This document shows, in pieces, positions 1 to 64,000 of a stretch of 64,000 nt of DNA. The stretch is from the NCBI RefSeq assembly GCF_002563775.1, contig NZ_PDJO01000001.1, forward strand, positions 1,188,001-1,252,000, written 5' to 3'. Numbering within the stretch: the first letter of the stretch is position 1; each line of letters opens with the position of its first letter. The position numbers and the translations under genes are program-made. Under the pieces are notes generated by a model that did not search any database, was not told the DNA's origin, and worked only from the letters and a program-made list of their open reading frames with translations. Source of the stretch: Thioclava sp. ES.031 (lineage in GTDB: Bacteria; Pseudomonadota; Alphaproteobacteria; Rhodobacterales; Rhodobacteraceae).

Positions 1-1
1 G

Positions 2-967
2 ATGCAGGTGCAGGCGGGCACGCTGACGGTCGGCGATTTCGTCATGGTGCAGGCCTACATGATCCAGATCACAATGCCGCTGGGCTTCCTCGGCACGGTT
101 TATCGCGAGATCCGTCAGGCGCTGGTCGATATGGGCGAAATGTTCGATTTGTTGCAGCAACCGGCCGAAATTCAGGACAAAGAAGGCGCCGATGTTCTGA
201 AAGTGAAAGGCGGGCATATCAGCTTCGACCATGTCGAATTCGCCTATGACCCGACGCGGCCGATCCTGAAAGGGATTTCCTTCGACGTGCCGGCCGGGCA
301 GACGGTGGCGCTGGTCGGGCCCTCGGGCTCGGGCAAGTCGACGATCGGGCGCTTGCTGTTCCGCTTCTACGAGGTGACTGGCGGCGCGATCCGCATCGAC
401 GATCAGGACCTGCGCGATGTGACGCAGGAGAGCTTGCAGCAGTCGATCGGCGTGGTGCCGCAGGATACCGTGCTCTTCAACGACACGATCCGCTACAACA
501 TCGCCTATGGCCGCGCCGATGCCACGGACGAGGAAATCGTCGCGGCGGCGAAGGCGGCGCGCATCCACGACTTCGTGCTGAGCCTGCCCGAAGGCTATGA
601 CACGGCCGTGGGCGAGCGGGGGCTGAAGCTCTCAGGCGGCGAGAAGCAGCGGGTGGGCATCGCACGCACGATCCTGAAGAACCCGCCGATTCTGCTTCTG
701 GACGAGGCGACCTCGGCGCTCGATACGCAGACCGAACGCGACATCCAGATGAGCCTGAAGGCGATGGGTGAGGGGCGGTCCGTGATCACCATCGCGCACC
801 GTTTGTCGACGATCGCGGATGCGGATCAGATCCTCGTGCTCGACAAGGGCGAGATCATCGAGCGCGGACGCCACGAGGAGTTGCTGGCACAGCGCGGGCG
901 CTATGCCTCGATGTGGGCGCGGCAATCGGCGGAAGAGGAAGACGAGGCGGAGCAGGGGGCGGCGTAA
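2..967 (+). CDS. Atm1/HMT1-type ABC exporter, C-terminal part (5' cut by window edge)
   Basis: This is the ATPase half and the last membrane segments of a half-size ABC exporter of the Atm1 type, which moves glutathione-linked or metal-related substrates across the inner membrane. The fragment has 321 codons against roughly 600 in the family, so the first five or so transmembrane helices lie before the window; the ATG at the edge is probably internal. Visible are Walker A GPSGSGKST (fragment residues 106-114), the Q-loop region, signature LSGGEKQR, Walker B LLLDEATSALD and the H-loop IAHRLS. The C-terminus is acidic. It is convergent with the RND pump downstream. The family is secure; the substrate is not known. 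Confidence 0.9.
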   Translation: MQVQAGTLTVGDFVMVQAYMIQITMPLGFLGTVYREIRQALVDMGEMFDLLQQPAEIQDKEGADVLKVKGGHISFDHVEFAYDPTRPILKGISFDVPAGQTVALVGPSGSGKSTIGRLLFRFYEVTGGAIRIDDQDLRDVTQESLQQSIGVVPQDTVLFNDTIRYNIAYGRADATDEEIVAAAKAARIHDFVLSLPEGYDTAVGERGLKLSGGEKQRVGIARTILKNPPILLLDEATSALDTQTERDIQMSLKAMGEGRSVITIAHRLSTIADADQILVLDKGEIIERGRHEELLAQRGRYASMWARQSAEEEDEAEQGAA

Positions 968-993
968 GCCTTCCGTTGTCAGCCATCTGAGCT

Positions 994-1042
994 CGGGGCG
1001 ACCAGCCCCGGGCAGCGCCCGACCCTTCCCCCGGGAGGGCGC
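994..1042. repeat. Hairpin-forming intergenic sequence between convergent genes
   Basis: In the 184-base gap between two convergent genes there are two inverted repeats: CGGGGC/GCCCCG with a 5-base loop (994-1010), and GCGCCC/GGGCGC (1015-1020 with 1037-1042) enclosing a C-rich, then G-rich stretch. No clear T-run follows, so this looks more like a REP-type element than a classic terminator, although it could stop transcription from both sides. The rest of the gap shows nothing else. Confidence 0.4.
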
Positions 1043-1151
1043 ATTGGCGAGGAGATTGCGGGCACGACCGACTTGCGGGCTTGCACGATGAAGCGCCACG
1101 CCACCGACGATGCGACGCGCCCACCCGAGGGCCGGGCGCGCCCCTTCGCAC

Positions 1152-4100
1152 TCACTCCGCCGCGTCGGGCCGTGTCACCAGATGCGGCTTCACGCCGCCT
1201 TCGGGCGCATCCTCGTCCCAGATGATCTCGCGGCCACGCATCTTGCGCATCGCGCGTTCCAGCGCCAGATCGCGCGCGGCGCGGCTGTCCGCGCCTTGCA
1301 TCAGTGCCGAAAGCGCGCGCGTCGAGCGGTAGGCGCCAGTCTTGAACCAGACCCGGATTGCCAGCAGCGCGGGCGTCAGCACAAGCGTCAGCACCGTCGC
1401 GGTGCCCAAGCCGAACACCACCGCCGTCGCCAGTTGCTTCCACCAAAGCGCCGTCGGGCTGTTGATCGAATAGCCGCCATGAAGAAAATCGAGCGACAGG
1501 CCGAACATCATCGGCGTCAGGCCCGCCATCGTGGTGATTGTGGTCAGCAGGACAGGGCGCAGGCGGGCCTCGGCGGTGCGGATGATCGCTTCGAGTTCGG
1601 GCATGTAGCGCGAGAATTCCTGATAGGTGTCGATCAGGATGATGTTGTTGTTCACCACGATCCCCGCCAGCGCGACAATGCCGACGCCGGTCATGATGAT
1701 CGAGAATTGCTGGCCCATCACCAGCATCCCGATCAGCACGCCTGCCGTGGACAGCACCACCGCCAGCAGCACCAGCACCGAATTGTAGAAGCTGTTGAAC
1801 TGCGCGAGCAGGATCACAAACATCAGCGCCAGCGCGCCGCCGAAAGCGGTCATCAGGAAATCCTGGCTCTCGTTTTGCTCGACCAGATCGCCGGACCATT
1901 CGTAGCTGACGCCCGGCGGCAGCGCGGCCTCGGTATCGAGCCACTCCCCCAGTGCGGCGATCCGCCCGTTGCCGGTGATCGGCTGGCCGTCGTCATTGGT
2001 GAGGCCCTCTTCGACCCCGGCCTTGATGTCGTAATAGCGGGTCTGGTCGATCCGGTCGATCTGGCCCAGCTTGGGGGCGGGCGTGCGGGTGATGAAATTC
2101 GCGAGCGGCACCAGCCCCTCGGAGGTGCGCAGCTTGAGCGTGTCGAGGGTCGACAGAACCCGGTCTTCCTCGGGCAGGCGCACGCGGATTTCGATCTCTT
2201 CGTCAGACGAGGGCACACGCATCGTGTCGAGCAGGATGCCGCGCGTCACCAGCTGCACCATGCCGCCCACGGTCGCCACATCCGCGCCGAAACGGCCCGC
2301 GCGGGTCACGTCCACGTCGATCACCCAGTCGATGCCGGGCAGGGGGCGGGTGTCTTCGATCGCGGTGACGCCCTTCATATCCGCCATATGCGCCTCGACC
2401 TGCCGCACGGCCTTGTCGAGCGCTGCGAAATCGTCGCCCTCGAGCCGCAACTGGATCGGCTTGCCGGAGGACGGTCCGCGATCCTGGGCGAGATATTCGG
2501 ACTGGATCCCGGGGATCGTGGCGATCTTCGCCATGATCTTCTCCATCACCACATCGCCATCGAGCGCCGGATCGTCCTTGCGCTCGGCCCAGGGGATCAT
2601 CTCGACCTGAATCTGACCGATCGTGTCGCGCGGCGCGCTGGCCCCGCCATTGTTCTGGTTCAACCCACCTTCGCCCGCGAAGGAGAAGACCGCGCCGACG
2701 CCGGGCGTGCCAATCACCATGTTCTCGGCTTCCTGCAGCAGCGCGTCCTTCTCGGTCAGCGAGAGGTTGCCGCGGCCCCGGATATAGACGATCGCCTGTT
2801 CGACCTCGCTATCGGTGAAGAACTGGGTGCCGTTATTGTTCTTGCCGTAATAGCCGAAGGTCATGACGACGCCGGTCACGATCACCGCGACCACGATCAG
2901 TGGCATGATCGGATTGCCCGCGATGGCGGCGGTGAAATGGCCGAAGGGGCGGCGGCGATAGCCCGCATCGATGGGCTTGGGTTTGCCTTGGGGCTTGGCC
3001 GCCGTGAAGGTGATCGAGCTGAGCAGCGTCGCGATCACGAAAAGGATCACACCGGGCAGCGAGGCCAGCAGATTGCCCGAAGCGGTATGGGTGCCCGTGA
3101 AGAAGGCCGGGTTGAGCGTGAGCAACGCGCCGAGGAAGACGAGCGCGGCGGAGATCACGGCCAGCAGCAGGCGCAGCCAATAGGGGCGTCCTTTGAGGTG
3201 CGCGGCGCCGTAATCCAACCTGCGGCTCACGCGGCCCGCGACGCCGCCCACGACGGGCAGGTAGATCAGCGCCACGACCAGCGAGGCCGAGAGCACGAAG
3301 ATGATCGTGACCGGCAGCATCCCCATGAACTCGCCCGGCACGCCCGGCCAGAACAGCATTGGCAGGAAGGCGCAAAGCGTGGTCGCAGTGGACGACACGA
3401 CCGGCCAGAACATGCGCTTGGCGGCTTCGGTGTAGGCGGCCATCGGGCCGGAGCCTTCGGAAATCCGCTTGTCGGCATATTCCACCACCACGATCGCGCC
3501 ATCGACCAGCATCCCCACCGCGAGGATCAGGCCGAACATCACGATATTCGAGATCGGCACGCCCATCGCGCCCAGAAGCAGGAAAGTCAGAAGGAACGAG
3601 GTCGGGATCGCGAAACCCACCAGCAGCGCCGAGCGCGTGCCCAGCGTCGCCAGTACCACGATCATCACCAGCGCGATCGCGGTCAGCACCGAGCCTTCCA
3701 GCTGGCTGACCATCGCGCCCACCGTCTTCGACTGATCGAGCGAGATCCCCACATCGACGGCGCGCTGCAGCGGCTCGGGCCAGCGGCTCTCGGTCTCGGC
3801 CACGGTCTTGCGCAGCAGGTTCACCGTGTCGATGATATTGTAGCCTTTGCGCTTCACGATCTGCAAAGCCACCGTCGGCTCGCCGTTGAAGCGCGCGGTG
3901 CCGGTGCGGTCCTCGAAAGTCAGGCGGATATCGGCCAGATCGCCCAGCGTCACCACGCTTTCGCCGTTCTTCTTCACCGGCAGCGCATAGACATCCTGCG
4001 CGGTCTCGAAGGTCGCGGGGATCTTCACCGAGAACGCGCCGCCATCGGTCTCCACCTCGCCCGCCGCGATCAGCTGGTTATTGGCCTGCACGACATTGAT

Positions 4101-4706
4101 CAGCTCGGGCGCGGTGACGTTATAGGCCTCGAGCTTCAGCGGATCGATCACCACTTCCAGCATCTCGTCGCGCTGGCCCGCGATCTGGGCTTCCAGCACC
4201 GGCTCCAGCCCCTCGACCTCGTCCTGCAATTCGCGGGCAAGCTGTTGCAGGGTGCGTTCGGGCGCGTTGCCCGAAAGCGTCACCACGACGATCGGAAATT
4301 CGGAGAAATTGATCTCGTTGATCGAATATTTCTCGGCCCCGTCCGGGAACTTGCCCTCTGCAGTGTTCATCGCGTCGCGCACATCGGCGATGATCTTCGT
4401 CTTGTCCCAGCCGAAGTCGAATTCGAGCATCAGCCCCGCGTAATTTTCCTTCGCGATGCCGGTCATTTTGTCGAGCCCGTCGAGCCCGGCCAGTTCAGTC
4501 TCCATCGGCTTGACCAGCAGCTTCTCGGAATCGGTGGCCGAGATGCCGGGGAAGGGGACCGAGATGAACAGCATCGGAATCTCGATATCCGGCTCGCCCT
4601 CCTTGGGCAGGCTCAGATAGGCGGTCAGCCCCGCGAGGATCGAGATCGCCACGAAGGCGATCACCATCCGCGCGCGTGCTGCGGCCCAATCGACGATGCC
4701 GGTCAT
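1152..4706 (-). CDS. RND efflux permease (AcrB/hydrophobe-amphiphile family)
   Basis: Inner-membrane proton-driven pump of 1184 residues, slightly longer than the usual ~1050. The N-terminus begins with a transmembrane helix (about residues 14-32, followed by the family motif LPKEGEPDIEIP), then a large periplasmic loop, a central membrane block with the GMLVDGAIVVVEY helix-4 motif that holds the proton-relay acidic residue region, a second periplasmic loop and a final membrane block (VALAGIVVNNNIILIDTY). An extended loop lies between the halves. It overlaps the upstream adaptor gene by 4 bases (ATGA), so the two are translationally coupled. No outer-membrane channel gene or regulator is adjacent. 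The substrate is unknown. Confidence 0.93.
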   Translation of the reverse strand: MTGIVDWAAARARMVIAFVAISILAGLTAYLSLPKEGEPDIEIPMLFISVPFPGISATDSEKLLVKPMETELAGLDGLDKMTGIAKENYAGLMLEFDFGWDKTKIIADVRDAMNTAEGKFPDGAEKYSINEINFSEFPIVVVTLSGNAPERTLQQLARELQDEVEGLEPVLEAQIAGQRDEMLEVVIDPLKLEAYNVTAPELINVVQANNQLIAAGEVETDGGAFSVKIPATFETAQDVYALPVKKNGESVVTLGDLADIRLTFEDRTGTARFNGEPTVALQIVKRKGYNIIDTVNLLRKTVAETESRWPEPLQRAVDVGISLDQSKTVGAMVSQLEGSVLTAIALVMIVVLATLGTRSALLVGFAIPTSFLLTFLLLGAMGVPISNIVMFGLILAVGMLVDGAIVVVEYADKRISEGSGPMAAYTEAAKRMFWPVVSSTATTLCAFLPMLFWPGVPGEFMGMLPVTIIFVLSASLVVALIYLPVVGGVAGRVSRRLDYGAAHLKGRPYWLRLLLAVISAALVFLGALLTLNPAFFTGTHTASGNLLASLPGVILFVIATLLSSITFTAAKPQGKPKPIDAGYRRRPFGHFTAAIAGNPIMPLIVVAVIVTGVVMTFGYYGKNNNGTQFFTDSEVEQAIVYIRGRGNLSLTEKDALLQEAENMVIGTPGVGAVFSFAGEGGLNQNNGGASAPRDTIGQIQVEMIPWAERKDDPALDGDVVMEKIMAKIATIPGIQSEYLAQDRGPSSGKPIQLRLEGDDFAALDKAVRQVEAHMADMKGVTAIEDTRPLPGIDWVIDVDVTRAGRFGADVATVGGMVQLVTRGILLDTMRVPSSDEEIEIRVRLPEEDRVLSTLDTLKLRTSEGLVPLANFITRTPAPKLGQIDRIDQTRYYDIKAGVEEGLTNDDGQPITGNGRIAALGEWLDTEAALPPGVSYEWSGDLVEQNESQDFLMTAFGGALALMFVILLAQFNSFYNSVLVLLAVVLSTAGVLIGMLVMGQQFSIIMTGVGIVALAGIVVNNNIILIDTYQEFSRYMPELEAIIRTAEARLRPVLLTTITTMAGLTPMMFGLSLDFLHGGYSINSPTALWWKQLATAVVFGLGTATVLTLVLTPALLAIRVWFKTGAYRSTRALSALMQGADSRAARDLALERAMRKMRGREIIWDEDAPEGGVKPHLVTRPDAAE

Positions 4707-5881
4707 TGCGCGGCCCCGTCGGTGGCGTCTGTGGTGTCGCTATCGGTTTGCGGGGCGGGCGTCATGGGGGCGGGCGTGTCTTGGGCCGCATCGCCCGGCG
4801 CGTGATCGACGAGGGTCACGGCCACGGGCGAGCCCTCGGTGACGTAGTCCTGCCCGACCACGATCACCGTCGCGCTCTCCGGCAGGCCCGCCAGCCAGAC
4901 GCCCTCGGGCGTGTCACGCAGGAAGTCGACCGGGGCGTAACGGGCCACGCCGTCCACCGCGAGCCGCACGCCCAGCTTGCCCTGATCGTTCAGCGTCATC
5001 GCGGAGGCGGGCAGGAAATGTGCCTTGGTCCCATCGGCGGCGACGATCATTTCGACCGTCTGCCCTTCGCGGATCGAATGGTCGCCATTGGGCGCCTCGG
5101 CCTCGATGCGGAAGGTGCGCGTGGCGGCATCCGCCGATTGCGAGACGAAAGTGACCTTGCCCATCACCTCGCGCCCGGTCGCAAGCCGTGCGCCGACCAT
5201 CGCGCCGGACTGCACACGGTCGATCTCTGTCTCGGGGACGTAGCCCACCAGCTTGATCGGATCGAGCTGGATCACGGTGGCGCAGAGCCCGCCCGCCGAG
5301 AGCAGCGAGCCCAGTTCTGCGGTGTCTTCCTCGATCATCCCGGCAAAGGGCGCGGTGATCTCGAGCCGCGCGAGTTCGGTCTGTGCGGCCCCGACGGCGG
5401 CGCTGGCCGCTTCGAGCGCCGATTGCGCGGAGGCGGTGGAGGTCTCCGACCGGTAGCCGCCCTCTTTCAGCTTCTCGGCGGCGGTGGCGTTGAGCCGTGC
5501 TTCCGCCAGCCGGGCCTGCGCTTCGGCCAGTGCTGCGGGCCGCGTGCCGGGGTCGAGCTTGCACAGCAGTTGACCTTTTTCGACCTGCGCGCCCTTGCCG
5601 AGCGGCTCGGAAATCACCTTGCCCGTCGTCTCGGAACGCACCTCTACGCGGCGCGCGGCCTCGGTTTGCCCGCGCGTGAGAACGCCCTGATCGAGCGGCT
5701 GCGCGGTCGAGACCATCGCCTGCACCGGCACGGCAGGGGTGCCGGTCTCTTCGACCTGCTGCGCTTGCTCGGCAGGCGTCGCGGCATCGCCGAGATAGCC
5801 CATCAGGCGGTCGCGCTCGAACACCAGAAGGTAGAGCGCGACAAGAACGAGGATCGCGTTAAGGATCGGGACCGGACGCAT
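4703..5881 (-). CDS. RND efflux periplasmic adaptor (HlyD/AcrA-like membrane fusion protein)
   Basis: Adaptor of 392 residues that links the inner-membrane RND permease to an outer-membrane channel. The ATG at 5881 is chosen because it is followed at once by a hydrophobic anchor (about residues 5-21); an in-frame upstream extension lacks adaptor character. After the anchor come a lipoyl half (VRSETTGKV), an alpha-helical hairpin rich in Ala/Glu (about residues 110-175), the second lipoyl half (LEITAPFAGMI) and a beta-barrel region. The tail is rich in Pro, Thr and Asp. It is the first gene of a two-gene pump operon. A 16-base palindrome lies 47 bases upstream. Confidence 0.9.
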   Translation of the reverse strand: MRPVPILNAILVLVALYLLVFERDRLMGYLGDAATPAEQAQQVEETGTPAVPVQAMVSTAQPLDQGVLTRGQTEAARRVEVRSETTGKVISEPLGKGAQVEKGQLLCKLDPGTRPAALAEAQARLAEARLNATAAEKLKEGGYRSETSTASAQSALEAASAAVGAAQTELARLEITAPFAGMIEEDTAELGSLLSAGGLCATVIQLDPIKLVGYVPETEIDRVQSGAMVGARLATGREVMGKVTFVSQSADAATRTFRIEAEAPNGDHSIREGQTVEMIVAADGTKAHFLPASAMTLNDQGKLGVRLAVDGVARYAPVDFLRDTPEGVWLAGLPESATVIVVGQDYVTEGSPVAVTLVDHAPGDAAQDTPAPMTPAPQTDSDTTDATDGAAQ

Positions 5882-5927
5882 CGGCGGGCTCCTGTATGTG
5901 GGCACGGCGTCTCGCCAAAATGGGGAC

Positions 5928-5943
5928 TGAACCGCAGGGTTCA
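5928..5943. promoter_or_regulatory. Palindrome TGAACC-N4-GGTTCA upstream of RND pump 1
   Basis: A perfect inverted repeat with 6-base arms lies in the gap between the divergent RND adaptor (start 5881) and the yfgM-like gene (start 6079). Its position and size fit a repressor operator, but no regulator gene is next to it and no promoter elements could be placed with confidence. It is an operator candidate only. Confidence 0.3.
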
Positions 5944-6078
5944 ACTTACCGAGAGCGAAGCGTGATCTCAAGGCTTGCGTTCCTCCGGCGCGCGCGTGAC
6001 CAGAGCGGTTCGTGCGGCCCTTGGCAGCGCCGGGGGAGCCGTGTAAGAGGGGCGCCAAAGCTACGAGGAGACCCGCGC

Positions 6079-6756
6079 GTGAGTGATACCGACAGTTTCA
6101 TCGACGAAGTCACCGATGCCGTGCGTCAGGACAAGCTCTGGGCGGCGTTCAAGAAATGGGGCTGGATCGGCGCGGTGATCATCCTCGCGATCGTCGGCGG
6201 CACCGCTTGGAATGCGTGGCAGAAGGAAAAGACCGAGGCCGATGCGCGCGCCTTTGGCGATCAGGTAATGGCGGCCGTGAACGGTGACGCCACCAGCGCC
6301 GATCTCGCCAAGGTCACGCCCGACGGTCCCGGCCGCACCGCGGTTCTCAAGATCATGCAGGGCGACGCCGCGATCGAGGCGGGCAAGCCCGACGAGGCGA
6401 TCAAGTTCTTCGACGCGGTCAGCGCCGAGCAGGGCCTGCCGCGTTCGATCAGCGATCTCGCGAAGCTCAAGGCGGTGATCGCGGCCGGCGACAAGATGGA
6501 TGCCGCCAAGCGCGACGCGACGCTGCAGGAACTCGCCACCCCCGGCGCGCCCTACCGCCTTCTGGCGATGGAGCAGCAGGCGGCCGCAGCCGTCGCGTCC
6601 GGCGACAGGGACGGCGCGATCTCGATCGCCCAGCAGATTCTTCAGGACGCCGGCCTCACGCCGGGCTTGCAACAACGCGCGACAGAGTTGATTGTGGCGC
6701 TGGGTGGCGAAGTGCCGACCCAGCCGGGGCAGACCGCTCCGGCACCGCAAGAGTAA
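6079..6756 (+). CDS. YfgM-like membrane-anchored TPR protein
   Basis: Protein of 225 residues with a short cytoplasmic N-terminus, one transmembrane helix (about residues 26-46, WGWIGAVIILAIVGG) and a periplasmic tetratricopeptide-like helical domain. Proteins of this type (YfgM/DUF2133) associate with the SecYEG translocon and periplasmic chaperones. The GTG at 6079 is chosen because an AGGAG lies 8 bases upstream and the family N-terminus (SDTDSFIDEVTDAVRQDKL) begins there; upstream sequence is not protein-like. It precedes bamB and der, the same order as yfgM-bamB-der in many proteobacteria, which supports the call. It has a short TQPGQTAPAPQE tail. Confidence 0.85.
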   Translation: MSDTDSFIDEVTDAVRQDKLWAAFKKWGWIGAVIILAIVGGTAWNAWQKEKTEADARAFGDQVMAAVNGDATSADLAKVTPDGPGRTAVLKIMQGDAAIEAGKPDEAIKFFDAVSAEQGLPRSISDLAKLKAVIAAGDKMDAAKRDATLQELATPGAPYRLLAMEQQAAAAVASGDRDGAISIAQQILQDAGLTPGLQQRATELIVALGGEVPTQPGQTAPAPQE

Positions 6757-6829
6757 AGGGTTGAACCGGCGCGTCTTTATCGGCCGCGCGGGCGCTGCAA
6801 GAGAGCCGAGACAGGCAGGGGGAACGGGC

Positions 6830-8152
6830 GTGAAGCTGAGCAAGACGATCTGCATGCTGAGTGTGGCGGCTTTCGTGGCAGGCTGTACCAAGGAAACGAT
6901 CCTCCCCGGCGAGCGTCTCTCGCCCCGCGACGCGCTGCGCGCCGAAGAGGGGCTGCCGCTGGCCGATGCGCCCGCCCAGAAGTCGCTGCCGATCTCGCTG
7001 CCCCGTCAGGTGAGCAATGCCGAATGGCCGCAGCGGGCGGGCTCGGCCACGCATAGCCTGTTCAATGCGGCGCTCGGCAACGGCACGACGCCGGTCTGGT
7101 CCGCCGATATCGGTTCGGGCAATGCGCGCCGCTACCGCATCACCGCCGACCCGATCGTGGGCGGCGGCAAGATCTACACACTCGACAGTCAGGCCCGCGT
7201 GACCGCGACCGCGACGAATGGCGGGCGCGTCTGGCAGACCGACATCACGCCTCCGGGCGACCGCGAGGGCGATGCTTCGGGCGGCGGCGTGGCCTATGCC
7301 AACGGCACGGTCTACGTGACCTCCGATTTCGCCGAGCTCGTCGCGATCGACGCAGCCACCGGCGGCATCAAATGGCGGCAGTATTTCGACGCTGGCATCG
7401 GCGGTGCGCCGACCGTGAAGAACGGCGTGGTCTATGTGGTCGCGCGCGATTCCTCGGCCTGGGCGATCCGCGCCAGCGACGGCAAGGAAATCTGGCAGGT
7501 GCCGGGCGCGCCGTCGGCTTCGGGCATGACCGGCGTCTCTTCGCCTGCCGTCACCGACCGCATGGTGATCTTCCCGTTCTCCTCGGGCTTCCTGAGCGGC
7601 GTCCTGCCGAAAAGCGGGATGCAGATGTGGAACTCCAAGGTGCCGGGCGCACGTCCGGGCGTGGGCTATGCGAATATCGTCGATCTGACCGGCGATCCGG
7701 TCGTCGTGGGCGACACCGTCTATGCGGGCTCCTCTGCGGGCAAGCTGGCAGCCTTCGACGTGAATTCCGGCGAGCGGATCTGGACCGCGACCGAAGGGGC
7801 GAACAGCCCCGTGCAGGTTGCGGGCGGCTCGATCTTCCTCGTCTCGGATCAGGGCAAGATCGTGCGTCTCGATGCCAAGACCGGCGATCAGATCTGGTCC
7901 AAGGATCTGCCCTATTACACCAAGGACAAGCCGAAGCGGCAGCGCGACATCGTCGCGAGCTACGGCCCGGTTCTCGCTGGCAACAAGCTGTTCGTCGCGT
8001 CTTCCGACGGCGTGCTGCGCGTCTTCAGCCCGATCGACGGCAGCCTGATCGGCCAGGCGAAGATCCCGGGCGGGGCTGCGACCGATCCGGTCGTGGCGGG
8101 GCGCACCCTCTACGTCGTCGGCGGCGATGGGAAACTGCACGCTTTTCAGTGA
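6830..8152 (+). CDS. bamB: Outer-membrane protein assembly lipoprotein BamB (PQQ-like beta-propeller)
   Basis: Lipoprotein of 440 residues. The GTG at 6830 gives a signal peptide ending in the lipobox VAGC, with the lipidated Cys at residue 19. The mature part is a beta-propeller with repeated WQTDI/WRQYF/IWQVPG/MWNSK/IWTATE/IWSKDL blade motifs of the PQQ-like type. BamB is a non-essential scaffold of the Bam complex that folds outer-membrane beta-barrels. It lies between the yfgM-like gene and der, the classical neighbourhood. Start choice: upstream in-frame codons carry no signal sequence, and the purine-rich GGGGGAACGG precedes the GTG. Confidence 0.92.
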   Translation: MKLSKTICMLSVAAFVAGCTKETILPGERLSPRDALRAEEGLPLADAPAQKSLPISLPRQVSNAEWPQRAGSATHSLFNAALGNGTTPVWSADIGSGNARRYRITADPIVGGGKIYTLDSQARVTATATNGGRVWQTDITPPGDREGDASGGGVAYANGTVYVTSDFAELVAIDAATGGIKWRQYFDAGIGGAPTVKNGVVYVVARDSSAWAIRASDGKEIWQVPGAPSASGMTGVSSPAVTDRMVIFPFSSGFLSGVLPKSGMQMWNSKVPGARPGVGYANIVDLTGDPVVVGDTVYAGSSAGKLAAFDVNSGERIWTATEGANSPVQVAGGSIFLVSDQGKIVRLDAKTGDQIWSKDLPYYTKDKPKRQRDIVASYGPVLAGNKLFVASSDGVLRVFSPIDGSLIGQAKIPGGAATDPVVAGRTLYVVGGDGKLHAFQ

Positions 8153-8201
8153 GCCCTTTAGGGTGTAAGGGGGCCGCTTACGACCGCCCAAGGAGGGCAT
8201 C

Positions 8202-9716
8202 ATGAGCTTTACCCTGGCCATCGTGGGCCGCCCGAATGTCGGAAAATCGACGCTGTTCAACCGGCTTGTCGGCAAGCGACTCGCGCTTGTCGATAACATG
8301 CCCGGCGTCACGCGCGACCTGCGCGAGGGCGATGCGCGTCTGGGCGATCTGCGTTTCATTGTGATCGACTCGGCCGGTCTGGAACTGGCCGAAGACGACA
8401 GCCTTCAGGGCCGGATGCGCCGCCTGACCGAGCGCGCCGTGGAAGAGGCCGATATCTGCCTCTTCATGATCGACGCGCGCGTAGGCGTGACGCCCGCCGA
8501 CGAGATTTTCGCCGATATCCTGCGCAAGAAGAACGCCAACGTCATCCTCGCGGCCAACAAGGCCGAAGGGGCTGCGGGCGATGCGGGCGCGATGGAGGCG
8601 TGGAGCCTTGGTCTGGGCGAGCCGCTGCGGATCTCGGCCGAGCATGGCGAAGGTCTGGACGATCTTTATACCGCGCTGGTGCCGCTGGCCGACGAATTCG
8701 CCGAACGCAATGCCGCGAACGCTCCCGTCACCGACATCGTGATCGAGGACGAGCTCGAGGAAGGCGACATCCCCGCCTACCAGCCGCCCTCTGCCGCGAA
8801 ACCACTGCAGCTTGCCGTGATCGGGCGCCCGAATGCGGGCAAGTCGACGCTGATCAATAAGATCCTCAACGAAGACCGCCTGCTGACCGGCCCCGAGGCT
8901 GGCATCACCCGCGACGCGATCTCGGTCACAGCCGATTTCATGGGCACGCCGATGCGGATCTGGGACACGGCAGGGATGCGCAAGAAGGCGCGGGTCACCG
9001 ACAAGGTCGAGAAGTTGAGCGTGGCCGATGGCCTGCGCGCGGTGCGCTTCGCCGAGGTCGTCGTGGTGCTGCTCGACGTGAATATTCCCTTTGAAACCCA
9101 GGACTTGCGGATCGCCGATTTCGCCGAGACCGAGGGGCGCGCCGTCGTGGTTGCCGCGAACAAATGGGATCTCGAAGAAGACAAGCCCGAGAAGCTGAAG
9201 GAGCTGCGCGAGGCGTTCGAGCGTCTGCTGCCGCAGCTCAAGGGCGCGCCTCTGGTGACCGTCTCGGCCAAGACCGGCAAGGGGCTCGACCGGCTGCACA
9301 ATGCGATCCTGAAGGCCCATGAGGTCTGGAACCGCCGCGTGCCGACCGCGAAGTTGAACAACTGGCTGACCGCGATGACCGAGGCGCACCCGCCCCCGGC
9401 GCCCGGCGGCCGTCGGATCAAGCTGCGCTACATCACGCAGGCGAAGACCCGTCCGCCGGGCTTCGTGGTGAAATCGACCCATACCGACAAGATCCCCGAA
9501 AGCTACGAGCGCTATCTGGTTAACGGTCTGCGCGAGAGCTTCGACATGCCGGGCACCCCGATCCGCCTCTACATGCGCGATCAGGGCAAGACCAACCCCT
9601 ATAAGGATCGCAAGAAGTCGATCCCGTCGCGCCTGAAAAAACACGTCGATGCGAAGAAGCGCTCGGCCCATAAGGAATCGGCGCGGAAAGCGCGCGAGGC
9701 GAAGAAGGGCGAGTAA
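8202..9716 (+). CDS. der: Ribosome biogenesis GTPase Der (EngA)
   Basis: Double GTPase of 504 residues needed for assembly of the 50S ribosomal subunit. Two G domains are clear: G1 GRPNVGKST at residues 8-16 and GRPNAGKST at about 208-216, with matching DSAG/DTAG G3 and NKAE/NKWD G4 motifs. A KH-like domain follows ([17 protein letters not shown], about residue 405 on). The C-terminal tail is strongly basic (lysine/arginine-rich, last ~40 residues). AAGGAGG lies upstream of the ATG. It is 49 bases after bamB and probably in the same transcript, and is followed by a strong terminator. Confidence 0.97.
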
Positions 9717-9733
9717 GCCTTTAATCCTGAAAG

Positions 9734-9777
9734 AAAACGCCCGCCGGAGGATGTCGCAATCTCCGGCGGGCGTTTTT
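9734..9777 (+). terminator. Rho-independent terminator after der
   Basis: A 16-base near-perfect stem (AAAACGCCCGCCGGAG with CTCCGGCGGGCGTTTT) closes an 11-base loop and is followed by a T-run. It lies 17 bases after the der stop codon. The A-run on the left also makes it a candidate bidirectional terminator for the convergent small gene. Confidence 0.88.
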
Positions 9778-9800
9778 CGTTTCGGCGATGCCGACGCGCT

Positions 9801-10013
9801 TTACAGAAAGCCCAGCCGATCGAGTGCCGCTTGGGCGCGCGCGCGCTCTTCGCTCGAGTCCGAAAGCACGCTCGCATTGATCTCCGCCATCAGTTTCGAC
9901 AGCGTCTTTTCCCGGCGCATCGCGATGATCTGCGCGGGGATCTGGTCTTCGCCGATCTCGAGGATACGGCTCATCAAGACGCTATCCCGCTTGTGCGTGA
10001 CTGTTACGGACAT
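9801..10013 (-). CDS. Small conserved-looking cytoplasmic protein, function unknown
   Basis: A 70-residue soluble protein beginning SVTVTHKRDSVLMSRILEIG, with no signal peptide or membrane segment and a predicted largely helical middle (PAQIIAMRREKTLSKLMAEI). I do not recognise a domain. It is supported as a gene by its position as a stand-alone reading frame between terminators and by alphaproteobacterial codon use in the third position. Its stop lies just beyond the der terminator. An imperfect palindrome (GGAAACGTT-AAC-AACGTTCC, 10046-10065) lies upstream and may be part of its control region. Confidence 0.6.
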   Translation of the reverse strand: MSVTVTHKRDSVLMSRILEIGEDQIPAQIIAMRREKTLSKLMAEINASVLSDSSEERARAQAALDRLGFL

Positions 10014-10097
10014 GTGCAGCTCTCCCGGCGACTCACTTCGAACACGGAAACGTTAACAACGTTCCCGGCCGGAGTCTTGCGTCGCCGGGTCGCAGCG

Positions 10098-11387
10098 TCA
10101 GGCCAGCTTGCCGTCGACCAGCCGGGTCTTGCCGCCCAGATAGGGGTGCAGGCAGGCGGGCAGGGTGACCGAGCCGTCCTCTTCCTGACCGTTCTCCAGC
10201 ACCGCGATCAGGCAGCGACCGACCGCGAGGCCCGAGCCGTTCAGCGTCGCGATGAATTCGGGCTTGCCGCCACCCTCGGGCTTGTAGCGCCCGTTCATCC
10301 GCCGCGCCTGGAAGGTGCCGCAGGTCGAGACCGAGGAAATTTCGCGATAGGTGTTCTGACCCGGCAGCCAGACCTCGAGATCGTAGGTCTTCTGCGCACC
10401 GAACCCCATGTCGCCGGTGCAGAGCACGATGCGACGATAGGGCAGCTCCAGCGCCTCCAGCACGGCTTCGGCGCATTTCGTCATGCGCTCATGTTCGTCG
10501 ATCGCGGTCTCGGGCGTGCAGAGCGTCACCATCTCGACCTTCTCGAACTGGTGCTGACGCAGCATGCCCGAGGTGTCCTTGCCTGCGGACCCGGCTTCCG
10601 AGCGGAAGCAGTTGGTATGGGCGCACATGCGCTGGGGCAGGGCGGCGGCGTCCATGACCTCGCCATTGGCGTAGTTCGTCAGCGTCACCTCGGCGGTGGG
10701 GATCAGCCACCAGCCATTCGTGGTCTGATAGCTGTCCTCGGCGAATTTCGGCAGTTGCCCGGTGCCCATCATCGCCTCGTCGCGCACCAGCACGGGGGTG
10801 ATGTTTTCCGACAGGTCATGTTTGTCGACATGCAGGTCGAGCATGAATTGCGCGAGCGCCCGGTGAACGCGGGCGACCCCGCCCTTGAGCACCACGAAAC
10901 GAGAGCCCGACAGCTTCGCCGCCATCTCGAAATCCATCTCGCCGCCCACGGCGGACAGCTCGAAATGCTCTTTCGGATCAAAGGTAAAGGTGCGCGGCGT
11001 GCCCCAGCGGTTCACCTCGACATTCTCGTCCTCATCCGCGCCATCGGGCACATCGGCCAGCGGCAGGTTCGGGATCGTCATCAGCAGATCGCGCAGCTTG
11101 GCGTCGAGCTCGCCCGCCTCGGTCTGCATTTGCGCGACTTCGGCTTTCTTCTCGGTCACCAGCGCGCGCAGGCGTTCGAATTCGGCCTCGTCGCCTTTCG
11201 CTTTCGCGGCGCCGACTTGCTTCGACGCAGCGTTCTGATCGGCTTTCGCGGTCTCGGCAGCGTGGATCGCCGTGCGGCGCGCCTCGTCCATCGCGAGAAT
11301 CTCGGGCGAGAGCGGCGATAGCCCCCGCCGCGCCAGCTGCGCGTCGAATTCTTCGGGGTTTTCGCGGATTGCGCGGATATCGTGCAT
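10098..11387 (-). CDS. serS: Seryl-tRNA synthetase
   Basis: Class II aminoacyl-tRNA synthetase of 429 residues, the normal length, that charges tRNA-Ser and tRNA-Sec. Residues about 27-105 form the antiparallel coiled coil that grips the tRNA long arm (Ala/Lys/Glu-rich). Motif 2 ([20 protein letters not shown], around residues 257-276) and motif 3 ([14 protein letters not shown]) are intact, as is the TxE loop LIPTAEVTL. The gene stands alone on the minus strand, divergent from the second RND pump. The ATG at 11387 gives the standard N-terminus [14 protein letters not shown]. Confidence 0.97.
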
Positions 11388-11502
11388 CTCACCATCTCCA
11401 AGACTGTTGCGGACTTGGCTTTAACGCATGATTGTGAAAGCGAAAACCCCCGGCGATGCGACCATGACACAGGTCAATGAATTCAAACCTGCGGAGTGGT
11501 TG

Positions 11503-11540
11503 TATTCTGTCGGGTGAATACATATTCAATAACCGGAATA
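11503..11540. promoter_or_regulatory. Tandem palindromic operator (two TATTC-N8-GAATA sites) before RND pump 2
   Basis: Four 5-base half-sites alternate in strict spacing: TATTC at 11503, GAATA at 11516, TATTC at 11523 and GAATA at 11536. This gives two inverted repeats TATTC-N8-GAATA repeated with a 20-base period, and the central GAATA-CA-TATTC is itself palindromic. A TATAAA that could be a -10 hexamer overlaps the last half-site (11539-11544). The geometry fits cooperative binding of two repressor dimers, as seen with TetR-family regulators of RND pumps. No regulator gene is adjacent. Confidence 0.6.
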
Positions 11541-11586
11541 TAAATTGCAGGCGCAGGGGCGCGCCGGTAAGGGAAGGGAACCCGAG

Positions 11587-12576
11587 ATGACGTTGAAGCT
11601 TCTGCCGTTGGCATTCGCCGCGTTGATCCTGCCGGGAATCGCGTTGGCGCAGGACGGGGCGATTACGGTCGAACCGCAGGTCGTGACCGATTGGAAATCT
11701 GTCTACGGGCAGGTCGAGGCAAAGAACACGATTGCGGCGCGTGCACGGATTTCCGGCACGATCACCGCACTCGACGTGACCGAGGGCGACGAGGTCAAGG
11801 CCGGTCAGGAGATCGGCAAGATCACCGACCAGACGCTCGATTATCAGATCGGCGCGGTCGATGCGCAGATCAATGCGCTCGAAGCGCAGCTGGAAAACGC
11901 CAAGACCGAGCTCAAGCGCGGGCAGGAATTGCAGGCGCGCGGCGTCTCGACCTCGCAGAATGTCGACCAGCTTCAGACGCAGGTGAATGTCTACGAGGGC
12001 CAGATCGCGGCGCAGAAAGCGCAGCGCAAAGTCTATGAACAGCAGCAGGAATTCGGCACCGTGACCGCGCCGATCGACGGCAAGGTCGTGACCGTTCCGG
12101 TCACCAAGGACGCCGTCATCATGGGCGGCGAGACGATCGCGACGATCGGCGGTGGCGGGTTCTTCCTGCGTCTGTCGATCCCCGAGCGCCACGCCGACAC
12201 GCTGCACATGGGCGACACGATCATGATCACCGATCCCGACGGCAAGGAGATCGAGGGCAAGCTGGCCAAGATCTACCCCGAGATCGAGGGCGGTCGGGTG
12301 CAGGCCGATGTCGAAGTGCCCGATCTGGATTCGCGCTTCGTCGGCGCGCGGCTTCTGGTGAAGCTGCCGATGGGCGAGCGTGACGCGATTGTCATCCCGC
12401 AGGACTATGTCTTCAACCGCACCGGGCTCGATTTCGTCCGCGTGAAGGAAGCGGACGGCACCTATCTGCGCACGGTCGTGCCGGGCGTTAAGGTCAATAT
12501 CGACGGCCAGGACATGGTCGAAGTTCTTACCGGTCTGAACGCCGACGACACGGTGGTGCCGAACGATGAGCAATAA
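11587..12576 (+). CDS. RND efflux periplasmic adaptor, second pump
   Basis: Membrane fusion protein of 329 residues with a Sec signal peptide (LKLLPLAFAALILPGIALA, cleavage after ALA before QDG). The domains are a lipoyl half (ARARISGTITALDVTEGDEV), a short helical hairpin (about residues 90-150), the second lipoyl half (FGTVTAPIDGKV), a beta-barrel and a membrane-proximal domain. The ATG at 11587 is chosen because it starts the signal peptide and is preceded by the purine-rich GGGAAGGGAACCC. The stop codon overlaps the start of the permease gene by 11 bases. Expression is probably set by the tandem operator just upstream. Confidence 0.9.
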   Translation: MTLKLLPLAFAALILPGIALAQDGAITVEPQVVTDWKSVYGQVEAKNTIAARARISGTITALDVTEGDEVKAGQEIGKITDQTLDYQIGAVDAQINALEAQLENAKTELKRGQELQARGVSTSQNVDQLQTQVNVYEGQIAAQKAQRKVYEQQQEFGTVTAPIDGKVVTVPVTKDAVIMGGETIATIGGGGFFLRLSIPERHADTLHMGDTIMITDPDGKEIEGKLAKIYPEIEGGRVQADVEVPDLDSRFVGARLLVKLPMGERDAIVIPQDYVFNRTGLDFVRVKEADGTYLRTVVPGVKVNIDGQDMVEVLTGLNADDTVVPNDEQ

Positions 12577-15500
12577 CCAAGGCACCGGGCCCGAGACGCC
12601 CGAAGACGACGAAATCCACGTCAAGCTGGGGATCGCGGGGGGACTCACGAAGTCCTTCATCCGCTCCGCGCTGACGCCGCTGATGATCCTCGCCGCAATC
12701 GCGGTGGGTCTGGTCGCGCTGATCTCGCTGCCGCGCGAGGAAGAGCCGCAGATTTCCGTGCCGATGGTGGATATCCACCTGCAGGCGCCGGGCCTGAAGG
12801 CGCAGGACGCGATGAAGCTGGTGACCGAGCCGATGGAAACCATCGTGCAGGGCATCAACGAGGTCGAACACGTCTATTCGCGCACGCAGGACGACTACTC
12901 GCTGGTGATGGCGCGCTTCAAGGTCGGCACCTCTTCGGATGCCGCGATCCTGCGCGTGCATGAAAAAGTCCGCGCGAATATGGACAAGATCCCGAAAGGC
13001 ATCCCCGATCCGGTGATCGTGGGCCGCGGGATCGACGATGTGGCAATCGTCTCGCTGACGCTGACCGGCAAGGACGGCGCGCAGGTCGACAGCGACGAGC
13101 TGACCCGTGTCGCGCGCGAATTGCAGACCGAGGTCACGAAGATCCAGAACGTCGGCCTGACCTATCTGGTGGGCGACGCCACGAGCGAGATCCGCATCGA
13201 GCCCGAGCCCGACAAGCTCGCGCTCTACGGCGTCACGCTGCAGCAGCTCTCGAACAAGGTCACGCAGGCGAACCGCGCCTTCAATACCGGCAATATCCGC
13301 CATGAGGGCAAGCAGATCAGCCTCTCGGCAGGGGAGACGCTGACCGCGCCCTCCGAGATCGCGGGCCTTCTGCTGACCACGCGCGACAACCGCCCCGTCT
13401 ATGTGGCCGATGTCGCGAAGGTCTCCTATGTGCCGGACGCCTCGGACCATATCGTCTCCAACGTGCAGCGCGACGCCAATGGCAAGATCGAGCGCTCGCC
13501 TGCCGTGACGCTCGCCATCGCCAAGCGCGCAGGCTCCAACGCCGTGGTCGTGGCCGAGCATATCCTCGACCGCGTGCACGAGCTGCATGGCCAGCTGATC
13601 CCCGACAATGTCGAGGTGAAGGTCACCCGCGACTATGGCGAGACCGCGAACGAGAAGGCCAACGAGCTGCTGTTCCACCTTGGCCTCGCGACGGTCTCCA
13701 TCGTGGGCCTCGTGCTGGTCGCGATCGGCTGGCGGGAATCCATCGTGGTCGCGGTCGTCATTCCGGTGACGATCCTGCTGACGCTGTTTGCGGCCTATAT
13801 CATGGGCTTCACGCTGAACCGGGTGTCGCTCTTCGCGCTGATCTTCGCGATCGGTATTCTCGTCGATGACGCCATCGTGGTGATCGAGAATATCGCGCGA
13901 CACTGGGCGATGAAAACGCCCGGCAGCCGTGTGACCAAGGCGATCGAGGCCGTGGCCGAGGTGGGCAACCCCACCATCGTAGCCACCCTGACCGTTGTGG
14001 CCGCGCTGCTGCCGATGCTCTTCGTGTCGGGCCTTATGGGGCCTTACATGTCGCCCATTCCGGCGGTGGCCTCGGCGGCTATGATCTTCTCCTTCTTCGT
14101 GGCGGTGATCATCACCCCGTGGCTGATGGTGAAGGTTGCAGGCAAGGCGCAGCTGCATGGCCATCACGGCGATGACGACGCCTATGGCGGCGAACATGCG
14201 GGCGGCAAGCTCGGTCGGATGTATAGCGCCGTGGCGCGTCCGATCCTGAAGACCAAGGGCCGCTCGGGTCTGTTCCTGCTGGTCGTGACCGTGCTGTCCT
14301 TCGGCTCGCTGGGGCTGCTCTACACCAAGCATGTCACCGTGAAACTGCTGCCCTTCGACAACAAGTCCGAACTCTCGGTCGTGGTCGATATGCCTGCGGG
14401 CACCTCGGTCGAGGGCACGGATGCGGTCGCTCAGCAGGTGGCCGAGATCGTGACCAAGCTGCCCGAGGTACTCTCGGTGCAGACCCATGCGGGCACCTCC
14501 GCGCCGTTCAACTTCAACGGGCTCGTGCGCCACTACTACCTGCGCGCGCAGCCCAATCAGGGCGATGTCGAGCTTCAGCTCGCGCCGAAAGGGGAACGGG
14601 ACCGCACCAGCCACGAAATCGCGCTGGAGATCCGCGACAAGATCAAGGCGATCAAGCTGCCCGAAGGCGCGAGCCTGAAGACGGTCGAACCGCCGCCCGG
14701 TCCGCCGGTGATCGCGACGCTTCTGGCCGAGGTCTATGGCCCGACGCCCGAGATGCGCCGTGACGCGGCCCGCCGGATCGAGAAGGCGTTCAAGCAGGTG
14801 CCCTATATCGTCGACGTGGATAACAGCTTCGGCATCCAGCCCGACAAGCTGCGCGCCACGGTCAATTCCGACGATCTGGAGTTCTACTCGGTCTCCGAAG
14901 GCGATGTCTGGGACACGCTGGGGATGCTGAACGGTTCGACCACGGTGGGCTATTCCCATCGCGGGCAGGAGCGCCAGCCGATCCCGATCGTGATGGAGCG
15001 CTCGAAGTCGAACAAGGTGATGAACGAGGCAACGCTCTCGACGCCGATCCCGGCCAATGTCCTGCCCGGCGCGCGCGGCGTGGTGGAGCTGGGCGACGTG
15101 GTCAGCGTCGACAAGGAGAAGGCGTCCTATCCGATCTTCCGCCATAACGGGCGCGAGGCCGAGATGGTCACCGCAGAGCTTGCCGGCAAGTTCGAGGCGC
15201 CGCTCTACGGGATGCTCGCCGTCGACGACGCGATCAACAACATGGACTGGCCCAAGGGCGAGAAACCTGTCGTGTCGTTGCATGGCCAGCCGCAGGACGA
15301 GAGCCACGTGACGCTTCTGTGGGACGGCGAATGGGAGGTGACCTGGGTGACCTTCCGCGACATGGGCGCAGCCTTCGCGGTGGCGCTTCTGGGGATCTAC
15401 ATCCTCGTCGTCGCGCAGTTCGGCTCGTTCCGCCTGCCGCTGGTGATCCTGACGCCGGTGCCGCTGACCTTCCTCGGGATCATGCTCGGCCACTGGATCT

Positions 15501-15823
15501 TCCACGCGCCGTTCTCGGCCACGTCGATGATCGGTTTCATCGCGCTGGCGGGGATCATCGTGCGCAACTCGATCCTGCTGGTGGACTTCATCCGCCACGG
15601 CAGCCACGAGGGCAAATCGCCGACCGAGGTACTGATCGAGGCGGGGGCCATCCGCTTCAAGCCGATCCTGTTGACCGCGATCGCGGCGATGATCGGTGCG
15701 GTGGTGATCTTGGCCGACCCGATCTTCCAGGGTCTCGCGATCTCGCTGCTGTTCGGTCTGCTCAGCTCGACCCTGCTGACCGTGCTCGTGATCCCGGCGA
15801 TCTACCGGATCTTCAAGACCTGA
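12566..15823 (+). CDS. RND efflux permease (AcrB family), second pump
   Basis: Inner-membrane proton-driven exporter of 1085 residues. Landmarks in order: first transmembrane helix (LTPLMILAAIAVGLVALISL), the family signature LPREEEPQISVP, a periplasmic porter loop, the helix-4 motif FAIGILVDDAIVVIENIARH with its two Asp residues of the proton relay, a His/Asp-rich cytoplasmic loop (HGHHGDDDAYGGEH), a second porter loop, and the last helices with GFIALAGIIVRNSILLVDF. It is translationally coupled to the adaptor. It is clearly a different subfamily from the pump at 1.2-4.7 kb. The His/Asp stretch could bind metal, but the substrate is unknown. Confidence 0.93.
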   Translation: MSNNQGTGPETPEDDEIHVKLGIAGGLTKSFIRSALTPLMILAAIAVGLVALISLPREEEPQISVPMVDIHLQAPGLKAQDAMKLVTEPMETIVQGINEVEHVYSRTQDDYSLVMARFKVGTSSDAAILRVHEKVRANMDKIPKGIPDPVIVGRGIDDVAIVSLTLTGKDGAQVDSDELTRVARELQTEVTKIQNVGLTYLVGDATSEIRIEPEPDKLALYGVTLQQLSNKVTQANRAFNTGNIRHEGKQISLSAGETLTAPSEIAGLLLTTRDNRPVYVADVAKVSYVPDASDHIVSNVQRDANGKIERSPAVTLAIAKRAGSNAVVVAEHILDRVHELHGQLIPDNVEVKVTRDYGETANEKANELLFHLGLATVSIVGLVLVAIGWRESIVVAVVIPVTILLTLFAAYIMGFTLNRVSLFALIFAIGILVDDAIVVIENIARHWAMKTPGSRVTKAIEAVAEVGNPTIVATLTVVAALLPMLFVSGLMGPYMSPIPAVASAAMIFSFFVAVIITPWLMVKVAGKAQLHGHHGDDDAYGGEHAGGKLGRMYSAVARPILKTKGRSGLFLLVVTVLSFGSLGLLYTKHVTVKLLPFDNKSELSVVVDMPAGTSVEGTDAVAQQVAEIVTKLPEVLSVQTHAGTSAPFNFNGLVRHYYLRAQPNQGDVELQLAPKGERDRTSHEIALEIRDKIKAIKLPEGASLKTVEPPPGPPVIATLLAEVYGPTPEMRRDAARRIEKAFKQVPYIVDVDNSFGIQPDKLRATVNSDDLEFYSVSEGDVWDTLGMLNGSTTVGYSHRGQERQPIPIVMERSKSNKVMNEATLSTPIPANVLPGARGVVELGDVVSVDKEKASYPIFRHNGREAEMVTAELAGKFEAPLYGMLAVDDAINNMDWPKGEKPVVSLHGQPQDESHVTLLWDGEWEVTWVTFRDMGAAFAVALLGIYILVVAQFGSFRLPLVILTPVPLTFLGIMLGHWIFHAPFSATSMIGFIALAGIIVRNSILLVDFIRHGSHEGKSPTEVLIEAGAIRFKPILLTAIAAMIGAVVILADPIFQGLAISLLFGLLSSTLLTVLVIPAIYRIFKT

Positions 15824-15845
15824 TCCGGTCACCGACCTGAAACGC

Positions 15846-15883
15846 AAACCCGCCCGCACGTCTCTCTCGTGCGGGCGGTTTTC
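15846..15883 (+). terminator. Rho-independent terminator after RND pump 2
   Basis: The inverted repeat CCGCCCGCACG/CGTGCGGGCGG with a 7-base pyrimidine loop is followed by TTTT and begins about 25 bases after the permease stop codon. The preceding AAACC pairs with GGTTT, extending the stem. Confidence 0.85.
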
Positions 15884-16031
15884 CATATGCGGGCGGCGTT
15901 CCCCCCATCGAACGGCGCAAGGCCGCACCAACAGCGTTGACGCAGCCCGGTCGCTCCTCCAGAAACAAGCACATATTCGGGTGGAGCAGGCAGTCTTTTC
16001 CCCCCCATTTGCTAAGGGCGAATTGAAATCG

Positions 16032-16811
16032 ATGTCTCTCTCGACCCTGCCCGAAACCGACTGGCCCATCGTGGTCATTTCGCTGCCTGACGCGGCTGCG
16101 CGAAAAGAGATGATCTCTCGGCAATTAGGCGCACTCGATCTGCCATTCGAATTCCTCGACGCGATCGACGGGCGTGCCGGGCTGCCTGAAGAATACGAAG
16201 CCAGCATCGACCGCATCGGAACCCAGAGGCATCTCGGCCGCGCAATGACCGACGGCGAATATGCCTGCGCCCTTTCGCATCTCGCGATTTATCGCCTCAT
16301 TCTCGACAGAGACCTCCCCGGTGCGATCGTCCTCGAAGACGACGCGATCCTCGGCGAAGGCTTCGTGCAGTTCCTGAGAGAGCGCGGCTACGAGCGAGCA
16401 CCTCTCATCCAGCTCGATCATCACCACGCGCGCATCCCACGGATCATGGGGCGCTCCCTGCTGATCGAAAGCTGCACGCTCAGGCGTCTCGCGCGCAATG
16501 CTCTCCTCTCGACCGGCTATGCGATCAACCGTCACGCCGCCAGTTTCATACTGGAGCGCGCGATCCCTCTGCGCGCCCCGGCGGACTGGCCCTGTGATCT
16601 GCGTCCCTTGGGGGTGCTGTGCTCGGATCCGCGTCTTGTCGATCATCCAACTGGAGACGAAGATATTTCGGCACTTGGCGATCTCAGAACACAGTTGCAT
16701 CTGGAGTATAAGAGGCGCCAAAAGCAGAGTTTTCGGAATGAGCGGAAATACCTCAGGGGCGCTTACTGGAAGAAGAAATGGCTCAAAATGACGACGATAC
16801 GCCTTTCGTGA
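16032..16811 (+). CDS. Glycosyltransferase family 25 (LPS/LOS-type)
   Basis: Protein of 259 residues resembling family-25 glycosyltransferases that add hexoses to lipooligosaccharide or other surface glycans. The N-terminal strand and loop WPIVVISLPDAAARKEMIS, followed by the FLDAIDGR element, are typical, and LEDDAILGEGF (about residues 98-108) supplies the acidic metal/nucleotide-binding motif. The ATG at 16032 is chosen because it directly precedes the conserved N-terminus; an upstream in-frame ATG at 15981 adds 17 residues without family character. The ribosome site is weak. The 3' end overlaps the next gene by 34 bases, so the pair is probably co-transcribed. Confidence 0.82.
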   Translation: MSLSTLPETDWPIVVISLPDAAARKEMISRQLGALDLPFEFLDAIDGRAGLPEEYEASIDRIGTQRHLGRAMTDGEYACALSHLAIYRLILDRDLPGAIVLEDDAILGEGFVQFLRERGYERAPLIQLDHHHARIPRIMGRSLLIESCTLRRLARNALLSTGYAINRHAASFILERAIPLRAPADWPCDLRPLGVLCSDPRLVDHPTGDEDISALGDLRTQLHLEYKRRQKQSFRNERKYLRGAYWKKKWLKMTTIRLS

Positions 16812-17878
16812 TCGAGCCGGGCAAGCGTTACCTGCTCGCGCGTCCCTGCGGTGGCTTCAACGACTGTCTCGTCCAACTGGATCGCGCCCGTCGGCATGCC
16901 GAGACATTCGACCGGACCCTGATCATCGATACCCACCGATCGGGGCTGCAGGCGGGGTTCGAGACGCTCTTTGCGCCGCGCGAGACTTTCGGTTGTCCCG
17001 TCGTCTTCTGGATCCCGGAGATCGGCAAGGCACTCGACACGATCAATTCTGTGCAGCCCGAGGCGCTGGCGCATCGCATCAGTACGTATCGGGCCGTCTA
17101 TGACGATGCGACACGGCTGCATCGCGATACCCAGAGCAACGCCCTCACGAGCGTGGATCTGAAGCGCGATCACCCTGAAACCCTGCTCGTTCAGGAACGC
17201 GCGGGCGGTGGTCTGGACTCGCTCCGGCTCCTTCGTCGCCTATCCCTGCGCGCGGATGTCGCCTCGGAGATTGCGCGCAGGCTCCTGACGCTGAACGCGG
17301 ATTACGATGCGGTGCATATCCGTCATTCCGACTACCGAACCGATTTCAAAGGCTTTTTGCAGCGCGTCGCTCCGGTCTTCTCGGCTCGAAGGCTGCTGAT
17401 CTGCACCGACAGCGCCGAGGTCAAGAAACAGGCGCCGCGCCTGTTGGGCGACCGGGTTCACGTCATTTCGATTGCGGAACCTCCCGACACAAAGGGTCAG
17501 CCACTCCATAAGACGGAACTGGCGGATCGCCATGCCGCGAACCTCGATCTGCTGACGGAAATTCTTGCGATGGTGCGCGCGCGGACGTTTCTCTTTGCCC
17601 AGCTCGACGGAACGAAAAGGCGCGGACAATTTTCGGGTTTCGCCAAACTCGTCGTCGCCATGCGCGCCGCGCCTGACACGTTCGATATCCTGTTTGCGAA
17701 TTGCGACCCCGCTGTGCTGCGGGATCTGCGTGCGAGCAAGAACGCACCCGCGCGGCAGGACGGGCTGGTCGATGCCACCGCGCGCGGCGTCGCCAAGCTG
17801 AAACTCCGGTGGTGGAACCGACACGCCGCTCGGCAGGTGCGCAAGATCAGATCTCGCGTGAGAAAGAGGCTACTCTGA
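16778..17878 (+). CDS. Putative glycosyltransferase, fucosyltransferase-like (NodZ/O-FucT fold)
   Basis: Protein of 366 residues without a signal peptide. Two features suggest a GT-B type fucosyltransferase-like enzyme: an N-terminal strand-loop (YLLARPCGGFNDCLVQLDRA) of the kind that opens such enzymes, and an HIRHSDYRTDF segment near residue 181 that resembles the HxRxxD donor-binding motif. A late DLLTEI...ARTFLFAQLDGTKR stretch resembles the second conserved block. The C-terminus is very basic (RQVRKIRSRVRKRLL), which may aid membrane association. The long overlap with the GT25 gene suggests that both act on the same surface glycan. The family call is tentative. Confidence 0.55.
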   Translation: MAQNDDDTPFVIEPGKRYLLARPCGGFNDCLVQLDRARRHAETFDRTLIIDTHRSGLQAGFETLFAPRETFGCPVVFWIPEIGKALDTINSVQPEALAHRISTYRAVYDDATRLHRDTQSNALTSVDLKRDHPETLLVQERAGGGLDSLRLLRRLSLRADVASEIARRLLTLNADYDAVHIRHSDYRTDFKGFLQRVAPVFSARRLLICTDSAEVKKQAPRLLGDRVHVISIAEPPDTKGQPLHKTELADRHAANLDLLTEILAMVRARTFLFAQLDGTKRRGQFSGFAKLVVAMRAAPDTFDILFANCDPAVLRDLRASKNAPARQDGLVDATARGVAKLKLRWWNRHAARQVRKIRSRVRKRLL

Positions 17879-17929
17879 AAACCTCTTCTCAACCGGTTCT
17901 ACCGAGGCGTTGCCTCACGCCGGCGCCCC

Positions 17930-17992
17930 CTTCGCCTTGGCGAAAATATCCCGGGGGTGAGGGCGAAGCCCGAGGGGGCAGGCCCCCTCAGC
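17930..17992. repeat. Dispersed GC-rich repeat, copy 1
   Basis: The block begins with TTCGCC-TT-GGCGAA (17931-17944), continues with ATATCCCGGGGG and ends with the inverted repeat GGGGGC/GCCCCC. A second copy lies at 34931-34991; over the first ~28 bases the two differ at only two positions. It sits between the putative fucosyltransferase and the end of the convergent ABC permease, whose stop codon overlaps its edge. Such hairpin elements are typical of dispersed intergenic repeats in Rhodobacterales. Confidence 0.65.
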
Positions 17993-18749
17993 CCGGTTGC
18001 CTCTCCGCCCAGCCTGCGAAGATCTTCTCCAGCGCGACGACGGCGTAGTAGAGCAGGATCCCGAGGAAGGCCAAGGCGATCAGCACCGCGAACATCAGCG
18101 GGTAATCCCCGTTGGTCTGGCCCGACAGGAACAGCGCGCCGAGGCCTTTACCATGCGGCGAGATGATCTCGACGAGGTTGGTGCCGATGAAGGCGAGCGT
18201 CACCGAGACCTTCAGCGCGCCGAAGAACTCGGGCAGCGTTTTCGGTAGGGCAATCTTGCGGAAGATGGTGAATTTCGAGGCCCCGAGCGCGCCGAGGATA
18301 TCGCGATATTCGGGCTCGAGCGTGGACAGGCCGATCCCCACCGACACCGCGATCGGGAAGAAGGAGATCATGAAGGCCATCAGTACGGTGTTGAAGTCAT
18401 GCGCGCCGATGAACAGCAGCGCCAGCACCGGCACCACGGTCGCTTTCGGCACTGCGTTGAAGCCCACCAGCAGCGGATAGAGCGCATCGCGCGCGGTGCG
18501 CGAAAAGCCCATCACCATTCCGAGGAACGTCCCGAACACGATCGAGATCGCAAGCCCCGCCACGGTGCGCCACAGCGTCTGCCAGCTGTCGATCAGGAAC
18601 AGGTTCCAGTAGCGCATATAGGCGGCGGGCAGGTCCGAGGGCGAGGCCATGACGTAATTCGGCCAGCCATTCGCCCAGACGATGAATTCCCAGATCGCGA
18701 GGAAGGCGATGATCGACAGGATCGGGGTGAGGATTTTCTTGAAGTCCAT
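17988..18749 (-). CDS. ABC importer permease (NitT/TauT/SsuC type)
   Basis: Integral membrane protein of 253 residues with about six helices and a BPD-transporter fold. The coupling-helix EAA-like segment is in the middle (LSTLEPEYRDILGALGASKFTIFRKIALPKTLPEFFGALKV, given here as the region around residues 140-180). It pairs with the ATPase immediately upstream, with which it abuts (stop and start share position 18749), and the substrate-binding protein further upstream. The C-terminal codons run into a dispersed repeat. The family imports nitrate, sulfonates, taurine or thiamine-precursor pyrimidines; this set cannot be assigned. Confidence 0.9.
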   Translation of the reverse strand: MDFKKILTPILSIIAFLAIWEFIVWANGWPNYVMASPSDLPAAYMRYWNLFLIDSWQTLWRTVAGLAISIVFGTFLGMVMGFSRTARDALYPLLVGFNAVPKATVVPVLALLFIGAHDFNTVLMAFMISFFPIAVSVGIGLSTLEPEYRDILGALGASKFTIFRKIALPKTLPEFFGALKVSVTLAFIGTNLVEIISPHGKGLGALFLSGQTNGDYPLMFAVLIALAFLGILLYYAVVALEKIFAGWAERQPG

Positions 18750-19537
18750 CAGTGCATCTCCTCGTCGCGGCCCTGAGCGATCCGGATCTGGTCGCGCAGC
18801 AAATGCAGCATGTCGACGGCTTTCGGCTCGTAGAGAATGTCGATCGTGCGATCCTTCGGCAGGTCCACATCCAGCACATATTGCGTATGTGCCGGGCGGC
18901 CCGAGAGCACGATGACCTGATCGCCGAGGAACACGCTCTCGCGCAGGTCATGGGTGATCAGCACGGCGGTGAAGGGCTCGGCGGCGCGCAGATCGCGCAT
19001 CGTCTGCCACAGGTCCTCGCGGGTGAAATTGTCGAGCGCGCCGAAGGGTTCGTCCATGATCAGCACATCCGGCTTATGCACGATGGCGCGGCACAGCGAG
19101 GCGCGCTGGCGCATGCCGCCGGACAGCTCGGAGGGGCGCTTGGTCTCGAACCCCTTCAGGCCCACCATGTCCAGCAGATGCTCGGCGCGCGCGACCTTCT
19201 CGGATTTCGCCATGCCCGGAGCCACGATCTCCAAGGGCAGCATGACGTTCTCGATGATCGAGCGCCATTCCAGCATCACCGGGTTCTGAAACGCCATGCC
19301 GACGGTCTTGCGCGGGCTGGTGACCTTCTCGCCATGCAGCCAGACCTCGCCCTGATCGGGCTTCATCAGCCCCGCCACCAGACGGGTGAGGGTGGATTTC
19401 CCGCAGCCCGACGGGCCGACCACGGCGCAGAACTCGCCCTGCGGCACGCGGATGTCGAGATGGTCGAGCACAGGCAGGGGGCCATGCTTGGTTTGATAGG
19501 CGTGGGTCACGCCGCGAATGTCGATAAGGTTTTCCAT
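18749..19537 (-). CDS. ABC importer ATPase (NitT/TauT/SsuB type)
   Basis: ATP-binding subunit of 262 residues. Visible are Walker A GPSGCGKST (about residues 41-49), Q-loop AFQNPVML, signature LSGGMRQRASL, Walker B VLIMDEPFGALD and H-loop ITHDLRES. It energises the neighbouring permease. A hairpin terminator stands between the upstream binding-protein gene and this gene, so the ATPase and permease are likely made in smaller amounts than the binding protein. Confidence 0.93.
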   Translation of the reverse strand: MENLIDIRGVTHAYQTKHGPLPVLDHLDIRVPQGEFCAVVGPSGCGKSTLTRLVAGLMKPDQGEVWLHGEKVTSPRKTVGMAFQNPVMLEWRSIIENVMLPLEIVAPGMAKSEKVARAEHLLDMVGLKGFETKRPSELSGGMRQRASLCRAIVHKPDVLIMDEPFGALDNFTREDLWQTMRDLRAAEPFTAVLITHDLRESVFLGDQVIVLSGRPAHTQYVLDVDLPKDRTIDILYEPKAVDMLHLLRDQIRIAQGRDEEMH

Positions 19538-19565
19538 GAGGGTCCGGCGCGAGAAGGCAGAGAAA

Positions 19566-19596
19566 AGGGGCGGGCGCGTCTGCGGCGCCCGCCCCT
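19566..19596 (-). terminator. Intra-operon hairpin between binding protein and ATPase
   Basis: A perfect 12-base stem (AGGGGCGGGCGC with GCGCCCGCCCCT) and a 7-base loop are followed on the minus strand by TTTTCTC. It lies 15 bases after the binding-protein stop codon. Placed inside the operon, it would act as an attenuator that raises the binding protein relative to the membrane subunits, and would stabilise the upstream mRNA end. Confidence 0.8.
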
Positions 19597-19610
19597 GAGA
19601 CGATGACGGA

Positions 19611-20624
19611 TCAGTCGATCTTCAGCTCCGCCGCGTCGGGCAGGTATTCGCTGTCGAAATAGAGCGCCGCGTCAGGCGTGTTCTGGAACTCGTAGACGGT
19701 TTTCGTCTGCTCGATCGCGGTGGCCATGCGGTCCGCGTCGATCCCGCCCATGCCGTTTTCCTTGACGTAATCGGTCAGGACGTTGGCATCGATCGCCATC
19801 TGCAGGCGCTCGGTCTCCAGATCCTTGTCGGCGGCGGGGTTGCGCTTGAGAAGCGCGTCGACCGCCTTGCCCGGATCGGCCACGGCGGCTTTCCAGCCCT
19901 CGGCGGTCGCTTTGATGAAGCCCGTGATCTCTTCGGGATGTGCTTTCGCGTAATCGGTGTTCACGATGATCGCGTTGCCGTACAGCGCCACGCCGTAATC
20001 GGCCATCAGCAGGATCGATTGATCATCCATGCCGACACCGAGGCGCTTGAGGTTGAGCGTCGAGGAGAAGGAGAAGCCGGTGACCGCATCGACCTTGCCC
20101 TCGGCCAGCATCGGCTCGCGCGTGGGGAAGCCGACGGGCTCGACCTTGATCTTGTCCATGTCGAGGCCGGTCTCCTTGGCGAAGATCGGGAATTGTGCCC
20201 AGGCACCATCCGGCGGCGGCGCGCCCAGCACCTTGCCTTCGAGGTCTTTCGGCTCGTTCACGCCCAGCGACTTGCGGCCGACCACCGCGAAGGGCGGCTT
20301 GTCGTAGACCATCATCACCGCGGTCACGGGTGCGCCGGGGTTCTGGTCGAGGAATTTCATCAGCGAGTTGATATCGGCAAAGCCCACCGGATAGGCGCCG
20401 GTCGCCACTTTCGGAATCGCGTCGAGCGAGCCCTTGCCCTCTGCGATCTCGACGTCGAGCCCGGCCTCGCCATAATAGCCCTCGTCCACGGCGAGGAAAT
20501 AGGGCGCCGAGGGGCCTTCGAATTTCCAGTCCAGCGCGAAAGGCATCTTGGTTTCGGCCTGTGCCAGCGTGGCCGAGAGGCCGAGCGCGAGCGCCGCGAA
20601 AAGCCCCGGTTTGATGTGCAGCAT
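19611..20624 (-). CDS. ABC importer substrate-binding protein (NMT1/THI5-like)
   Basis: Periplasmic binding protein of 337 residues. The ATG at 20624 is preferred over an in-frame GTG 12 bases upstream because GAGGG then sits 5 bases before it. The signal peptide is LHIKPGLFAALALGLSATLAQA. The mature protein starts with the family pattern LDWKFEGPSAPYFLAVDEGYY, followed by GKGSLDAIPKVATGAYPVGFAD, as in binding proteins for sulfonates, nitrate or pyrimidine precursors. The ligand is not predictable by eye. A 14-base palindrome lies 100 bases upstream; no thiamine riboswitch signature was found in the leader. Confidence 0.9.
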   Translation of the reverse strand: MLHIKPGLFAALALGLSATLAQAETKMPFALDWKFEGPSAPYFLAVDEGYYGEAGLDVEIAEGKGSLDAIPKVATGAYPVGFADINSLMKFLDQNPGAPVTAVMMVYDKPPFAVVGRKSLGVNEPKDLEGKVLGAPPPDGAWAQFPIFAKETGLDMDKIKVEPVGFPTREPMLAEGKVDAVTGFSFSSTLNLKRLGVGMDDQSILLMADYGVALYGNAIIVNTDYAKAHPEEITGFIKATAEGWKAAVADPGKAVDALLKRNPAADKDLETERLQMAIDANVLTDYVKENGMGGIDADRMATAIEQTKTVYEFQNTPDAALYFDSEYLPDAAELKID

Positions 20625-20723
20625 GATATCCCTCACTTCGTTAATCCGTTTTCGCCCCGATCCTGACCGGCGGCGCGCGGGGGTAAACTCAAACCGCGCA
20701 CGCCATGCGAACAGGCGGGGCGC

Positions 20724-20737
20724 TCACGGTTCCGTGA
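20724..20737. promoter_or_regulatory. Palindrome TCACGG-TT-CCGTGA upstream of the ABC importer operon
   Basis: A perfect inverted repeat with 6-base arms lies 100 bases before the binding-protein start, in the 174-base gap that also receives the end of the cpdB-like gene. It is a candidate operator for a dimeric regulator. No promoter hexamers could be placed with confidence. Confidence 0.35.
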
Positions 20738-20798
20738 TTAAGTTTTGGGCGGGGTGCTGCAAGAATGCAAGAAAATTAGGCGCGGCATCGGCGAGCGC

Positions 20799-22715
20799 TC
20801 AGAGCAAAATCTCCAGGGGCAGAAACCCGGTCGCGTCGACCGGTCCGGAAGACGCGCGCAGCCCCGCCTGTTCCAGTTCGCAGAGATAGGCCGCGGCGCC
20901 GGGACCCGTATGGTAGAGCGCACGCGCGCCGGGCAAGGGAGAGAACCGCCAGATCGGTGGCGCGTCGAGATGCAGCGGCCCCACCTGCGCATCGATCTCT
21001 TCGAGCAACAGATCGCGCACCAGCACCGGCTCCGGATCGATTGGAACGGGACGGCCCCGCCGCTTGAAGCCGCCGCCGCCCGACAGGCGGAAATCATTGC
21101 TCACGACGATGAAGCGGTCGGTGTTGCTGATCCGAGCGCCCTCATGGCGCAGGTCGCGGATGCGACCGGGCGCGGCGGGTCGCAGGCTGCCATCGGGGCG
21201 GAAACGCGGGGGTTGAGAGAGGTCGATCTCGTAGGTGATCCCCGAGATCACGTCGAAATGGTAGCTCGCGAAGGTGAGGTCGCAGAGCATCCGCAACTGC
21301 CCATCGGGATGCTGCTGGTTGTAGATCGAGGCCGCCTGCTCGAGCCAGTCGCGCAGCTCCGCGCCGTTCAGCTCCACCGCGCCGACCGTATTGTTGAACA
21401 GGTAGATATCGTCGACATGTCTCATACGCAGCGGGCCTGGGTGGATGTCGATGAAATGGGCCGACCCCGCCGCGCCGCCCGATTTGAAGCTCGACGCAGC
21501 CCCGAGGAGGGGCAGGTCCGCCTCGGGGCGACCGGCGAGCCGTTCGCGGGCGAAGCGCTGTTTCGCCGCGCTGATCAGCGCGAGCGTCCGGTCCGGCGCG
21601 ATCTGTGTGAAATAGCTGTGCAGCGGCTCCGCAGTGGTGCCGATGGGACGGCGGATGTGATCGAGCGTGCGGCGATGGGCAGGCTCGGAGGCGGCAAGCA
21701 CCGCCGCGCTGTCCGGCCCGGTCTCTTGCTGCGCCGGGCGCAGTTCCGCCCGATGCGCTGCGAGTCTCCAGCCGTCCTGCGTCTGCTCCAGCACGAGGTC
21801 GAGCACCCCGAGATGTGTGCCGCGCGCGCCCGCATTGAGCGCGGGCTTGCCGTGAAGCGTGCCGAGAACGGGGTCGATCCCCACGAAGGCCGGCCGTGTG
21901 GCGTCGGGAAATCCGTGATGGTCATGCCCGGCCAGCACGACGTCGACCCCGTCGAGCCGCGCGATCGCAAGCGCCGCCCGTTCGGCAGAGTGTTCGGGAT
22001 CTTGCGATGCCTCGTTGCCCGGCGGCAGGGGCGAAATCCCGGTATGGGCGAGGGCGATCACAAGATCGGCGCCCGAGGCGCGGATCAATTGCAGCTGTGC
22101 CTCCGTCGCCTCCAGGAGCGAAGAGGTCGAAAGCTCGGCCCCGGGCCGGGTCTCGAGCCAGGCGAGGCTGGGGGGCGGCAGCACGCCGATCACCGCGATG
22201 CGCAGGGTCCGCTCCATGCCGTGACTGTCGAGCAGGCGGCGTTCGAGCATCGCCCAAGGGCGGATCGGCGTGCCGATGGAGGCGCGCAGATTGGCGCAGA
22301 GCGTGGGAAATTTCGCCGCTTCCAACGCTTGAACGAGCGGCCCGATCCCGAAATCGAACTCATGATTGCCAAGCGCCGCCGCGTCGTAGCCCAGAGCGTT
22401 CATCGCCGCGATCATCGGATTTTCGCCGTCGTGGCAGCCTGCGATCTTGCATGGCTCGCTCCAGAGCTGCGTCAACGGCGTGCCCTGAAGAAAATCGCCG
22501 CAATCGAACAGAAGGCAGTTCGGGGCTTCGCTGCGCGCTTGCGCAATTTCCGACGCCAGCGCCGCCAAGCCTCTGCGCGGGGCTGGGCGGTCATTGAAGT
22601 AATCGTAGCCCCGAGCTTGACCATGCAAATCGGTCGTCTCAAGAAGCCTCAGCGCGAGCGTGACGCGCTGACCCGAAAACTGGCCGGGCCAATCCCGGTC
22701 AGACAGTTTCCCCAT
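20799..22715 (-). CDS. CpdB-like 2',3'-cyclic-nucleotide phosphodiesterase/5'-nucleotidase
   Basis: Two-domain metallophosphoesterase of 638 residues. The metal-ligand motifs are in order: ETTDLHGQ, FDCGDFLQG, ALGNHEFDFG, IALAHTG and LAGHDHHGF. The C-terminal 5'-nucleotidase domain follows (LFNNTVGAVELNGAELRDWL; SNDFRLSGGGGF). Family members are periplasmic scavengers that turn cyclic nucleotides and nucleotides into nucleosides plus phosphate. The ATG at 22715 has AGGGGG at good spacing. From this start there is no signal peptide (MGKLSDRDWPGQF), and the upstream in-frame extension does not supply one either, so the cell location is uncertain. Confidence 0.88.
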   Translation of the reverse strand: MGKLSDRDWPGQFSGQRVTLALRLLETTDLHGQARGYDYFNDRPAPRRGLAALASEIAQARSEAPNCLLFDCGDFLQGTPLTQLWSEPCKIAGCHDGENPMIAAMNALGYDAAALGNHEFDFGIGPLVQALEAAKFPTLCANLRASIGTPIRPWAMLERRLLDSHGMERTLRIAVIGVLPPPSLAWLETRPGAELSTSSLLEATEAQLQLIRASGADLVIALAHTGISPLPPGNEASQDPEHSAERAALAIARLDGVDVVLAGHDHHGFPDATRPAFVGIDPVLGTLHGKPALNAGARGTHLGVLDLVLEQTQDGWRLAAHRAELRPAQQETGPDSAAVLAASEPAHRRTLDHIRRPIGTTAEPLHSYFTQIAPDRTLALISAAKQRFARERLAGRPEADLPLLGAASSFKSGGAAGSAHFIDIHPGPLRMRHVDDIYLFNNTVGAVELNGAELRDWLEQAASIYNQQHPDGQLRMLCDLTFASYHFDVISGITYEIDLSQPPRFRPDGSLRPAAPGRIRDLRHEGARISNTDRFIVVSNDFRLSGGGGFKRRGRPVPIDPEPVLVRDLLLEEIDAQVGPLHLDAPPIWRFSPLPGARALYHTGPGAAAYLCELEQAGLRASSGPVDATGFLPLEILL

Positions 22716-22948
22716 GAGTTCCCCCTGGCCCGTAATTGACCTTTTATCGTTGAAATGCCGCCTCTTGACGGTCGCGTGTCCCCATACGCAACCTAGAGTA
22801 GAGGTCGGTCGTTTGCCAAGTTTTAAATTGACGTAACGCGTTTGCGAGGTCAGGGCGCGTGGCGGCTCTGGCTTGCGCGTCACCTGATCGGCACTGGTCT
22901 CCGGCTGGCGGCCCGTGGCAAGGGTAGGGCGATCCGCAGGAGTTTTTC

Positions 22949-23980
22949 ATGCCGCCCGATTCCCTCGCCGACGCGCTACAGCCGAATTCTCAACCCGCCC
23001 GGTTGTCTCAAAGGCCTGCGCTCGATCCGCGGGGGCTGGCCTTCGCCGAAGCGCCGGGCGCGTTGGAGCGCGCGGCCCATCTGCGGGGCGATGCAGAGCG
23101 GCTCGCGGAGCTGCGCGCAGGCAAAACTGCGCGGGTGGTTGCGCTTTGGCGCGGGCGTCCGCTGTTCGGACCCGAGGGGCTGCATCTTCTGCGCGCGGGC
23201 GAGGCGGCGCTCGAGGCGATGCCGGGACCGGAGATTTTCCTCGGGTGTCACGATGCGTGTGCTCTGTTTTCCCGCGATGTCTCGGCCTTCGAGCCCGAGG
23301 GCGAACGACCCGATGGTGCCGCCTTTTTCGACGCCTCCGAGCAGCGCCATCCCGATCTGCCCGACGATATCGTCTTCGCCGAACTGCGCGGGCGGATGGG
23401 TTTCCTCAGCCCGGTCGAGGCGGAGATCGCCGCCACCGCGCGCGGGCTCGTGGAATGGCACCGGACGCATCGCTTCTGCTCCACCTGCGGGGCCGAGAGC
23501 GAACCCGAACAGGCGGGCTGGCATCGGCGCTGCCCGGTCTGCGAACGGCACCATTTCCCGCGCACCGATCCGGTGGTCATCATGCTGATCACCCACGGCA
23601 ACCGACTGCTCCTGGGGCGCGGCCCGCATTGGCCCGAGACGATGTATTCCTGCCTCGCGGGGTTCATGGAGCCGGGCGAGACGGTGGAGGCCGCGGTGCG
23701 CCGCGAGGTCTTCGAGGAAAGCGGCGTCGAGGTGGGCGAGGTCTCTCTCGTGGCCTCGCAGCCCTGGCCCTTCCCGGCGTCGCTGATGCTGGGCTGTCGC
23801 GGCATGGCGACCACCACCGAGATCACCATCGACCCGGTCGAGATCGCCGATGCGCGCTGGATCAGCCGCGAGCGGCTGCTGCAGGTGGTGGCCGGGCGCG
23901 ATCCTGAGATATCTGCGCCACGCCAAGGCGCGATTGCCGGCTGGCTGATGCGCGAGTGGCTTGCAGATCGGCTGGAATGA
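22949..23980 (+). CDS. nudC: NAD(+) diphosphatase / deNADding Nudix hydrolase NudC
   Basis: Nudix enzyme of 343 residues that splits NAD(H) to NMN(H) and AMP and removes NAD caps from RNA. An N-terminal domain is followed by a zinc ribbon (CSTCG...CPVC, about residues 179-200) and the Nudix domain with the full box GFMEPGETVEAAVRREVFEE, ending SGVEVGE. The subfamily hallmark SQPWPFPAS follows. GCAGGA precedes the ATG. It is divergent from the cpdB-like gene. The 233-base gap between them shows no strong regulatory motif. Confidence 0.93.
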   Translation: MPPDSLADALQPNSQPARLSQRPALDPRGLAFAEAPGALERAAHLRGDAERLAELRAGKTARVVALWRGRPLFGPEGLHLLRAGEAALEAMPGPEIFLGCHDACALFSRDVSAFEPEGERPDGAAFFDASEQRHPDLPDDIVFAELRGRMGFLSPVEAEIAATARGLVEWHRTHRFCSTCGAESEPEQAGWHRRCPVCERHHFPRTDPVVIMLITHGNRLLLGRGPHWPETMYSCLAGFMEPGETVEAAVRREVFEESGVEVGEVSLVASQPWPFPASLMLGCRGMATTTEITIDPVEIADARWISRERLLQVVAGRDPEISAPRQGAIAGWLMREWLADRLE

Positions 23981-24044
23981 GGCCAGTTTGCCGCGCACGG
24001 TGCGCCACTCCCCGGCCTCCGATCTGCCCTGAGGACTCCGCTTT

Positions 24045-24512
24045 ATGAAATTGTCGACCCGCACAGATATTTCCGCGCCCGCCGGTTTCGTCTTCGAGCG
24101 GCTCGCGGATTTCGGCAGCTTCGAGCGGGTGGCGATGCGGCGCGGGATCACGCTGAAACGGCTTGATACGCTGAGCGAACCCGGCGCGGGCATGTCCTGG
24201 GATATCGGCTTTCGCTTTCGCGGCAAGCAGCGCCAGATGATCACCGATGTGAAGCATTTCGAGGTGCCGGAACTGATCATCTACGAGGGCGTGTCGAACA
24301 GTTTCGAGGCGGTGATGGATTTCGATCTGACCGATCTGTCGAAGACGCGCACGCGTCTGCAGGTCGGGCTGGACCTGAGGCCGCGCAGCCTCGGCGCGCG
24401 GCTGATGATCCAGTCGGCCAAGCTCGGCAAGGGCAATCTGGAACGCCGCTTCAAGGAGCGGATCGAGCAATTCGCCCAGGATATCGAGCGTCAGCACGAG
24501 AAAAGCGCCTGA
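24045..24512 (+). CDS. SRPBCC-family protein, function unknown
   Basis: Soluble protein of 155 residues that starts MKLSTRTDISAPAGFVFERLADFGSFERVAMRRG, the strand-helix opening of START/polyketide-cyclase-like (SRPBCC) folds, followed by alternating strands and a final amphipathic helix (NLERRFKERIEQFAQDIERQ). Members bind hydrophobic ligands, but no catalytic residues can be named. It lies 64 bases after nudC on the same strand and may be co-transcribed. It converges with pheA. Confidence 0.75.
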   Translation: MKLSTRTDISAPAGFVFERLADFGSFERVAMRRGITLKRLDTLSEPGAGMSWDIGFRFRGKQRQMITDVKHFEVPELIIYEGVSNSFEAVMDFDLTDLSKTRTRLQVGLDLRPRSLGARLMIQSAKLGKGNLERRFKERIEQFAQDIERQHEKSA

Positions 24513-24523
24513 CGCCCTGATCC

Positions 24524-24556
24524 TCAGCTGTCGCGTTCGCCTTAGCTGTCGCGTTC
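24524..24556. repeat. 18-bp tandem duplication of the pheA 3' end
   Basis: The 15-base block TCAGCTGTCGCGTTC (24524-24538) is repeated 18 bases on as TTAGCTGTCGCGTTC (24542-24556). Read on the minus strand, both copies encode Glu-Arg-Asp-Ser followed by a stop (TAA in the gene, TGA in the copy), so the end of pheA with its stop codon has been duplicated just downstream. Confidence 0.7.
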
Positions 24557-25399
24557 CGGGGCGGCCGGATAGACGCCCAGAATTTCCAGATAGCTGGTGA
24601 AGTAGTCCAGTTCTTCGAGCGCACGCGCCAGCGCCGGATCGTCCGGGTGACCTTCGACATCGGCATAGAACTGGGTCGCGGTGAAATGCCCGCCGACCAT
24701 GTAGCTTTCCAGCTTGGTCATGTTCACGCCGTTGGTCGCGAAGCCGCCCATCGCCTTGTAGAGCGCGGCCGGGATGTTGCGGACCCGGAAGACGAAGGTG
24801 GTCATCATCTTCTCGCCGCGCGGACGGGTGTCGGGCTCGGTGCCCATGATCAGGAAGCGCGTGGTGTTATGCGCGTGATCCTCGATATGGCGCGCGAGGA
24901 TGTTGAGGCCATAGGTCTCGGCGGCCATGTCGGAAGCCAGCACGCCGACGCTGCGGGTCTGCGCCTGCACGAGTTCGGCCGCGGCACCCGCGCTGTCGGC
25001 GGCCGCCTCGCCCCGGATGCCGTAGCGCGACAGGAAGCTTGCCGCCTGCGGCAGAAGCACCAGATGCGCGCGGACCTTTTCCAGTTCCTCGATCTCGACG
25101 CCGGGCAGAGCCATCAGGCTGATATGCACGCGCACGAAGGCCTCATCGAGAATATGCAGCCCCGATTCCGGCAACAGGCGGTGAATGTCGGCCACCCGCC
25201 CGTAGGTCGAATTCTCCACCGGCAGCATCGCGAGATCGGCATCGCCTTTCTTCACGGCGGCGATCACGTCCTCGAAGGTGCGGCAGGGGACAGGCTCGAG
25301 GTCCGGGCGCGCGTCGCGGCAGGCCTGATGCGAATAGGCGCCCAGCTCGCCCTGAAAGGCGATCCGTCCGGTTTTCGGCGTTTGTCCTTGGCGGCTCAT
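24542..25399 (-). CDS. pheA: Prephenate dehydratase
   Basis: Enzyme of 285 residues that converts prephenate to phenylpyruvate in phenylalanine synthesis. The ATG at 25399 is chosen for the upstream GGGGGATTG. Residues about 10-185 form the catalytic domain (IAFQGELGAYSHQA; the conserved Thr-Arg-Phe is in HNTTRFLIMG). An ACT domain follows from about residue 197. In the ACT domain the usual Phe-binding ESRP is replaced by ESYM and GALY by AALY, as is common in related bacteria. There is no fused chorismate mutase domain. It is divergent from the cytochrome gene. Confidence 0.93.
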   Translation of the reverse strand: MSRQGQTPKTGRIAFQGELGAYSHQACRDARPDLEPVPCRTFEDVIAAVKKGDADLAMLPVENSTYGRVADIHRLLPESGLHILDEAFVRVHISLMALPGVEIEELEKVRAHLVLLPQAASFLSRYGIRGEAAADSAGAAAELVQAQTRSVGVLASDMAAETYGLNILARHIEDHAHNTTRFLIMGTEPDTRPRGEKMMTTFVFRVRNIPAALYKAMGGFATNGVNMTKLESYMVGGHFTATQFYADVEGHPDDPALARALEELDYFTSYLEILGVYPAAPERDS

Positions 25400-25603
25400 G
25401 TGCAATCCCCCGCACTGATCTTGTCTTGCGCCCTGCCTAGCCCGTGCCCGCGCGGAAGGGAAGGGCCGGGGCGCGGGAGGCTCACGCTGCGTCATTCATT
25501 ATCCACCCTCTGAAAATCCGATCACATCTGGTAAAGTTCCCTTGATCTGAAAGTCCCTGTGCGGATAGATGCGCGGGACGACGACGCATATCAGGGACGA
25601 GAC

Positions 25604-26152
25604 ATGTTCAATACCATGACCTTTACCAAGGCGGCGGGCGCGTTTCTGGGCGCGTTGCTGTTCTTCCTGCTCACGGCCTGGGCCTCGAGCGCGCTCTACA
25701 CCGTTGGCGAGAGCCATGACGCTTCGGGCGGCAGCGAGCACGAGATGAAGGACATGATGTCCGCAGCCCCCGGTGATCTGCTGGCGACCGAGGACGAAGG
25801 CGATGGCGCGGCTCAGGAAGAGGAAGTCGCACAGATCGAGCTTGGCACCGGCGACGCGGCCAAGGGCGAGAAGATCTTCGGCAAGTGCAAGGCCTGCCAC
25901 TCGATGGAAGGCAAGAACGGCGTTGGCCCGCATCTCGACGGCGTGGTCGGTCGCGCGGTCGCCTCAGTCGGCGACTACTCCTACTCGGGCTCCCTCGAGA
26001 GCCATGGCGGCGAATGGACGCTCGAAGCGCTCAACTCGTGGCTTGAGAACCCGAAGGACTACATCCCGGGCAACAAGATGTCCTTTGCCGGTCTGAAGAA
26101 GCCCGAAGACCGCAACGACGTGATCGCCTATCTGCAAGAGCATTCGAACTGA
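25604..26152 (+). CDS. cycM: Membrane-anchored cytochrome c (CycM / cytochrome c-y type)
   Basis: Protein of 182 residues that carries electrons between the bc1 complex and terminal oxidases while tethered to the membrane. The ATG at 25604 has AGGGACGA upstream. A hydrophobic anchor (residues 10-32) is followed by a flexible acidic, Ala/Glu-rich linker (about 35-80) and a class I cytochrome c domain with haem motif CKACH (Cys95-His99), the GPHLDG block and the axial Met in PGNKMSFAG. The size and domain order match cytochrome c552/c-y of Paracoccus and Rhodobacter. A terminator follows directly. Confidence 0.92.
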   Translation: MFNTMTFTKAAGAFLGALLFFLLTAWASSALYTVGESHDASGGSEHEMKDMMSAAPGDLLATEDEGDGAAQEEEVAQIELGTGDAAKGEKIFGKCKACHSMEGKNGVGPHLDGVVGRAVASVGDYSYSGSLESHGGEWTLEALNSWLENPKDYIPGNKMSFAGLKKPEDRNDVIAYLQEHSN

Positions 26153-26176
26153 GGCAAACCCCTCTCGAATCTTCTC

Positions 26177-26202
26177 AAGGCCGCCTCTTTGGGCGGCCTT
26201 TT
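26177..26202 (+). terminator. Rho-independent terminator after cycM
   Basis: AAGGCCGCC and GGCGGCCTTTT form a 9-base stem with a 6-base loop and a T-run, 25 bases after the cycM stop codon. Confidence 0.88.
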
Positions 26203-26304
26203 GCATTTCCCGTCCTGCTTTACAGATTCGTAACTTGCTCCCTGCGCACTTAGGCTTTTAGCTAGGCAGACGCGAAAACGCTTTGGAGCAGGGAGCAGGT
26301 GTGC

Positions 26305-28221
26305 ATGGCAAAAGCGCGAGTGGCGAGTAAAGCGATTGATACGGATTGGACGCAGGTGGCGCCGCGCGCGCTGAGCGGGCTGGTTGCAGCGGGTCTGATC
26401 TGGGCGGGACTGGCCTTCGGCGCACATGCACAAGACAGCACGCAAAGCGGCGACACGATCACCTCCTACGGGATCGCGACGCTCGGACATCTGAAATATC
26501 CCGCCGACTACACCCATCTCGACTACGTCAATCCGGATGCGCCCAAGGGCGGTGAGATCTCGGAATGGGCGCCGGGCGGGTTCGACAACTACAATCCCTA
26601 TTCGATTCAGGGCCGCGCCGCCGCGCTGTCCTCTGTTCCGCTGGAATCGCTGATGGAGGGTACCGCCGACACGGTGGGGGAGCTGTATTGCCTGCTCTGC
26701 AAGAGCCTCGAATATCCGCCGAGCAAGGATTGGGTCGTCTTCACGCTGCGCGACGGGATCAAATTCTCCGACGGCACGCCGCTGACCGCGCAGGATGTGG
26801 TCTTCTCCTATGAGCAGCTGCGCGACAAAGGGCTGAGCTCCTTCCGCGCGGTGATCGCCCAGCAGGTCAAATCGGCCGAGGCGATCGACGACAAGCACAT
26901 CCGTTTCGAGTTCCAGCCCGATTACCCGCGCCGCGATATCATCCAATCGGTGGCGTCGCTGCCGATCTTCTCCAAGGCGCAGTTCGAGAAGGAAGATATC
27001 GACCTGTCGCAAACCTCGCCGGTGCCCTTCATCGGCTCGGGGCCGTACGTGTTCGACAGCGTCAAAAGCAATCGCGCGATCACCTGGAAGCGCAACCCCG
27101 ACTATTGGGGCAAGGACCTTCCGATCAACAAGGGGCGCTCCAACTTCGACAAGATCCGCGTCGAGTATTTCGGCGATTACCAGTCGGCCTTCGAGGGCTT
27201 CAAATCCGGCACCTACACGTTCCGCAACGAGGCCAGCTCGATCATCTGGGCCACCGCCTACGACTTCCCGGCGATGCAGACGGGCGAGGTCGTGAAGGCG
27301 GAACTGCCCAACGGCAACATCGCCTCGGGGCAGGGCTTCGCGATCAACCTGCGCGAGCCGAAATTCGACGATCTCCGCGTGCGTGAGGCGCTCGATCTGG
27401 CGTTCAATTTCGAATGGTCGAACGACACGCTGTTCTACGGGCTCTATGACCGGGTCGAGAGCTTCTGGGAAAACTCCAAGCTGCAGGCGCAGGGCAAGCC
27501 CTCGGCGGAGGAAAAGAAGATCCTCGAGCCGCTCGCCAAGGATCTGCCCGACGGCATCCTCACCGACGACGCGGTGATCCAGCCGGTCTCGGGCAAGCGT
27601 CAGCTGGACCGCAAGAACATGCGCAAGGCGGCGAAGCTGCTGGAAGAGGCGGGCTGGGTCGTCGGCGATGACGGGATGCGTCGCAACGCCGAGGGCGAGA
27701 AACTGACAGTCGCGATCCTCAACGACAGCCAGACCTTCGACCGTGTCATCAACCCTTATGTCCAGAACCTGCGCGCGCTCGGCATCGACGCCAGAATGGA
27801 CCGCGTCGATGACAGCGAATATGAGAACCGCCGTCGCAGCCACGACTTCGACATGATCACCACCCATCTGGGTCAGGACGAAATCCCCGGCTCGAACCTG
27901 CAGCAGTATTTCGGCTCGGGCTCGACCGATGACGTGTTCAATGCGATGGGGCTGAAGAATCCGGCGATCGACAAGATGATCCGCATGGTCGAAGAGGCGA
28001 ACACCGAAGAAGAGCTGCTGCCGCGCGTCCACGCGCTGGACCGCAGCCTGCGCGCCCTGCGCTTCTGGGTGCCGCAATGGTTCAAACCCACCTATACGGT
28101 CGCTTACTACGATATGTACGATCACCCGAAAAACTTGCCGCCCTACGCTCTGGGAGAGCTGGATTTCTGGTGGTATGACGCCGACAAGGCCAAGAAACTG
28201 AAAGCGAGCGGCGCACTCTGA
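26305..28221 (+). CDS. yejA: Peptide/microcin C-type ABC substrate-binding protein (YejA-like)
   Basis: Periplasmic binding protein of 638 residues of the SBP_bac_5 family. The ATG at 26305 is chosen because GGGAG lies 9 bases upstream; a GTG 6 bases earlier has too little spacing. A long n-region precedes the hydrophobic core LSGLVAAGLIWAGLAFGAHA, with the cleavage site before QDST. The mature protein begins YGIATLGHLKYPADYTHLDYVNP, typical of YejA, and contains FTLRDGIKFSDGTPLTAQDV. It is the first gene of a yejABEF-type operon that imports oligopeptides, and in enterobacteria microcin C. Confidence 0.92.
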   Translation: MAKARVASKAIDTDWTQVAPRALSGLVAAGLIWAGLAFGAHAQDSTQSGDTITSYGIATLGHLKYPADYTHLDYVNPDAPKGGEISEWAPGGFDNYNPYSIQGRAAALSSVPLESLMEGTADTVGELYCLLCKSLEYPPSKDWVVFTLRDGIKFSDGTPLTAQDVVFSYEQLRDKGLSSFRAVIAQQVKSAEAIDDKHIRFEFQPDYPRRDIIQSVASLPIFSKAQFEKEDIDLSQTSPVPFIGSGPYVFDSVKSNRAITWKRNPDYWGKDLPINKGRSNFDKIRVEYFGDYQSAFEGFKSGTYTFRNEASSIIWATAYDFPAMQTGEVVKAELPNGNIASGQGFAINLREPKFDDLRVREALDLAFNFEWSNDTLFYGLYDRVESFWENSKLQAQGKPSAEEKKILEPLAKDLPDGILTDDAVIQPVSGKRQLDRKNMRKAAKLLEEAGWVVGDDGMRRNAEGEKLTVAILNDSQTFDRVINPYVQNLRALGIDARMDRVDDSEYENRRRSHDFDMITTHLGQDEIPGSNLQQYFGSGSTDDVFNAMGLKNPAIDKMIRMVEEANTEEELLPRVHALDRSLRALRFWVPQWFKPTYTVAYYDMYDHPKNLPPYALGELDFWWYDADKAKKLKASGAL

Positions 28222-28253
28222 GCGACCGCCGATAAACGAGCAGAGGGCCGGAC

Positions 28254-29411
28254 ATGGGCGCCTATATCCTGCGGCGATTGCTGATGGTGATCCCCACCTT
28301 GTTGGGAATCATGATCATCAACTTCACGCTGACGCAATTCGTCCCCGGCGGGCCGATCGAACAGGTCATCGCCCGCGTGCAGGGCGAGGCGGATTCGATG
28401 CGCAATATCTCGGGCGGCGGGGATGCGGGCACGCAGAACCAGGGCGGCGTCGAGGACAGCGGCTATCAGGGCGCGCGCGGCATCTCTCCGGAACTGCTCA
28501 ATCAGCTCGAAGTGCAGATGGGCTTCGCGCGGATCGTCTGCGATGACGGCTTCACCGGCACGCCCGATCTGGCGGACCCGGCCTGCCACAAGGAGAAGAT
28601 CCCGGCCTGGCAGCGCTTCGCGATCATGATGAAGGGCTATCTGACCTTCGATTTCGGCAACAGCTTCTTCCGCAACGAGAGCGTCGTGAACCTCGTGATC
28701 GACAAGATGCCGGTCTCGATCACGCTGGGCCTGTGGTCGACGATCCTCGCCTATATCATCTCGATCCCGCTGGGCATTCGCAAAGCGGTGCGCGACGGCA
28801 CGCCCTTCGACACCTGGACCTCCGGCGCGATCATCGTGGGCTACGCGATCCCGGGCTTCCTCTTCGCGGTGATGCTGATGGTGCTGTTCGCGGGCGGCAG
28901 CTATTTCAAGATTTTCCCGCTGCGCGGCCTGACATCGGATAATTTCGACCAGCTGACGATGATCGGTAAGGCGCTCGATTACCTGTGGCACATCGCGCTG
29001 CCGGTGACGGCCACGACCATCGCGAGCTTCGCCACGATGACGCTGCTGACGAAGAACTCCTTCCTCGACGAGATCAACAAGCAATATGTGATGACCGCCC
29101 GCGCTAAGGGTCTGGCCGAAAAGAAGGTGCTTTACGGCCATGTCTTCCGCAACGCGATGCTGATCGTGATCGCGGGCTTCCCGGCGCAGTTCCTCGGCAT
29201 CTTCTTCGGCGCCTCGATCATCGTCGAGACGATCTTCTCGCTCGACGGGCTGGGCCTGCTGGGCTTCCAGGCGGCGGTGGAGCGCGACTACCCGGTGATC
29301 TTCGGTACGCTCTACATGTTCGGGCTGATCTCGCTCGTCGTGAACATCATCTCCGACATGATGTATGTCTTCGTTGACCCGCGGATCGATTTCGAGAAGA
29401 GGTCCGGCTGA
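28254..29411 (+). CDS. yejB: Peptide ABC importer permease YejB
   Basis: Membrane protein of 385 residues. It has the YejB-specific periplasmic insertion after the first helix (GGPIEQVIARVQGEADSMRN, then a Gly-rich region and CDDGFTGTPDLADPAC), and then a BPD-type permease core with the coupling segment YVMTARAKGLAEKKVLYGHVFRN (shown here only as a landmark around residue 280). The stop overlaps the next start by one base (TGATG). It forms the channel with YejE. Confidence 0.92.
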   Translation: MGAYILRRLLMVIPTLLGIMIINFTLTQFVPGGPIEQVIARVQGEADSMRNISGGGDAGTQNQGGVEDSGYQGARGISPELLNQLEVQMGFARIVCDDGFTGTPDLADPACHKEKIPAWQRFAIMMKGYLTFDFGNSFFRNESVVNLVIDKMPVSITLGLWSTILAYIISIPLGIRKAVRDGTPFDTWTSGAIIVGYAIPGFLFAVMLMVLFAGGSYFKIFPLRGLTSDNFDQLTMIGKALDYLWHIALPVTATTIASFATMTLLTKNSFLDEINKQYVMTARAKGLAEKKVLYGHVFRNAMLIVIAGFPAQFLGIFFGASIIVETIFSLDGLGLLGFQAAVERDYPVIFGTLYMFGLISLVVNIISDMMYVFVDPRIDFEKRSG

Positions 29412-30523
29412 TGGCATTGTCTCCTCTCAACCAACGTCGCTGGCGCAACTTCAAGGCCAATCGCCGCGCCTTCTGGTCGGCGATCATCTTCGCCGTGCTC
29501 TTCGTCCTCGCGATGTTCGCGGAGTTCATCGCGAACGACAAACCCATCGTGGTGAGCTATCGCGGCGAGCTGTATTTCCCGATCTACAACTTCTACCCCG
29601 AGACCGCTTTCGGCGGCGATTTCCGCACCGAGGCGATCTATCGCGACCCGACCGTGCAATGCCTGATCGAGACGGGCGGCACCGAGGGCTGCTTCGACGC
29701 GGACGACCCGAACGCCTTCGCGAAACAGGCGCTGCAGGCGGGCGAGGTCGATGGCGAGAAGATCGAGAAGGGCTGGCTCCTGTGGCCGCCGATCCCCTAC
29801 AGCTACAACACGATCAACGATGTGGGCACCGCGCCCTCGGCCCCCGATGCCGATCACTGGCTGGGCACGGACGACACCGCGCGCGACGTGCTGGCGCGGG
29901 TGATCTACGGCTTCCGCACCTCGGTGCTGTTCGCGCTGATCGTGACCGGGATCGGCTCGATCATCGGGATCGCGGCAGGCGCCGTGCAGGGCTATTTCGG
30001 CGGCAAGGTGGACCTGTTCTTCCAGCGCATTCTGGAGATCTGGTCCTCCACACCCGCGCTCTACGTCATCATCATCCTCTTCGCGATCCTGGGCCGAAGT
30101 TTCTGGCTTCTGGTGATGGTCTCGATCCTCTTCGGCTGGCCCGCGCTGGTCGGCGTCGTCCGGGCCGAGTTCCTGCGCGCGCGCAACTTCGAATATGTCC
30201 GTGCCGCCCGTGCGCTTGGCGTGTCGGACCGTGTGATCATGTTCCGCCACATCCTGCCAAATGCGATGGTGGCGACGCTGACCATGCTGCCCTTCGTGAT
30301 CACCGGCGCGATCGGCGCGCTCGCCTCGCTCGATTATCTGGGCTACGGGCTGCCGTCGTCGGCGCCCTCGCTTGGGGAGCTTGCGCTGCAGGGCAAGCAG
30401 CACCTGCAAGCGCCGTGGCTGGCCTTCTCGGCCTTCTTCACCTTCGCCATCATGCTCTCGCTTCTGGTCTTCGTCTTCGAGGGCATCCGTGACGCGTTCG
30501 ATCCCAGAAAGGTGTTCCGATGA
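29411..30523 (+). CDS. yejE: Peptide ABC importer permease YejE
   Basis: Membrane protein of 370 residues. A first helix (FWSAIIFAVLFVLAMFAEFI) is followed by the YejE-specific periplasmic insertion beginning NDKPIVVSYRGELYFPIYNF, then a five-helix permease core with the EAA-like segment YVRAARALGVSDRVIMFRHI. The start is coupled to yejB and the stop overlaps the yejF start (ATGA). Length and insertions are as expected for the family. Confidence 0.92.
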   Translation: MALSPLNQRRWRNFKANRRAFWSAIIFAVLFVLAMFAEFIANDKPIVVSYRGELYFPIYNFYPETAFGGDFRTEAIYRDPTVQCLIETGGTEGCFDADDPNAFAKQALQAGEVDGEKIEKGWLLWPPIPYSYNTINDVGTAPSAPDADHWLGTDDTARDVLARVIYGFRTSVLFALIVTGIGSIIGIAAGAVQGYFGGKVDLFFQRILEIWSSTPALYVIIILFAILGRSFWLLVMVSILFGWPALVGVVRAEFLRARNFEYVRAARALGVSDRVIMFRHILPNAMVATLTMLPFVITGAIGALASLDYLGYGLPSSAPSLGELALQGKQHLQAPWLAFSAFFTFAIMLSLLVFVFEGIRDAFDPRKVFR

Positions 30524-32130
30524 AACCGGTTCTCGAGGTCGAAAACCTGAAGGTCGCCTTCAGCTCCGAGGGCAAATTCACCCCGGCCGTGAAAGGCGTG
30601 AGCTTCACCGTGAATGCGGGCGAGACCGTCGCGTTGGTGGGCGAGTCCGGCTCGGGCAAATCCGTGACCGCGCTGTCGACCGTGGCGCTGGTCGGGGGCA
30701 ATTCCAAGGTCGAGGGCTCGATCCGCTACGAGGGCCGCGAGATGGTCGGCGCGACCGAGCGCGAGCTGATGCAGGTGCGTGGCAACGATATCAGCTTCAT
30801 CTTTCAGGAGCCGATGACCTCGCTCAATCCGCTGCACACGCTGGAAAAGCAGATCGGCGAAAGCCTCGCGCTGCACCAGGGCGTGACGGGTGAGCAGGCC
30901 AAGAAACGTATCATCGACCTGCTCGACAAGGTCGGCATCCAGAACCCGGCGGACCGTTTGCAGGACTACCCGCACCAGCTCTCGGGCGGACAACGCCAGC
31001 GCGTGATGATCGCGATGGCGCTCGCCAACGGGCCCGACCTGCTGATCGCAGACGAACCGACGACCGCGCTCGACGTGACGATTCAGGCGCAGATCCTCGA
31101 GCTGCTGGCCGATCTGAAGCGCGACATGGGCATGAGCCTTCTGTTCATCAGCCACGACCTCGGCGTGGTGCGGCGCATCGCGGACCGGGTCTGCGTCATG
31201 CAGCATGGCGAGATCGTGGAGCAGGGGAAGACCGAAGACATCTTCGCCAACCCCAAACACCCCTATACGAAGAAACTTCTGGAGGCCGAACCCACCGGCC
31301 GCGCCGAACCGGTGCCCGAGAACGCGCCCGAACTGGTGCGCACCGAGCATCTGAAAATTTGGTTCCCGATCCAGCGCGGTCTGCTGCGCAAGACCATCGG
31401 CCATGTGAAGGCGGTGAACGACGCCTCGCTGTCGGTGAGGGCAGGGGAGACGCTGGGCATCGTGGGCGAATCCGGCTCGGGCAAGACCACGCTCGCGCTC
31501 GCGATCATGCGGCTCATCGCCTCCGAAGGGCCGATCATCTACGAGAACCAGGACATCTCCAGCTGGCAGGCGAACAAGCTGCGCGCGCTGCGCCGCGACA
31601 TGCAGATCGTGTTCCAGGACCCGTTCGGCTCGCTCTCGCCGCGTATGACGGTGGAGCAGATCATCGGCGAAGGTCTGACCGTCCACGGCGTCGATCCGGG
31701 CCGCAACCGCCGCGAGATGGTGGCCGAAATCATGGAGGAAACCGGGCTCGATCCGTCGATGATGGAGCGCTACCCACATGAATTCTCGGGTGGCCAGCGC
31801 CAGCGGATCGCCATCGCCCGCGCGATGATCCTGCGTCCCAAGGTGGTGGTGCTGGACGAGCCGACCTCGGCGCTCGACATGACGGTGCAGGTGCAGATCG
31901 TGGACCTGCTGCGCGATCTGCAGGAACGCCACGGGCTCGCGTATCTGTTCATCAGCCACGACCTGCGGGTGGTGCGCGCGCTCAGCCACAAGATCATGGT
32001 GATGAAGCGCGGCGACGTGGTCGAGGCGGGCAACGCGGCGGAGGTCTTCGCCAATCCGCAGACCGCCTATACCCGCCAGTTGATGGTGGCCGCCTTGGGG
32101 GAGAGTTCGCTGACCCCCGAGATTGCATGA
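30520..32130 (+). CDS. yejF: Peptide ABC importer double ATPase YejF
   Basis: Fused ATP-binding protein of 536 residues with two complete nucleotide-binding domains. Domain 1 has Walker A GESGSGKS at residues 41-48 and signature [12 protein letters not shown]; domain 2 has Walker [10 protein letters not shown] at residues 316-324 and signature [12 protein letters not shown]; each has its own Walker B ([18 protein letters not shown]) and H-loop. It drives the YejB/YejE channel. The stop codon overlaps the start of a glycosyltransferase gene, which is not part of the classical yej operon. Confidence 0.94.
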
Positions 32131-33353
32131 AGATCCTCTTCGTTCACCAGAACTTCCCGGGCCAGTTCGTACATCTGGCACCGGCTCTGGCCGCGCGCGG
32201 GCATGACATTCTCGCCCTGACGGTCGAGACGAACCAGCGCCCCTCGCCGGTGAAGGTGGTGAAATATCGCAAGCCCGCGCCGGTCGAGATGTCCTCGCGG
32301 CTCACCCGCCTTTACGCCGATTGCGCCGCGCGCGGGGCGAAGGTTGCGCTGGCCGCCCGGCAGCTGCGCGACAAGCACGGCTATGTGCCGGACGTGATCT
32401 TTGGCCATTCCGGCTGGGGCGAGACGCTGTTCCTGCGCGAGGTCTGGCCCGAAGCGAAGCTGTTGGTCTATGCCGAGCTGATGTATCGCACGACCGGCAT
32501 GGACACGGACTTCGACGCGGAGTTCCAGCGCCCCGGCCTCGAGACCCGCATCTCTACCACCGCGCGCTCGGCCCATCTGATCCAGTCGATGGTGCAGGCC
32601 GATGCGGGGCTCGCCCCGACCGAGTTTCAGGCCGAGACCTTCCCGCCGGAGCTGCGCGCCAAGCTCACCATCTGCCATGACGGCGTCGATTGCGCCCGCC
32701 TCGCACCGAACCCGCAGGCGCGTTTTACGGTGCCCGGAACGACGCTCACCTTCCGCCCCGGCGACGAGGTTCTGACCTTCGTGAACCGCTCGCTCGAACC
32801 CTATCGCGGCTATCACTCCTTCATGCGCGCGCTGCCCGAAGTGCTCGCCGCGCGGCCCGAGGCGCATGTGCTGATCGTGGGCGAGGAGGGGCAAAGCTAT
32901 GGCGCCCCGCCGAAGGACGCCAAAAGCTGGAAACAGAAATTCCTCGACGAGGTTCGCGACCGGCTGGACATGAGCCGCGTGCATTTCCTCGGTCGTATTC
33001 CTTACGGCGATTACGTCGACATGCTCCATGTCAGCCGCACCCATGCCTACCTGACCTATCCCTTCGTGCTCAGCTGGTCGCTGATGGAATCGATGGCTGC
33101 CGGCTGCGCCATCGTGGCCTCGGATACCGCCCCGGTGCGCGAGGTGATCACCGACGGGCAGACCGGGCGGCTGGTGGATTTCTTCGACATCCCCGGCTGG
33201 TCGAGGGCACTGATCGAAGGGCTTGCGACTCCGCAGACATTCGCCCCGATGCGCGAGGCAGCCCGCGCCCATATGTGCGAGCGTTACGACCTGCGCACCC
33301 ATTGCCTGCCGCGCCTGATCGCCTTCGTCGAGGGCGCGATCGCCACACCCTGA
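32127..33353 (+). CDS. Glycosyltransferase family 4 (GT-B), coupled to yejF
   Basis: Protein of 408 residues with a GT-B fold: an N-terminal Rossmann half starting [21 protein letters not shown], a GHSGWGE loop, then the C-terminal donor half with the HVLIVGEEG strand and the nucleotide-sugar site motif ending in ESMAAGCAIVASDTAPVREVI (described as the conserved E-x7-E region near residue 315). It is soluble, with no signal. It overlaps yejF by 4 bases, so it is translated with the peptide importer, an association with no obvious metabolic reason. The acceptor and the sugar are unknown. Confidence 0.85.
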   Translation: MKILFVHQNFPGQFVHLAPALAARGHDILALTVETNQRPSPVKVVKYRKPAPVEMSSRLTRLYADCAARGAKVALAARQLRDKHGYVPDVIFGHSGWGETLFLREVWPEAKLLVYAELMYRTTGMDTDFDAEFQRPGLETRISTTARSAHLIQSMVQADAGLAPTEFQAETFPPELRAKLTICHDGVDCARLAPNPQARFTVPGTTLTFRPGDEVLTFVNRSLEPYRGYHSFMRALPEVLAARPEAHVLIVGEEGQSYGAPPKDAKSWKQKFLDEVRDRLDMSRVHFLGRIPYGDYVDMLHVSRTHAYLTYPFVLSWSLMESMAAGCAIVASDTAPVREVITDGQTGRLVDFFDIPGWSRALIEGLATPQTFAPMREAARAHMCERYDLRTHCLPRLIAFVEGAIATP

Positions 33354-33406
33354 TACGCGCCCTTCCGCGAGACGGACTCGACTCCGCAGCCCCCGAGACC
33401 TAAAAA

Positions 33407-33421
33407 GAACAAAGCACGAAC
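33407..33421. promoter_or_regulatory. LexA (SOS) box GAAC-N7-GAAC before imuB-dnaE2
   Basis: GAAC at 33407 and GAAC at 33418 are separated by exactly 7 bases, which is the direct-repeat LexA site of alphaproteobacteria (read as GTTC-N7-GTTC on the other strand). It lies 29 bases upstream of the imuB start, where a repressor would block initiation. A further GAAC follows at 33431. This places imuB-dnaE2 under DNA-damage control. Confidence 0.85.
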
Positions 33422-33449
33422 AAGTGACTCGAACCCTAGGCTCAGCGAC

Positions 33450-34925
33450 ATGCTCGACGGGCGCACACGGCGTATTCTCACTCTCTGGTTTCCCCGGCTG
33501 GCGAGCGACCGGGTTCTTCGCGCGCGCCCCGTTGAGGGGCCCTTCGCGCTGGTCATGCGCGAGGGCAATACCGACCGGCTGCACTGCCTGAACGCCGCCG
33601 CCGAGGGGCAGGGGCTGGCGCGCAGCATGGCGCTGTCCGAGGCCCGCGCCTTCTGCCCCGCGCTGCAGACCGCGCCCGCCGATCCCGCCCGCGAGGCGCA
33701 ATTTCTCGAAACCCTGCGCCGCTGGGCCACGCGCTACTGCCCTTGGGTGGGGCTGGAGGACGAGGGTCTGGTGCTCGACATCACCGGCTCGGATCACCTC
33801 TGGGGCGGGGAGGAGCCGATGATGGCCGAGATGGCCGCCCGGCTGGAGCGCGCCCGGATCACCGCGCGGCTGGGCCTCGCCGATACGCGCGGCGCGGCTT
33901 GGGCGCTGGCGCATTTCGCCCCCGGCCTGGCCGCGCCCGGCGCGCGTCTCTCGGCACTGGGCAAGCTGCCGGTGGCTGCGCTGCGCCTGCCGCATGACAC
34001 GGTCACGGGGCTGCAGCGGCTGGGCCTGCGCGAGATCGGCGATCTGACCCGCACGCCGCGCGCGCCGCTCGTGCGCCGCTTCGGGGCGGGGCTGATGGCG
34101 CGGCTCGATCAGGCCTTGGGCGATCTGCCCGAACAGGTCTCGCCCGTGGCCGATCCGCCCCATTACGGCACCCGCCTGACCCTGCCCGAACCGATCGGCC
34201 AGCAGGCCGATGTGATGGCCGGGATCGAGCGGCTGCTCGACCGACTCTGCACCAAACTCAAGGAAAACGAGACCGGCGCGCGGGTGCTCTGCCTCACTCT
34301 GCGCCGCGTCGATCAGGCCAGTCAGGAGGTCGAGCTGCGCCTCGCCACCCCGCTCCGCGACCCCGCCCGGATCGCGGCCCTCTTCGCGCGTGGCATCGAG
34401 GATATCGACGCGGGCTTCGGCATCGACCAGATGCGCCTCGCCGCCACGCAGGTCGAGGCACTGCCCGCCCGCCAGATCGGCGCCATCGCCACCGAGCGGC
34501 GCGACAAGCTGGGCGATCTGATCACCCGGATCGGGCTGCGCATCGGGCTGGAGAACGTTCAGCGCTACCTGCCCGCCGACAGCCATATCCCCGAGCGCAG
34601 CTTCCTGATCGCGCCCGCCGCCTTCACCGAGCCCGAGGGCAACTGGCACCAGCCGCATCCCCGTCCGCTGCGGCTGTTCCCGCCCGAGCCGCTCATCTCT
34701 GACGCGCCCGATCCGCCGCGCCGCTTCCGCTGGCGTCGTCAGTCGCTCAGCGCGGAACGCATCGAGGGGCCGGAACGGCTGACCCCGGAATGGTGGTTCG
34801 ACGACCCGAACTGGCGGCGCGGGATGCGCGACTATTGGCGCGTCGAGACCGGGCAGGGGCTGCGGCTCTGGATGTTCCACACGCCGCAGGATCCCGGCTG
34901 GTATGTCGAGGGGGTCTTCGCATGA
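33450..34925 (+). CDS. imuB: ImuB, Y-family polymerase-like mutagenesis factor
   Basis: Protein of 491 residues with DinB/UmuC-type architecture that lacks polymerase active-site residues. Where true Y-family enzymes have the metal-binding D-x-D at the N-terminus it reads LWFPRLASDRV, and where they have SIDEA it reads LDITGSDHLW. Such ImuB proteins act as adaptors that bring DnaE2 to the beta clamp during SOS mutagenesis. The start ATG at 33450 gives the usual N-terminus RRILTLWFPR; the ribosome site is weak. It overlaps dnaE2 by 4 bases. The usual upstream partner imuA is absent here. Confidence 0.9.
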   Translation: MLDGRTRRILTLWFPRLASDRVLRARPVEGPFALVMREGNTDRLHCLNAAAEGQGLARSMALSEARAFCPALQTAPADPAREAQFLETLRRWATRYCPWVGLEDEGLVLDITGSDHLWGGEEPMMAEMAARLERARITARLGLADTRGAAWALAHFAPGLAAPGARLSALGKLPVAALRLPHDTVTGLQRLGLREIGDLTRTPRAPLVRRFGAGLMARLDQALGDLPEQVSPVADPPHYGTRLTLPEPIGQQADVMAGIERLLDRLCTKLKENETGARVLCLTLRRVDQASQEVELRLATPLRDPARIAALFARGIEDIDAGFGIDQMRLAATQVEALPARQIGAIATERRDKLGDLITRIGLRIGLENVQRYLPADSHIPERSFLIAPAAFTEPEGNWHQPHPRPLRLFPPEPLISDAPDPPRRFRWRRQSLSAERIEGPERLTPEWWFDDPNWRRGMRDYWRVETGQGLRLWMFHTPQDPGWYVEGVFA

Positions 34926-37900
34926 CCGCTCCCTTCGCCTTGGCCGAAATATCCCGGGGGGCGCCCGACGGGCGCGGGGGAAGCGCCCCCTCGACGGTCG
35001 TGACCACCGCCAACACCCCCGCCATTCCGCTCGCCTATGCCGAGCTTTGCACCACCTCCAATTTCACCTTCCTCACCGGCGCGTCCCACCCCGAGGAGCT
35101 GATGGTGCGCGCCGCCGAGCTGGGCCTCGAGGCCATCGCGATCACCGACCGCAACTCGCTCGCGGGCGTGGTGCGTGCTTTCTCCGCACTCAAGGAACTC
35201 AAGCGCGAGATCGGAGAGGCTTTGCGTATCCGCTCGGAAGTCCAGCGCGACGAAAGCTCCCGCCAGCCCATCGGATCGCCACAGGATCTGGCCCGACCCA
35301 CAACCGCGAAACTGCCGAAGCTGATCGTCGGCGCGCGGCTGGTGCTGAGCGATTGCCCGGTCGAGTGGGTGGCGCTTCCCACCGACCGCGCGGCCTATCA
35401 CCGGCTGAGCCAGCTTCTGACCCGCGGCAAGCGCCGGGCGGGGAAGGGGGAGTGTCACCTGACCCGCGCGGACCTTCTGGAGGGCTGCGCGGGGATGATC
35501 CTGATCGCCCTGCCGCCCGCCGATCTGGCCCGTGCCTACCGCCCGCTGCAGGAGATGCGGCGGCGCTTTCCGGGACAGGTCTTCCTTGGCGCGCCGCCGC
35601 GCTATGACGGCTCGGATCAGCGCTGGTTCGACGCCTGCGCGGCGCTCGCGCTCCGGGCCTCGACGCCGATGGTGGCGACTGGCGACGTGCTGATGCATCG
35701 CGGGTCGCGCCGGCAGCTGGCCGATGTGCTGACCTGCCTGCGCGAGGGCTGCACCATCGACGCGCTTGGCACCCGCGCGCTGCCCAATGCCGAGCGCCGG
35801 TTGAAGGGGCCGCAGGACATGGCGCGGCTCTACCGTCGCCACCCCGCAGCCCTGCGCCGAAGCTGCGAGATCGCGGCGCGCTGCGGTTTCGATCTCGACG
35901 AACTCAGCTACGAATATCCCGATGAGGTGGCGCAGAACGAGCCCGCGCAGGACCGGCTCGACCGGCTCGCCCGCGAGGGGCTGGCGCGGCGCTCTCCGGG
36001 GGGCATCTCGGAACGTCACGCAGGCCTGCTGGAGAAAGAGCTGCGCCTCGTCTCCGAACTGGGCTTCGCCGCCTATTTCCTCACCGTCCATGACATCGTG
36101 AGCTTCGCCCGCAGCCGCGGCATCCTGTGTCAGGGGCGCGGCTCGGCGGCCAATTCGATCATCTGCTGGGCGCTTGGCATCACCGATGTCAGCCCCGATC
36201 AGATCGGCATGGTCTTCGAGCGCTTCATCTCGAAATATCGCGGCGAGCCGCCTGATATCGACGTCGATTTCGAGCATGAGCGCCGCGAAGAAGTCATCCA
36301 GTGGATCTATGAGCGCTATGGCCGCGACCGCGCTGGGCTTTGTGCCACCGTGATCCATTTCCGCACCCGCGCCGCGATCCGCGAGGTGGGCAAGGTGATG
36401 GGGCTGAGCGCCGATGTCACGGCGAGCCTCGCGGGCCAGATCTGGGGGATTTCCGGCAAGGGGCCGGACCATGCGCGGATGGGTGAGCTGGGCCTCGACC
36501 CCACCGACCGGCGGCTGTCGCAGACGCTGAAACTGATCGGCGAGATCATCGGATTTCCGCGCCATCTCAGCCAGCATGTCGGCGGCTTCGTCATCACGAA
36601 AGGCCGCCTCGACGCGCTTTGTCCGATCGAGAATGCCGCGATGGAGGGGCGCACCTGCATCGAATGGGACAAGGACGATATCGACACGCTGGGCATCCTG
36701 AAGGTCGACGTGCTCAGCCTCGGGATGCTCACCTGTATCCGCAAGAGCTTCGACCTTCTGGCGGGTCACGAGAAGCTGGATATGTCGCTCGCCACCGTCC
36801 CGCAGGAGGACATGCCGACCTATGACATGCTGTGCCGCGCCGATGCGGTGGGGGTGTTTCAGGTGGAAAGCCGGGCGCAGATGAACTTCCTGCCGAGGAT
36901 GCGTCCACGCACTTTCTACGACCTCGTGATCGAGGTCGCCATCGTCCGTCCCGGTCCCATTCAGGGCGGCATGGTCCACCCCTATATCAACCGTCGTCAG
37001 GGGTGCGAAAAGGTAGATTTCCCCTCCAAGGAGCTGGAAGGCGTGCTGGGCAAAACCCTCGGCGTGCCGCTGTTCCAAGAACAGGCGATGCAGATCGCGG
37101 TGGTGGCTGCGGGCTTCACGCCGGAGGAGGCCGATCGCCTGCGCCGCTCGCTCGCGACGTTTCGCAAGATGGGTACGATCGGCACCTTTCGCGAGCGCTT
37201 CGTGCAAGGCATGCTGGCACGCGGCTACACGCCCGATTTCGCCGATCGCTGCTTCTCCCAGATCGAGGGGTTCGGCGAATACGGCTTCCCCGAAAGCCAC
37301 GCGGCGGCCTTTGCGCATCTCACCTATGTCTCCTCCTGGCTGAAGTGCCACCACCCTGCGATCTTCGCCTGCGCGCTGCTGAATTCGCAGCCGATGGGCT
37401 TTTACGCCCCCGCCCAGATCGTGCGCGACGTGCGGGAACACGGGGTCGAGGTGCGGCCCGTTTGCGTCAACCATTCGGGCTGGGACAGCTCGCTGGAACG
37501 CCGCGCGGACGGGGCTTTGGCGCTGCGTCTGGGCTTTCGCCAGATCAAGGGATTTCGCGAGGAGGACGCGGGCTGGATCGTCGCTGCACGGGGCAATGGC
37601 TACCCCGATCCCGAGAGCCTCTGGCTGCGCGCGGGCACGCCGCCGCATGTGCTCGAACGCCTCGCCGAGGCCGATGGGTTTGCCGGAATTGGCCTCACGC
37701 GGCGCGATGCGCTCTGGGCCGTGAAAGCGATCCGCGCCCCCGCGCCGCTACCGCTTTTCGCCGATCCGATGGACGGGGAAGGGGGGCGCGAACCGGCTGT
37801 AGAGCTGCCCGCGATGCATCTGGGAGAGGAGGTCGTGGAGGATTACGTGGCGCTCAGATTGAGCCTGCGCGCCCATCCGATGGAGCTGCTGCGCCCCTCG

Positions 37901-38335
37901 ATTTCCGGCCTCACACCGCATTGCGAACTGGTCGGCACGCGGCAAAATCGGGTCACGGTTTGCGGCCTCGTGATCACCCGCCAGCGCCCCGGAACGGCCT
38001 CCGGTGTGATCTTCATTACGCTGGAAGACGAGACCGGCGTGAGCAATGTCGTGGTCTGGCCGAAGCTCTATGAACGGTTCCGCCGGGCGGTGATGGGCGG
38101 GCGTCTTCTGCGGGTCTCGGGGCGGCTCGAACGGGAGGGGGTGGTGGTCCATCTGATCGCCGAAAAGATCGAGGATCTCTCCCCGCGACTGGCCGATCTG
38201 GGGCACCCGCTCGACGACGTTCTGGGCCTCACTACACCCCAGGCGGACGACGCCCCGCGCCCCCGTCCGCAGACCACTGCGCGCCATCCGCGCGAGCAGG
38301 CGAAACGGCTTTTCCCGAGCCGGGATTTCCATTGA
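34922..38335 (+). CDS. dnaE2: Error-prone DNA polymerase III alpha subunit DnaE2 (ImuC)
   Basis: C-family polymerase of 1137 residues that performs SOS-induced lesion bypass. It has a PHP domain beginning YAELCTTSNFTFLTGASHPEEL, a polymerase palm with the catalytic acidic pair in PPDIDVDFEHERREEVI, a tandem HhH and an OB fold near the C-terminus (VTVCGLVITRQRPGTASGVIF). The ATG at 34922 overlaps the imuB stop. From that start there are about 38 residues before the family N-terminus, encoded largely by a dispersed repeat (34931-34991); GTG at 35000 is an alternative start that would exclude the repeat. Confidence 0.93.
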   Translation: MTAPFALAEISRGAPDGRGGSAPSTVVTTANTPAIPLAYAELCTTSNFTFLTGASHPEELMVRAAELGLEAIAITDRNSLAGVVRAFSALKELKREIGEALRIRSEVQRDESSRQPIGSPQDLARPTTAKLPKLIVGARLVLSDCPVEWVALPTDRAAYHRLSQLLTRGKRRAGKGECHLTRADLLEGCAGMILIALPPADLARAYRPLQEMRRRFPGQVFLGAPPRYDGSDQRWFDACAALALRASTPMVATGDVLMHRGSRRQLADVLTCLREGCTIDALGTRALPNAERRLKGPQDMARLYRRHPAALRRSCEIAARCGFDLDELSYEYPDEVAQNEPAQDRLDRLAREGLARRSPGGISERHAGLLEKELRLVSELGFAAYFLTVHDIVSFARSRGILCQGRGSAANSIICWALGITDVSPDQIGMVFERFISKYRGEPPDIDVDFEHERREEVIQWIYERYGRDRAGLCATVIHFRTRAAIREVGKVMGLSADVTASLAGQIWGISGKGPDHARMGELGLDPTDRRLSQTLKLIGEIIGFPRHLSQHVGGFVITKGRLDALCPIENAAMEGRTCIEWDKDDIDTLGILKVDVLSLGMLTCIRKSFDLLAGHEKLDMSLATVPQEDMPTYDMLCRADAVGVFQVESRAQMNFLPRMRPRTFYDLVIEVAIVRPGPIQGGMVHPYINRRQGCEKVDFPSKELEGVLGKTLGVPLFQEQAMQIAVVAAGFTPEEADRLRRSLATFRKMGTIGTFRERFVQGMLARGYTPDFADRCFSQIEGFGEYGFPESHAAAFAHLTYVSSWLKCHHPAIFACALLNSQPMGFYAPAQIVRDVREHGVEVRPVCVNHSGWDSSLERRADGALALRLGFRQIKGFREEDAGWIVAARGNGYPDPESLWLRAGTPPHVLERLAEADGFAGIGLTRRDALWAVKAIRAPAPLPLFADPMDGEGGREPAVELPAMHLGEEVVEDYVALRLSLRAHPMELLRPSISGLTPHCELVGTRQNRVTVCGLVITRQRPGTASGVIFITLEDETGVSNVVVWPKLYERFRRAVMGGRLLRVSGRLEREGVVVHLIAEKIEDLSPRLADLGHPLDDVLGLTTPQADDAPRPRPQTTARHPREQAKRLFPSRDFH
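34931..34991. repeat. Dispersed GC-rich repeat, copy 2, inside the dnaE2 5' end
   Basis: It shares CCCTTCGCCTTGG and TATCCCGGGGG with the copy at 17930 (two mismatches in about 28 bases). It then carries its own perfect hairpin GCGCCCG-A-CGGGCGC (34961-34975) and a GGGGG/CCCCC pair. It begins 9 bases after the dnaE2 ATG and is read through in frame. Confidence 0.65.
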
Positions 38336-38347
38336 CTGGAGAAGAAC

Positions 38348-38638
38348 TCAGCGCTGGAAGCAGCGTGCCTTCTTGCTGAAGCCTGCGGGCGAGCAAATCC
38401 ATTTGCCCTTGCCGATGAACCGGGTCTGAACGACGCGCGGAGTGGCTTGCGCTTTGCTGGCACGCCCGGCGAGCCAGTCGAATTTTGCGCCGCCCTGACC
38501 GGCGGTGCTTTTGGCGGAAACACGGATCGGTTTGAGGTCCAGCATGCCAGCTTGTTGCGCATGGGCGCTGCTCAGCGGGGCTGCAAAGATCAGGCCGGCC
38601 ACGACAAGGCGGGCCGCTTTCACGGATAAAAACGTCAT
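38348..38638 (-). CDS. Small secreted protein, function unknown
   Basis: Protein of 96 residues with a clear Sec signal peptide (MTFLSVKAARLVVAGLIFAAPLSSAHA, about 27 residues, in the N-terminal part). The mature part of ~69 residues is basic and has two cysteines in the closing segment KGKWICSPAGFSKKARCFQR, which could form a disulfide. AGGATT precedes the ATG. It converges with dnaE2 (12-base gap). I do not recognise the family; a surface-associated or cationic role is only a guess. Confidence 0.65.
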   Translation of the reverse strand: MTFLSVKAARLVVAGLIFAAPLSSAHAQQAGMLDLKPIRVSAKSTAGQGGAKFDWLAGRASKAQATPRVVQTRFIGKGKWICSPAGFSKKARCFQR

Positions 38639-38805
38639 CGGAACTGTAATCCTGTCTGCTCACGTTGCGGTCTGACCCCTCCCGTCTGCGCGGAAGAGGG
38701 CCGATTGCGTCCTCATGGCAGCAGGATTGGTCGAACTCAGCCTACGGGTCAAGTTGGTAGGTGACGTGGCGGGAAGCAGGCGGATTTGTGGCGAAATGCA
38801 AAGAG

Positions 38806-38832
38806 GCTGCGCGGGAGAAATTCCCGCGCAGC
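38806..38832. terminator. Hairpin in the gap between small secreted gene and GH26-like gene
   Basis: GCTGCGCGGGA and TCCCGCGCAGC form a perfect 11-base stem with a 5-base loop, 60 bases beyond the stop of the exopolysaccharide operon. The T-run is poor on both strands, so termination is plausible but not certain. The rest of this 253-base gap shows no gene. Confidence 0.5.
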
Positions 38833-38891
38833 TTCAATGTCTTGTCTAGCAGTGGTGTTGTAGGCGAAAAATCGCCACTACCTATGGTGGC

Positions 38892-39803
38892 TCAGGTCAG
38901 GACCTGGTTCTTGATTCGCCAATCCGGCGCGCCGAAGCCTTCGGGCCACGGGTAAACCTCGCGCTGGTTGAAGTAGCTGACACCGACGAGGCTCGGATAG
39001 TCCGGCAATTCCTGACGCACCCGGTCGCGCCACATCGAGACGTAGGACTGGTTCCCGACATAGCCGAGCTCGGCCACTGCCACCGGTTTGCCATAGGTTG
39101 CAGCCCGCGCGTAGCGGGGCGCGAAGATGTCGTCGAAGGTCTGATCGCGCCCGAATTTGGCCTGGTCCCAAGCCTGCAGCCCGAAGACCGTGAGGCCCAC
39201 GATATCAGCGTAATCGTCGCCCGGGTAATAGTCGCCCATGTTCTCGTCGCCCAGCGGGGACCACATCAGGTTGATCTTCGGCGCCCTGTCGCGGGCGACG
39301 TCGGTCATCCGGCGATAGGCCGCGATGTAGTCGTCGGGGTTCCAGTCCGACCAGATGAACTGGCCGGATTTGTCGTCCATCTCATGGGCGAAGCGCAGCG
39401 TGACCGGGCTTTGCAGCGTCGCCAGCACATCGGCCACCGCGATCATGTTGGCGTCGTATTCGCCCCGCTCGATGCCGCGGCGCAGATATTGCGCCGTGTT
39501 GCGCTCCGAGCGCGACCATGTCCAAGGCTCCAGTGTCACCAGAAGCGCGCGGTTTCGTTCGAGCGCATAGCTGTCGGCATCGTTCAGCGACGGAAGGAAA
39601 ACGTCCTCCCAGGGCAGGAACAGGTGCTCGATCACCACGCCCGAAAGATCCGCAAAGTCACCATCGGGATCATAGACCCCGAACGGCAAGGAGCCGGGCG
39701 GCACGCTGACATCCGCAGCGAACGCCGGCCGCGCCGATACTGTCAGTCCCAACGCCGCGGCACCGGCCATCAACTCGCGACGGGTCATCAGATCATAAGC
39801 CAT
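38892..39803 (-). CDS. Secreted GH26-like glycoside hydrolase (beta-mannanase-like)
   Basis: Protein of 303 residues. The ATG at 39803 is chosen because AGGAGGAG lies just upstream. The signal has a twin-arginine look (MTRRELMAGAAALGLT) and ends ARPAFA. The catalytic candidates match GH26: an acid/base Glu in LRFAHEMDDKSG (about residue 144) and a nucleophile Glu in KPVAVAELGYVGN (about residue 252). Hydrolases of this kind inside synthase operons often trim or release the polymer. It is the last gene of a three-gene operon, after the GT2 synthase (32-base gap). The substrate is inferred, not known. Confidence 0.78.
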   Translation of the reverse strand: MAYDLMTRRELMAGAAALGLTVSARPAFAADVSVPPGSLPFGVYDPDGDFADLSGVVIEHLFLPWEDVFLPSLNDADSYALERNRALLVTLEPWTWSRSERNTAQYLRRGIERGEYDANMIAVADVLATLQSPVTLRFAHEMDDKSGQFIWSDWNPDDYIAAYRRMTDVARDRAPKINLMWSPLGDENMGDYYPGDDYADIVGLTVFGLQAWDQAKFGRDQTFDDIFAPRYARAATYGKPVAVAELGYVGNQSYVSMWRDRVRQELPDYPSLVGVSYFNQREVYPWPEGFGAPDWRIKNQVLT

Positions 39804-39835
39804 ATCAGTCTCCTCCTTTTGGGTGCGAAGCCCCG

Positions 39836-41650
39836 TTACTTCCAGCTCGGTTTGACGTGGAACTTCGCGCGTCCCGGAGCGCCCATGCCGGCCCCCGAGA
39901 CGATGTATTCGACCTTTGCGAGCTGAACCGATTTCAGCCCGATCATGAGTGCGTAGACGCTTTCGCCGCCGCGGAGCCAAAGGGCCCCGAAACTCAGCGA
40001 GACGATGACGCTCAGCGTGCCCATCTGAACCGCCATATCGCGGGGCCAGCCGCGCCAGTCGATCTGAACGCGGCGCGCGCGCGCGCCGAAGATCACGCTC
40101 AGCAAGACGAAATAGAACGCGGCGTTGAACATGGAGAGGAGGTAAAACCCGCGCGCCTCGATGACGTCGTCGATCAAGAGCACTGGCAGCAAGGCCCCCA
40201 GGGCCAGTCCACCGTAAACGGCGATGATCCGCTCGGGTAGCATCGTCGAGGCGGCTTCGCCTTTCGGTGTGATCCGAAAATCGACGAATTTTCCCGACAG
40301 CCTGTCATAGACGGCCATGATGCAGCCCCATAGCACCCAAGGCCATTGCATCATCACGAAAAGTGCTTTCTCCCACGCGATGATCTTGGCGTCGCGCGGA
40401 CGGAAGAACTGATCACGGCGCAGCATGAAGGCGAAGATCAGCGCCACCGTTCCTGCAGGCAGCACATGTCCGATGAAGGCGGGGAATGTCACGTCGGCAA
40501 AGCGCATGTCGAAGCTGATGGCGATGATAGGGGCGAGATACATCATCGACATCGAGAGCGCGAAGAAGACATACCAGCTCTGGCAAAGCACGAAGAGGAA
40601 CCTCAGCCGCCATGGCATTTTCCCGACATAGTCCGGGGTGTAGCGCAGAAGGAGGCTCAGCAGCGAGCGGGACCACTGGAATTCCTGGGTGATCAGGTCG
40701 GTCACCGTCGCCGGACCATCGCCGATCGCAATCGCGTCCACCGCGTGAACGCCCCGCCAGCTGGCCGCGTTCATGAGAAGCGTCGTCGAGTGATCTTCGG
40801 CAAGCTCGGGGCCGAGACCACCGGCCGCCTTCAGCGCCGAGGTGCGCACAGCGTAATGAGAGCCGATGCACATCGGCGCGAGCGCTCCCGTATAGCCCGT
40901 CTGCAAAACGCCGTGAAAGGCAGCTTCGGCATAGAGCCGCGTGCGCGCGGCCCAGCTTTCCTTGGCATTGGACGCACAGATCGACGGTGCGCTCACATAG
41001 CCCACCGCCTCATCGGCAAAGGGGCGCAACATCTCGCGCAGATAGCCCGGTTGCGGGACGTGGTCGGCGTCGAGTTGGCTTACAATGTCATACTCGCGAT
41101 AGCCCCAATGGTCGTAAAAATAGGCGAGGTTTCCTTCCTTGCAGCGCGTCCTGCGCGGCCATTCCTGCCGGTGGTAAGCCTCGATGCCGTGGCGGCTGGA
41201 GATCTTCACGCCGTGGATCTTGCACCACGCGCGCGTCTCGGGCGAGGGCGCCTCGTCGGCGAGCCATGTGTCATGCGGATAGTCCTGCGCGAGCATCGCC
41301 TCCAACGTCCGACGAACGACCGAAAAGGGTTCGGACGGAGTTTTCGTCGTGATCATCGCGACGCGCCACCGACCCGGCTCCGGAAGGGGCGACGAGGGTC
41401 GCACCGCCTGCAGGAAGATCACGAAGAAATAGACCTGCATTGCCAGAAGCCAGATCAGCACTCCTGTGAGTATCAAATACGGAACCGTCGCAAGGATATG
41501 CGACGGTGTCAGCCACCAGCTCCAGAAATAGACCGTCGCCAGTATCCACAGTGTAAACAGCACCCGATAGCGCAATGCCTGCCTCGGTGTGAGGATGGGC
41601 GCGAGGTGTCCAGCCTCGATCGCAGCGCGTATGTCGGGGCGCTGGATCAT
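39836..41650 (-). CDS. Processive family-2 glycosyltransferase (cellulose synthase-like)
   Basis: Membrane protein of 604 residues that probably polymerises and exports a beta-glycan. Two helices lie at the N-terminus (about residues 28-75), then a cytoplasmic GT-A domain with D (DTWLADEAPS region), DxD LDADHVPQ, the ED pair in LAEDHST, and the substrate-gating motif in ITQEFQWSRS, which reads QxxQW instead of QxxRW. Several helices follow, then a PilZ-like-sized C-terminal region without an obvious RxxxR. The start at 41650 overlaps the decarboxylase stop (ATGA). The product is unknown; the upstream enzyme suggests UDP-xylose or UDP-glucuronate-linked chemistry. Confidence 0.85.
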   Translation of the reverse strand: MIQRPDIRAAIEAGHLAPILTPRQALRYRVLFTLWILATVYFWSWWLTPSHILATVPYLILTGVLIWLLAMQVYFFVIFLQAVRPSSPLPEPGRWRVAMITTKTPSEPFSVVRRTLEAMLAQDYPHDTWLADEAPSPETRAWCKIHGVKISSRHGIEAYHRQEWPRRTRCKEGNLAYFYDHWGYREYDIVSQLDADHVPQPGYLREMLRPFADEAVGYVSAPSICASNAKESWAARTRLYAEAAFHGVLQTGYTGALAPMCIGSHYAVRTSALKAAGGLGPELAEDHSTTLLMNAASWRGVHAVDAIAIGDGPATVTDLITQEFQWSRSLLSLLLRYTPDYVGKMPWRLRFLFVLCQSWYVFFALSMSMMYLAPIIAISFDMRFADVTFPAFIGHVLPAGTVALIFAFMLRRDQFFRPRDAKIIAWEKALFVMMQWPWVLWGCIMAVYDRLSGKFVDFRITPKGEAASTMLPERIIAVYGGLALGALLPVLLIDDVIEARGFYLLSMFNAAFYFVLLSVIFGARARRVQIDWRGWPRDMAVQMGTLSVIVSLSFGALWLRGGESVYALMIGLKSVQLAKVEYIVSGAGMGAPGRAKFHVKPSWK

Positions 41651-42699
41651 TCGGCGGCCGTTGCGGTGAGCGGGGCGGCTTCGGTCTCGGCGCCCGCAAT
41701 CTCTGCGCGGAAATAGGCGATGGTCGGCACGAGGCCGCTGCGCAGCGCGATTTCCGGACGCCAGCCCAGCCGGGTCTCGGCGCGGGTGATGTCGGGGCAG
41801 CGTTGCATCGGATCGTCGAGCGGCAGATCCGAGACGACGAGCGGCGCCCGGCTCTCGCACATGTCGCGCACGATATGGGCCAGCTCGGCGACGGTATATT
41901 CGCCCGGATTGCCAAGATTGACCGGATCGTGCCCGACCGTCTCGCTTTCCATCAGGGCGACCAGACCGCTGATCAGGTCATCGACATAGCACAGCGAGCG
42001 CGTCTGCGTGCCGCCGCCATAGAGTTCGAGCGGCGCGCCGCGGATCGCCCGCGTCACGAAATTCGAGATCACGCGCCCGTCCTCGGGGTCCATCCGGGGC
42101 CCGTAAGTGTTGAAGATCCGCGCGATGCGGGTGTCGATGCCGCGAATGGCCTGAAGGTCGTGGAACAGCGTCTCCGCCGCGCGCTTGCCCTCGTCGTAGC
42201 ACGAGCGCGGGCCGGTGGTGTTCACCCGACCGCGATAGTCTTCGCGCTGGGGCGAAATCTCCGGGTCGCCATAAACCTCGGAGGTCGAGGCCTGCAGGAT
42301 GCGCGCGCCGGTCCGCTCGGCGAGGCTGAGCAGGTTCAGCGACCCGGCGATGCAGGTCTGGAACGTGTGCAGCGGGTCGAGCTGGTATTTCGGCGGCGAG
42401 GCCGCGCAGGCGAGATTGTAAATCCGGTCGATCTCGCCATTGATCTGCAGCGGCGCGATGATGTCATGTTTCTGGAACGTGAAATCGCGATGCCCCATGA
42501 GATAAGCGATGTTCTGGGTCCGCCCGGTCAGCAGGTTGTCGATGCAGATCACCGAATGACCGGCCTCGATCAGCCGGTCGCACAGATGCGATCCCAGGAA
42601 TCCGGCCCCTCCGGCAACCAGGCAGCGCAACTGCCCCTTATGCCGGCGCGGCGGCGTCCAAGAGATATCTCTCGTCTCGAAACGTGGCAGCTGCGTCAT
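41647..42699 (-). CDS. NAD-dependent epimerase: UDP-glucuronate decarboxylase (UDP-xylose synthase) type
   Basis: Short-chain dehydrogenase/epimerase of 350 residues. The Rossmann motif GGAGFLGSHLCDRL is at residues about 31-44, followed by DNLLTGR, the catalytic Ser/Thr in STSEVYGDPEISPQ and the catalytic CYDEGKR Tyr-Lys pair. The substitution pattern (RGRVNTTGPRSCYDEGKRAAE region, ARIFNTYGPRM) is that of UDP-xylose synthases, which turn UDP-glucuronate into UDP-xylose. It is the first gene of the operon, coupled to the GT2 synthase, and so probably supplies its sugar donor or a related one. Confidence 0.85.
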   Translation of the reverse strand: MTQLPRFETRDISWTPPRRHKGQLRCLVAGGAGFLGSHLCDRLIEAGHSVICIDNLLTGRTQNIAYLMGHRDFTFQKHDIIAPLQINGEIDRIYNLACAASPPKYQLDPLHTFQTCIAGSLNLLSLAERTGARILQASTSEVYGDPEISPQREDYRGRVNTTGPRSCYDEGKRAAETLFHDLQAIRGIDTRIARIFNTYGPRMDPEDGRVISNFVTRAIRGAPLELYGGGTQTRSLCYVDDLISGLVALMESETVGHDPVNLGNPGEYTVAELAHIVRDMCESRAPLVVSDLPLDDPMQRCPDITRAETRLGWRPEIALRSGLVPTIAYFRAEIAGAETEAAPLTATAAE

Positions 42700-42818
42700 G
42701 TTCTCCCCCCACAGAAGAACGGCAACGACTGCCTAGTCCGGTTTCAGGTCAACTTAATCGCTCTGGGCCGGACCAGGCCCGTCGATCCCGATTACAGATA
42801 TTTCAAAAGGGTAGGGGG

Positions 42819-42920
42819 CGATTTTCGGGCCGATCAAGCGAAAGCAAAGCTTTTCGACCGAAAATCGAAAGGCCGAAAAAATCCAACCTTCCATTAGATG
42901 AAGTTTACACGCTAAGGTTG
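42819..42920. promoter_or_regulatory. Structured 5' region of the exopolysaccharide operon (two inverted repeats)
   Basis: The 316-base gap between the epimerase start and the HTH-less LuxR-like gene has no coding sequence. It holds a perfect 10-base inverted repeat, CGATTTTCGG (42819-42828) and CCGAAAATCG (42858-42867), whose 29-base spacer contains a further CGAAAGC/GCTTTTCG stem, and a second pair, CAACCTT (42884-42890) and AAGGTTG (42914-42920). The region is locally AT-richer than its surroundings. No consensus lux box was found. It may be operators or a folded leader RNA for the operon on the minus strand. Confidence 0.45.
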
Positions 42921-43015
42921 AGTGTGGCGTTTCGGGTTCGACTTTGCGTCTTCCCGCCTATCCCTTGATTCGACTTGGACAATCGAAGCGGGAGGGCGCG
43001 GCGGCCCGTCTTTTC

Positions 43016-43447
43016 CTAGAGGTCGGAAAGGCCTTCGGTCAGATTATGCAGCTCCCGGGTCATCTCCAGCAGCTCCTGCGCCTCGGCCTCCGAGAAGGGC
43101 TCGCCGGAGCGGGTGAAGCCCGAGATCGAGCGCGAGCCGTTCTCCAGAACCGCGCAGGTCAGACCATTCCGCAGGCCGTGGGATCTCGCCCCCTTGAGAA
43201 CCCCTTTGGGATCATCGAGATCGTCCCAGCGCACCATGCCGACATGTTGCATGCCCCACAGCACGACGGGATCGTCCATCATCATGCCCTTTTCGCTATA
43301 TTCCTCGATCCAAGGTTCGGGATATGTTCGATAAAGGATGTTCGGACGGGTAAAGCGGATGTGCAGAGCGAAGGCGAAACCGGTGTCGCAGGTTTGACCG
43401 AGCTGCTCGAGTAGGCAGGCGATTTCCTTGCGGTTTGCTGTTTCCAT
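43016..43447 (-). CDS. HTH-less LuxR homologue (autoinducer-binding domain only)
   Basis: Protein of 143 residues that covers only the acyl-homoserine-lactone-binding half of a LuxR regulator. The ligand-pocket pattern is kept: Trp and Tyr in PEPWIEEYSEKG, Asp-Pro in MMDDPVVLW and Trp in VGMVRWDDL. The protein stops after LHNLTEGLSDL and there is no helix-turn-helix; no remnant of one follows downstream in any frame I could see. It aligns with the first ~140 residues of the full LuxR encoded divergently 99 bases away. It could sequester signal or form dead dimers, as described for TrlR in Agrobacterium; that role is inferred. Confidence 0.75.
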   Translation of the reverse strand: METANRKEIACLLEQLGQTCDTGFAFALHIRFTRPNILYRTYPEPWIEEYSEKGMMMDDPVVLWGMQHVGMVRWDDLDDPKGVLKGARSHGLRNGLTCAVLENGSRSISGFTRSGEPFSEAEAQELLEMTRELHNLTEGLSDL

Positions 43448-43546
43448 CACGGGAATTCGTCTTTAGGTTGTTGGTGCAGGGCGGCAGACTCCGGCGCGAC
43501 GGTAGGCTGTGACCGCAGTGAGTGCAAGTGAATTGACCATCAGACT

Positions 43547-44149
43547 ATGGAACTGAGGGATTGTGAAACGCGATTGAATGAAATCGCCCCTGCCGGGTTT
43601 TATCTCGCGCTTAGGGTTGGATATGCATTCCCCGAAGCCGAACTCAACCGTCTGAATGACGACTGGGTCGACATGTACACCCAACAAGGTTTGGTCGTGC
43701 AGGATCCGTCGATGCACTGGATCTACCACAATGTCGGTTACGTACGTTGGTCCGACCTGAAGGACGATCCCCGCGGCGTCGTCGAGATGGCGCGGCAGAT
43801 GGGGCTGCTCTTCGGCGCCACGATCTCCTACAACACGTCAAGCGATGCTGGGCGGCGCAGTCACGCGGTCCTGTTCCGGTCGGATCGCGACTTCACCGAT
43901 GCCGAACTTCACGAAGCTTTCCAGATGCTTAAGACCTTGCATGTCGACGCCTCGCAACGCTCGCTCACGGATGCCGAACTCGAGGCGATCCGCTACCGGG
44001 CCGACGGGCTCTTGATCAAACAGATCGCCGCGAAGCTCGCAATTTCCGAGAGCGGCGTGAAAGCGCGGCTGTCTTCTGCGAGCCGAAAACTGGGCGCGCG
44101 CAACGCGATTGAGATGCTCGCGATTGCGACCTCAAGGCGATTGATCTAG
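43547..44149 (+). CDS. LuxR-family quorum-sensing transcriptional regulator
   Basis: Protein of 200 residues with an N-terminal autoinducer-binding domain (about 1-130; Trp and Tyr in LNDDWVDMYTQQG, Asp-Pro in VVQDPSMHW, VRWSDL) and a C-terminal GerE-type helix-turn-helix (about 138-200; LTDAELEAIRYRADGLLIKQIA then the recognition helix ESGVKARLSSASRKL). It is shorter than the usual ~240. No good Shine-Dalgarno precedes the ATG, which suggests weak translation or a leaderless message. It lies 73 bases before the synthase gene and divergent from the HTH-less homologue. Confidence 0.9.
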   Translation: MELRDCETRLNEIAPAGFYLALRVGYAFPEAELNRLNDDWVDMYTQQGLVVQDPSMHWIYHNVGYVRWSDLKDDPRGVVEMARQMGLLFGATISYNTSSDAGRRSHAVLFRSDRDFTDAELHEAFQMLKTLHVDASQRSLTDAELEAIRYRADGLLIKQIAAKLAISESGVKARLSSASRKLGARNAIEMLAIATSRRLI

Positions 44150-44168
44150 GCGCGCACAACCTAAAAGA

Positions 44169-44181
44169 GTGAATTTTTCAC
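44169..44181. promoter_or_regulatory. Inverted repeat GTGAA-TTT-TTCAC upstream of luxI
   Basis: A perfect 5-base inverted repeat with a 3-base spacer lies in the 73-base luxR-luxI gap, 41 bases before the synthase start. It is not a classical lux box but could be the operator of this LuxR or of another regulator. Evidence is symmetry and position only. Confidence 0.35.
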
Positions 44182-44222
44182 AATTTCGTGGTTTCGATGG
44201 AGCTATCCAGAAGGAGGCTCCA

Positions 44223-44888
44223 ATGCAGAACTGCACTTTTGAATTCTCGCAACTTCACCGCTTCGGCACCGCTTTTTACGACTTCCTGCGCCTGCGCAAG
44301 GAGGTCTTCGTCGACACGCTCGGATGGGACGTGCCGCATAATGACGAAGTGGAAATGGATCAATACGATACGCCCTTGGCGCATTACTCGCTTGTGTTGA
44401 AGGACGGGCGGGTGGTGGGCGGGGCACGGGCAATGTCCACCGCAGCGATCTGGGGGCCCAATACCTACATGCTGCGCGACGCGCATCTGGGGAAACTAGC
44501 CCATATCCCGGCGGAGATTCTGCCGACCGAAATCGCGAACGACACGGTCTGGGAATGCACGCGTCTGGTGATTTCCGATGCGCTCACCAAGCAGGCGGAG
44601 CGGGCGACCTGTCTGCGGCTCATCGTCGACGGTCTCGTTGAGCGCGCCAAGGAGCGTGGAGCGGACGAGTTGATCTGCCTCTCCTCGCTCGCCCTGATGC
44701 GCGCGCTGCGCCAGCTTGGCTACGATGTGAGCCGGATGGGTCCGGCCTATCGCAACGACGAGGACGGGCGCCAATATGCCGCGCTGCGGATGCCTGCGGA
44801 ATACTCCACCCAGCGGCGTCGCGAAATGGCCGGGGCCTACGTGCTGGCAGCCCAGTCGGCCCCGCGCCAGTTGCACACCGCCGCGTGA
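44223..44888 (+). CDS. Acyl-homoserine-lactone synthase (LuxI family)
   Basis: Enzyme of 221 residues that makes the quorum-sensing signal from S-adenosylmethionine and an acyl carrier. The invariant LuxI residues are present: Arg and Phe in RLRKEVFVDTLGW, the acidic residues in NDEVEMDQYDTP, Arg in GGARAMST, and Glu and Arg in WECTRLVI. A very strong AAGGAGG lies before the ATG at 44223. It is expressed after luxR on the same strand. Acyl chain length cannot be predicted. Confidence 0.93.
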   Translation: MQNCTFEFSQLHRFGTAFYDFLRLRKEVFVDTLGWDVPHNDEVEMDQYDTPLAHYSLVLKDGRVVGGARAMSTAAIWGPNTYMLRDAHLGKLAHIPAEILPTEIANDTVWECTRLVISDALTKQAERATCLRLIVDGLVERAKERGADELICLSSLALMRALRQLGYDVSRMGPAYRNDEDGRQYAALRMPAEYSTQRRREMAGAYVLAAQSAPRQLHTAA

Positions 44889-44907
44889 TGTGGGGTGGGA
44901 TAGAAAA

Positions 44908-44936
44908 AGGGCGCGCCCATCGCCCGGGCGCGCCCT
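44908..44936. terminator. Bidirectional terminator between luxI and the universal stress gene
   Basis: Two copies of GGGCGCGCCC (44909-44918 and 44926-44935) separated by 7 bases give a 10-base stem. On the minus strand the stem is followed by a T-run (from AAAAA at 44904-44908), serving the TRAP-usp operon; on the plus strand the tail is poorer. Confidence 0.82.
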
Positions 44937-44959
44937 GATCTTCGGCGTCGGTCGCGCGC

Positions 44960-45391
44960 TCAGCGCACGACGAAGACGCTGCAATTCGAGTGCCGCACGA
45001 CCCGCGCGGCGTTCGGCCCGAGCAGGTAATCGCTGAGATCGGGGCGGTGCGCCCCGAGCACGATCATGTCCGCGCCGTCCTTCTCGGCCAGCGAAAGGAT
45101 CTCGTGATAGGCGGTGCCGACGCCCACGATGTGGCGCACCTTCGCGTTCACCTCGGGGCCGACCACTTCGGCGACGAAATCATGCAGCAGCTCATGCGCA
45201 TGCTCCTTCGCCTTCGCAGTGTGATCGTCCGAGAAGAAGGCCCCGACCACCGCCGAGCCGTAATCGGGCACCACGGTGACGACGTCGAGCTGTGCGTCTT
45301 CCATCTTGGCCAGCCGCGCCGCCCATTCGAGCACTTTGCGCTCGGTCTTGGGGCGGTTCATGTCGATCGCGCAGAGAATGGTATTGGTCAT
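44960..45391 (-). CDS. Universal stress protein (UspA family) coupled to a TRAP transporter
   Basis: Protein of 143 residues with the Usp fold: the first strand NTILCAIDMNRP, then the ATP-binding loop near the C-terminus, VLGAHRPDLSDYLLGPNAARVV, which follows the G-x2-G-x9-G-S/T spacing only loosely (it has GAHR and GPNAARVV), and a closing strand SNCSVFVVR. It overlaps the TRAP permease stop by 4 bases. In Halomonas the comparable protein TeaD tunes the TeaABC TRAP transporter, so a role in controlling transport activity is likely by analogy. Confidence 0.85.
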   Translation of the reverse strand: MTNTILCAIDMNRPKTERKVLEWAARLAKMEDAQLDVVTVVPDYGSAVVGAFFSDDHTAKAKEHAHELLHDFVAEVVGPEVNAKVRHIVGVGTAYHEILSLAEKDGADMIVLGAHRPDLSDYLLGPNAARVVRHSNCSVFVVR

Positions 45392-48003
45392 GCCGGTTCT
45401 CCTTCAGCAAAGGCCGCGTCGTCGTCTTCCTTGCGTCGATATTGCAGGAAAGCGATGAGCGCGAGAAGGGCGAAGGCGGGGATGAACATCAGCTCTTTTG
45501 GAAGCTGATCGTTCGGCACCTTCACGTTGGACAGGGTGACGGGATTGTCGCCGTAGAAGTCGAAGCCCTGCAGTTTGGTCTGCAGCTCCGTGCCGAACAT
45601 CGGCTCGTCCGCGACCATCTTGCCGTCGGTTTCGGTGAAGCTCAGGCCGAGCTTGTCGAGCTTGTCCTGACCCGTCGCGCCCTCGGGCACCTTGACCAGC
45701 ACCGTCATGTCCTTCGGGTCGCCCGTCGTATAATCGGGCCCCGAGAAGACCAGCCGCAATTCGCGACCGACCGGCGCCTTGTCGAGACGCTGCGTGATAT
45801 TGGCAGGCGGCACCTCGTTATAGGGCGGCTCGACCATGTTCATGAAGTAGCCGGGACGGAACAGGGTGAAGGCCACCAGAAGCAGCGCCACCGTCTCCCA
45901 GATCTTCGAACGGGTGACGAACCAGCCCATCGTGCCTGCGGTGAAGACGAGGATGCCGATCGTCGCCACGATGAAGACGAAGATCGCCTGATACCAGGTC
46001 ACGTCGATCAGCAGCAGGTCGGTGTTGAAGATGAACACGAAGGGCAGGGCGACCGTGCGCAGCGAATAGAAGAAGGCGGTGAAGCCCGTCTTGATCGCAT
46101 CGCCGCCAGAGACCGCCGCCGCCGCGAAGGAGGCTAGCCCCACCGGTGGCGTCACATCCGCCATGATGCCGAAGTAGAACACGAACAGGTGCACCGCGAT
46201 CAGCGGCACCACGAGGCCCGACTGCGCGCCCAGATGGACGACCACGCCCACCATCAGCGAGCTGACGACGATGTAGTTCGCCGTGGTCGGCAGGCCCATC
46301 CCGAGGATCAGCGACAGGATCGCCACGAAGACCAGCATCAGGATCAGGTTGCCGCCCGAGAGGAACTCGACGAAATCGGCCATCACCTGACCGATCCCGG
46401 TCAGCGAGACGGTGCCCACGATGATCCCGGCGGTGGCCGTGGCCAGACCGATCCCGATCATGTTGCGCGCGCCGTCGATCATGCCGCCGATCAGGTCGAG
46501 AACGCCTTCCCGGAAGCGGCTCATGGGCGCACTCTCGCCGCGGAACATCGCCTTGAGCGGTTTCTGCGTGAGCAGGATGAAGAACAGCAGGAACGAGGCC
46601 CAGAAGGCCGACAGGCCCGGCGATTTGCGCTCGATCATCAGGAAATAGACCAGCACGACGATCGGCAGCAGGTAGTAGAGGCCCGCCTTGTAGATGTCCT
46701 TGATCTCGGGGAGCTTCACGATCTCCGAATTCGGATCGTCCGGCTCCAGATCGGGGGCTTTCGCAGCGACCCAGACGAGCCCGAGATAGACCACGACGAC
46801 GAGCAGGGCGAGAACCCAGGCCGCGCCCTCGGGCACCATCGAGGTGATGAGGCGCACCGGGAATTGGGTAGCGTAGCACAGGGCCGCGAAGCCCGCGAAG
46901 AAGGCGAACATGCCAAAGGCGGTGCGCCAGACCGAGACCACGCGGTCGCCGATCGTCGGCATCCGGTTCTTCACCGCCTCCAGATGCACGATGTAGAACA
47001 ATGCGATGTAGGAGATGATCGCCGGGATGAAGGCGTGTTTGATGACCTCCAGATAGGAGATGCCGACATATTCCACCATCAGGAAGGCGGCAGCGCCCAT
47101 CACCGGGGGCATGATCTGGCCGTTGACCGAAGAGGCCACTTCGACCGAACCCGCCTTCTCTGCCGAGAAGCCAACGCGCTTCATCAGCGGAATGGTGAAG
47201 GTGCCGGTGGTGACCACGTTCGCGATCGACGAGCCCGAGATCAGGCCGGTCGCGGCAGAGCCCACGACGGCGGCTTTTGCCGGGCCACCGCGCAGGTGGC
47301 CGAGCGCACCAAAGGCCATCTGAATGAAGTAGTTGCCCGCGCCCGCTTTCTCGAGAAGCGCGCCGAACAGCACGAAGAGGAAGACGAACTTGGTCGAGAC
47401 GCCAAGCGCGATGCCGAACACCCCCTCGGAGGTGATCCACATATGCGACATGGCCTTGCGCAGGCTCGCGCCGGCCCAGCGGATCTGTTCGGGGAAGAAC
47501 TCGGAGGAGCCGAAGAAGACGTAGCACAGGAACACAATCGCCAGCAGGACCATGATCGGGCCGAGCGTGCGATAGGCTGCGATGAAGAGGAAGATGATGC
47601 CGAGGACGGAGATATAGGCGTCCTGCATATCCGCGAGCCCGCCATTGTCGACGATCTTCTGGTAAAAGAAATAGCCATACATCGAGAGCAGCGCACCGCC
47701 GACCGCGAGGATCCAGTCATACCACGGCACATGGTCCTTGGGTGAGGATTTGAACAGCGGATACGCCATCGCCGAGAGGAAGATGGCATAGGCCAGATGG
47801 ATCTGGCGGGCGTTGTTGATCAGGTCGCCCGGCAGCACATACGGCCCGATGGGCGAGGCCAGAAGCACCTGAAAGATCGACCAGCTCAGCGCCACCACGG
47901 CGACCATGAGCCCGACCCAACCTTTGGGGCTGCGCGCCCCGCTGTCAGAAGCTTGGACGAGCTCCTGTAATTCCTGTTCGTTCAAGGCGCGATTTTCCGC
48001 CAT
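45388..48003 (-). CDS. TRAP transporter fused permease (TAXI type, DctQM fusion)
   Basis: Membrane protein of 871 residues that merges the small (DctQ-like) and large (DctM) subunits of a TRAP importer. The first ~170 residues have four to five helices; the DctM-like core follows with the TRAP signatures GSSAT-like GSAATGLISGSSIANVV and LGMGLPTTANYIV, and a C-terminal extension (about 700-871) contains a periplasmic domain before a last helix (DUF3394-like). It uses a sodium or proton gradient. It pairs with the TAXI binding protein encoded upstream. Confidence 0.92.
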   Translation of the reverse strand: MAENRALNEQELQELVQASDSGARSPKGWVGLMVAVVALSWSIFQVLLASPIGPYVLPGDLINNARQIHLAYAIFLSAMAYPLFKSSPKDHVPWYDWILAVGGALLSMYGYFFYQKIVDNGGLADMQDAYISVLGIIFLFIAAYRTLGPIMVLLAIVFLCYVFFGSSEFFPEQIRWAGASLRKAMSHMWITSEGVFGIALGVSTKFVFLFVLFGALLEKAGAGNYFIQMAFGALGHLRGGPAKAAVVGSAATGLISGSSIANVVTTGTFTIPLMKRVGFSAEKAGSVEVASSVNGQIMPPVMGAAAFLMVEYVGISYLEVIKHAFIPAIISYIALFYIVHLEAVKNRMPTIGDRVVSVWRTAFGMFAFFAGFAALCYATQFPVRLITSMVPEGAAWVLALLVVVVYLGLVWVAAKAPDLEPDDPNSEIVKLPEIKDIYKAGLYYLLPIVVLVYFLMIERKSPGLSAFWASFLLFFILLTQKPLKAMFRGESAPMSRFREGVLDLIGGMIDGARNMIGIGLATATAGIIVGTVSLTGIGQVMADFVEFLSGGNLILMLVFVAILSLILGMGLPTTANYIVVSSLMVGVVVHLGAQSGLVVPLIAVHLFVFYFGIMADVTPPVGLASFAAAAVSGGDAIKTGFTAFFYSLRTVALPFVFIFNTDLLLIDVTWYQAIFVFIVATIGILVFTAGTMGWFVTRSKIWETVALLLVAFTLFRPGYFMNMVEPPYNEVPPANITQRLDKAPVGRELRLVFSGPDYTTGDPKDMTVLVKVPEGATGQDKLDKLGLSFTETDGKMVADEPMFGTELQTKLQGFDFYGDNPVTLSNVKVPNDQLPKELMFIPAFALLALIAFLQYRRKEDDDAAFAEGEPA

Positions 48004-48065
48004 CGTTCCCCCTAGCGGCCCACAGGGCCGTCCGCCTGTTCCGGCATGATCATAAAGCTGAAACT

Positions 48066-48095
48066 AAAAAAGGCGGGCACGCAAGCGCGCCCGCC
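48066..48095 (-). terminator. Intra-operon hairpin between TAXI binding protein and permease
   Basis: GGCGGGC (48072-48078) pairs with GCCCGCC (48089-48095), with an inner CGC/GCG stem, and on the minus strand the stem is followed by TTTTTT. It starts 17 bases after the binding-protein stop. As in the ABC operon at 19.57 kb, it should leave more binding protein than permease. Confidence 0.82.
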
Positions 48096-48111
48096 CAGTT
48101 ATACGCAGGGC

Positions 48112-49086
48112 TTATTTAATCCAGCCCTGCTCCTTATAGTACTTCAGAGCGCCCGGATGGATCGGAGCCGAGATGCCCTTGGTGACCATTTCTTCCGGCG
48201 TCAGATGCGCGAAGGCCGGGTGCAGCTTCTTGAACTCGTCGAAGTTGTCGAAGACCGACTTCACCAGAGCGTAGACGACGTCATCGGGCTCATCCGCCGA
48301 GGTCACGAGAGTCGCGCGCACACCGAAGGTCTGCGTGTCGTCGGGGTTGCCGCGATACATGCCGCCCGGAATGGTGGCTTTCGCGTAGTAGGGGTTGTCG
48401 GCGACCAGCTTGTCGACCGCGTCACCCGTGACGTTCACGAGGGTCGCGTCGCACGAGGTGGTGGCTTCCTGGATCGAACCCGAGGGGTGACCCACGGTGT
48501 AGACCATCGCGTCGATCTGGTTGTCGCAGAGCGCTTTCGACTGCTCGGCTGCCTTCAGCTCGGTTGCGAGCGCGAAGTCCGAGGTTTTCCAGCCCATCGC
48601 GTCCATCAGCACTTCCATGGTGCCGCGCTGACCCGAACCGGGGTTGCCGATGTTCACGCGCTTGCCCTTGAGGTCGGCGAAGTTCTTGATGCCGCTATCG
48701 GCACGCGCGACGACGGTGAAGGGCTCGGGGTGGATCGAGAACACTGCGCGCAGCTTCTTGAACGGACCCTGATCGGAGAATTTCGAGTCGCCCTTGTAGG
48801 CGTGGTACTGCCAGTCCGACTGGGCGATGCCGAAGTCGAGCTCGCCCGAACGGATCGTGTTGATGTTGTAGACCGAACCGCCGGTGGATTCGACCGAGCA
48901 ACGCACGCCGGTTTCTTTGTGGCTCTTGTTCATCAGGCGGCAGATCGCGCCACCGGTCGGGTAGTAAACGCCGGTCACACCGCCGGTCCCGATGGTGATG
49001 AAGGTCTCGTCGGCTGCGTTCGCCGCGGGCGCGAGCAGCGCGCCAGCGACGGCCGCGATGGCCCCGAGTTTGAAGAACTTTTTCAT
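48112..49086 (-). CDS. TAXI-family TRAP substrate-binding protein
   Basis: Periplasmic protein of 324 residues. The ATG at 49086 follows CGGGAG and starts the signal peptide [23 protein letters not shown], cleaved before ADETF. The mature N-terminus [22 protein letters not shown] is the family hallmark of TAXI binding proteins, and the [15 protein letters not shown] segment lines the ligand site. Such proteins bind amino acids or small carboxylates; the ligand here is unknown. It is separated from the permease by an attenuator hairpin. Confidence 0.93.
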
Positions 49087-49143
49087 TGAGTAACTCCCGT
49101 TGGTCGTTTTTGGGTCTCGGTTCAAAAATACGGCCCGCTTCGG

Positions 49144-50007
49144 TCAGCGCACATAGACTTCGTCGAGAAGCCTGTTACGCCGTTCGACCTCGGCGATCCG
49201 TTCGGTTGCGCGGGGTCCCGCGCGCTTCGCCACCAGCGCCAGAATTGCTTCGAGCAAGAACAGCGTGGCGACGTAACTCGTGTAGAAATGCGGGCTGTCG
49301 GTGGGCACGATGAAGGTCTCATCGGCCGCGTGCAGCGCCGGACAGCTGCGGCTGTCGGTAATCAGCGCGACATAGGCGCCCTGTTCATGGGCATGGATCG
49401 CGCTGCGGATGGTGGAGCGCGCGAAGGGCGGCTTGGTGATCACCAGAACCGCGTCGCGCTCGTCGAGCCCCGCGAGCGTGGCGCCCAGAGACGAACCCGC
49501 CCGTGCGCCCAGCTCCCAGTTATCGCCTAGGAAATTGGCGATATAGGCGGTGTACTCCGCGATCCCCGTCGAGCCGAGCGCGCCCAGCAGCACCACCCGG
49601 CGCGCAGCGGCGAGCTTGTCGGCCACGGCCTCGAGCCGCCCCGGCTCGATCGCGGCGGTCAGGGCTGCGATATTGTCCTGCGTGGCCGCGGCATAGCGGT
49701 TGAGGAAGCTGCTCTGCGGATCGACGGCATCCTTCTGCAGCCGATCGGCGCGGTCCGCGAAGGGGGACACACGGCGACCGATCTGGTCGCGCATGGTCTC
49801 GCGCAGCTCTTCGAAATTCTCGTATTCGAGCGCATGGGCGAGGCGGGTGAAGGTCGCGGGCGCAAGGTTCGATTCGCTCGCCAGCGTGCGCAGCGAACGG
49901 GTGGCGATGCTCACCGGGTTGTCTGCGATATAGTCTCCCGCCTCACGCAAGCGCGCGGAAAGGTTGCCATATTGCGCAGCCAATCGCTGTTCGAAACTGC
50001 CGGACAA
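49144..50007 (-). CDS. MurR/RpiR-family transcriptional regulator
   Basis: Regulator of 287 residues with an N-terminal helix-turn-helix (about residues 1-80, LASESNLAPATFTRLAHALEY) and a C-terminal SIS sugar-phosphate-type domain (VVLLGALGSTGIAEYTAYIA, about 125-265). The start is a TTG at 50007 with GGGAGGGG just upstream; no ATG or GTG gives a complete HTH domain. It lies between the TRAP binding protein and the divergent aminotransferase and probably controls both units. The ligand need not be a sugar phosphate. Confidence 0.87.
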   Translation of the reverse strand: MSGSFEQRLAAQYGNLSARLREAGDYIADNPVSIATRSLRTLASESNLAPATFTRLAHALEYENFEELRETMRDQIGRRVSPFADRADRLQKDAVDPQSSFLNRYAAATQDNIAALTAAIEPGRLEAVADKLAAARRVVLLGALGSTGIAEYTAYIANFLGDNWELGARAGSSLGATLAGLDERDAVLVITKPPFARSTIRSAIHAHEQGAYVALITDSRSCPALHAADETFIVPTDSPHFYTSYVATLFLLEAILALVAKRAGPRATERIAEVERRNRLLDEVYVR

Positions 50008-50052
50008 TGCCCCTCCCCAGGTTCCATCACCAGTTATCGCGTCGAGGTGACC

Positions 50053-50098
50053 GTTTCAATTGTTTCATATATTGTCAATGCGTAAAACATATGTTTCA
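50053..50098. promoter_or_regulatory. Operator region between rpiR-type regulator and aminotransferase
   Basis: This AT-rich stretch in the divergent gap has three direct repeats of GTTTCA (50053, 50062, 50093) and a perfect 12-base palindrome AAACATATGTTT (50085-50096). TATATT at 50068-50073 could be a -10 hexamer for the aminotransferase. It is the natural place for RpiR-type regulator binding. The assignment rests on symmetry and position. Confidence 0.45.
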
Positions 50099-50148
50099 TG
50101 GGGCAATCAGCGATCCTCACGCATTCTTGTCCCGAAGGAGGGACCGAC

Positions 50149-51471
50149 ATGAGTCACGTATTCCCGCGCCACACGAAGTCCAACGCGCCCTTGGCGGTAA
50201 AGGGCGACGGTATCTACATCCTCGATGCCAACGGGAAGCGATATCTCGATGGGTCCGGGGGCGCGGCGGTGTCCTGCCTCGGTCACTCTGACGCTGACGT
50301 GATTGCCGCGATCAAGGATCAGATCGACAATATCGCCTTCGCGCATACCGGTTTCTTCACCTCCGCACCCGCCGAACGGCTAGCCGACCGCCTTATCGCT
50401 CACGCACCGGGGAGCCTCGACCGCGTCTATTTCACGTCCGGGGGATCGGAGGCTGTGGAAAGCGCACTCAAGATGGCGCGGCAGTATTTCGTCGAGAAGG
50501 GCGAGCCGAGCCGGTCGCATTTCATCGCGCGCCGCCAGTCCTATCACGGCAACACGCTGGGCGCGCTGGCCGCTGGCGGCAATGCGTGGCGCCGCGAGAA
50601 ATTCAACCCGCTGCTGATCGACGTGAGCCACATCGCGCCCGTGCATGAATACCGCTGGCGCGAGGAAGGCGAGACCGCCGAGGAATACGGTCTGCGCGTC
50701 GCCAACGAGCTGGAGGCCGAGATTCAGCGCCTCGGGGCGGAGAACGTGATCGGCTTCATCGCCGAGCCGGTCGTCGGCGCCACGATGGGCGCAGTGCCGC
50801 CGGTGAAGGGCTATTTAAAGCGTATCCGCGAGATCTGCGACCAATACGGCATCCTGCTGATCCTCGACGAGGTCATGTGCGGGATGGGCCGGACCGGCAC
50901 GCTGTTCGCCTGCGAGCAGGACGGGATCGCGCCCGATATCGTCACCATCGCAAAGGGGCTCGGCGCGGGTTACCAGCCCATCGGGGCGGCGCTCTGCACC
51001 TCCGAGATTTACGACGCCTTCGTCAACGGCTCGGGCTTCTTCCAGCACGGCCACACCTATATCGGCCACCCGACCGCAACCGCCGCCGGTGATGCCGTGG
51101 TGAAGAAACTGACCGAGGGCGGGCTCGTCGCGCGGGCGGCGCAGCAGGGCGAAGTGCTCGACGCGGCGCTGCGTGAGGCGTTCGGCCAGCATCCCAATAT
51201 CGGCGACATCCGCGGGCGCGGCATGTTCCGCGGGCTGGAAATCGTGGCCGACCGTGCCACGAAAGAGCCGATGGACCCGGCCAAGGCGATCAACAAGAAG
51301 CTCAAGGCGGCGGCCTTCGAGGCGGGGCTCGTCTGCTACCCGATGGGGGGCACGATCGACGGCCAGCGCGGCGACCACATCCTGCTCGCGCCGCCCTTCA
51401 TCATCACCGACGACCAGATCGGGGAATTGGTGGAAAAGCTCGGCACCGCGATCCGCGAGGTTCTCGGGTGA
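50149..51471 (+). CDS. Class III PLP-dependent aminotransferase
   Basis: Fold-type I aminotransferase of 440 residues. The ATG at 50149 has GAAGGAGGG upstream. Class III features: GSGGAAVSCLGHSDADVIAAI at the N-terminus, FTSGGSEAVESALKMARQYF, the Asp of LILDEVMCGMGRTG, and the PLP lysine in VTIAKGLGAGYQPIGAAL (about residue 268). The family acts on omega-amino acids, beta-amino acids or their analogues with pyruvate or 2-oxoglutarate. Its stop overlaps the next start (GTGA), so it is coupled to the BKACE enzyme, which suggests that its product is a beta-keto acid. Confidence 0.9.
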   Translation: MSHVFPRHTKSNAPLAVKGDGIYILDANGKRYLDGSGGAAVSCLGHSDADVIAAIKDQIDNIAFAHTGFFTSAPAERLADRLIAHAPGSLDRVYFTSGGSEAVESALKMARQYFVEKGEPSRSHFIARRQSYHGNTLGALAAGGNAWRREKFNPLLIDVSHIAPVHEYRWREEGETAEEYGLRVANELEAEIQRLGAENVIGFIAEPVVGATMGAVPPVKGYLKRIREICDQYGILLILDEVMCGMGRTGTLFACEQDGIAPDIVTIAKGLGAGYQPIGAALCTSEIYDAFVNGSGFFQHGHTYIGHPTATAAGDAVVKKLTEGGLVARAAQQGEVLDAALREAFGQHPNIGDIRGRGMFRGLEIVADRATKEPMDPAKAINKKLKAAAFEAGLVCYPMGGTIDGQRGDHILLAPPFIITDDQIGELVEKLGTAIREVLG

Positions 51472-52220
51472 GCCTGCCGCATATCATGGTCGCGCCGAAC
51501 GGGGCGACCAAGACGAAGACCGACCACCCGGCGCTGCCGATCACCTTGGACGAGATTGCGCAGACCGCGCTGGCCTGCCGCGACGCCGGGGCAGGGGCGC
51601 TGCATCTGCATCTGCGCGACGATGCGGGCGGGCACCTGCTCGATAGTGGCGCCTATGCCGAGGCGCTGGCCCATCTGCGTCCGCTTCTGGGTGAGATGGC
51701 GACTCAGATCACCACCGAGGCTGCGGGCCGCTACGAACCCGGACACCAGCGCTATGTCGCGCTGAACTCGGGCGCTAAGATGGTCTCGGTCTCGGCGCGC
51801 GAGATGCTGCGCGATCATGAATTGCTGGCGATGAAATTCTACGAGGAAGCCGCCGAGCGCGGCATCAGGGTCCAGCATATCCTCTATTCCCGCGAGGATG
51901 CCGAGGCGCTGGCACGCGTCCTGCCCGACCGCCTGCTGCGCGATCCGGAGCTGCAACTGATCTTCGTGATGGGCCGCTATATCGCCGGGCAGGTCTCGAC
52001 GCCTGCGATGCTCGACCCCTTCCTCGACTGGATGCAGGCCGAGGCGATCACCCCCGACTGGGCGATCTGCGCCTTCGGTTCGGGCGAAACCGACTGCCTG
52101 CGCAATGCGCTCGCCAAGGGTGGCAAGGCGCGCGTCGGGTTCGAGAACTCGCTGGTGATGGCGGACGGCACCACCGCGCCCGACAACGCCGCGCGCGTGG
52201 CCGAGATCGCAGCCCTTTAA
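51468..52220 (+). CDS. Beta-keto acid cleavage enzyme (BKACE, Kce-like)
   Basis: Protein of 250 residues, shorter than the usual 270-310. The N-terminal VAPNGATKTKTDHPALPIT, the zinc-binding histidines in ALHLHLRDDAG (about residues 44-54) and the Glu/Ser pocket strands ITTEAAGRYEPGHQR and MVSVSAREM are those of BKACE enzymes, which transfer acetyl-CoA onto a beta-keto acid to give acetoacetate and a new acyl-CoA. The GTG start overlaps the aminotransferase stop by 4 bases. The pair could degrade a beta-amino acid or similar compound imported by the TRAP system. Confidence 0.85.
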   Translation: MSLPHIMVAPNGATKTKTDHPALPITLDEIAQTALACRDAGAGALHLHLRDDAGGHLLDSGAYAEALAHLRPLLGEMATQITTEAAGRYEPGHQRYVALNSGAKMVSVSAREMLRDHELLAMKFYEEAAERGIRVQHILYSREDAEALARVLPDRLLRDPELQLIFVMGRYIAGQVSTPAMLDPFLDWMQAEAITPDWAICAFGSGETDCLRNALAKGGKARVGFENSLVMADGTTAPDNAARVAEIAAL

Positions 52221-53641
52221 TCGAGCGCCGGATGCCCTTTCTCGGGGCAATCGGCGAGGTCCGACCGGTCTTCCTCGGGCAGTTGCCGGGCGATGTCGCG
52301 CAGGGCGCTGCGCAGGCCTTCCTCGACCACCGGGTGATAGAAAGGCATCGCCAGCATGTCATAAGCGCTCATGCCCGACTGGATCGCGAGGCCGAAGAGA
52401 TGCGCGAAATGCTCGCCCTCGGGCAGCGCCATCTCGCAGCCCAGCAGCTTGCCGCTCTCGGGCACGGCGTAGATGCGGATCATTCCATAGGCTTCCTCGG
52501 CCAGCCGCGCGCGCGATTGCGTCGCGAAATCCGCGCTGCCGATCAGGATGTCCTGCCCGTTCAGATCCTTGAAGCTTTGCCCCACGCGCACCGCATTGGG
52601 CGCGCTGAAGGCGATGGCCATCGAGGTCCGGCGGCGATAGCAGCGCGGGGTCTCGGTCACCGCGTTGCGCCCCGCGATGTGCCCCTCATCGGCGGCTTCG
52701 TGCAGGATTGGGCGGATCGCGTTCGCGTCGCCCGCGAGGAACACTCGTAGATCGCCGATCTGGGTGGTGGAGGCGTCGACCTCGGGCATCCCGTGATCGT
52801 CGAGCGGCACGCCCAGCGTCTCCAGCCCGAGCCCCGCGATATTGGGGCGGCGGCCCATCGCGGCGAGCACGGCGTCGGCCTCGAATTCCGCGCCGCCTGC
52901 GCCTTTCACGATCAGGCTGCCCGCATTGCCTTCGGAAATCTCTGCCGGGGCGCCCAGATGCAGCGGCAGCTCCGCCGCGATCGCGTCGCGCAGGAGTGCT
53001 GCGACCTCGGGGTCGGTCATGCCGGCGACGCTTTCCAATGCATCGAAGCCCGCGACCTCGATCCCCATCCGCGCCATCGCCTGTGCCAGCTCCACCCCGA
53101 TCGCGCCCATGCCGATCACCGCGATCCGCTTGGGCAGATCGTCGAGAGTGAACAGCGTATCGGTGGTCAGGATGCGCTCACCAAAGGTCTTCCACGGCCC
53201 CGGCAGCACCGGCGACGAGCCCGTCGCGAGGATGATCGCATCGGCGGTGACCTCGCCATGGCCCGCGATCTCGATCCGGTTCGGACCAAGGAGAGTCGCG
53301 CGGCCCGAGATCGCCTTGTCGCCAAGGGCTTTGGGGACCTTGCGCGGGGATTTCGTGAACCCGTCGCGCATCCGTTTCATCCGCGCCATCACGGCGGGCA
53401 CATCGATGCGCAGCGCCTCGGCGCCGGAAATCCCGAAGGCCTCGAAATCGTGGCGGCGGTGGAAGGCGTTGGCGGCTTCGATCAGCGCCTTGGAGGGCAT
53501 GCAGCCGCTTTCGGCACAGGTCGTGCCCCAATGGCCGTCGTTGACGATCAGGAAGTCATCGGTCGCATGGCGCACTTCGCGCAGGGCAGACAGCCCGGCC
53601 GAGCCAGAACCGATGATAACGACGCGCGCGTGTTGTGACAT
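52217..53641 (-). CDS. Pyridine nucleotide-disulfide oxidoreductase (dihydrolipoyl dehydrogenase-like)
   Basis: FAD flavoprotein of 474 residues. FAD site VVIIGSGSAGLSAL at the N-terminus, redox disulfide in CAESGCMPSK (about residues 42-51), NAD(P) site IAVIGMGAIGVELAQAM, the second FAD contact VFLAGDAN, and a C-terminal dimer domain with the His-Glu pair in PFYHPVVEEGL. All catalytic elements are intact. No lipoate-dependent complex is nearby, so the true partner is unknown; it could be a soluble transhydrogenase, a mercuric reductase-like enzyme or a Lpd paralogue. It lies 34 bases after the GT2 gene and may share its transcript. Confidence 0.87.
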   Translation of the reverse strand: MSQHARVVIIGSGSAGLSALREVRHATDDFLIVNDGHWGTTCAESGCMPSKALIEAANAFHRRHDFEAFGISGAEALRIDVPAVMARMKRMRDGFTKSPRKVPKALGDKAISGRATLLGPNRIEIAGHGEVTADAIILATGSSPVLPGPWKTFGERILTTDTLFTLDDLPKRIAVIGMGAIGVELAQAMARMGIEVAGFDALESVAGMTDPEVAALLRDAIAAELPLHLGAPAEISEGNAGSLIVKGAGGAEFEADAVLAAMGRRPNIAGLGLETLGVPLDDHGMPEVDASTTQIGDLRVFLAGDANAIRPILHEAADEGHIAGRNAVTETPRCYRRRTSMAIAFSAPNAVRVGQSFKDLNGQDILIGSADFATQSRARLAEEAYGMIRIYAVPESGKLLGCEMALPEGEHFAHLFGLAIQSGMSAYDMLAMPFYHPVVEEGLRSALRDIARQLPEEDRSDLADCPEKGHPALD

Positions 53642-53675
53642 GAAACCTCCGCTGATCTGTCGTGAACCGAACCGT

Positions 53676-54419
53676 TCAGCGAGGTATACGTTCCAACCAC
53701 TTGCGCGGTAAAGCCTGCGCCTCGCCGCGAACCCGCAGGCTGCGCATCGCCACGATCTGGCCGAGCGCGCGATGCGGCGCGATGGTGCGGAAGATATCGC
53801 GGATCATGCGTGCGTCGGCGGCGACGCCCGCGCGCCAATTGCCCAGCTTCGCGGATTTCATCGGACTGTCGACGCCGGGCCAGGAGACGACGGCGATCCG
53901 GGCGCGCTCTGCGATCCACAGCCGGTTCATGAACACTTCCAGCCCGAAGCGGGGCAGGGCGTTGAGCGCCTCCAGCCGTTCGTCCAGCATCTCGCGCGGG
54001 ATCACTCGCTCGCCCGAGATGTAATCGAGCCCGATCACCCGCCAGATGCGCGGCGCGTTGCGGCGCAGGCTGATCGTGACATCGGCCTCCCCATTCGCCA
54101 CCGGCGCGATCAGCGCGCCCAGATCGGCATGGGTCAGCCCCAGCAGATCGCTGTCGAGCAGCAGCAGGTGGCTGCCTGCGGCCTCCGCGATCCCGGCAGC
54201 CACGGCTGCGGTTTTCCCGCCGTTCTGCGTCTGGCGCAGCACCCGCAGATGCGGATGGGCGTCGCGATAGCCTTCGGCGATCTCGGCGGTGCCATCGCTC
54301 GAGCCGTCGTCGATCACGATCACCTCGGCGATCTGGCGATGGTCCAGCACACGCTCCAGCACCGCGCCGATCCGCGGGGCCTCGTTATAGGCGGGCAGAA
54401 TGCAGGTGATCGTCGTCAT
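53676..54419 (-). CDS. Family-2 glycosyltransferase, small soluble type
   Basis: GT-A enzyme of 247 residues. The start at 54419 gives the canonical MTTITCILPAYNEAPRIGAV; the DDG of IDDGSSDGTAEIA and the DxD-like LLDSDLLGL bind UDP-sugar and metal. There are no membrane helices, but the C-terminus is basic. It overlaps the DedA gene by 4 bases and is the fourth gene of the predicted lipid-remodelling operon. It may extend the glycolipid headgroup made by the GT21 enzyme; this is inferred from position. Confidence 0.85.
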   Translation of the reverse strand: MTTITCILPAYNEAPRIGAVLERVLDHRQIAEVIVIDDGSSDGTAEIAEGYRDAHPHLRVLRQTQNGGKTAAVAAGIAEAAGSHLLLLDSDLLGLTHADLGALIAPVANGEADVTISLRRNAPRIWRVIGLDYISGERVIPREMLDERLEALNALPRFGLEVFMNRLWIAERARIAVVSWPGVDSPMKSAKLGNWRAGVAADARMIRDIFRTIAPHRALGQIVAMRSLRVRGEAQALPRKWLERIPR

Positions 54420-54991
54420 GTGTGCGACCTCTTGCGGCGATAGAACCAGATCGTGCCACCGAGAATGATCACGACCAGCAGGATCAGCGAGCCTTTCGAC
54501 AGCCAGCTGTCGATCTTCCCGATATGCGAGCCGAGCCAATAGCCGAGCGCCACGAAGGCCAGCGATTTCGGGATCGTGGCGATCAGGTTCGTGAGCAGGA
54601 AGACCCAGACATTCATCCGCGCGACTCCGGCCGCGACCAGCACCGGCGCGCCCGCCGAATGGGTCAGCTTGCCGAAGACCAGCGTCTTGATCCCCTTGTT
54701 CTGGAAGTGCCGCGCCGCGCTCACGAGCCGCGCGCGGCTCAGGCCCAGCTTGTCGCGCCACTTCTTGGGCATCCGGTTCAGCCCCCATCGGCCAAGCGCA
54801 TAGAGCCCCAGATCGCCGACGAGATCGGCAAGGATCACGATGATCGCGACCGACCAGACCGAGAACATGTTCTGGCTGGCGAGCCACGCCGCGATCACCG
54901 TCACGATCGGCCCTTCGAGCACCGCAATCGGCGCCAGCACGGCCAGGCCGTGTTTCGCCATCAATACGGAGATCGTCTCGAGGCCGATCAT
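54416..54991 (-). CDS. DedA/SNARE-associated (VTT) family membrane protein
   Basis: Membrane protein of 191 residues with about five hydrophobic segments. The re-entrant loop motif around LAPIAVLEGPIVTVIAAWL and the G-x-x-x-R-like segment LGLYALGRWGL match DedA/VTT proteins, which act as lipid scramblases or flippases. The second motif FGKLTHSAGAPVLVAAGVARM is the conserved F/YGR-like loop. It lies between two glycosyltransferases of the same operon, so it may flip a glycolipid or polyprenyl carrier. Confidence 0.83.
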   Translation of the reverse strand: MIGLETISVLMAKHGLAVLAPIAVLEGPIVTVIAAWLASQNMFSVWSVAIIVILADLVGDLGLYALGRWGLNRMPKKWRDKLGLSRARLVSAARHFQNKGIKTLVFGKLTHSAGAPVLVAAGVARMNVWVFLLTNLIATIPKSLAFVALGYWLGSHIGKIDSWLSKGSLILLVVIILGGTIWFYRRKRSHT

Positions 54992-54995
54992 CAGG

Positions 54996-56135
54996 TTACT
55001 CCGTGACGGGGGCGTCGCTGCGGGCGACGTCCCGGTGGGTCATGTCATTGCCGCGCCAGGTGAAATCGCGCCCGAACCAAGTCATCAGCCACAGCGCGGG
55101 CAGCATCGCGTCGCGGATCGCGAAGCCCGCAATGTCGCGCGCCGAGGCAGGCCAGCCGGCGATCCGGGCGAGCAGCACCTCGGCACCGTACCACAGCGCC
55201 ACCAGAAGCGGCAGGGCGATCCACGGCATCGCGCCCAACGCGGCCAGGGCAAGCGCGGCGAGGAAGGGCAGGAACGGGCCCTGCGCGATCTCGGCTGCGA
55301 AAATCATCACGAACCCGTCGCGGCGCACCTTGGACCAGCGCAGCTGGCGGTCCCAGACCGCGCGGGCCGAGCGCATCCCGATCGGTTGCGCGAAAAGGTG
55401 CCGCGTCAGCCGCACCTTCAGGCCCTGACGGCGCACCAGCTTGGTCGAGGCCACATCTTCGGCCATGTTGCGCCCGAGCGCCGCGAAACCGCCGCCCGCC
55501 ATCAGGATGTCGCGCCGCCAGAACAGCGATTTTCCTTGCGCGAAGCCCATCCCGATCATGTCGGCGGTCACCTGCCAGCGCGCCTGATTGGTGTTGAGGA
55601 AAGCCGCCTCCACCGCGCCCCAGAGATTGCCCGGGCGCTCGGCCACCGGCGGGGCGGATACGAGCCCTGTGCCGGGCCGCCACTCCGCCGCCAGCCGCTG
55701 CAGGTAGTCGCGCGGCAAGAGCAGATTGCTGTCGGCCATCGCGAGCCACTCCGCCTCGGTCGCCGACAGCCCCTTGTGCAGATTGTTCAGCTTCGGATTG
55801 CCCGACACCGCGTCGAGCCCGGTCAGAAGCCGTGCGCGCACCTGCGGGTTCTCTTCGATCAGGCGGCGGACCAGTGCGCAGGCGGGGTCGCGCTCCGACG
55901 GCGCGCAGAAGATCACCTCGTAATTCGGATAGTCGAGGTTGAAGGAGGAGCCCAGCGTCTCGGCATCGAAGGGATCGACCCCGCAGACCGGGCGCATCAG
56001 CGCGATGAAAGGCAGGTCGTCGGGCACCGGCTTCGGCGGGCGGGACTCGCGCCATGCGGTCATCGCAGCGCTGAGAAGATGCGCCGTGAGGGTGAGGCCC
56101 AGAAGGGCTGCGAGGGAGAGCAGAACGATCGTCAT
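54996..56135 (-). CDS. GT21-like lipid glycosyltransferase (Agt/ceramide glucosyltransferase type)
   Basis: Membrane enzyme of 379 residues. An N-terminal helix (residues 2-20) is followed by a GT-A core with the GT21 pattern: EVIFCAPSERDPA, the metal site MADSNLLLPRDY, NMAEDVAS, and Q-x-x-R-W in DRQLRWSKVRR. Three hydrophobic segments close the protein. In Agrobacterium and relatives, GT21-like Agt/Pgt enzymes glycosylate diacylglycerol and are paired with a PlcP phosphoesterase. The overlap of 4 bases with such a phosphoesterase gene here strongly suggests the same role, although ceramide is an alternative acceptor. Confidence 0.83.
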   Translation of the reverse strand: MTIVLLSLAALLGLTLTAHLLSAAMTAWRESRPPKPVPDDLPFIALMRPVCGVDPFDAETLGSSFNLDYPNYEVIFCAPSERDPACALVRRLIEENPQVRARLLTGLDAVSGNPKLNNLHKGLSATEAEWLAMADSNLLLPRDYLQRLAAEWRPGTGLVSAPPVAERPGNLWGAVEAAFLNTNQARWQVTADMIGMGFAQGKSLFWRRDILMAGGGFAALGRNMAEDVASTKLVRRQGLKVRLTRHLFAQPIGMRSARAVWDRQLRWSKVRRDGFVMIFAAEIAQGPFLPFLAALALAALGAMPWIALPLLVALWYGAEVLLARIAGWPASARDIAGFAIRDAMLPALWLMTWFGRDFTWRGNDMTHRDVARSDAPVTE

Positions 56136-56935
56136 GCGCGAACCTTTGCGACGGCGGGGCGGGTGCCGGTCTCGGTGACCGCAGCGGGCTCCGCGCCCCA
56201 TTGAAGAAGTTGCAATGCGCCGGAACTATCCTCGGCCAGGGCGGTCAGGCTGTCCACCCAATCGCCGCAATTGGCATAGGTCAGCCCGTCGACATCGCGC
56301 AAAGCAGGCTTGTGCGAGTGGCCGCAGATGATCCCGTCGACCCCGGCTTCGGAGGCCAGCGCGATCAAGCGATGCTCATAGCCCGAGCCGCGCGCGATCA
56401 GCTGATTGATGCCTTCGATCGCAAGCTGGATCAGGGTGCGCTCGGTCTCAGACACGTCGCGGCGACGGCGCAGCCACGCATCGATGCCGCGAAACAGCGC
56501 GTCCATCCGGCTCCCGAAACGGGTCATCGCGTGCCAGCGCAGGATACGCGCGTCGCATTGATCGCCATGCACGATGAGGTAGCGTTGCCCGTCCGCGCCG
56601 ACATGCAGCGCCGTCTCGGTCAGCTCGAAACTGAGGAAATTCATCCCCGGCGCACGCAGCGCCGCATCGTGATTGCCGGGCAGATAGACGATGCGCGTCC
56701 CGGCCTCGGCATGGGCTTCGAGGGTCTCGATGATCTCGGCATGGATCTCGCTCCATTGCACGGGCCCGCCATGCCAGAGATCGAGGATGTCGCCGACGAG
56801 GTAGATCGCGTCGGCCTGAACGCTTTGCAGGAAATCGAGGATCGGGCCGGGGCTGCACCCGCGCGATCCGAGGTGGAAATCCGACAGGAAAAGGCTGCGG
56901 TAGCGTTGTTTGTTGTGATGGCGCGATCGGCTCAT
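56132..56935 (-). CDS. Calcineurin-like phosphoesterase, PlcP-type phospholipase C or LpxH-like
   Basis: Metallophosphoesterase of 267 residues with all metal motifs: LSDFHLGS, LVGDILDLWHG, LPGNHDAAL, VHGDQCD and CGHSHKPAL. The sequence is of the UDP-2,3-diacylglucosamine hydrolase-like type to which PlcP belongs. PlcP cleaves phosphatidylcholine and phosphatidylethanolamine to diacylglycerol when phosphate is scarce. The coupled GT21 gene and the Pho-box repeats upstream favour PlcP over the lipid A enzyme LpxH; many alphaproteobacteria use LpxI for that step. It is the first gene of the operon. Confidence 0.82.
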   Translation of the reverse strand: MSRSRHHNKQRYRSLFLSDFHLGSRGCSPGPILDFLQSVQADAIYLVGDILDLWHGGPVQWSEIHAEIIETLEAHAEAGTRIVYLPGNHDAALRAPGMNFLSFELTETALHVGADGQRYLIVHGDQCDARILRWHAMTRFGSRMDALFRGIDAWLRRRRDVSETERTLIQLAIEGINQLIARGSGYEHRLIALASEAGVDGIICGHSHKPALRDVDGLTYANCGDWVDSLTALAEDSSGALQLLQWGAEPAAVTETGTRPAVAKVRA

Positions 56936-57084
56936 GTCACATCTCCGGTGGATCTGCGGGGAGGGGCAGGCAACCGGCGCCTGCGCGGAGAAGCGGAGCG
57001 GAAACAGTCAGGAAAATCACAGGCTGTATGTTATGGCCCATAGGGTCCTTCCGCTCGTTGCTGCGCTGCCCATCGCCTTTCGAC

Positions 57085-57112
57085 GTGACATGGATGTGAC
57101 GGCTCCGTGAAC
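57085..57112 (-). promoter_or_regulatory. Pho box: three 11-bp-phased half-sites before the PlcP-like gene
   Basis: Read on the minus strand, GTTCAC, CGTCAC and TGTCAC follow one another with exactly 5 bases between them (plus-strand GTGAAC at 57107, GTGACG at 57096, GTGACA at 57085). An 11-base direct-repeat period with a TGTCAC-like core is the PhoB-site design. It lies 150 bases before the PlcP-like start and points toward it. A further ATGTCAC is at 57118 in the other orientation. The rest of the 326-base gap between the divergent genes has no convincing gene. Confidence 0.7.
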
Positions 57113-57261
57113 CTGTAATGTCACCTAGAGGCAGCTGTGCGGTGATCAACCATAAGGATGTGAAATACTAAGCAACTTCCGGTGAGCGCACGATATCTTG
57201 CGGTTTGTTTCACCCGTAAGCATAGTGGTCGCGGTCTCGACGATTGGCGAAGGAGAACGCG

Positions 57262-57618
57262 ATGGCAGGATATCTGACCACCCATGTGCTCGACACGGCA
57301 CGGGGATGCCCGGCGGAAGGGCTCAAGATCACGCTCTTCGCGCTCGACGAGGCAGGCCGTGTGCCGCTGGCCGAGATGGTGACGAATGCCGATGGGCGCA
57401 CCGACTCGCCGATCCTGCCGGTGGAGCGGTTTCGCACCGGCAAGTTCGAACTGGTTTTCGCCGCGGGCGACTATCTGAGGGCGAGCGGGCAGGGGGCGGC
57501 AGAGCCGCTTTTCCTCGATGAAATCCCGATCCGCTTCGGCATGAATGACGCCGAGGCGCATTGCCACGTGCCGCTTCTGCTCTCGCCTTACGGCTACTCC
57601 ACTTATCGCGGCAGCTGA
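57262..57618 (+). CDS. uraH: 5-hydroxyisourate hydrolase (transthyretin-like)
   Basis: Enzyme of 118 residues that hydrolyses 5-hydroxyisourate, the product of urate oxidation. It begins with the family motif LTTHVLDTARGCPAEG and ends with the diagnostic YRGS; the catalytic His-Arg-His set is seen in THVLD, PVERFRTGKF and AHCHVPLLLSP. AAGGAG precedes the ATG at 57262. It is followed by puuD, the enzyme that makes its substrate, so the two form a urate-breakdown pair. There is no Tat or Sec signal. Confidence 0.93.
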   Translation: MAGYLTTHVLDTARGCPAEGLKITLFALDEAGRVPLAEMVTNADGRTDSPILPVERFRTGKFELVFAAGDYLRASGQGAAEPLFLDEIPIRFGMNDAEAHCHVPLLLSPYGYSTYRGS

Positions 57619-57740
57619 GCGCGGGTCCTCCATCTGCTTGCGATTTGAGCAACCGGACAAAATTCGGGCGGTTCCGCCGCGCCATCGCTTGCGCTCGGGC
57701 GTGGCTTGGGAAACTCTGGGCGCAAAACGAAGGATGACGG

Positions 57741-59039
57741 ATGGATTACACGTTTTTTCTGGAATGGGTGCAGTTCGCGGTACGCTGGCTGCATGTGATC
57801 ACCGCGATCGCGTGGATCGGGTCGTCCTTCTATTTCATCGCGCTTGATCTGGGGCTGGTGCCCGAGCCCGGTGCCCCCAAGGGCGTGCATGGCGCGGCCT
57901 GGCAGGTCCATGGCGGCGGCTTTTACCATATTCAGAAATACCTCGTCGCACCTGCGCAGATGCCCGACCGGCTGACCTGGTTCAAATGGGAAAGCTACAT
58001 GACGTGGCTTTCGGGCTTTGCGATGATGGTGGTTCTGTATTGGACGCAGGCGCAGTTCTACCTGATCGATCCGCGGGTGATGGAGCTGCCCGTTTGGGAG
58101 GCGATCCTGATTTCGATCGGCTCGCTCGCGCTGGGTTGGCTCCTCTACGACCTGATCTGCAAGTCGAGCTTTGGCGAGAATAACACGCGGCTGATGCTGG
58201 GGCTCTATGTCATTCTCGTCGCGATGGCCTGGGGCTATACGCAGGTCTTCTCCGGCCGTGCGGCGCTGCTGCATCTGGGCGCCTTCACCGCGACGATCAT
58301 GACCGCGAATGTGTTCCTGATCATTATTCCGAACCAGAAGATCGTGGTCGCCGATCTCATGGCGGGGCGCACGCCCGATCCGAAATACGGCAAGATCGCC
58401 AAACAGCGCTCGACGCATAACAACTACCTGACGCTGCCGGTCATCTTCCTGATGCTGTCGAACCATTATCCGCTGGCCTTCGCGAGCGCGTATAACTGGC
58501 TGATCGCCTCTCTGGTGTTCCTGATGGGCGTGACGATCCGGCATTTCTTCAACACCCATCACGCCCATAAGGGAAAGCCCTGGTGGACATGGGGTGCGAC
58601 CGCGGCGCTGTTCGTCGCGATCGTTTGGCTATCCTCGATCCCGAAAGCGGATGCTGGCGAGGACATGGAGGACAGCGCAATGCTTACCCCCTTCGAGCAA
58701 CGCTTCGCCGCGGCGCCCGGTTTCGACGAGGTGAGCGGGATCGTCATGGGGCGCTGTTCGATGTGCCATGCGAACGAGCCCGGCTATGAAGGGATCGGTC
58801 ATGCGCCGAAGGGCATCAAGCTGGAGACGCCGCGCGAAATCGCCGCCGCCGCACGGCAGATCTATGTGCAAGCTGGGCTGACCGATGCGATGCCCCCCGC
58901 GAATTTGAGCTACATGGAGCCGCAGGAGCGCGCCGCCATCCGGGCTTGGTTCCGGGCGGGCGAGGCCGGGACGCAACGAGCAAGCGAGACGGATCGGGCG
59001 GAGGCCACGATCGCTGCACCCCATCCCAACGCGTCCTGA
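57741..59039 (+). CDS. puuD: Membrane-bound urate hydroxylase PuuD with cytochrome c domain
   Basis: Protein of 432 residues that oxidises urate to 5-hydroxyisourate and passes electrons through a cytochrome c domain. An N-terminal DUF989 membrane region has about eight helices with conserved histidines (VRWLHVITAIAWIG, GGGFYHIQKY, RHFFNTHHAHKG). The C-terminal ~100 residues form a cytochrome c domain with haem motif CSMCH in GRCSMCHANEPGY, and axial Met candidates in DAMPPANLSYM. It lies 122 bases after uraH on the same strand. No xanthine dehydrogenase or allantoin genes are nearby. Confidence 0.92.
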   Translation: MDYTFFLEWVQFAVRWLHVITAIAWIGSSFYFIALDLGLVPEPGAPKGVHGAAWQVHGGGFYHIQKYLVAPAQMPDRLTWFKWESYMTWLSGFAMMVVLYWTQAQFYLIDPRVMELPVWEAILISIGSLALGWLLYDLICKSSFGENNTRLMLGLYVILVAMAWGYTQVFSGRAALLHLGAFTATIMTANVFLIIIPNQKIVVADLMAGRTPDPKYGKIAKQRSTHNNYLTLPVIFLMLSNHYPLAFASAYNWLIASLVFLMGVTIRHFFNTHHAHKGKPWWTWGATAALFVAIVWLSSIPKADAGEDMEDSAMLTPFEQRFAAAPGFDEVSGIVMGRCSMCHANEPGYEGIGHAPKGIKLETPREIAAAARQIYVQAGLTDAMPPANLSYMEPQERAAIRAWFRAGEAGTQRASETDRAEATIAAPHPNAS

Positions 59040-59081
59040 TTGCCGTCCCGCGCCGAGGCGGTCGGCTCGTTCCCTTTTCGC

Positions 59082-61607
59082 TTAAAAATCCTCCCAATCG
59101 TCATCTGTGGGCGGAGGCGGCACCGCCAGCGCGGTGTTGCCCGACACACCGACCTGCTGAGCCGATTTGGGTCGGGCTGATTGGTGCGGCGCGGATGCTG
59201 TGGGCCCGGACATTTCGGGCAAGGCTTCTGCCACAGCCGCTTTTTCTGCAGGCGATGTGCTATCGACCCCCTCATCCGGAGCGGCGTCGCCAAGTTTGAA
59301 TTGCCCCATTGCCGCGCCGAGTTCCATCGCCTCGCGTTCGAGAACCTGGCTCGCGGCGAGCGCTTCTTCGAACATGGCGGCGTTGTGTTGGGTGACCTGA
59401 TCGAGCTGCGTTACGGCGGAGTTGATTTCGGTCAGGCCCGCGCTTTGCTCCTGCGTCGCATTTGCACTGTCCGCGACATAGGCGAGGAGATCTGAGACGG
59501 AGGACTGGATGCCACCAAGTGCATCGCCCGCTTGGCCCACGAGGCCGACGCCGCGCTTTACCTGCGCCGAGGAGTTCGCGATCAGTTCGGCGATTTCGCG
59601 CGCGGCATCCGAGGAGCGTTGCGCGAGTGCGCGCACTTCCGAGGCGACGACGGCGAAGCCGCGCCCGGCCTCGCCAGCGCGGGCGGCTTCCACACCGGCA
59701 TTAAGGGCGAGCAGGTTGGTCTGGAAGGCGATCTCGTCGATGACGCTGGTGATCCGGCTGATCTGTTCCGAGCTTTGTTCGATTTCCGACATGGCCTGCA
59801 CGGCTTCAGAGACGACGTGGCCGCTTTGTTCGGCACTGCGCCGGGCGGTTTCGACGAGGTCGTTGGCGCGACCGGCAGCGCGGGCGGCAGCCTCAACCGA
59901 GGCGGTGATCTCGTTGAGCGCTGCGGCGGTTTCTTCCAGCGTGGCTGCCTGCCGTTCGGTGCGCCGCGCCATGTCGTCGGAGCTGGACGAGATTTGCCGC
60001 GCCTCGGTGCGGATCGATCCGGCATTTTCGAGCACCTTGCGCATCGCGCCCCGCAGATCGCCGATCGCGCTGTTGAAATCGCTGCGCAAAGCCTTGTAGT
60101 CGCCTTCGAATTCGGTGGTGATCTCGGCCATGAGGTCCCCGGCAGAGAGCCCGGCCAAGGCCGATTTCAGCGTCTCCACGATGTTCTGTTGGGCGGCCAT
60201 CATCGCGCTGCGCTCGGCCCGCCGGGCTTCGGCTTCCAGATGTTGTTGCGTTCGGTCGCTCGCAAGAACGCTGAACATGACCATCTTGCCGTCCGTGTCG
60301 AGGATCGGGTTGACCGAGCCTTCGAGCCAGGCCTGACGGCCATCGGCGCAGCGCAGCACGAGCATACCCGCAAAGGGCTGCGGATCGCGCTGGAGGATTT
60401 CGCAGACTGGCTGCCCTTCGAAGGTGATCTGACCGGCGACGGACATTCCCTCCATCTTTGCGCGGGGCGCGCCAAAGACCTCGGCAAATGCGTCGTTGAC
60501 GGAGTCGATCGTGACGTCAGGGCGCAGGTCGACCCGCAGCAGGTTGGCGTCGATCGCGGAAATCAGAGAGGCGTTTCGCTGTTCTTCGGTGATGTTGCGC
60601 CATTGCGAGACATGGCCGATTTTCTCCCCCGCCTCGTCGATGACGGGGCTGACGAGGGCGAGAATCGCCCCGGCGCGCATCCGTCCTTCGAGCGTGAGCG
60701 TGTCGCGCGCGCCATCGTCGAGGGCGGCGGCCGTTGTCGTGCCGGCCGGCAAGATGAGATCCGCGCGCGTTCCCAAGAGCTTGTCGGGATCGAAATCCGG
60801 GTTGTGGGCGCGGATTTCCGCAGCGAAGGGGCGCAGCAAATCCGCGGCCGCCTCATTGGCGAAGGTGATGACGTGGTCGTTGTTGGTAAGAATGATCGCG
60901 ACCGTGGCGCTTTCGAGCGCGGCGCTATGCATCCGTGCAGCACGGTTATGCGATTCGGCGGTCGCGAGCTCGGACTGGAAGGTCCCCAGAGCGCGGGCGA
61001 TCGCGCCGATTTCGTCGCGGCGACCGGTGGCGGGGATGTCCGTATCGAGCTGTCCCCCGGCCACGGAACGCATCGCCTCCGTCACGCGGGTGAGGGGGTG
61101 GGTGATCAGCCAGCGCACGCCCAGCATCACACCGCCGAGAATGCCCGCGAAAATCAACGCGGTGAAAGAGAGGTTGCGCACCATGTCCTTTTGAGCGCGA
61201 GCGATGGCGGGGGCCGGACTCCAGCGCAGGGCAATCGCGGCGATCGGCGGATCCTCCGGGGAAATGCGCAGTGGAATCGCCTCGCTCAGCCCATCTGCCG
61301 AGATCGCCCTGTCGTTGGCCTCAAGCGCGCTTTGGGCCAGGGAGACAAGCGCGGGATCGGGCGCGCCAGCCTCGGCCATAACCGTGCCGCGTCTGTTGAG
61401 CGCGACTGCGGATTGGCCAGCGCCGTCCGAGCCCGCGAGCACGTTCTCCAACTCATGCGTCGCATCCGCAACCCGCCCCGTGATCAGCGAATCCGTCACC
61501 GAATCGCCGAGCATCGGCAGGATCTGGTCGAGATGTGCCCGCGCCGCCTCATTGGCGCGACGATGGTTCGAATTGATCGTGAGCAGCGTCATCAACGCCG
61601 CGAACAC
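59082..61607 (-). CDS. Methyl-accepting chemotaxis protein with PAS domains (N-terminus apparently frameshifted)
   Basis: Chemoreceptor of 841 residues from this start. Order: sensor region (about 17-140), transmembrane helix (about 146-168, [19 protein letters not shown]), HAMP, two PAS domains ([30 protein letters not shown]), signalling helices with hairpin tip [20 protein letters not shown], and a C-terminal DDWEDF resembling the CheR-docking pentapeptide. The GTG at 61607 cuts into the first transmembrane helix. A better start (ATG 61665, after GAGGCGG) gives [17 protein letters not shown] and joins this frame if one base is removed from the C-run at 61611-61614. Confidence 0.85.
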
Positions 61608-61887
61608 GATCCCCGCTGAGCATCACGGTGTGCCAGGCGCTTGCACCAGCCTCGGATTTGGACATGTCCGCCTCATTTTTCCACACGGGCGCATTCCCGC
61701 AAAATCGCCGACACGCTACGTCCAGACCCTTTCCATGCGATTAACACGCACCCGCCCACCGCCAATATTTGCGCCGCGGCAGCACTTCGCGCGGGGTCAG
61801 CGCCCTTGAAGGTCCCCGATGCGGTCACTAAGACTTCTGTAAAGATCACACGCTATGAACAGCGTCGAACGACCAGGAAGGGCCGAG

Positions 61888-62517
61888 ATGAAAGATCCCC
61901 ACGAGTTTTACATGAACACGCTGGTGCCGATGGTGGTCGAGCAGACCTCGCGCGGCGAGCGTGCCTACGACATCTACTCGCGCCTGCTGAAAGAGCGCAT
62001 CATCTTCCTGTCGGGGCCGGTCCATGACGGCATGTCGACCCTGATCTGCGCGCAGCTTCTCTTCCTCGAGGCCGAGAACCCGAAGAAAGAGATCGCGATG
62101 TATATCAACTCGCCGGGCGGCGTGGTGACCTCGGGTCTCTCGATCTACGACACGATGCAATACATCAAGCCGAAGGTCTCGACCCTGGTGATCGGGCAGG
62201 CGGCGTCGATGGGCTCGCTGCTGCTGACCGCGGGCGAAAAGGGAATGCGCTTCTCGCTGCCCAACAGCCGCGTCATGGTGCACCAGCCCTCGGGCGGCTA
62301 TCAGGGTCAGGCGACCGACATCATGATCCACGCCCGCGAGACCGAGAAACTCAAGCGTCGCTTGAACGAAATCTACGTCAAGCACACCGGCAACGACTAC
62401 GACACGATCGAGGCCGGCCTCGAGCGCGACAACTTCATGTCCGCCGAAGAAGCGAAGTCCTGGGGTCTGATCGACGAGATCCTCGAGAGCCGCGTCAGCG
62501 ACGACGGAGAAAAGTGA
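61888..62517 (+). CDS. clpP: ATP-dependent Clp protease proteolytic subunit
   Basis: Serine peptidase of 209 residues that forms the tetradecameric chamber of ClpXP/ClpAP. The catalytic Ser is in [11 protein letters not shown] (about residue 105), the His in [10 protein letters not shown] (about 130) and the Asp in the following [14 protein letters not shown] region. The ATG at 61888 is chosen because AGGAAGGG precedes it; the upstream in-frame ATG would add 11 non-conserved residues. It is followed 118 bases later by clpX. Confidence 0.96.
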
Positions 62518-62635
62518 TCCCCCGGCTTAACTTCGGGGCGATTTTGACATTGAGGTGACGGTTGGCCTGTCCTAGTCTTGATGGGACAGGCCAATTCACG
62601 AAGCCCGGGGGCAGCCCGGGCAGCAGAGGTAAGAG

Positions 62636-63901
<1,266 letters not shown>

Positions 63902-63925
63902 TCGCGGCGCTGCCAAAGATTGGAC

Positions 63926-63951
63926 AAGGGGCGAGCTTCGGCTCGCCCCTT
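63926..63951 (+). terminator. Rho-independent terminator after clpX
   Basis: AAGGGGCGAGC and GCTCGCCCCTT form a perfect 11-base stem with a stable TTCG tetraloop, 25 bases after the clpX stop codon. The T-run is short. The last ~50 bases of the window show no gene. Confidence 0.85.
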
Positions 63952-64000
63952 TGCGTTTGCGACATGTTTCTTCTCGCGCGGCGCGGTTTGCGTTAATCTC

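Follow-up and report, generated by a model that had tools for sequence, protein, structure and literature searches.

The window analyzed here, a stretch of 64,000 nucleotides from Thioclava sp. ES.031, holds a quorum-sensing locus of three genes (Table 1). One encodes a LuxR-type protein with the signal-binding half but without the DNA-binding HTH domain (hereafter, the HTH-less protein), the second a short full-length LuxR, and the third an AHL synthase of the LuxI type. The sole Pfam match of the HTH-less protein is to PF03472 Autoind_bind (E 1e-16, 61.3 bits against a Pfam cut-off of 23 bits), and the Pfam scan returned no GerE match in its 143 residues; the LuxR matches both PF03472 (E 2.8e-9) and GerE (E 2.4e-8), and the LuxI matches PF00765 Autoind_synth (E 5.8e-16, 59 bits against a cut-off of 24). 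The start codons of the HTH-less gene and luxR lie 99 bases apart (43448-43546), with the genes divergent. Open reading frames and Pfam matches thus confirm the arrangement described in a sequence-only reading of this DNA, a LuxR-type protein consisting of the signal-binding half alone, 99 bases from luxR and divergent from it. The same reading had started luxI at GTG 44169; ATG 44223, directly 3' of AAGGAGG, is the likelier start. Eight LuxI residues that we take to be the catalytic set of AHL synthases (Arg25, Phe29, Trp35, Asp46, Asp49, Arg69, Glu111, Arg114) are conserved in 63 of 63 aligned relatives.

Table 1. Features of the quorum-sensing locus, in positions of the window
Feature	Position	Strand	Remarks
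HTH-less LuxR-type protein (CerN-like)	43016..43447	-	143 aa, signal-binding domain only, ATG at 43447
Short full-length LuxR (CerM/GtaR-like)	43547..44149	+	200 aa, PF03472 + GerE
LuxI-type AHL synthase	44223..44888	+	221 aa from ATG 44223, PF00765
16-base element upstream of the HTH-less start codon	43456..43471	-	candidate operator or promoter core

The HTH-less protein, which is 34% identical to the neighboring LuxR over 124 residues, retains the residues of the signal pocket (W46, Y50, D59, P60, W74, G95), as had been claimed for it. Its structure model (mean pLDDT 92.5) predicts a complete receptor fold; the best matches among solved structures are RhlR (8dq0, E 8.5e-8), then SdiA, QscR and TraR. 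The claim that no HTH remnant follows the domain holds for the window copy, where six residues remain after the profile match, but not for many HTH-less relatives, which keep a tail of 20-30 residues similar, on inspection by eye, to the linker and the first helix of the HTH. These tails suggest that the HTH-less proteins arose by truncation of a full LuxR. In the named records seen, the protein is annotated only as "autoinducer binding domain-containing protein".

A protein search with the window HTH-less protein as query produced matches in at least 189 of 394 Rhodobacteraceae genomes, with HTH-less and full-length proteins pooled. Using profiles built here, we scanned 86 loci (60 + 20 neighborhoods, the window, L011, L012, L013 and two Thioclava loci), a non-random set composed mostly of best matches to the window HTH-less protein, with some loci chosen from the LuxI list. 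An HTH-less gene is present in 75 of the 86 loci, a lower bound for the family since the loci come from the matches listed (two of the 75, the named Thioclava copies L014 and L015, lie outside the 394-genome sample), and absent from 11; four further candidates (L146, L147, L148, L150) enter no count. Close to the HTH-less gene there is a GerE-containing LuxR gene in all 75 loci, and the two genes are divergent in 73 (72 by script, plus L085, read directly), with the HTH-less gene coming after luxI in L120 and L121. A window-type LuxI stands behind LuxR in 63 of the 75 and a canonical LuxI further on in six; in the other six, none was seen within the stretch fetched. Among these 75 loci, the HTH-less gene thus always has luxR close by, and luxI accompanies the two in 69.

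With the window LuxI as query, 66 of the 394 genomes gave matches at or above 150 bits, 67 in all (the next match has 125 bits); one of them, in G145, carries a stop codon within the match. The HTH-less gene accompanies 61 of these 67 loci and is divergent from luxR in 59 of them, so that the arrangement, which had been thought to be rarely built into a luxI/luxR locus, is the usual layout for this LuxI type, and a rare architecture can be ruled out. Of the six LuxI loci without an HTH-less gene, G280 shows no luxR, G200, G304 and G340 are more distant loci with weak LuxR matches, and in G166 and G315 the LuxI lies near a contig end. Outside the family, a search with alignment A1 (E 1e-10) of a 385-genome class sample, in which only the best candidates per genome were scored, returned two matches, both in Rhodobacteraceae; among viral contigs, 11 stretches fit a pattern and none is a relative.

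Several loci depart from the common layout. On a plasmid of Qingshengfaniella alkalisoli (NZ_CP042264.1; L145, probably the same record as L120), luxR, luxI and the HTH-less gene run in one direction. A plasmid of Loktanella salsilacus (L146) has the HTH-less gene and luxR divergent, with no annotated luxI nearby, and genome G107 has two divergent HTH-less/LuxR pairs (L093, L150), with no LuxI within the stretches fetched. L122, L123 and L124 are distant LuxR/LuxI pairs with weak GerE matches and a LuxI 43-48% identical to that of the window; they have no HTH-less gene, and their LuxRs keep the tyrosine discussed below.

In a tree of 127 signal-binding domains, which left out four divergent full LuxRs (the CerR-like proteins of L011, L079 and L091, plus L013), 61 HTH-less proteins fall on one side of a branch (SH-aLRT 94) and 61 partner LuxRs on one side of another (SH-aLRT 99); with those four included, an earlier tree, as rooted, did not recover the HTH-less proteins as a single group. 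When 22 GtaR-type proteins were added, the partner LuxRs still stayed together (0.999), and neither the HTH-less nor the GtaR-type proteins formed one side of a branch. A single origin of the HTH-less proteins is likely on these trees. The tree of 127 domains also places the window HTH-less protein with those of L011, L079 and L091 (SH-aLRT 94). These three loci, together with L134, L136 and L137, are of the cerN-cerM-cerR-cerI type and belong to the same groups for both proteins, on the trees for the first three; from its gene order and a W57F replacement we infer that L079 is Cereibacter.

The nearest named relatives found are from Thioclava. In the two of them that were fetched (L014, L015; 90% identical), the HTH-less protein is of equal length, and dN/dS of the HTH-less gene against these two is 0.083 and 0.070. 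In the comparison with T. sediminum (L015), luxR (0.14) and luxI (0.13) have higher ratios than the HTH-less gene (0.07). The order is reversed with L046 and L047, which are more distant: there the HTH-less gene, at 0.24 and 0.37, evolves faster than luxR and luxI (0.09-0.28). By these measures the HTH-less gene is intact and settled. The sequence-only reading had already taken it for a settled gene and not recent decay, and the same-length copies, the low ratios and the old group on the tree agree with it; nor are the homologues full-length proteins beside a recently truncated window copy, given the 75 HTH-less loci. Recent decay is ruled out by the tree branch, dN/dS of 0.07-0.08 and the number of HTH-less loci.

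The two LuxR-type proteins differ at a position that contacts the ligand in LasR, whose agonists are reported, in excerpts of PMC10613653, to be hydrogen-bonded by Tyr56, Trp60, Asp73 and Ser129. In profile alignments, Tyr42 of the HTH-less protein aligns with LasR residue 56 (going by the ranges given for LasR) and with the tyrosine four residues before the tryptophan in RhlR and SdiA. At this position, Tyr is found in 71 of the 75 HTH-less proteins and Phe in four; in the 75 partner LuxRs, Leu predominates (60), followed by Phe (10), Tyr (3), Met (1) and Trp (1). In the window, the HTH-less protein carries Tyr here and its partner Leu. As a control, 21 of 21 LuxRs in 20 GtaR-type loci without an HTH-less gene in the 5-6 kb fetched have Tyr, a set biased towards likeness to the HTH-less protein, since the loci came from the search with that protein. 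The first set also has 15 further full LuxRs, of which 14 have Tyr and one (L013) could not be matched. The six CerR-like and three distant LuxRs, which were chosen in another way than the control, all have it (9 of 9). Since the partner LuxRs are one clade, the loss of Tyr represents one or a few events and not 72 independent ones.

At ten positions that separate the groups, with GtaR-type proteins as reference, the partner LuxR is changed at eight and the HTH-less protein at two. Mean identity to GtaR-type proteins differs little (37% for HTH-less proteins, 34% for partner LuxRs), and pairwise identity between HTH-less protein and LuxR is about 32%. Among the usual six pocket residues, the HTH-less proteins keep five in 75 of 75 loci and G113 in 72; the partner LuxRs keep them in most loci (W57 in 74 of 75, W85 in 69 of 75, G113 in 72). 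Because these usual residues are largely kept, the partner LuxR may bind AHL itself.

We also compared divergence across 58 loci. Tree distances of the HTH-less protein and LuxI correlate with r = 0.53 and those of LuxR and LuxI with r = 0.38, and HTH-less/LuxR distances with r of 0.51-0.60 (0.51 by tree distances), shared species history being included in all three. Once the HTH-less protein is controlled for, the partial correlation between LuxR and LuxI is 0.15 (95% bootstrap -0.09 to 0.36). The HTH-less/LuxI correlation exceeds that of LuxR/LuxI in 92% of bootstraps by tree distances and in 97% by identity distances, with overlapping intervals. LuxI divergence thus appears to track the HTH-less protein somewhat better than the LuxR, and the correlations, shared species history included, fit an HTH-less protein matched to the signal.

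The genome of the window contains seven Autoind_bind and three LuxI matches in total. At L011, a 163-aa HTH-less protein is divergent from a 200-aa LuxR, followed by a 233-aa LuxR and a LuxI, the same genes as in cerN-cerM-cerR-cerI of C. sphaeroides. Counting the window locus, there are therefore two HTH-less proteins in the genome, both with a 200-aa LuxR as divergent neighbor. This second HTH-less LuxR lies within L011:4534-7412 (about C1:823.5-826.4 kb), and cross-talk with the window pair is possible. The L012 locus comes after genes identified by eye as rpoA and rplQ and encodes a 203-aa LuxR and a GtaI-like LuxI, with which the window LuxI shares about 35% identity.

The region between the divergent genes contains a 16-base element with the consensus GCAACCTnAAAGCGAG, which could be an operator or promoter core. 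The motif scores 272, versus 92 in one shuffled set, occurs near the HTH-less start in 40 of 61 divergent regions (score 10 or more) and has no clear dyad; no copy turned up in L011, L079 and L091, which are of the cerN-cerM-cerR-cerI type. A genome-wide search with up to two mismatches gave 23 matches versus 48 for a reversed control pattern, and two exact matches, one of which is the window site. The CerM motif TNT(N5)AAGACA(N2)T is, by eye, only partly visible in the divergent region. Upstream of NAD-epimerase/glycosyltransferase genes, a block at 42908-42922 is conserved in four Thioclava loci and shares CAACCT-N-A with the element before the HTH-less gene; since the support is this shared block, a direct regulatory link to the polysaccharide genes is a guess. 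As for the proposed tuning of the polysaccharide operon, the association with these genes is local: it was seen in the Thioclava loci, whereas other neighbors are found elsewhere, which rejects the polysaccharide genes as a general partner among the loci examined. Further along the window, a 1181-aa ORF at 34790-38335 resembles, by eye, the error-prone DNA polymerase DnaE2.

A studied counterpart of the window pair is CerN/CerM of Cereibacter sphaeroides, described in 2024 (PMC11655674). According to excerpts of that paper, CerN lacks an HTH and binds CerM when AHL is present, and CerN with AHL weakens the binding of CerM to DNA, to which CerM binds without AHL; AHL alone also somewhat weakened CerM binding in vitro, and deletion of cerM restores swimming of cerN and cerI mutants. 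DNA binding without AHL has been reported there for GtaR as well.

With the gene content, the intactness, the one conserved architecture, the conserved HTH-less pocket and the loss of the LuxR tyrosine all observed at these loci, we propose that the three genes probably constitute one quorum-sensing module, in which the HTH-less/LuxR pair reads AHL and the HTH-less protein removes LuxR from DNA. LuxI would make an AHL, perhaps a long-chain one as suggested by its relative GtaI, and the short LuxR would bind DNA without AHL, as its relatives CerM and GtaR do, its targets probably including the divergent promoter. As AHL rises, the CerN-like HTH-less protein would bind it, pair with LuxR and take LuxR off the DNA. 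These steps of AHL-dependent pairing and release would carry over from CerN/CerM, and they would make the pair, and not LuxR alone, the reader of the signal. The HTH-less protein likely acts through its LuxR neighbor; given that the partner of CerN is bound to DNA in the absence of AHL and comes off when CerN and AHL are both present, we expect the HTH-less protein to execute the quorum response and not to damp it. Weighing against this reading are the pocket residues that most partner LuxRs retain, the identity of about 32% between the two proteins, the faster change of the HTH-less gene relative to L046 and L047, the six HTH-less/LuxR loci where no LuxI was seen within the stretch fetched, and the shared species history contained in the correlations. 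We put forward more tentatively, as a possibility we hold at somewhat less than even, that the receptor was split after duplication of a GtaR-like protein, the HTH-less copy keeping sensing and the fit to LuxI and the full copy becoming a largely ligand-blind DNA binder that obeys it; the receptor beside LuxI would then be the HTH-less protein and not the LuxR.

An opposite role would follow if the LuxR were an AHL-dependent activator and the HTH-less protein formed dead heterodimers with it, setting a threshold in the manner of TrlR. The domain loss is the same as in TrlR, and TrlR/TraR offers a precedent (excerpts of PMC6341043), but the window LuxR groups with CerM and resembles GtaR, two proteins whose reported DNA binding needs no AHL (excerpts of PMC11655674), and the HTH-less protein is ancient, bears no recent frameshift and has low identity to its partner; we regard such a damper as unlikely. 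The fully kept pocket and the correlated divergence of HTH-less protein and LuxI would also suit a sink or buffer that lowers free AHL without touching LuxR. What makes this quite improbable is that every one of the 75 loci examined pairs the HTH-less protein with the same type of LuxR, that its distances correlate with those of LuxR as well, and that its studied relative CerN works by contact (excerpts of PMC11655674).

With two HTH-less proteins and several short LuxRs in the genome, cross-talk is possible, and the target could be another LuxR, such as the CerM-like protein of L011, in place of the neighbor; the conserved divergent placement with its own LuxR and the correlated divergence of the two lead us to give this very little weight. 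We scarcely entertain a decaying luxR fragment: the gene has one domain fewer than most LuxR proteins, but the 75 HTH-less loci examined, the position of the HTH-less proteins on one side of a tree branch and the dN/dS of 0.07-0.08 in close relatives all speak against it.

LuxR proteins are normally read as one-protein receptors, and many luxI/luxR loci of this one family seem to add a separate sensing subunit. Should the HTH-less protein turn out to be the true receptor, the wrong protein will have been credited with signal specificity in these bacteria. The pair is also a natural case in which to test how, after gene duplication, sensing can separate from DNA binding.

Among known systems, TrlR/TraR resembles the window pair in that a LuxR-type protein without a DNA-binding domain can act on a full-length one. 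TrlR, however, is a plasmid-borne, frameshifted near-copy of TraR, 88% identical to it, that blocks an AHL-dependent activator (excerpts of PMC11655674 and PMC6341043), whereas the window protein sits in a conserved luxR-luxI locus, is about 34% identical to its neighbor and belongs to an old group; a recent frameshifted near-copy of its target it is not. Because it also groups with CerN-type proteins, TrlR/TraR antagonism, which the sequence-only reading had offered as the model, is probably the wrong one. GtaR/GtaI of Rhodobacter capsulatus (excerpts of PMC6363796 and PMC11655674) resembles the window locus in its short LuxR and in a LuxI that is broadly of the same type, and GtaR-type LuxRs share a QTYxxxW-like pocket motif with the HTH-less proteins, but the 20 GtaR-type loci fetched have no HTH-less gene.

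Roseobacter luxRI topology D, with fliG upstream in opposite orientation and adenylosuccinate lyase downstream (excerpts of PMC3824088), is matched by L088 (fliG and adenylosuccinate lyase genes named by eye). L088 has an HTH-less gene between fliG and luxR, of which the topology section of that paper makes no mention. In L088:5883-10846, a fliG-like gene, the HTH-less gene, luxR, luxI and a purB-like gene stand in a row (names by eye); 18 loci have a fliG-like cluster on the side of the HTH-less gene. Among the titles and abstract openings listed from the open literature on CerN/CerM, HTH-less or truncated LuxRs of the family, Roseobacter topologies, TrlR and heterodimers, and Thioclava quorum sensing, we found no description of the three-gene module. 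The term CerN is absent from a 2026 review of LuxR protein contacts (PMC13043044, term search in the accessible text), and a synteny analysis of C. sphaeroides, D. shibae, R. capsulatus and Ruegeria KLH11 found conservation only for gtaR (excerpts of PMC11655674).

A close likeness is to CerN/CerM, which, like the window pair, combines an HTH-less signal-binding LuxR with an adjacent short LuxR that has GerE and belongs to the GtaR-related group. The window pair differs in that a LuxI of another type, its own, follows LuxR immediately, without an intervening canonical CerR/CerI, and also in the residue replaced: W57F is reported for CerM (excerpts of PMC11655674), and the window LuxR has Leu for Tyr four residues before W57. 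The HTH-less kind is therefore already known through CerN; what looks new in the comparison of sequences is that the module, with a LuxI of its own, recurs across the family, and that residues point to a possible move of sensing to the HTH-less protein.
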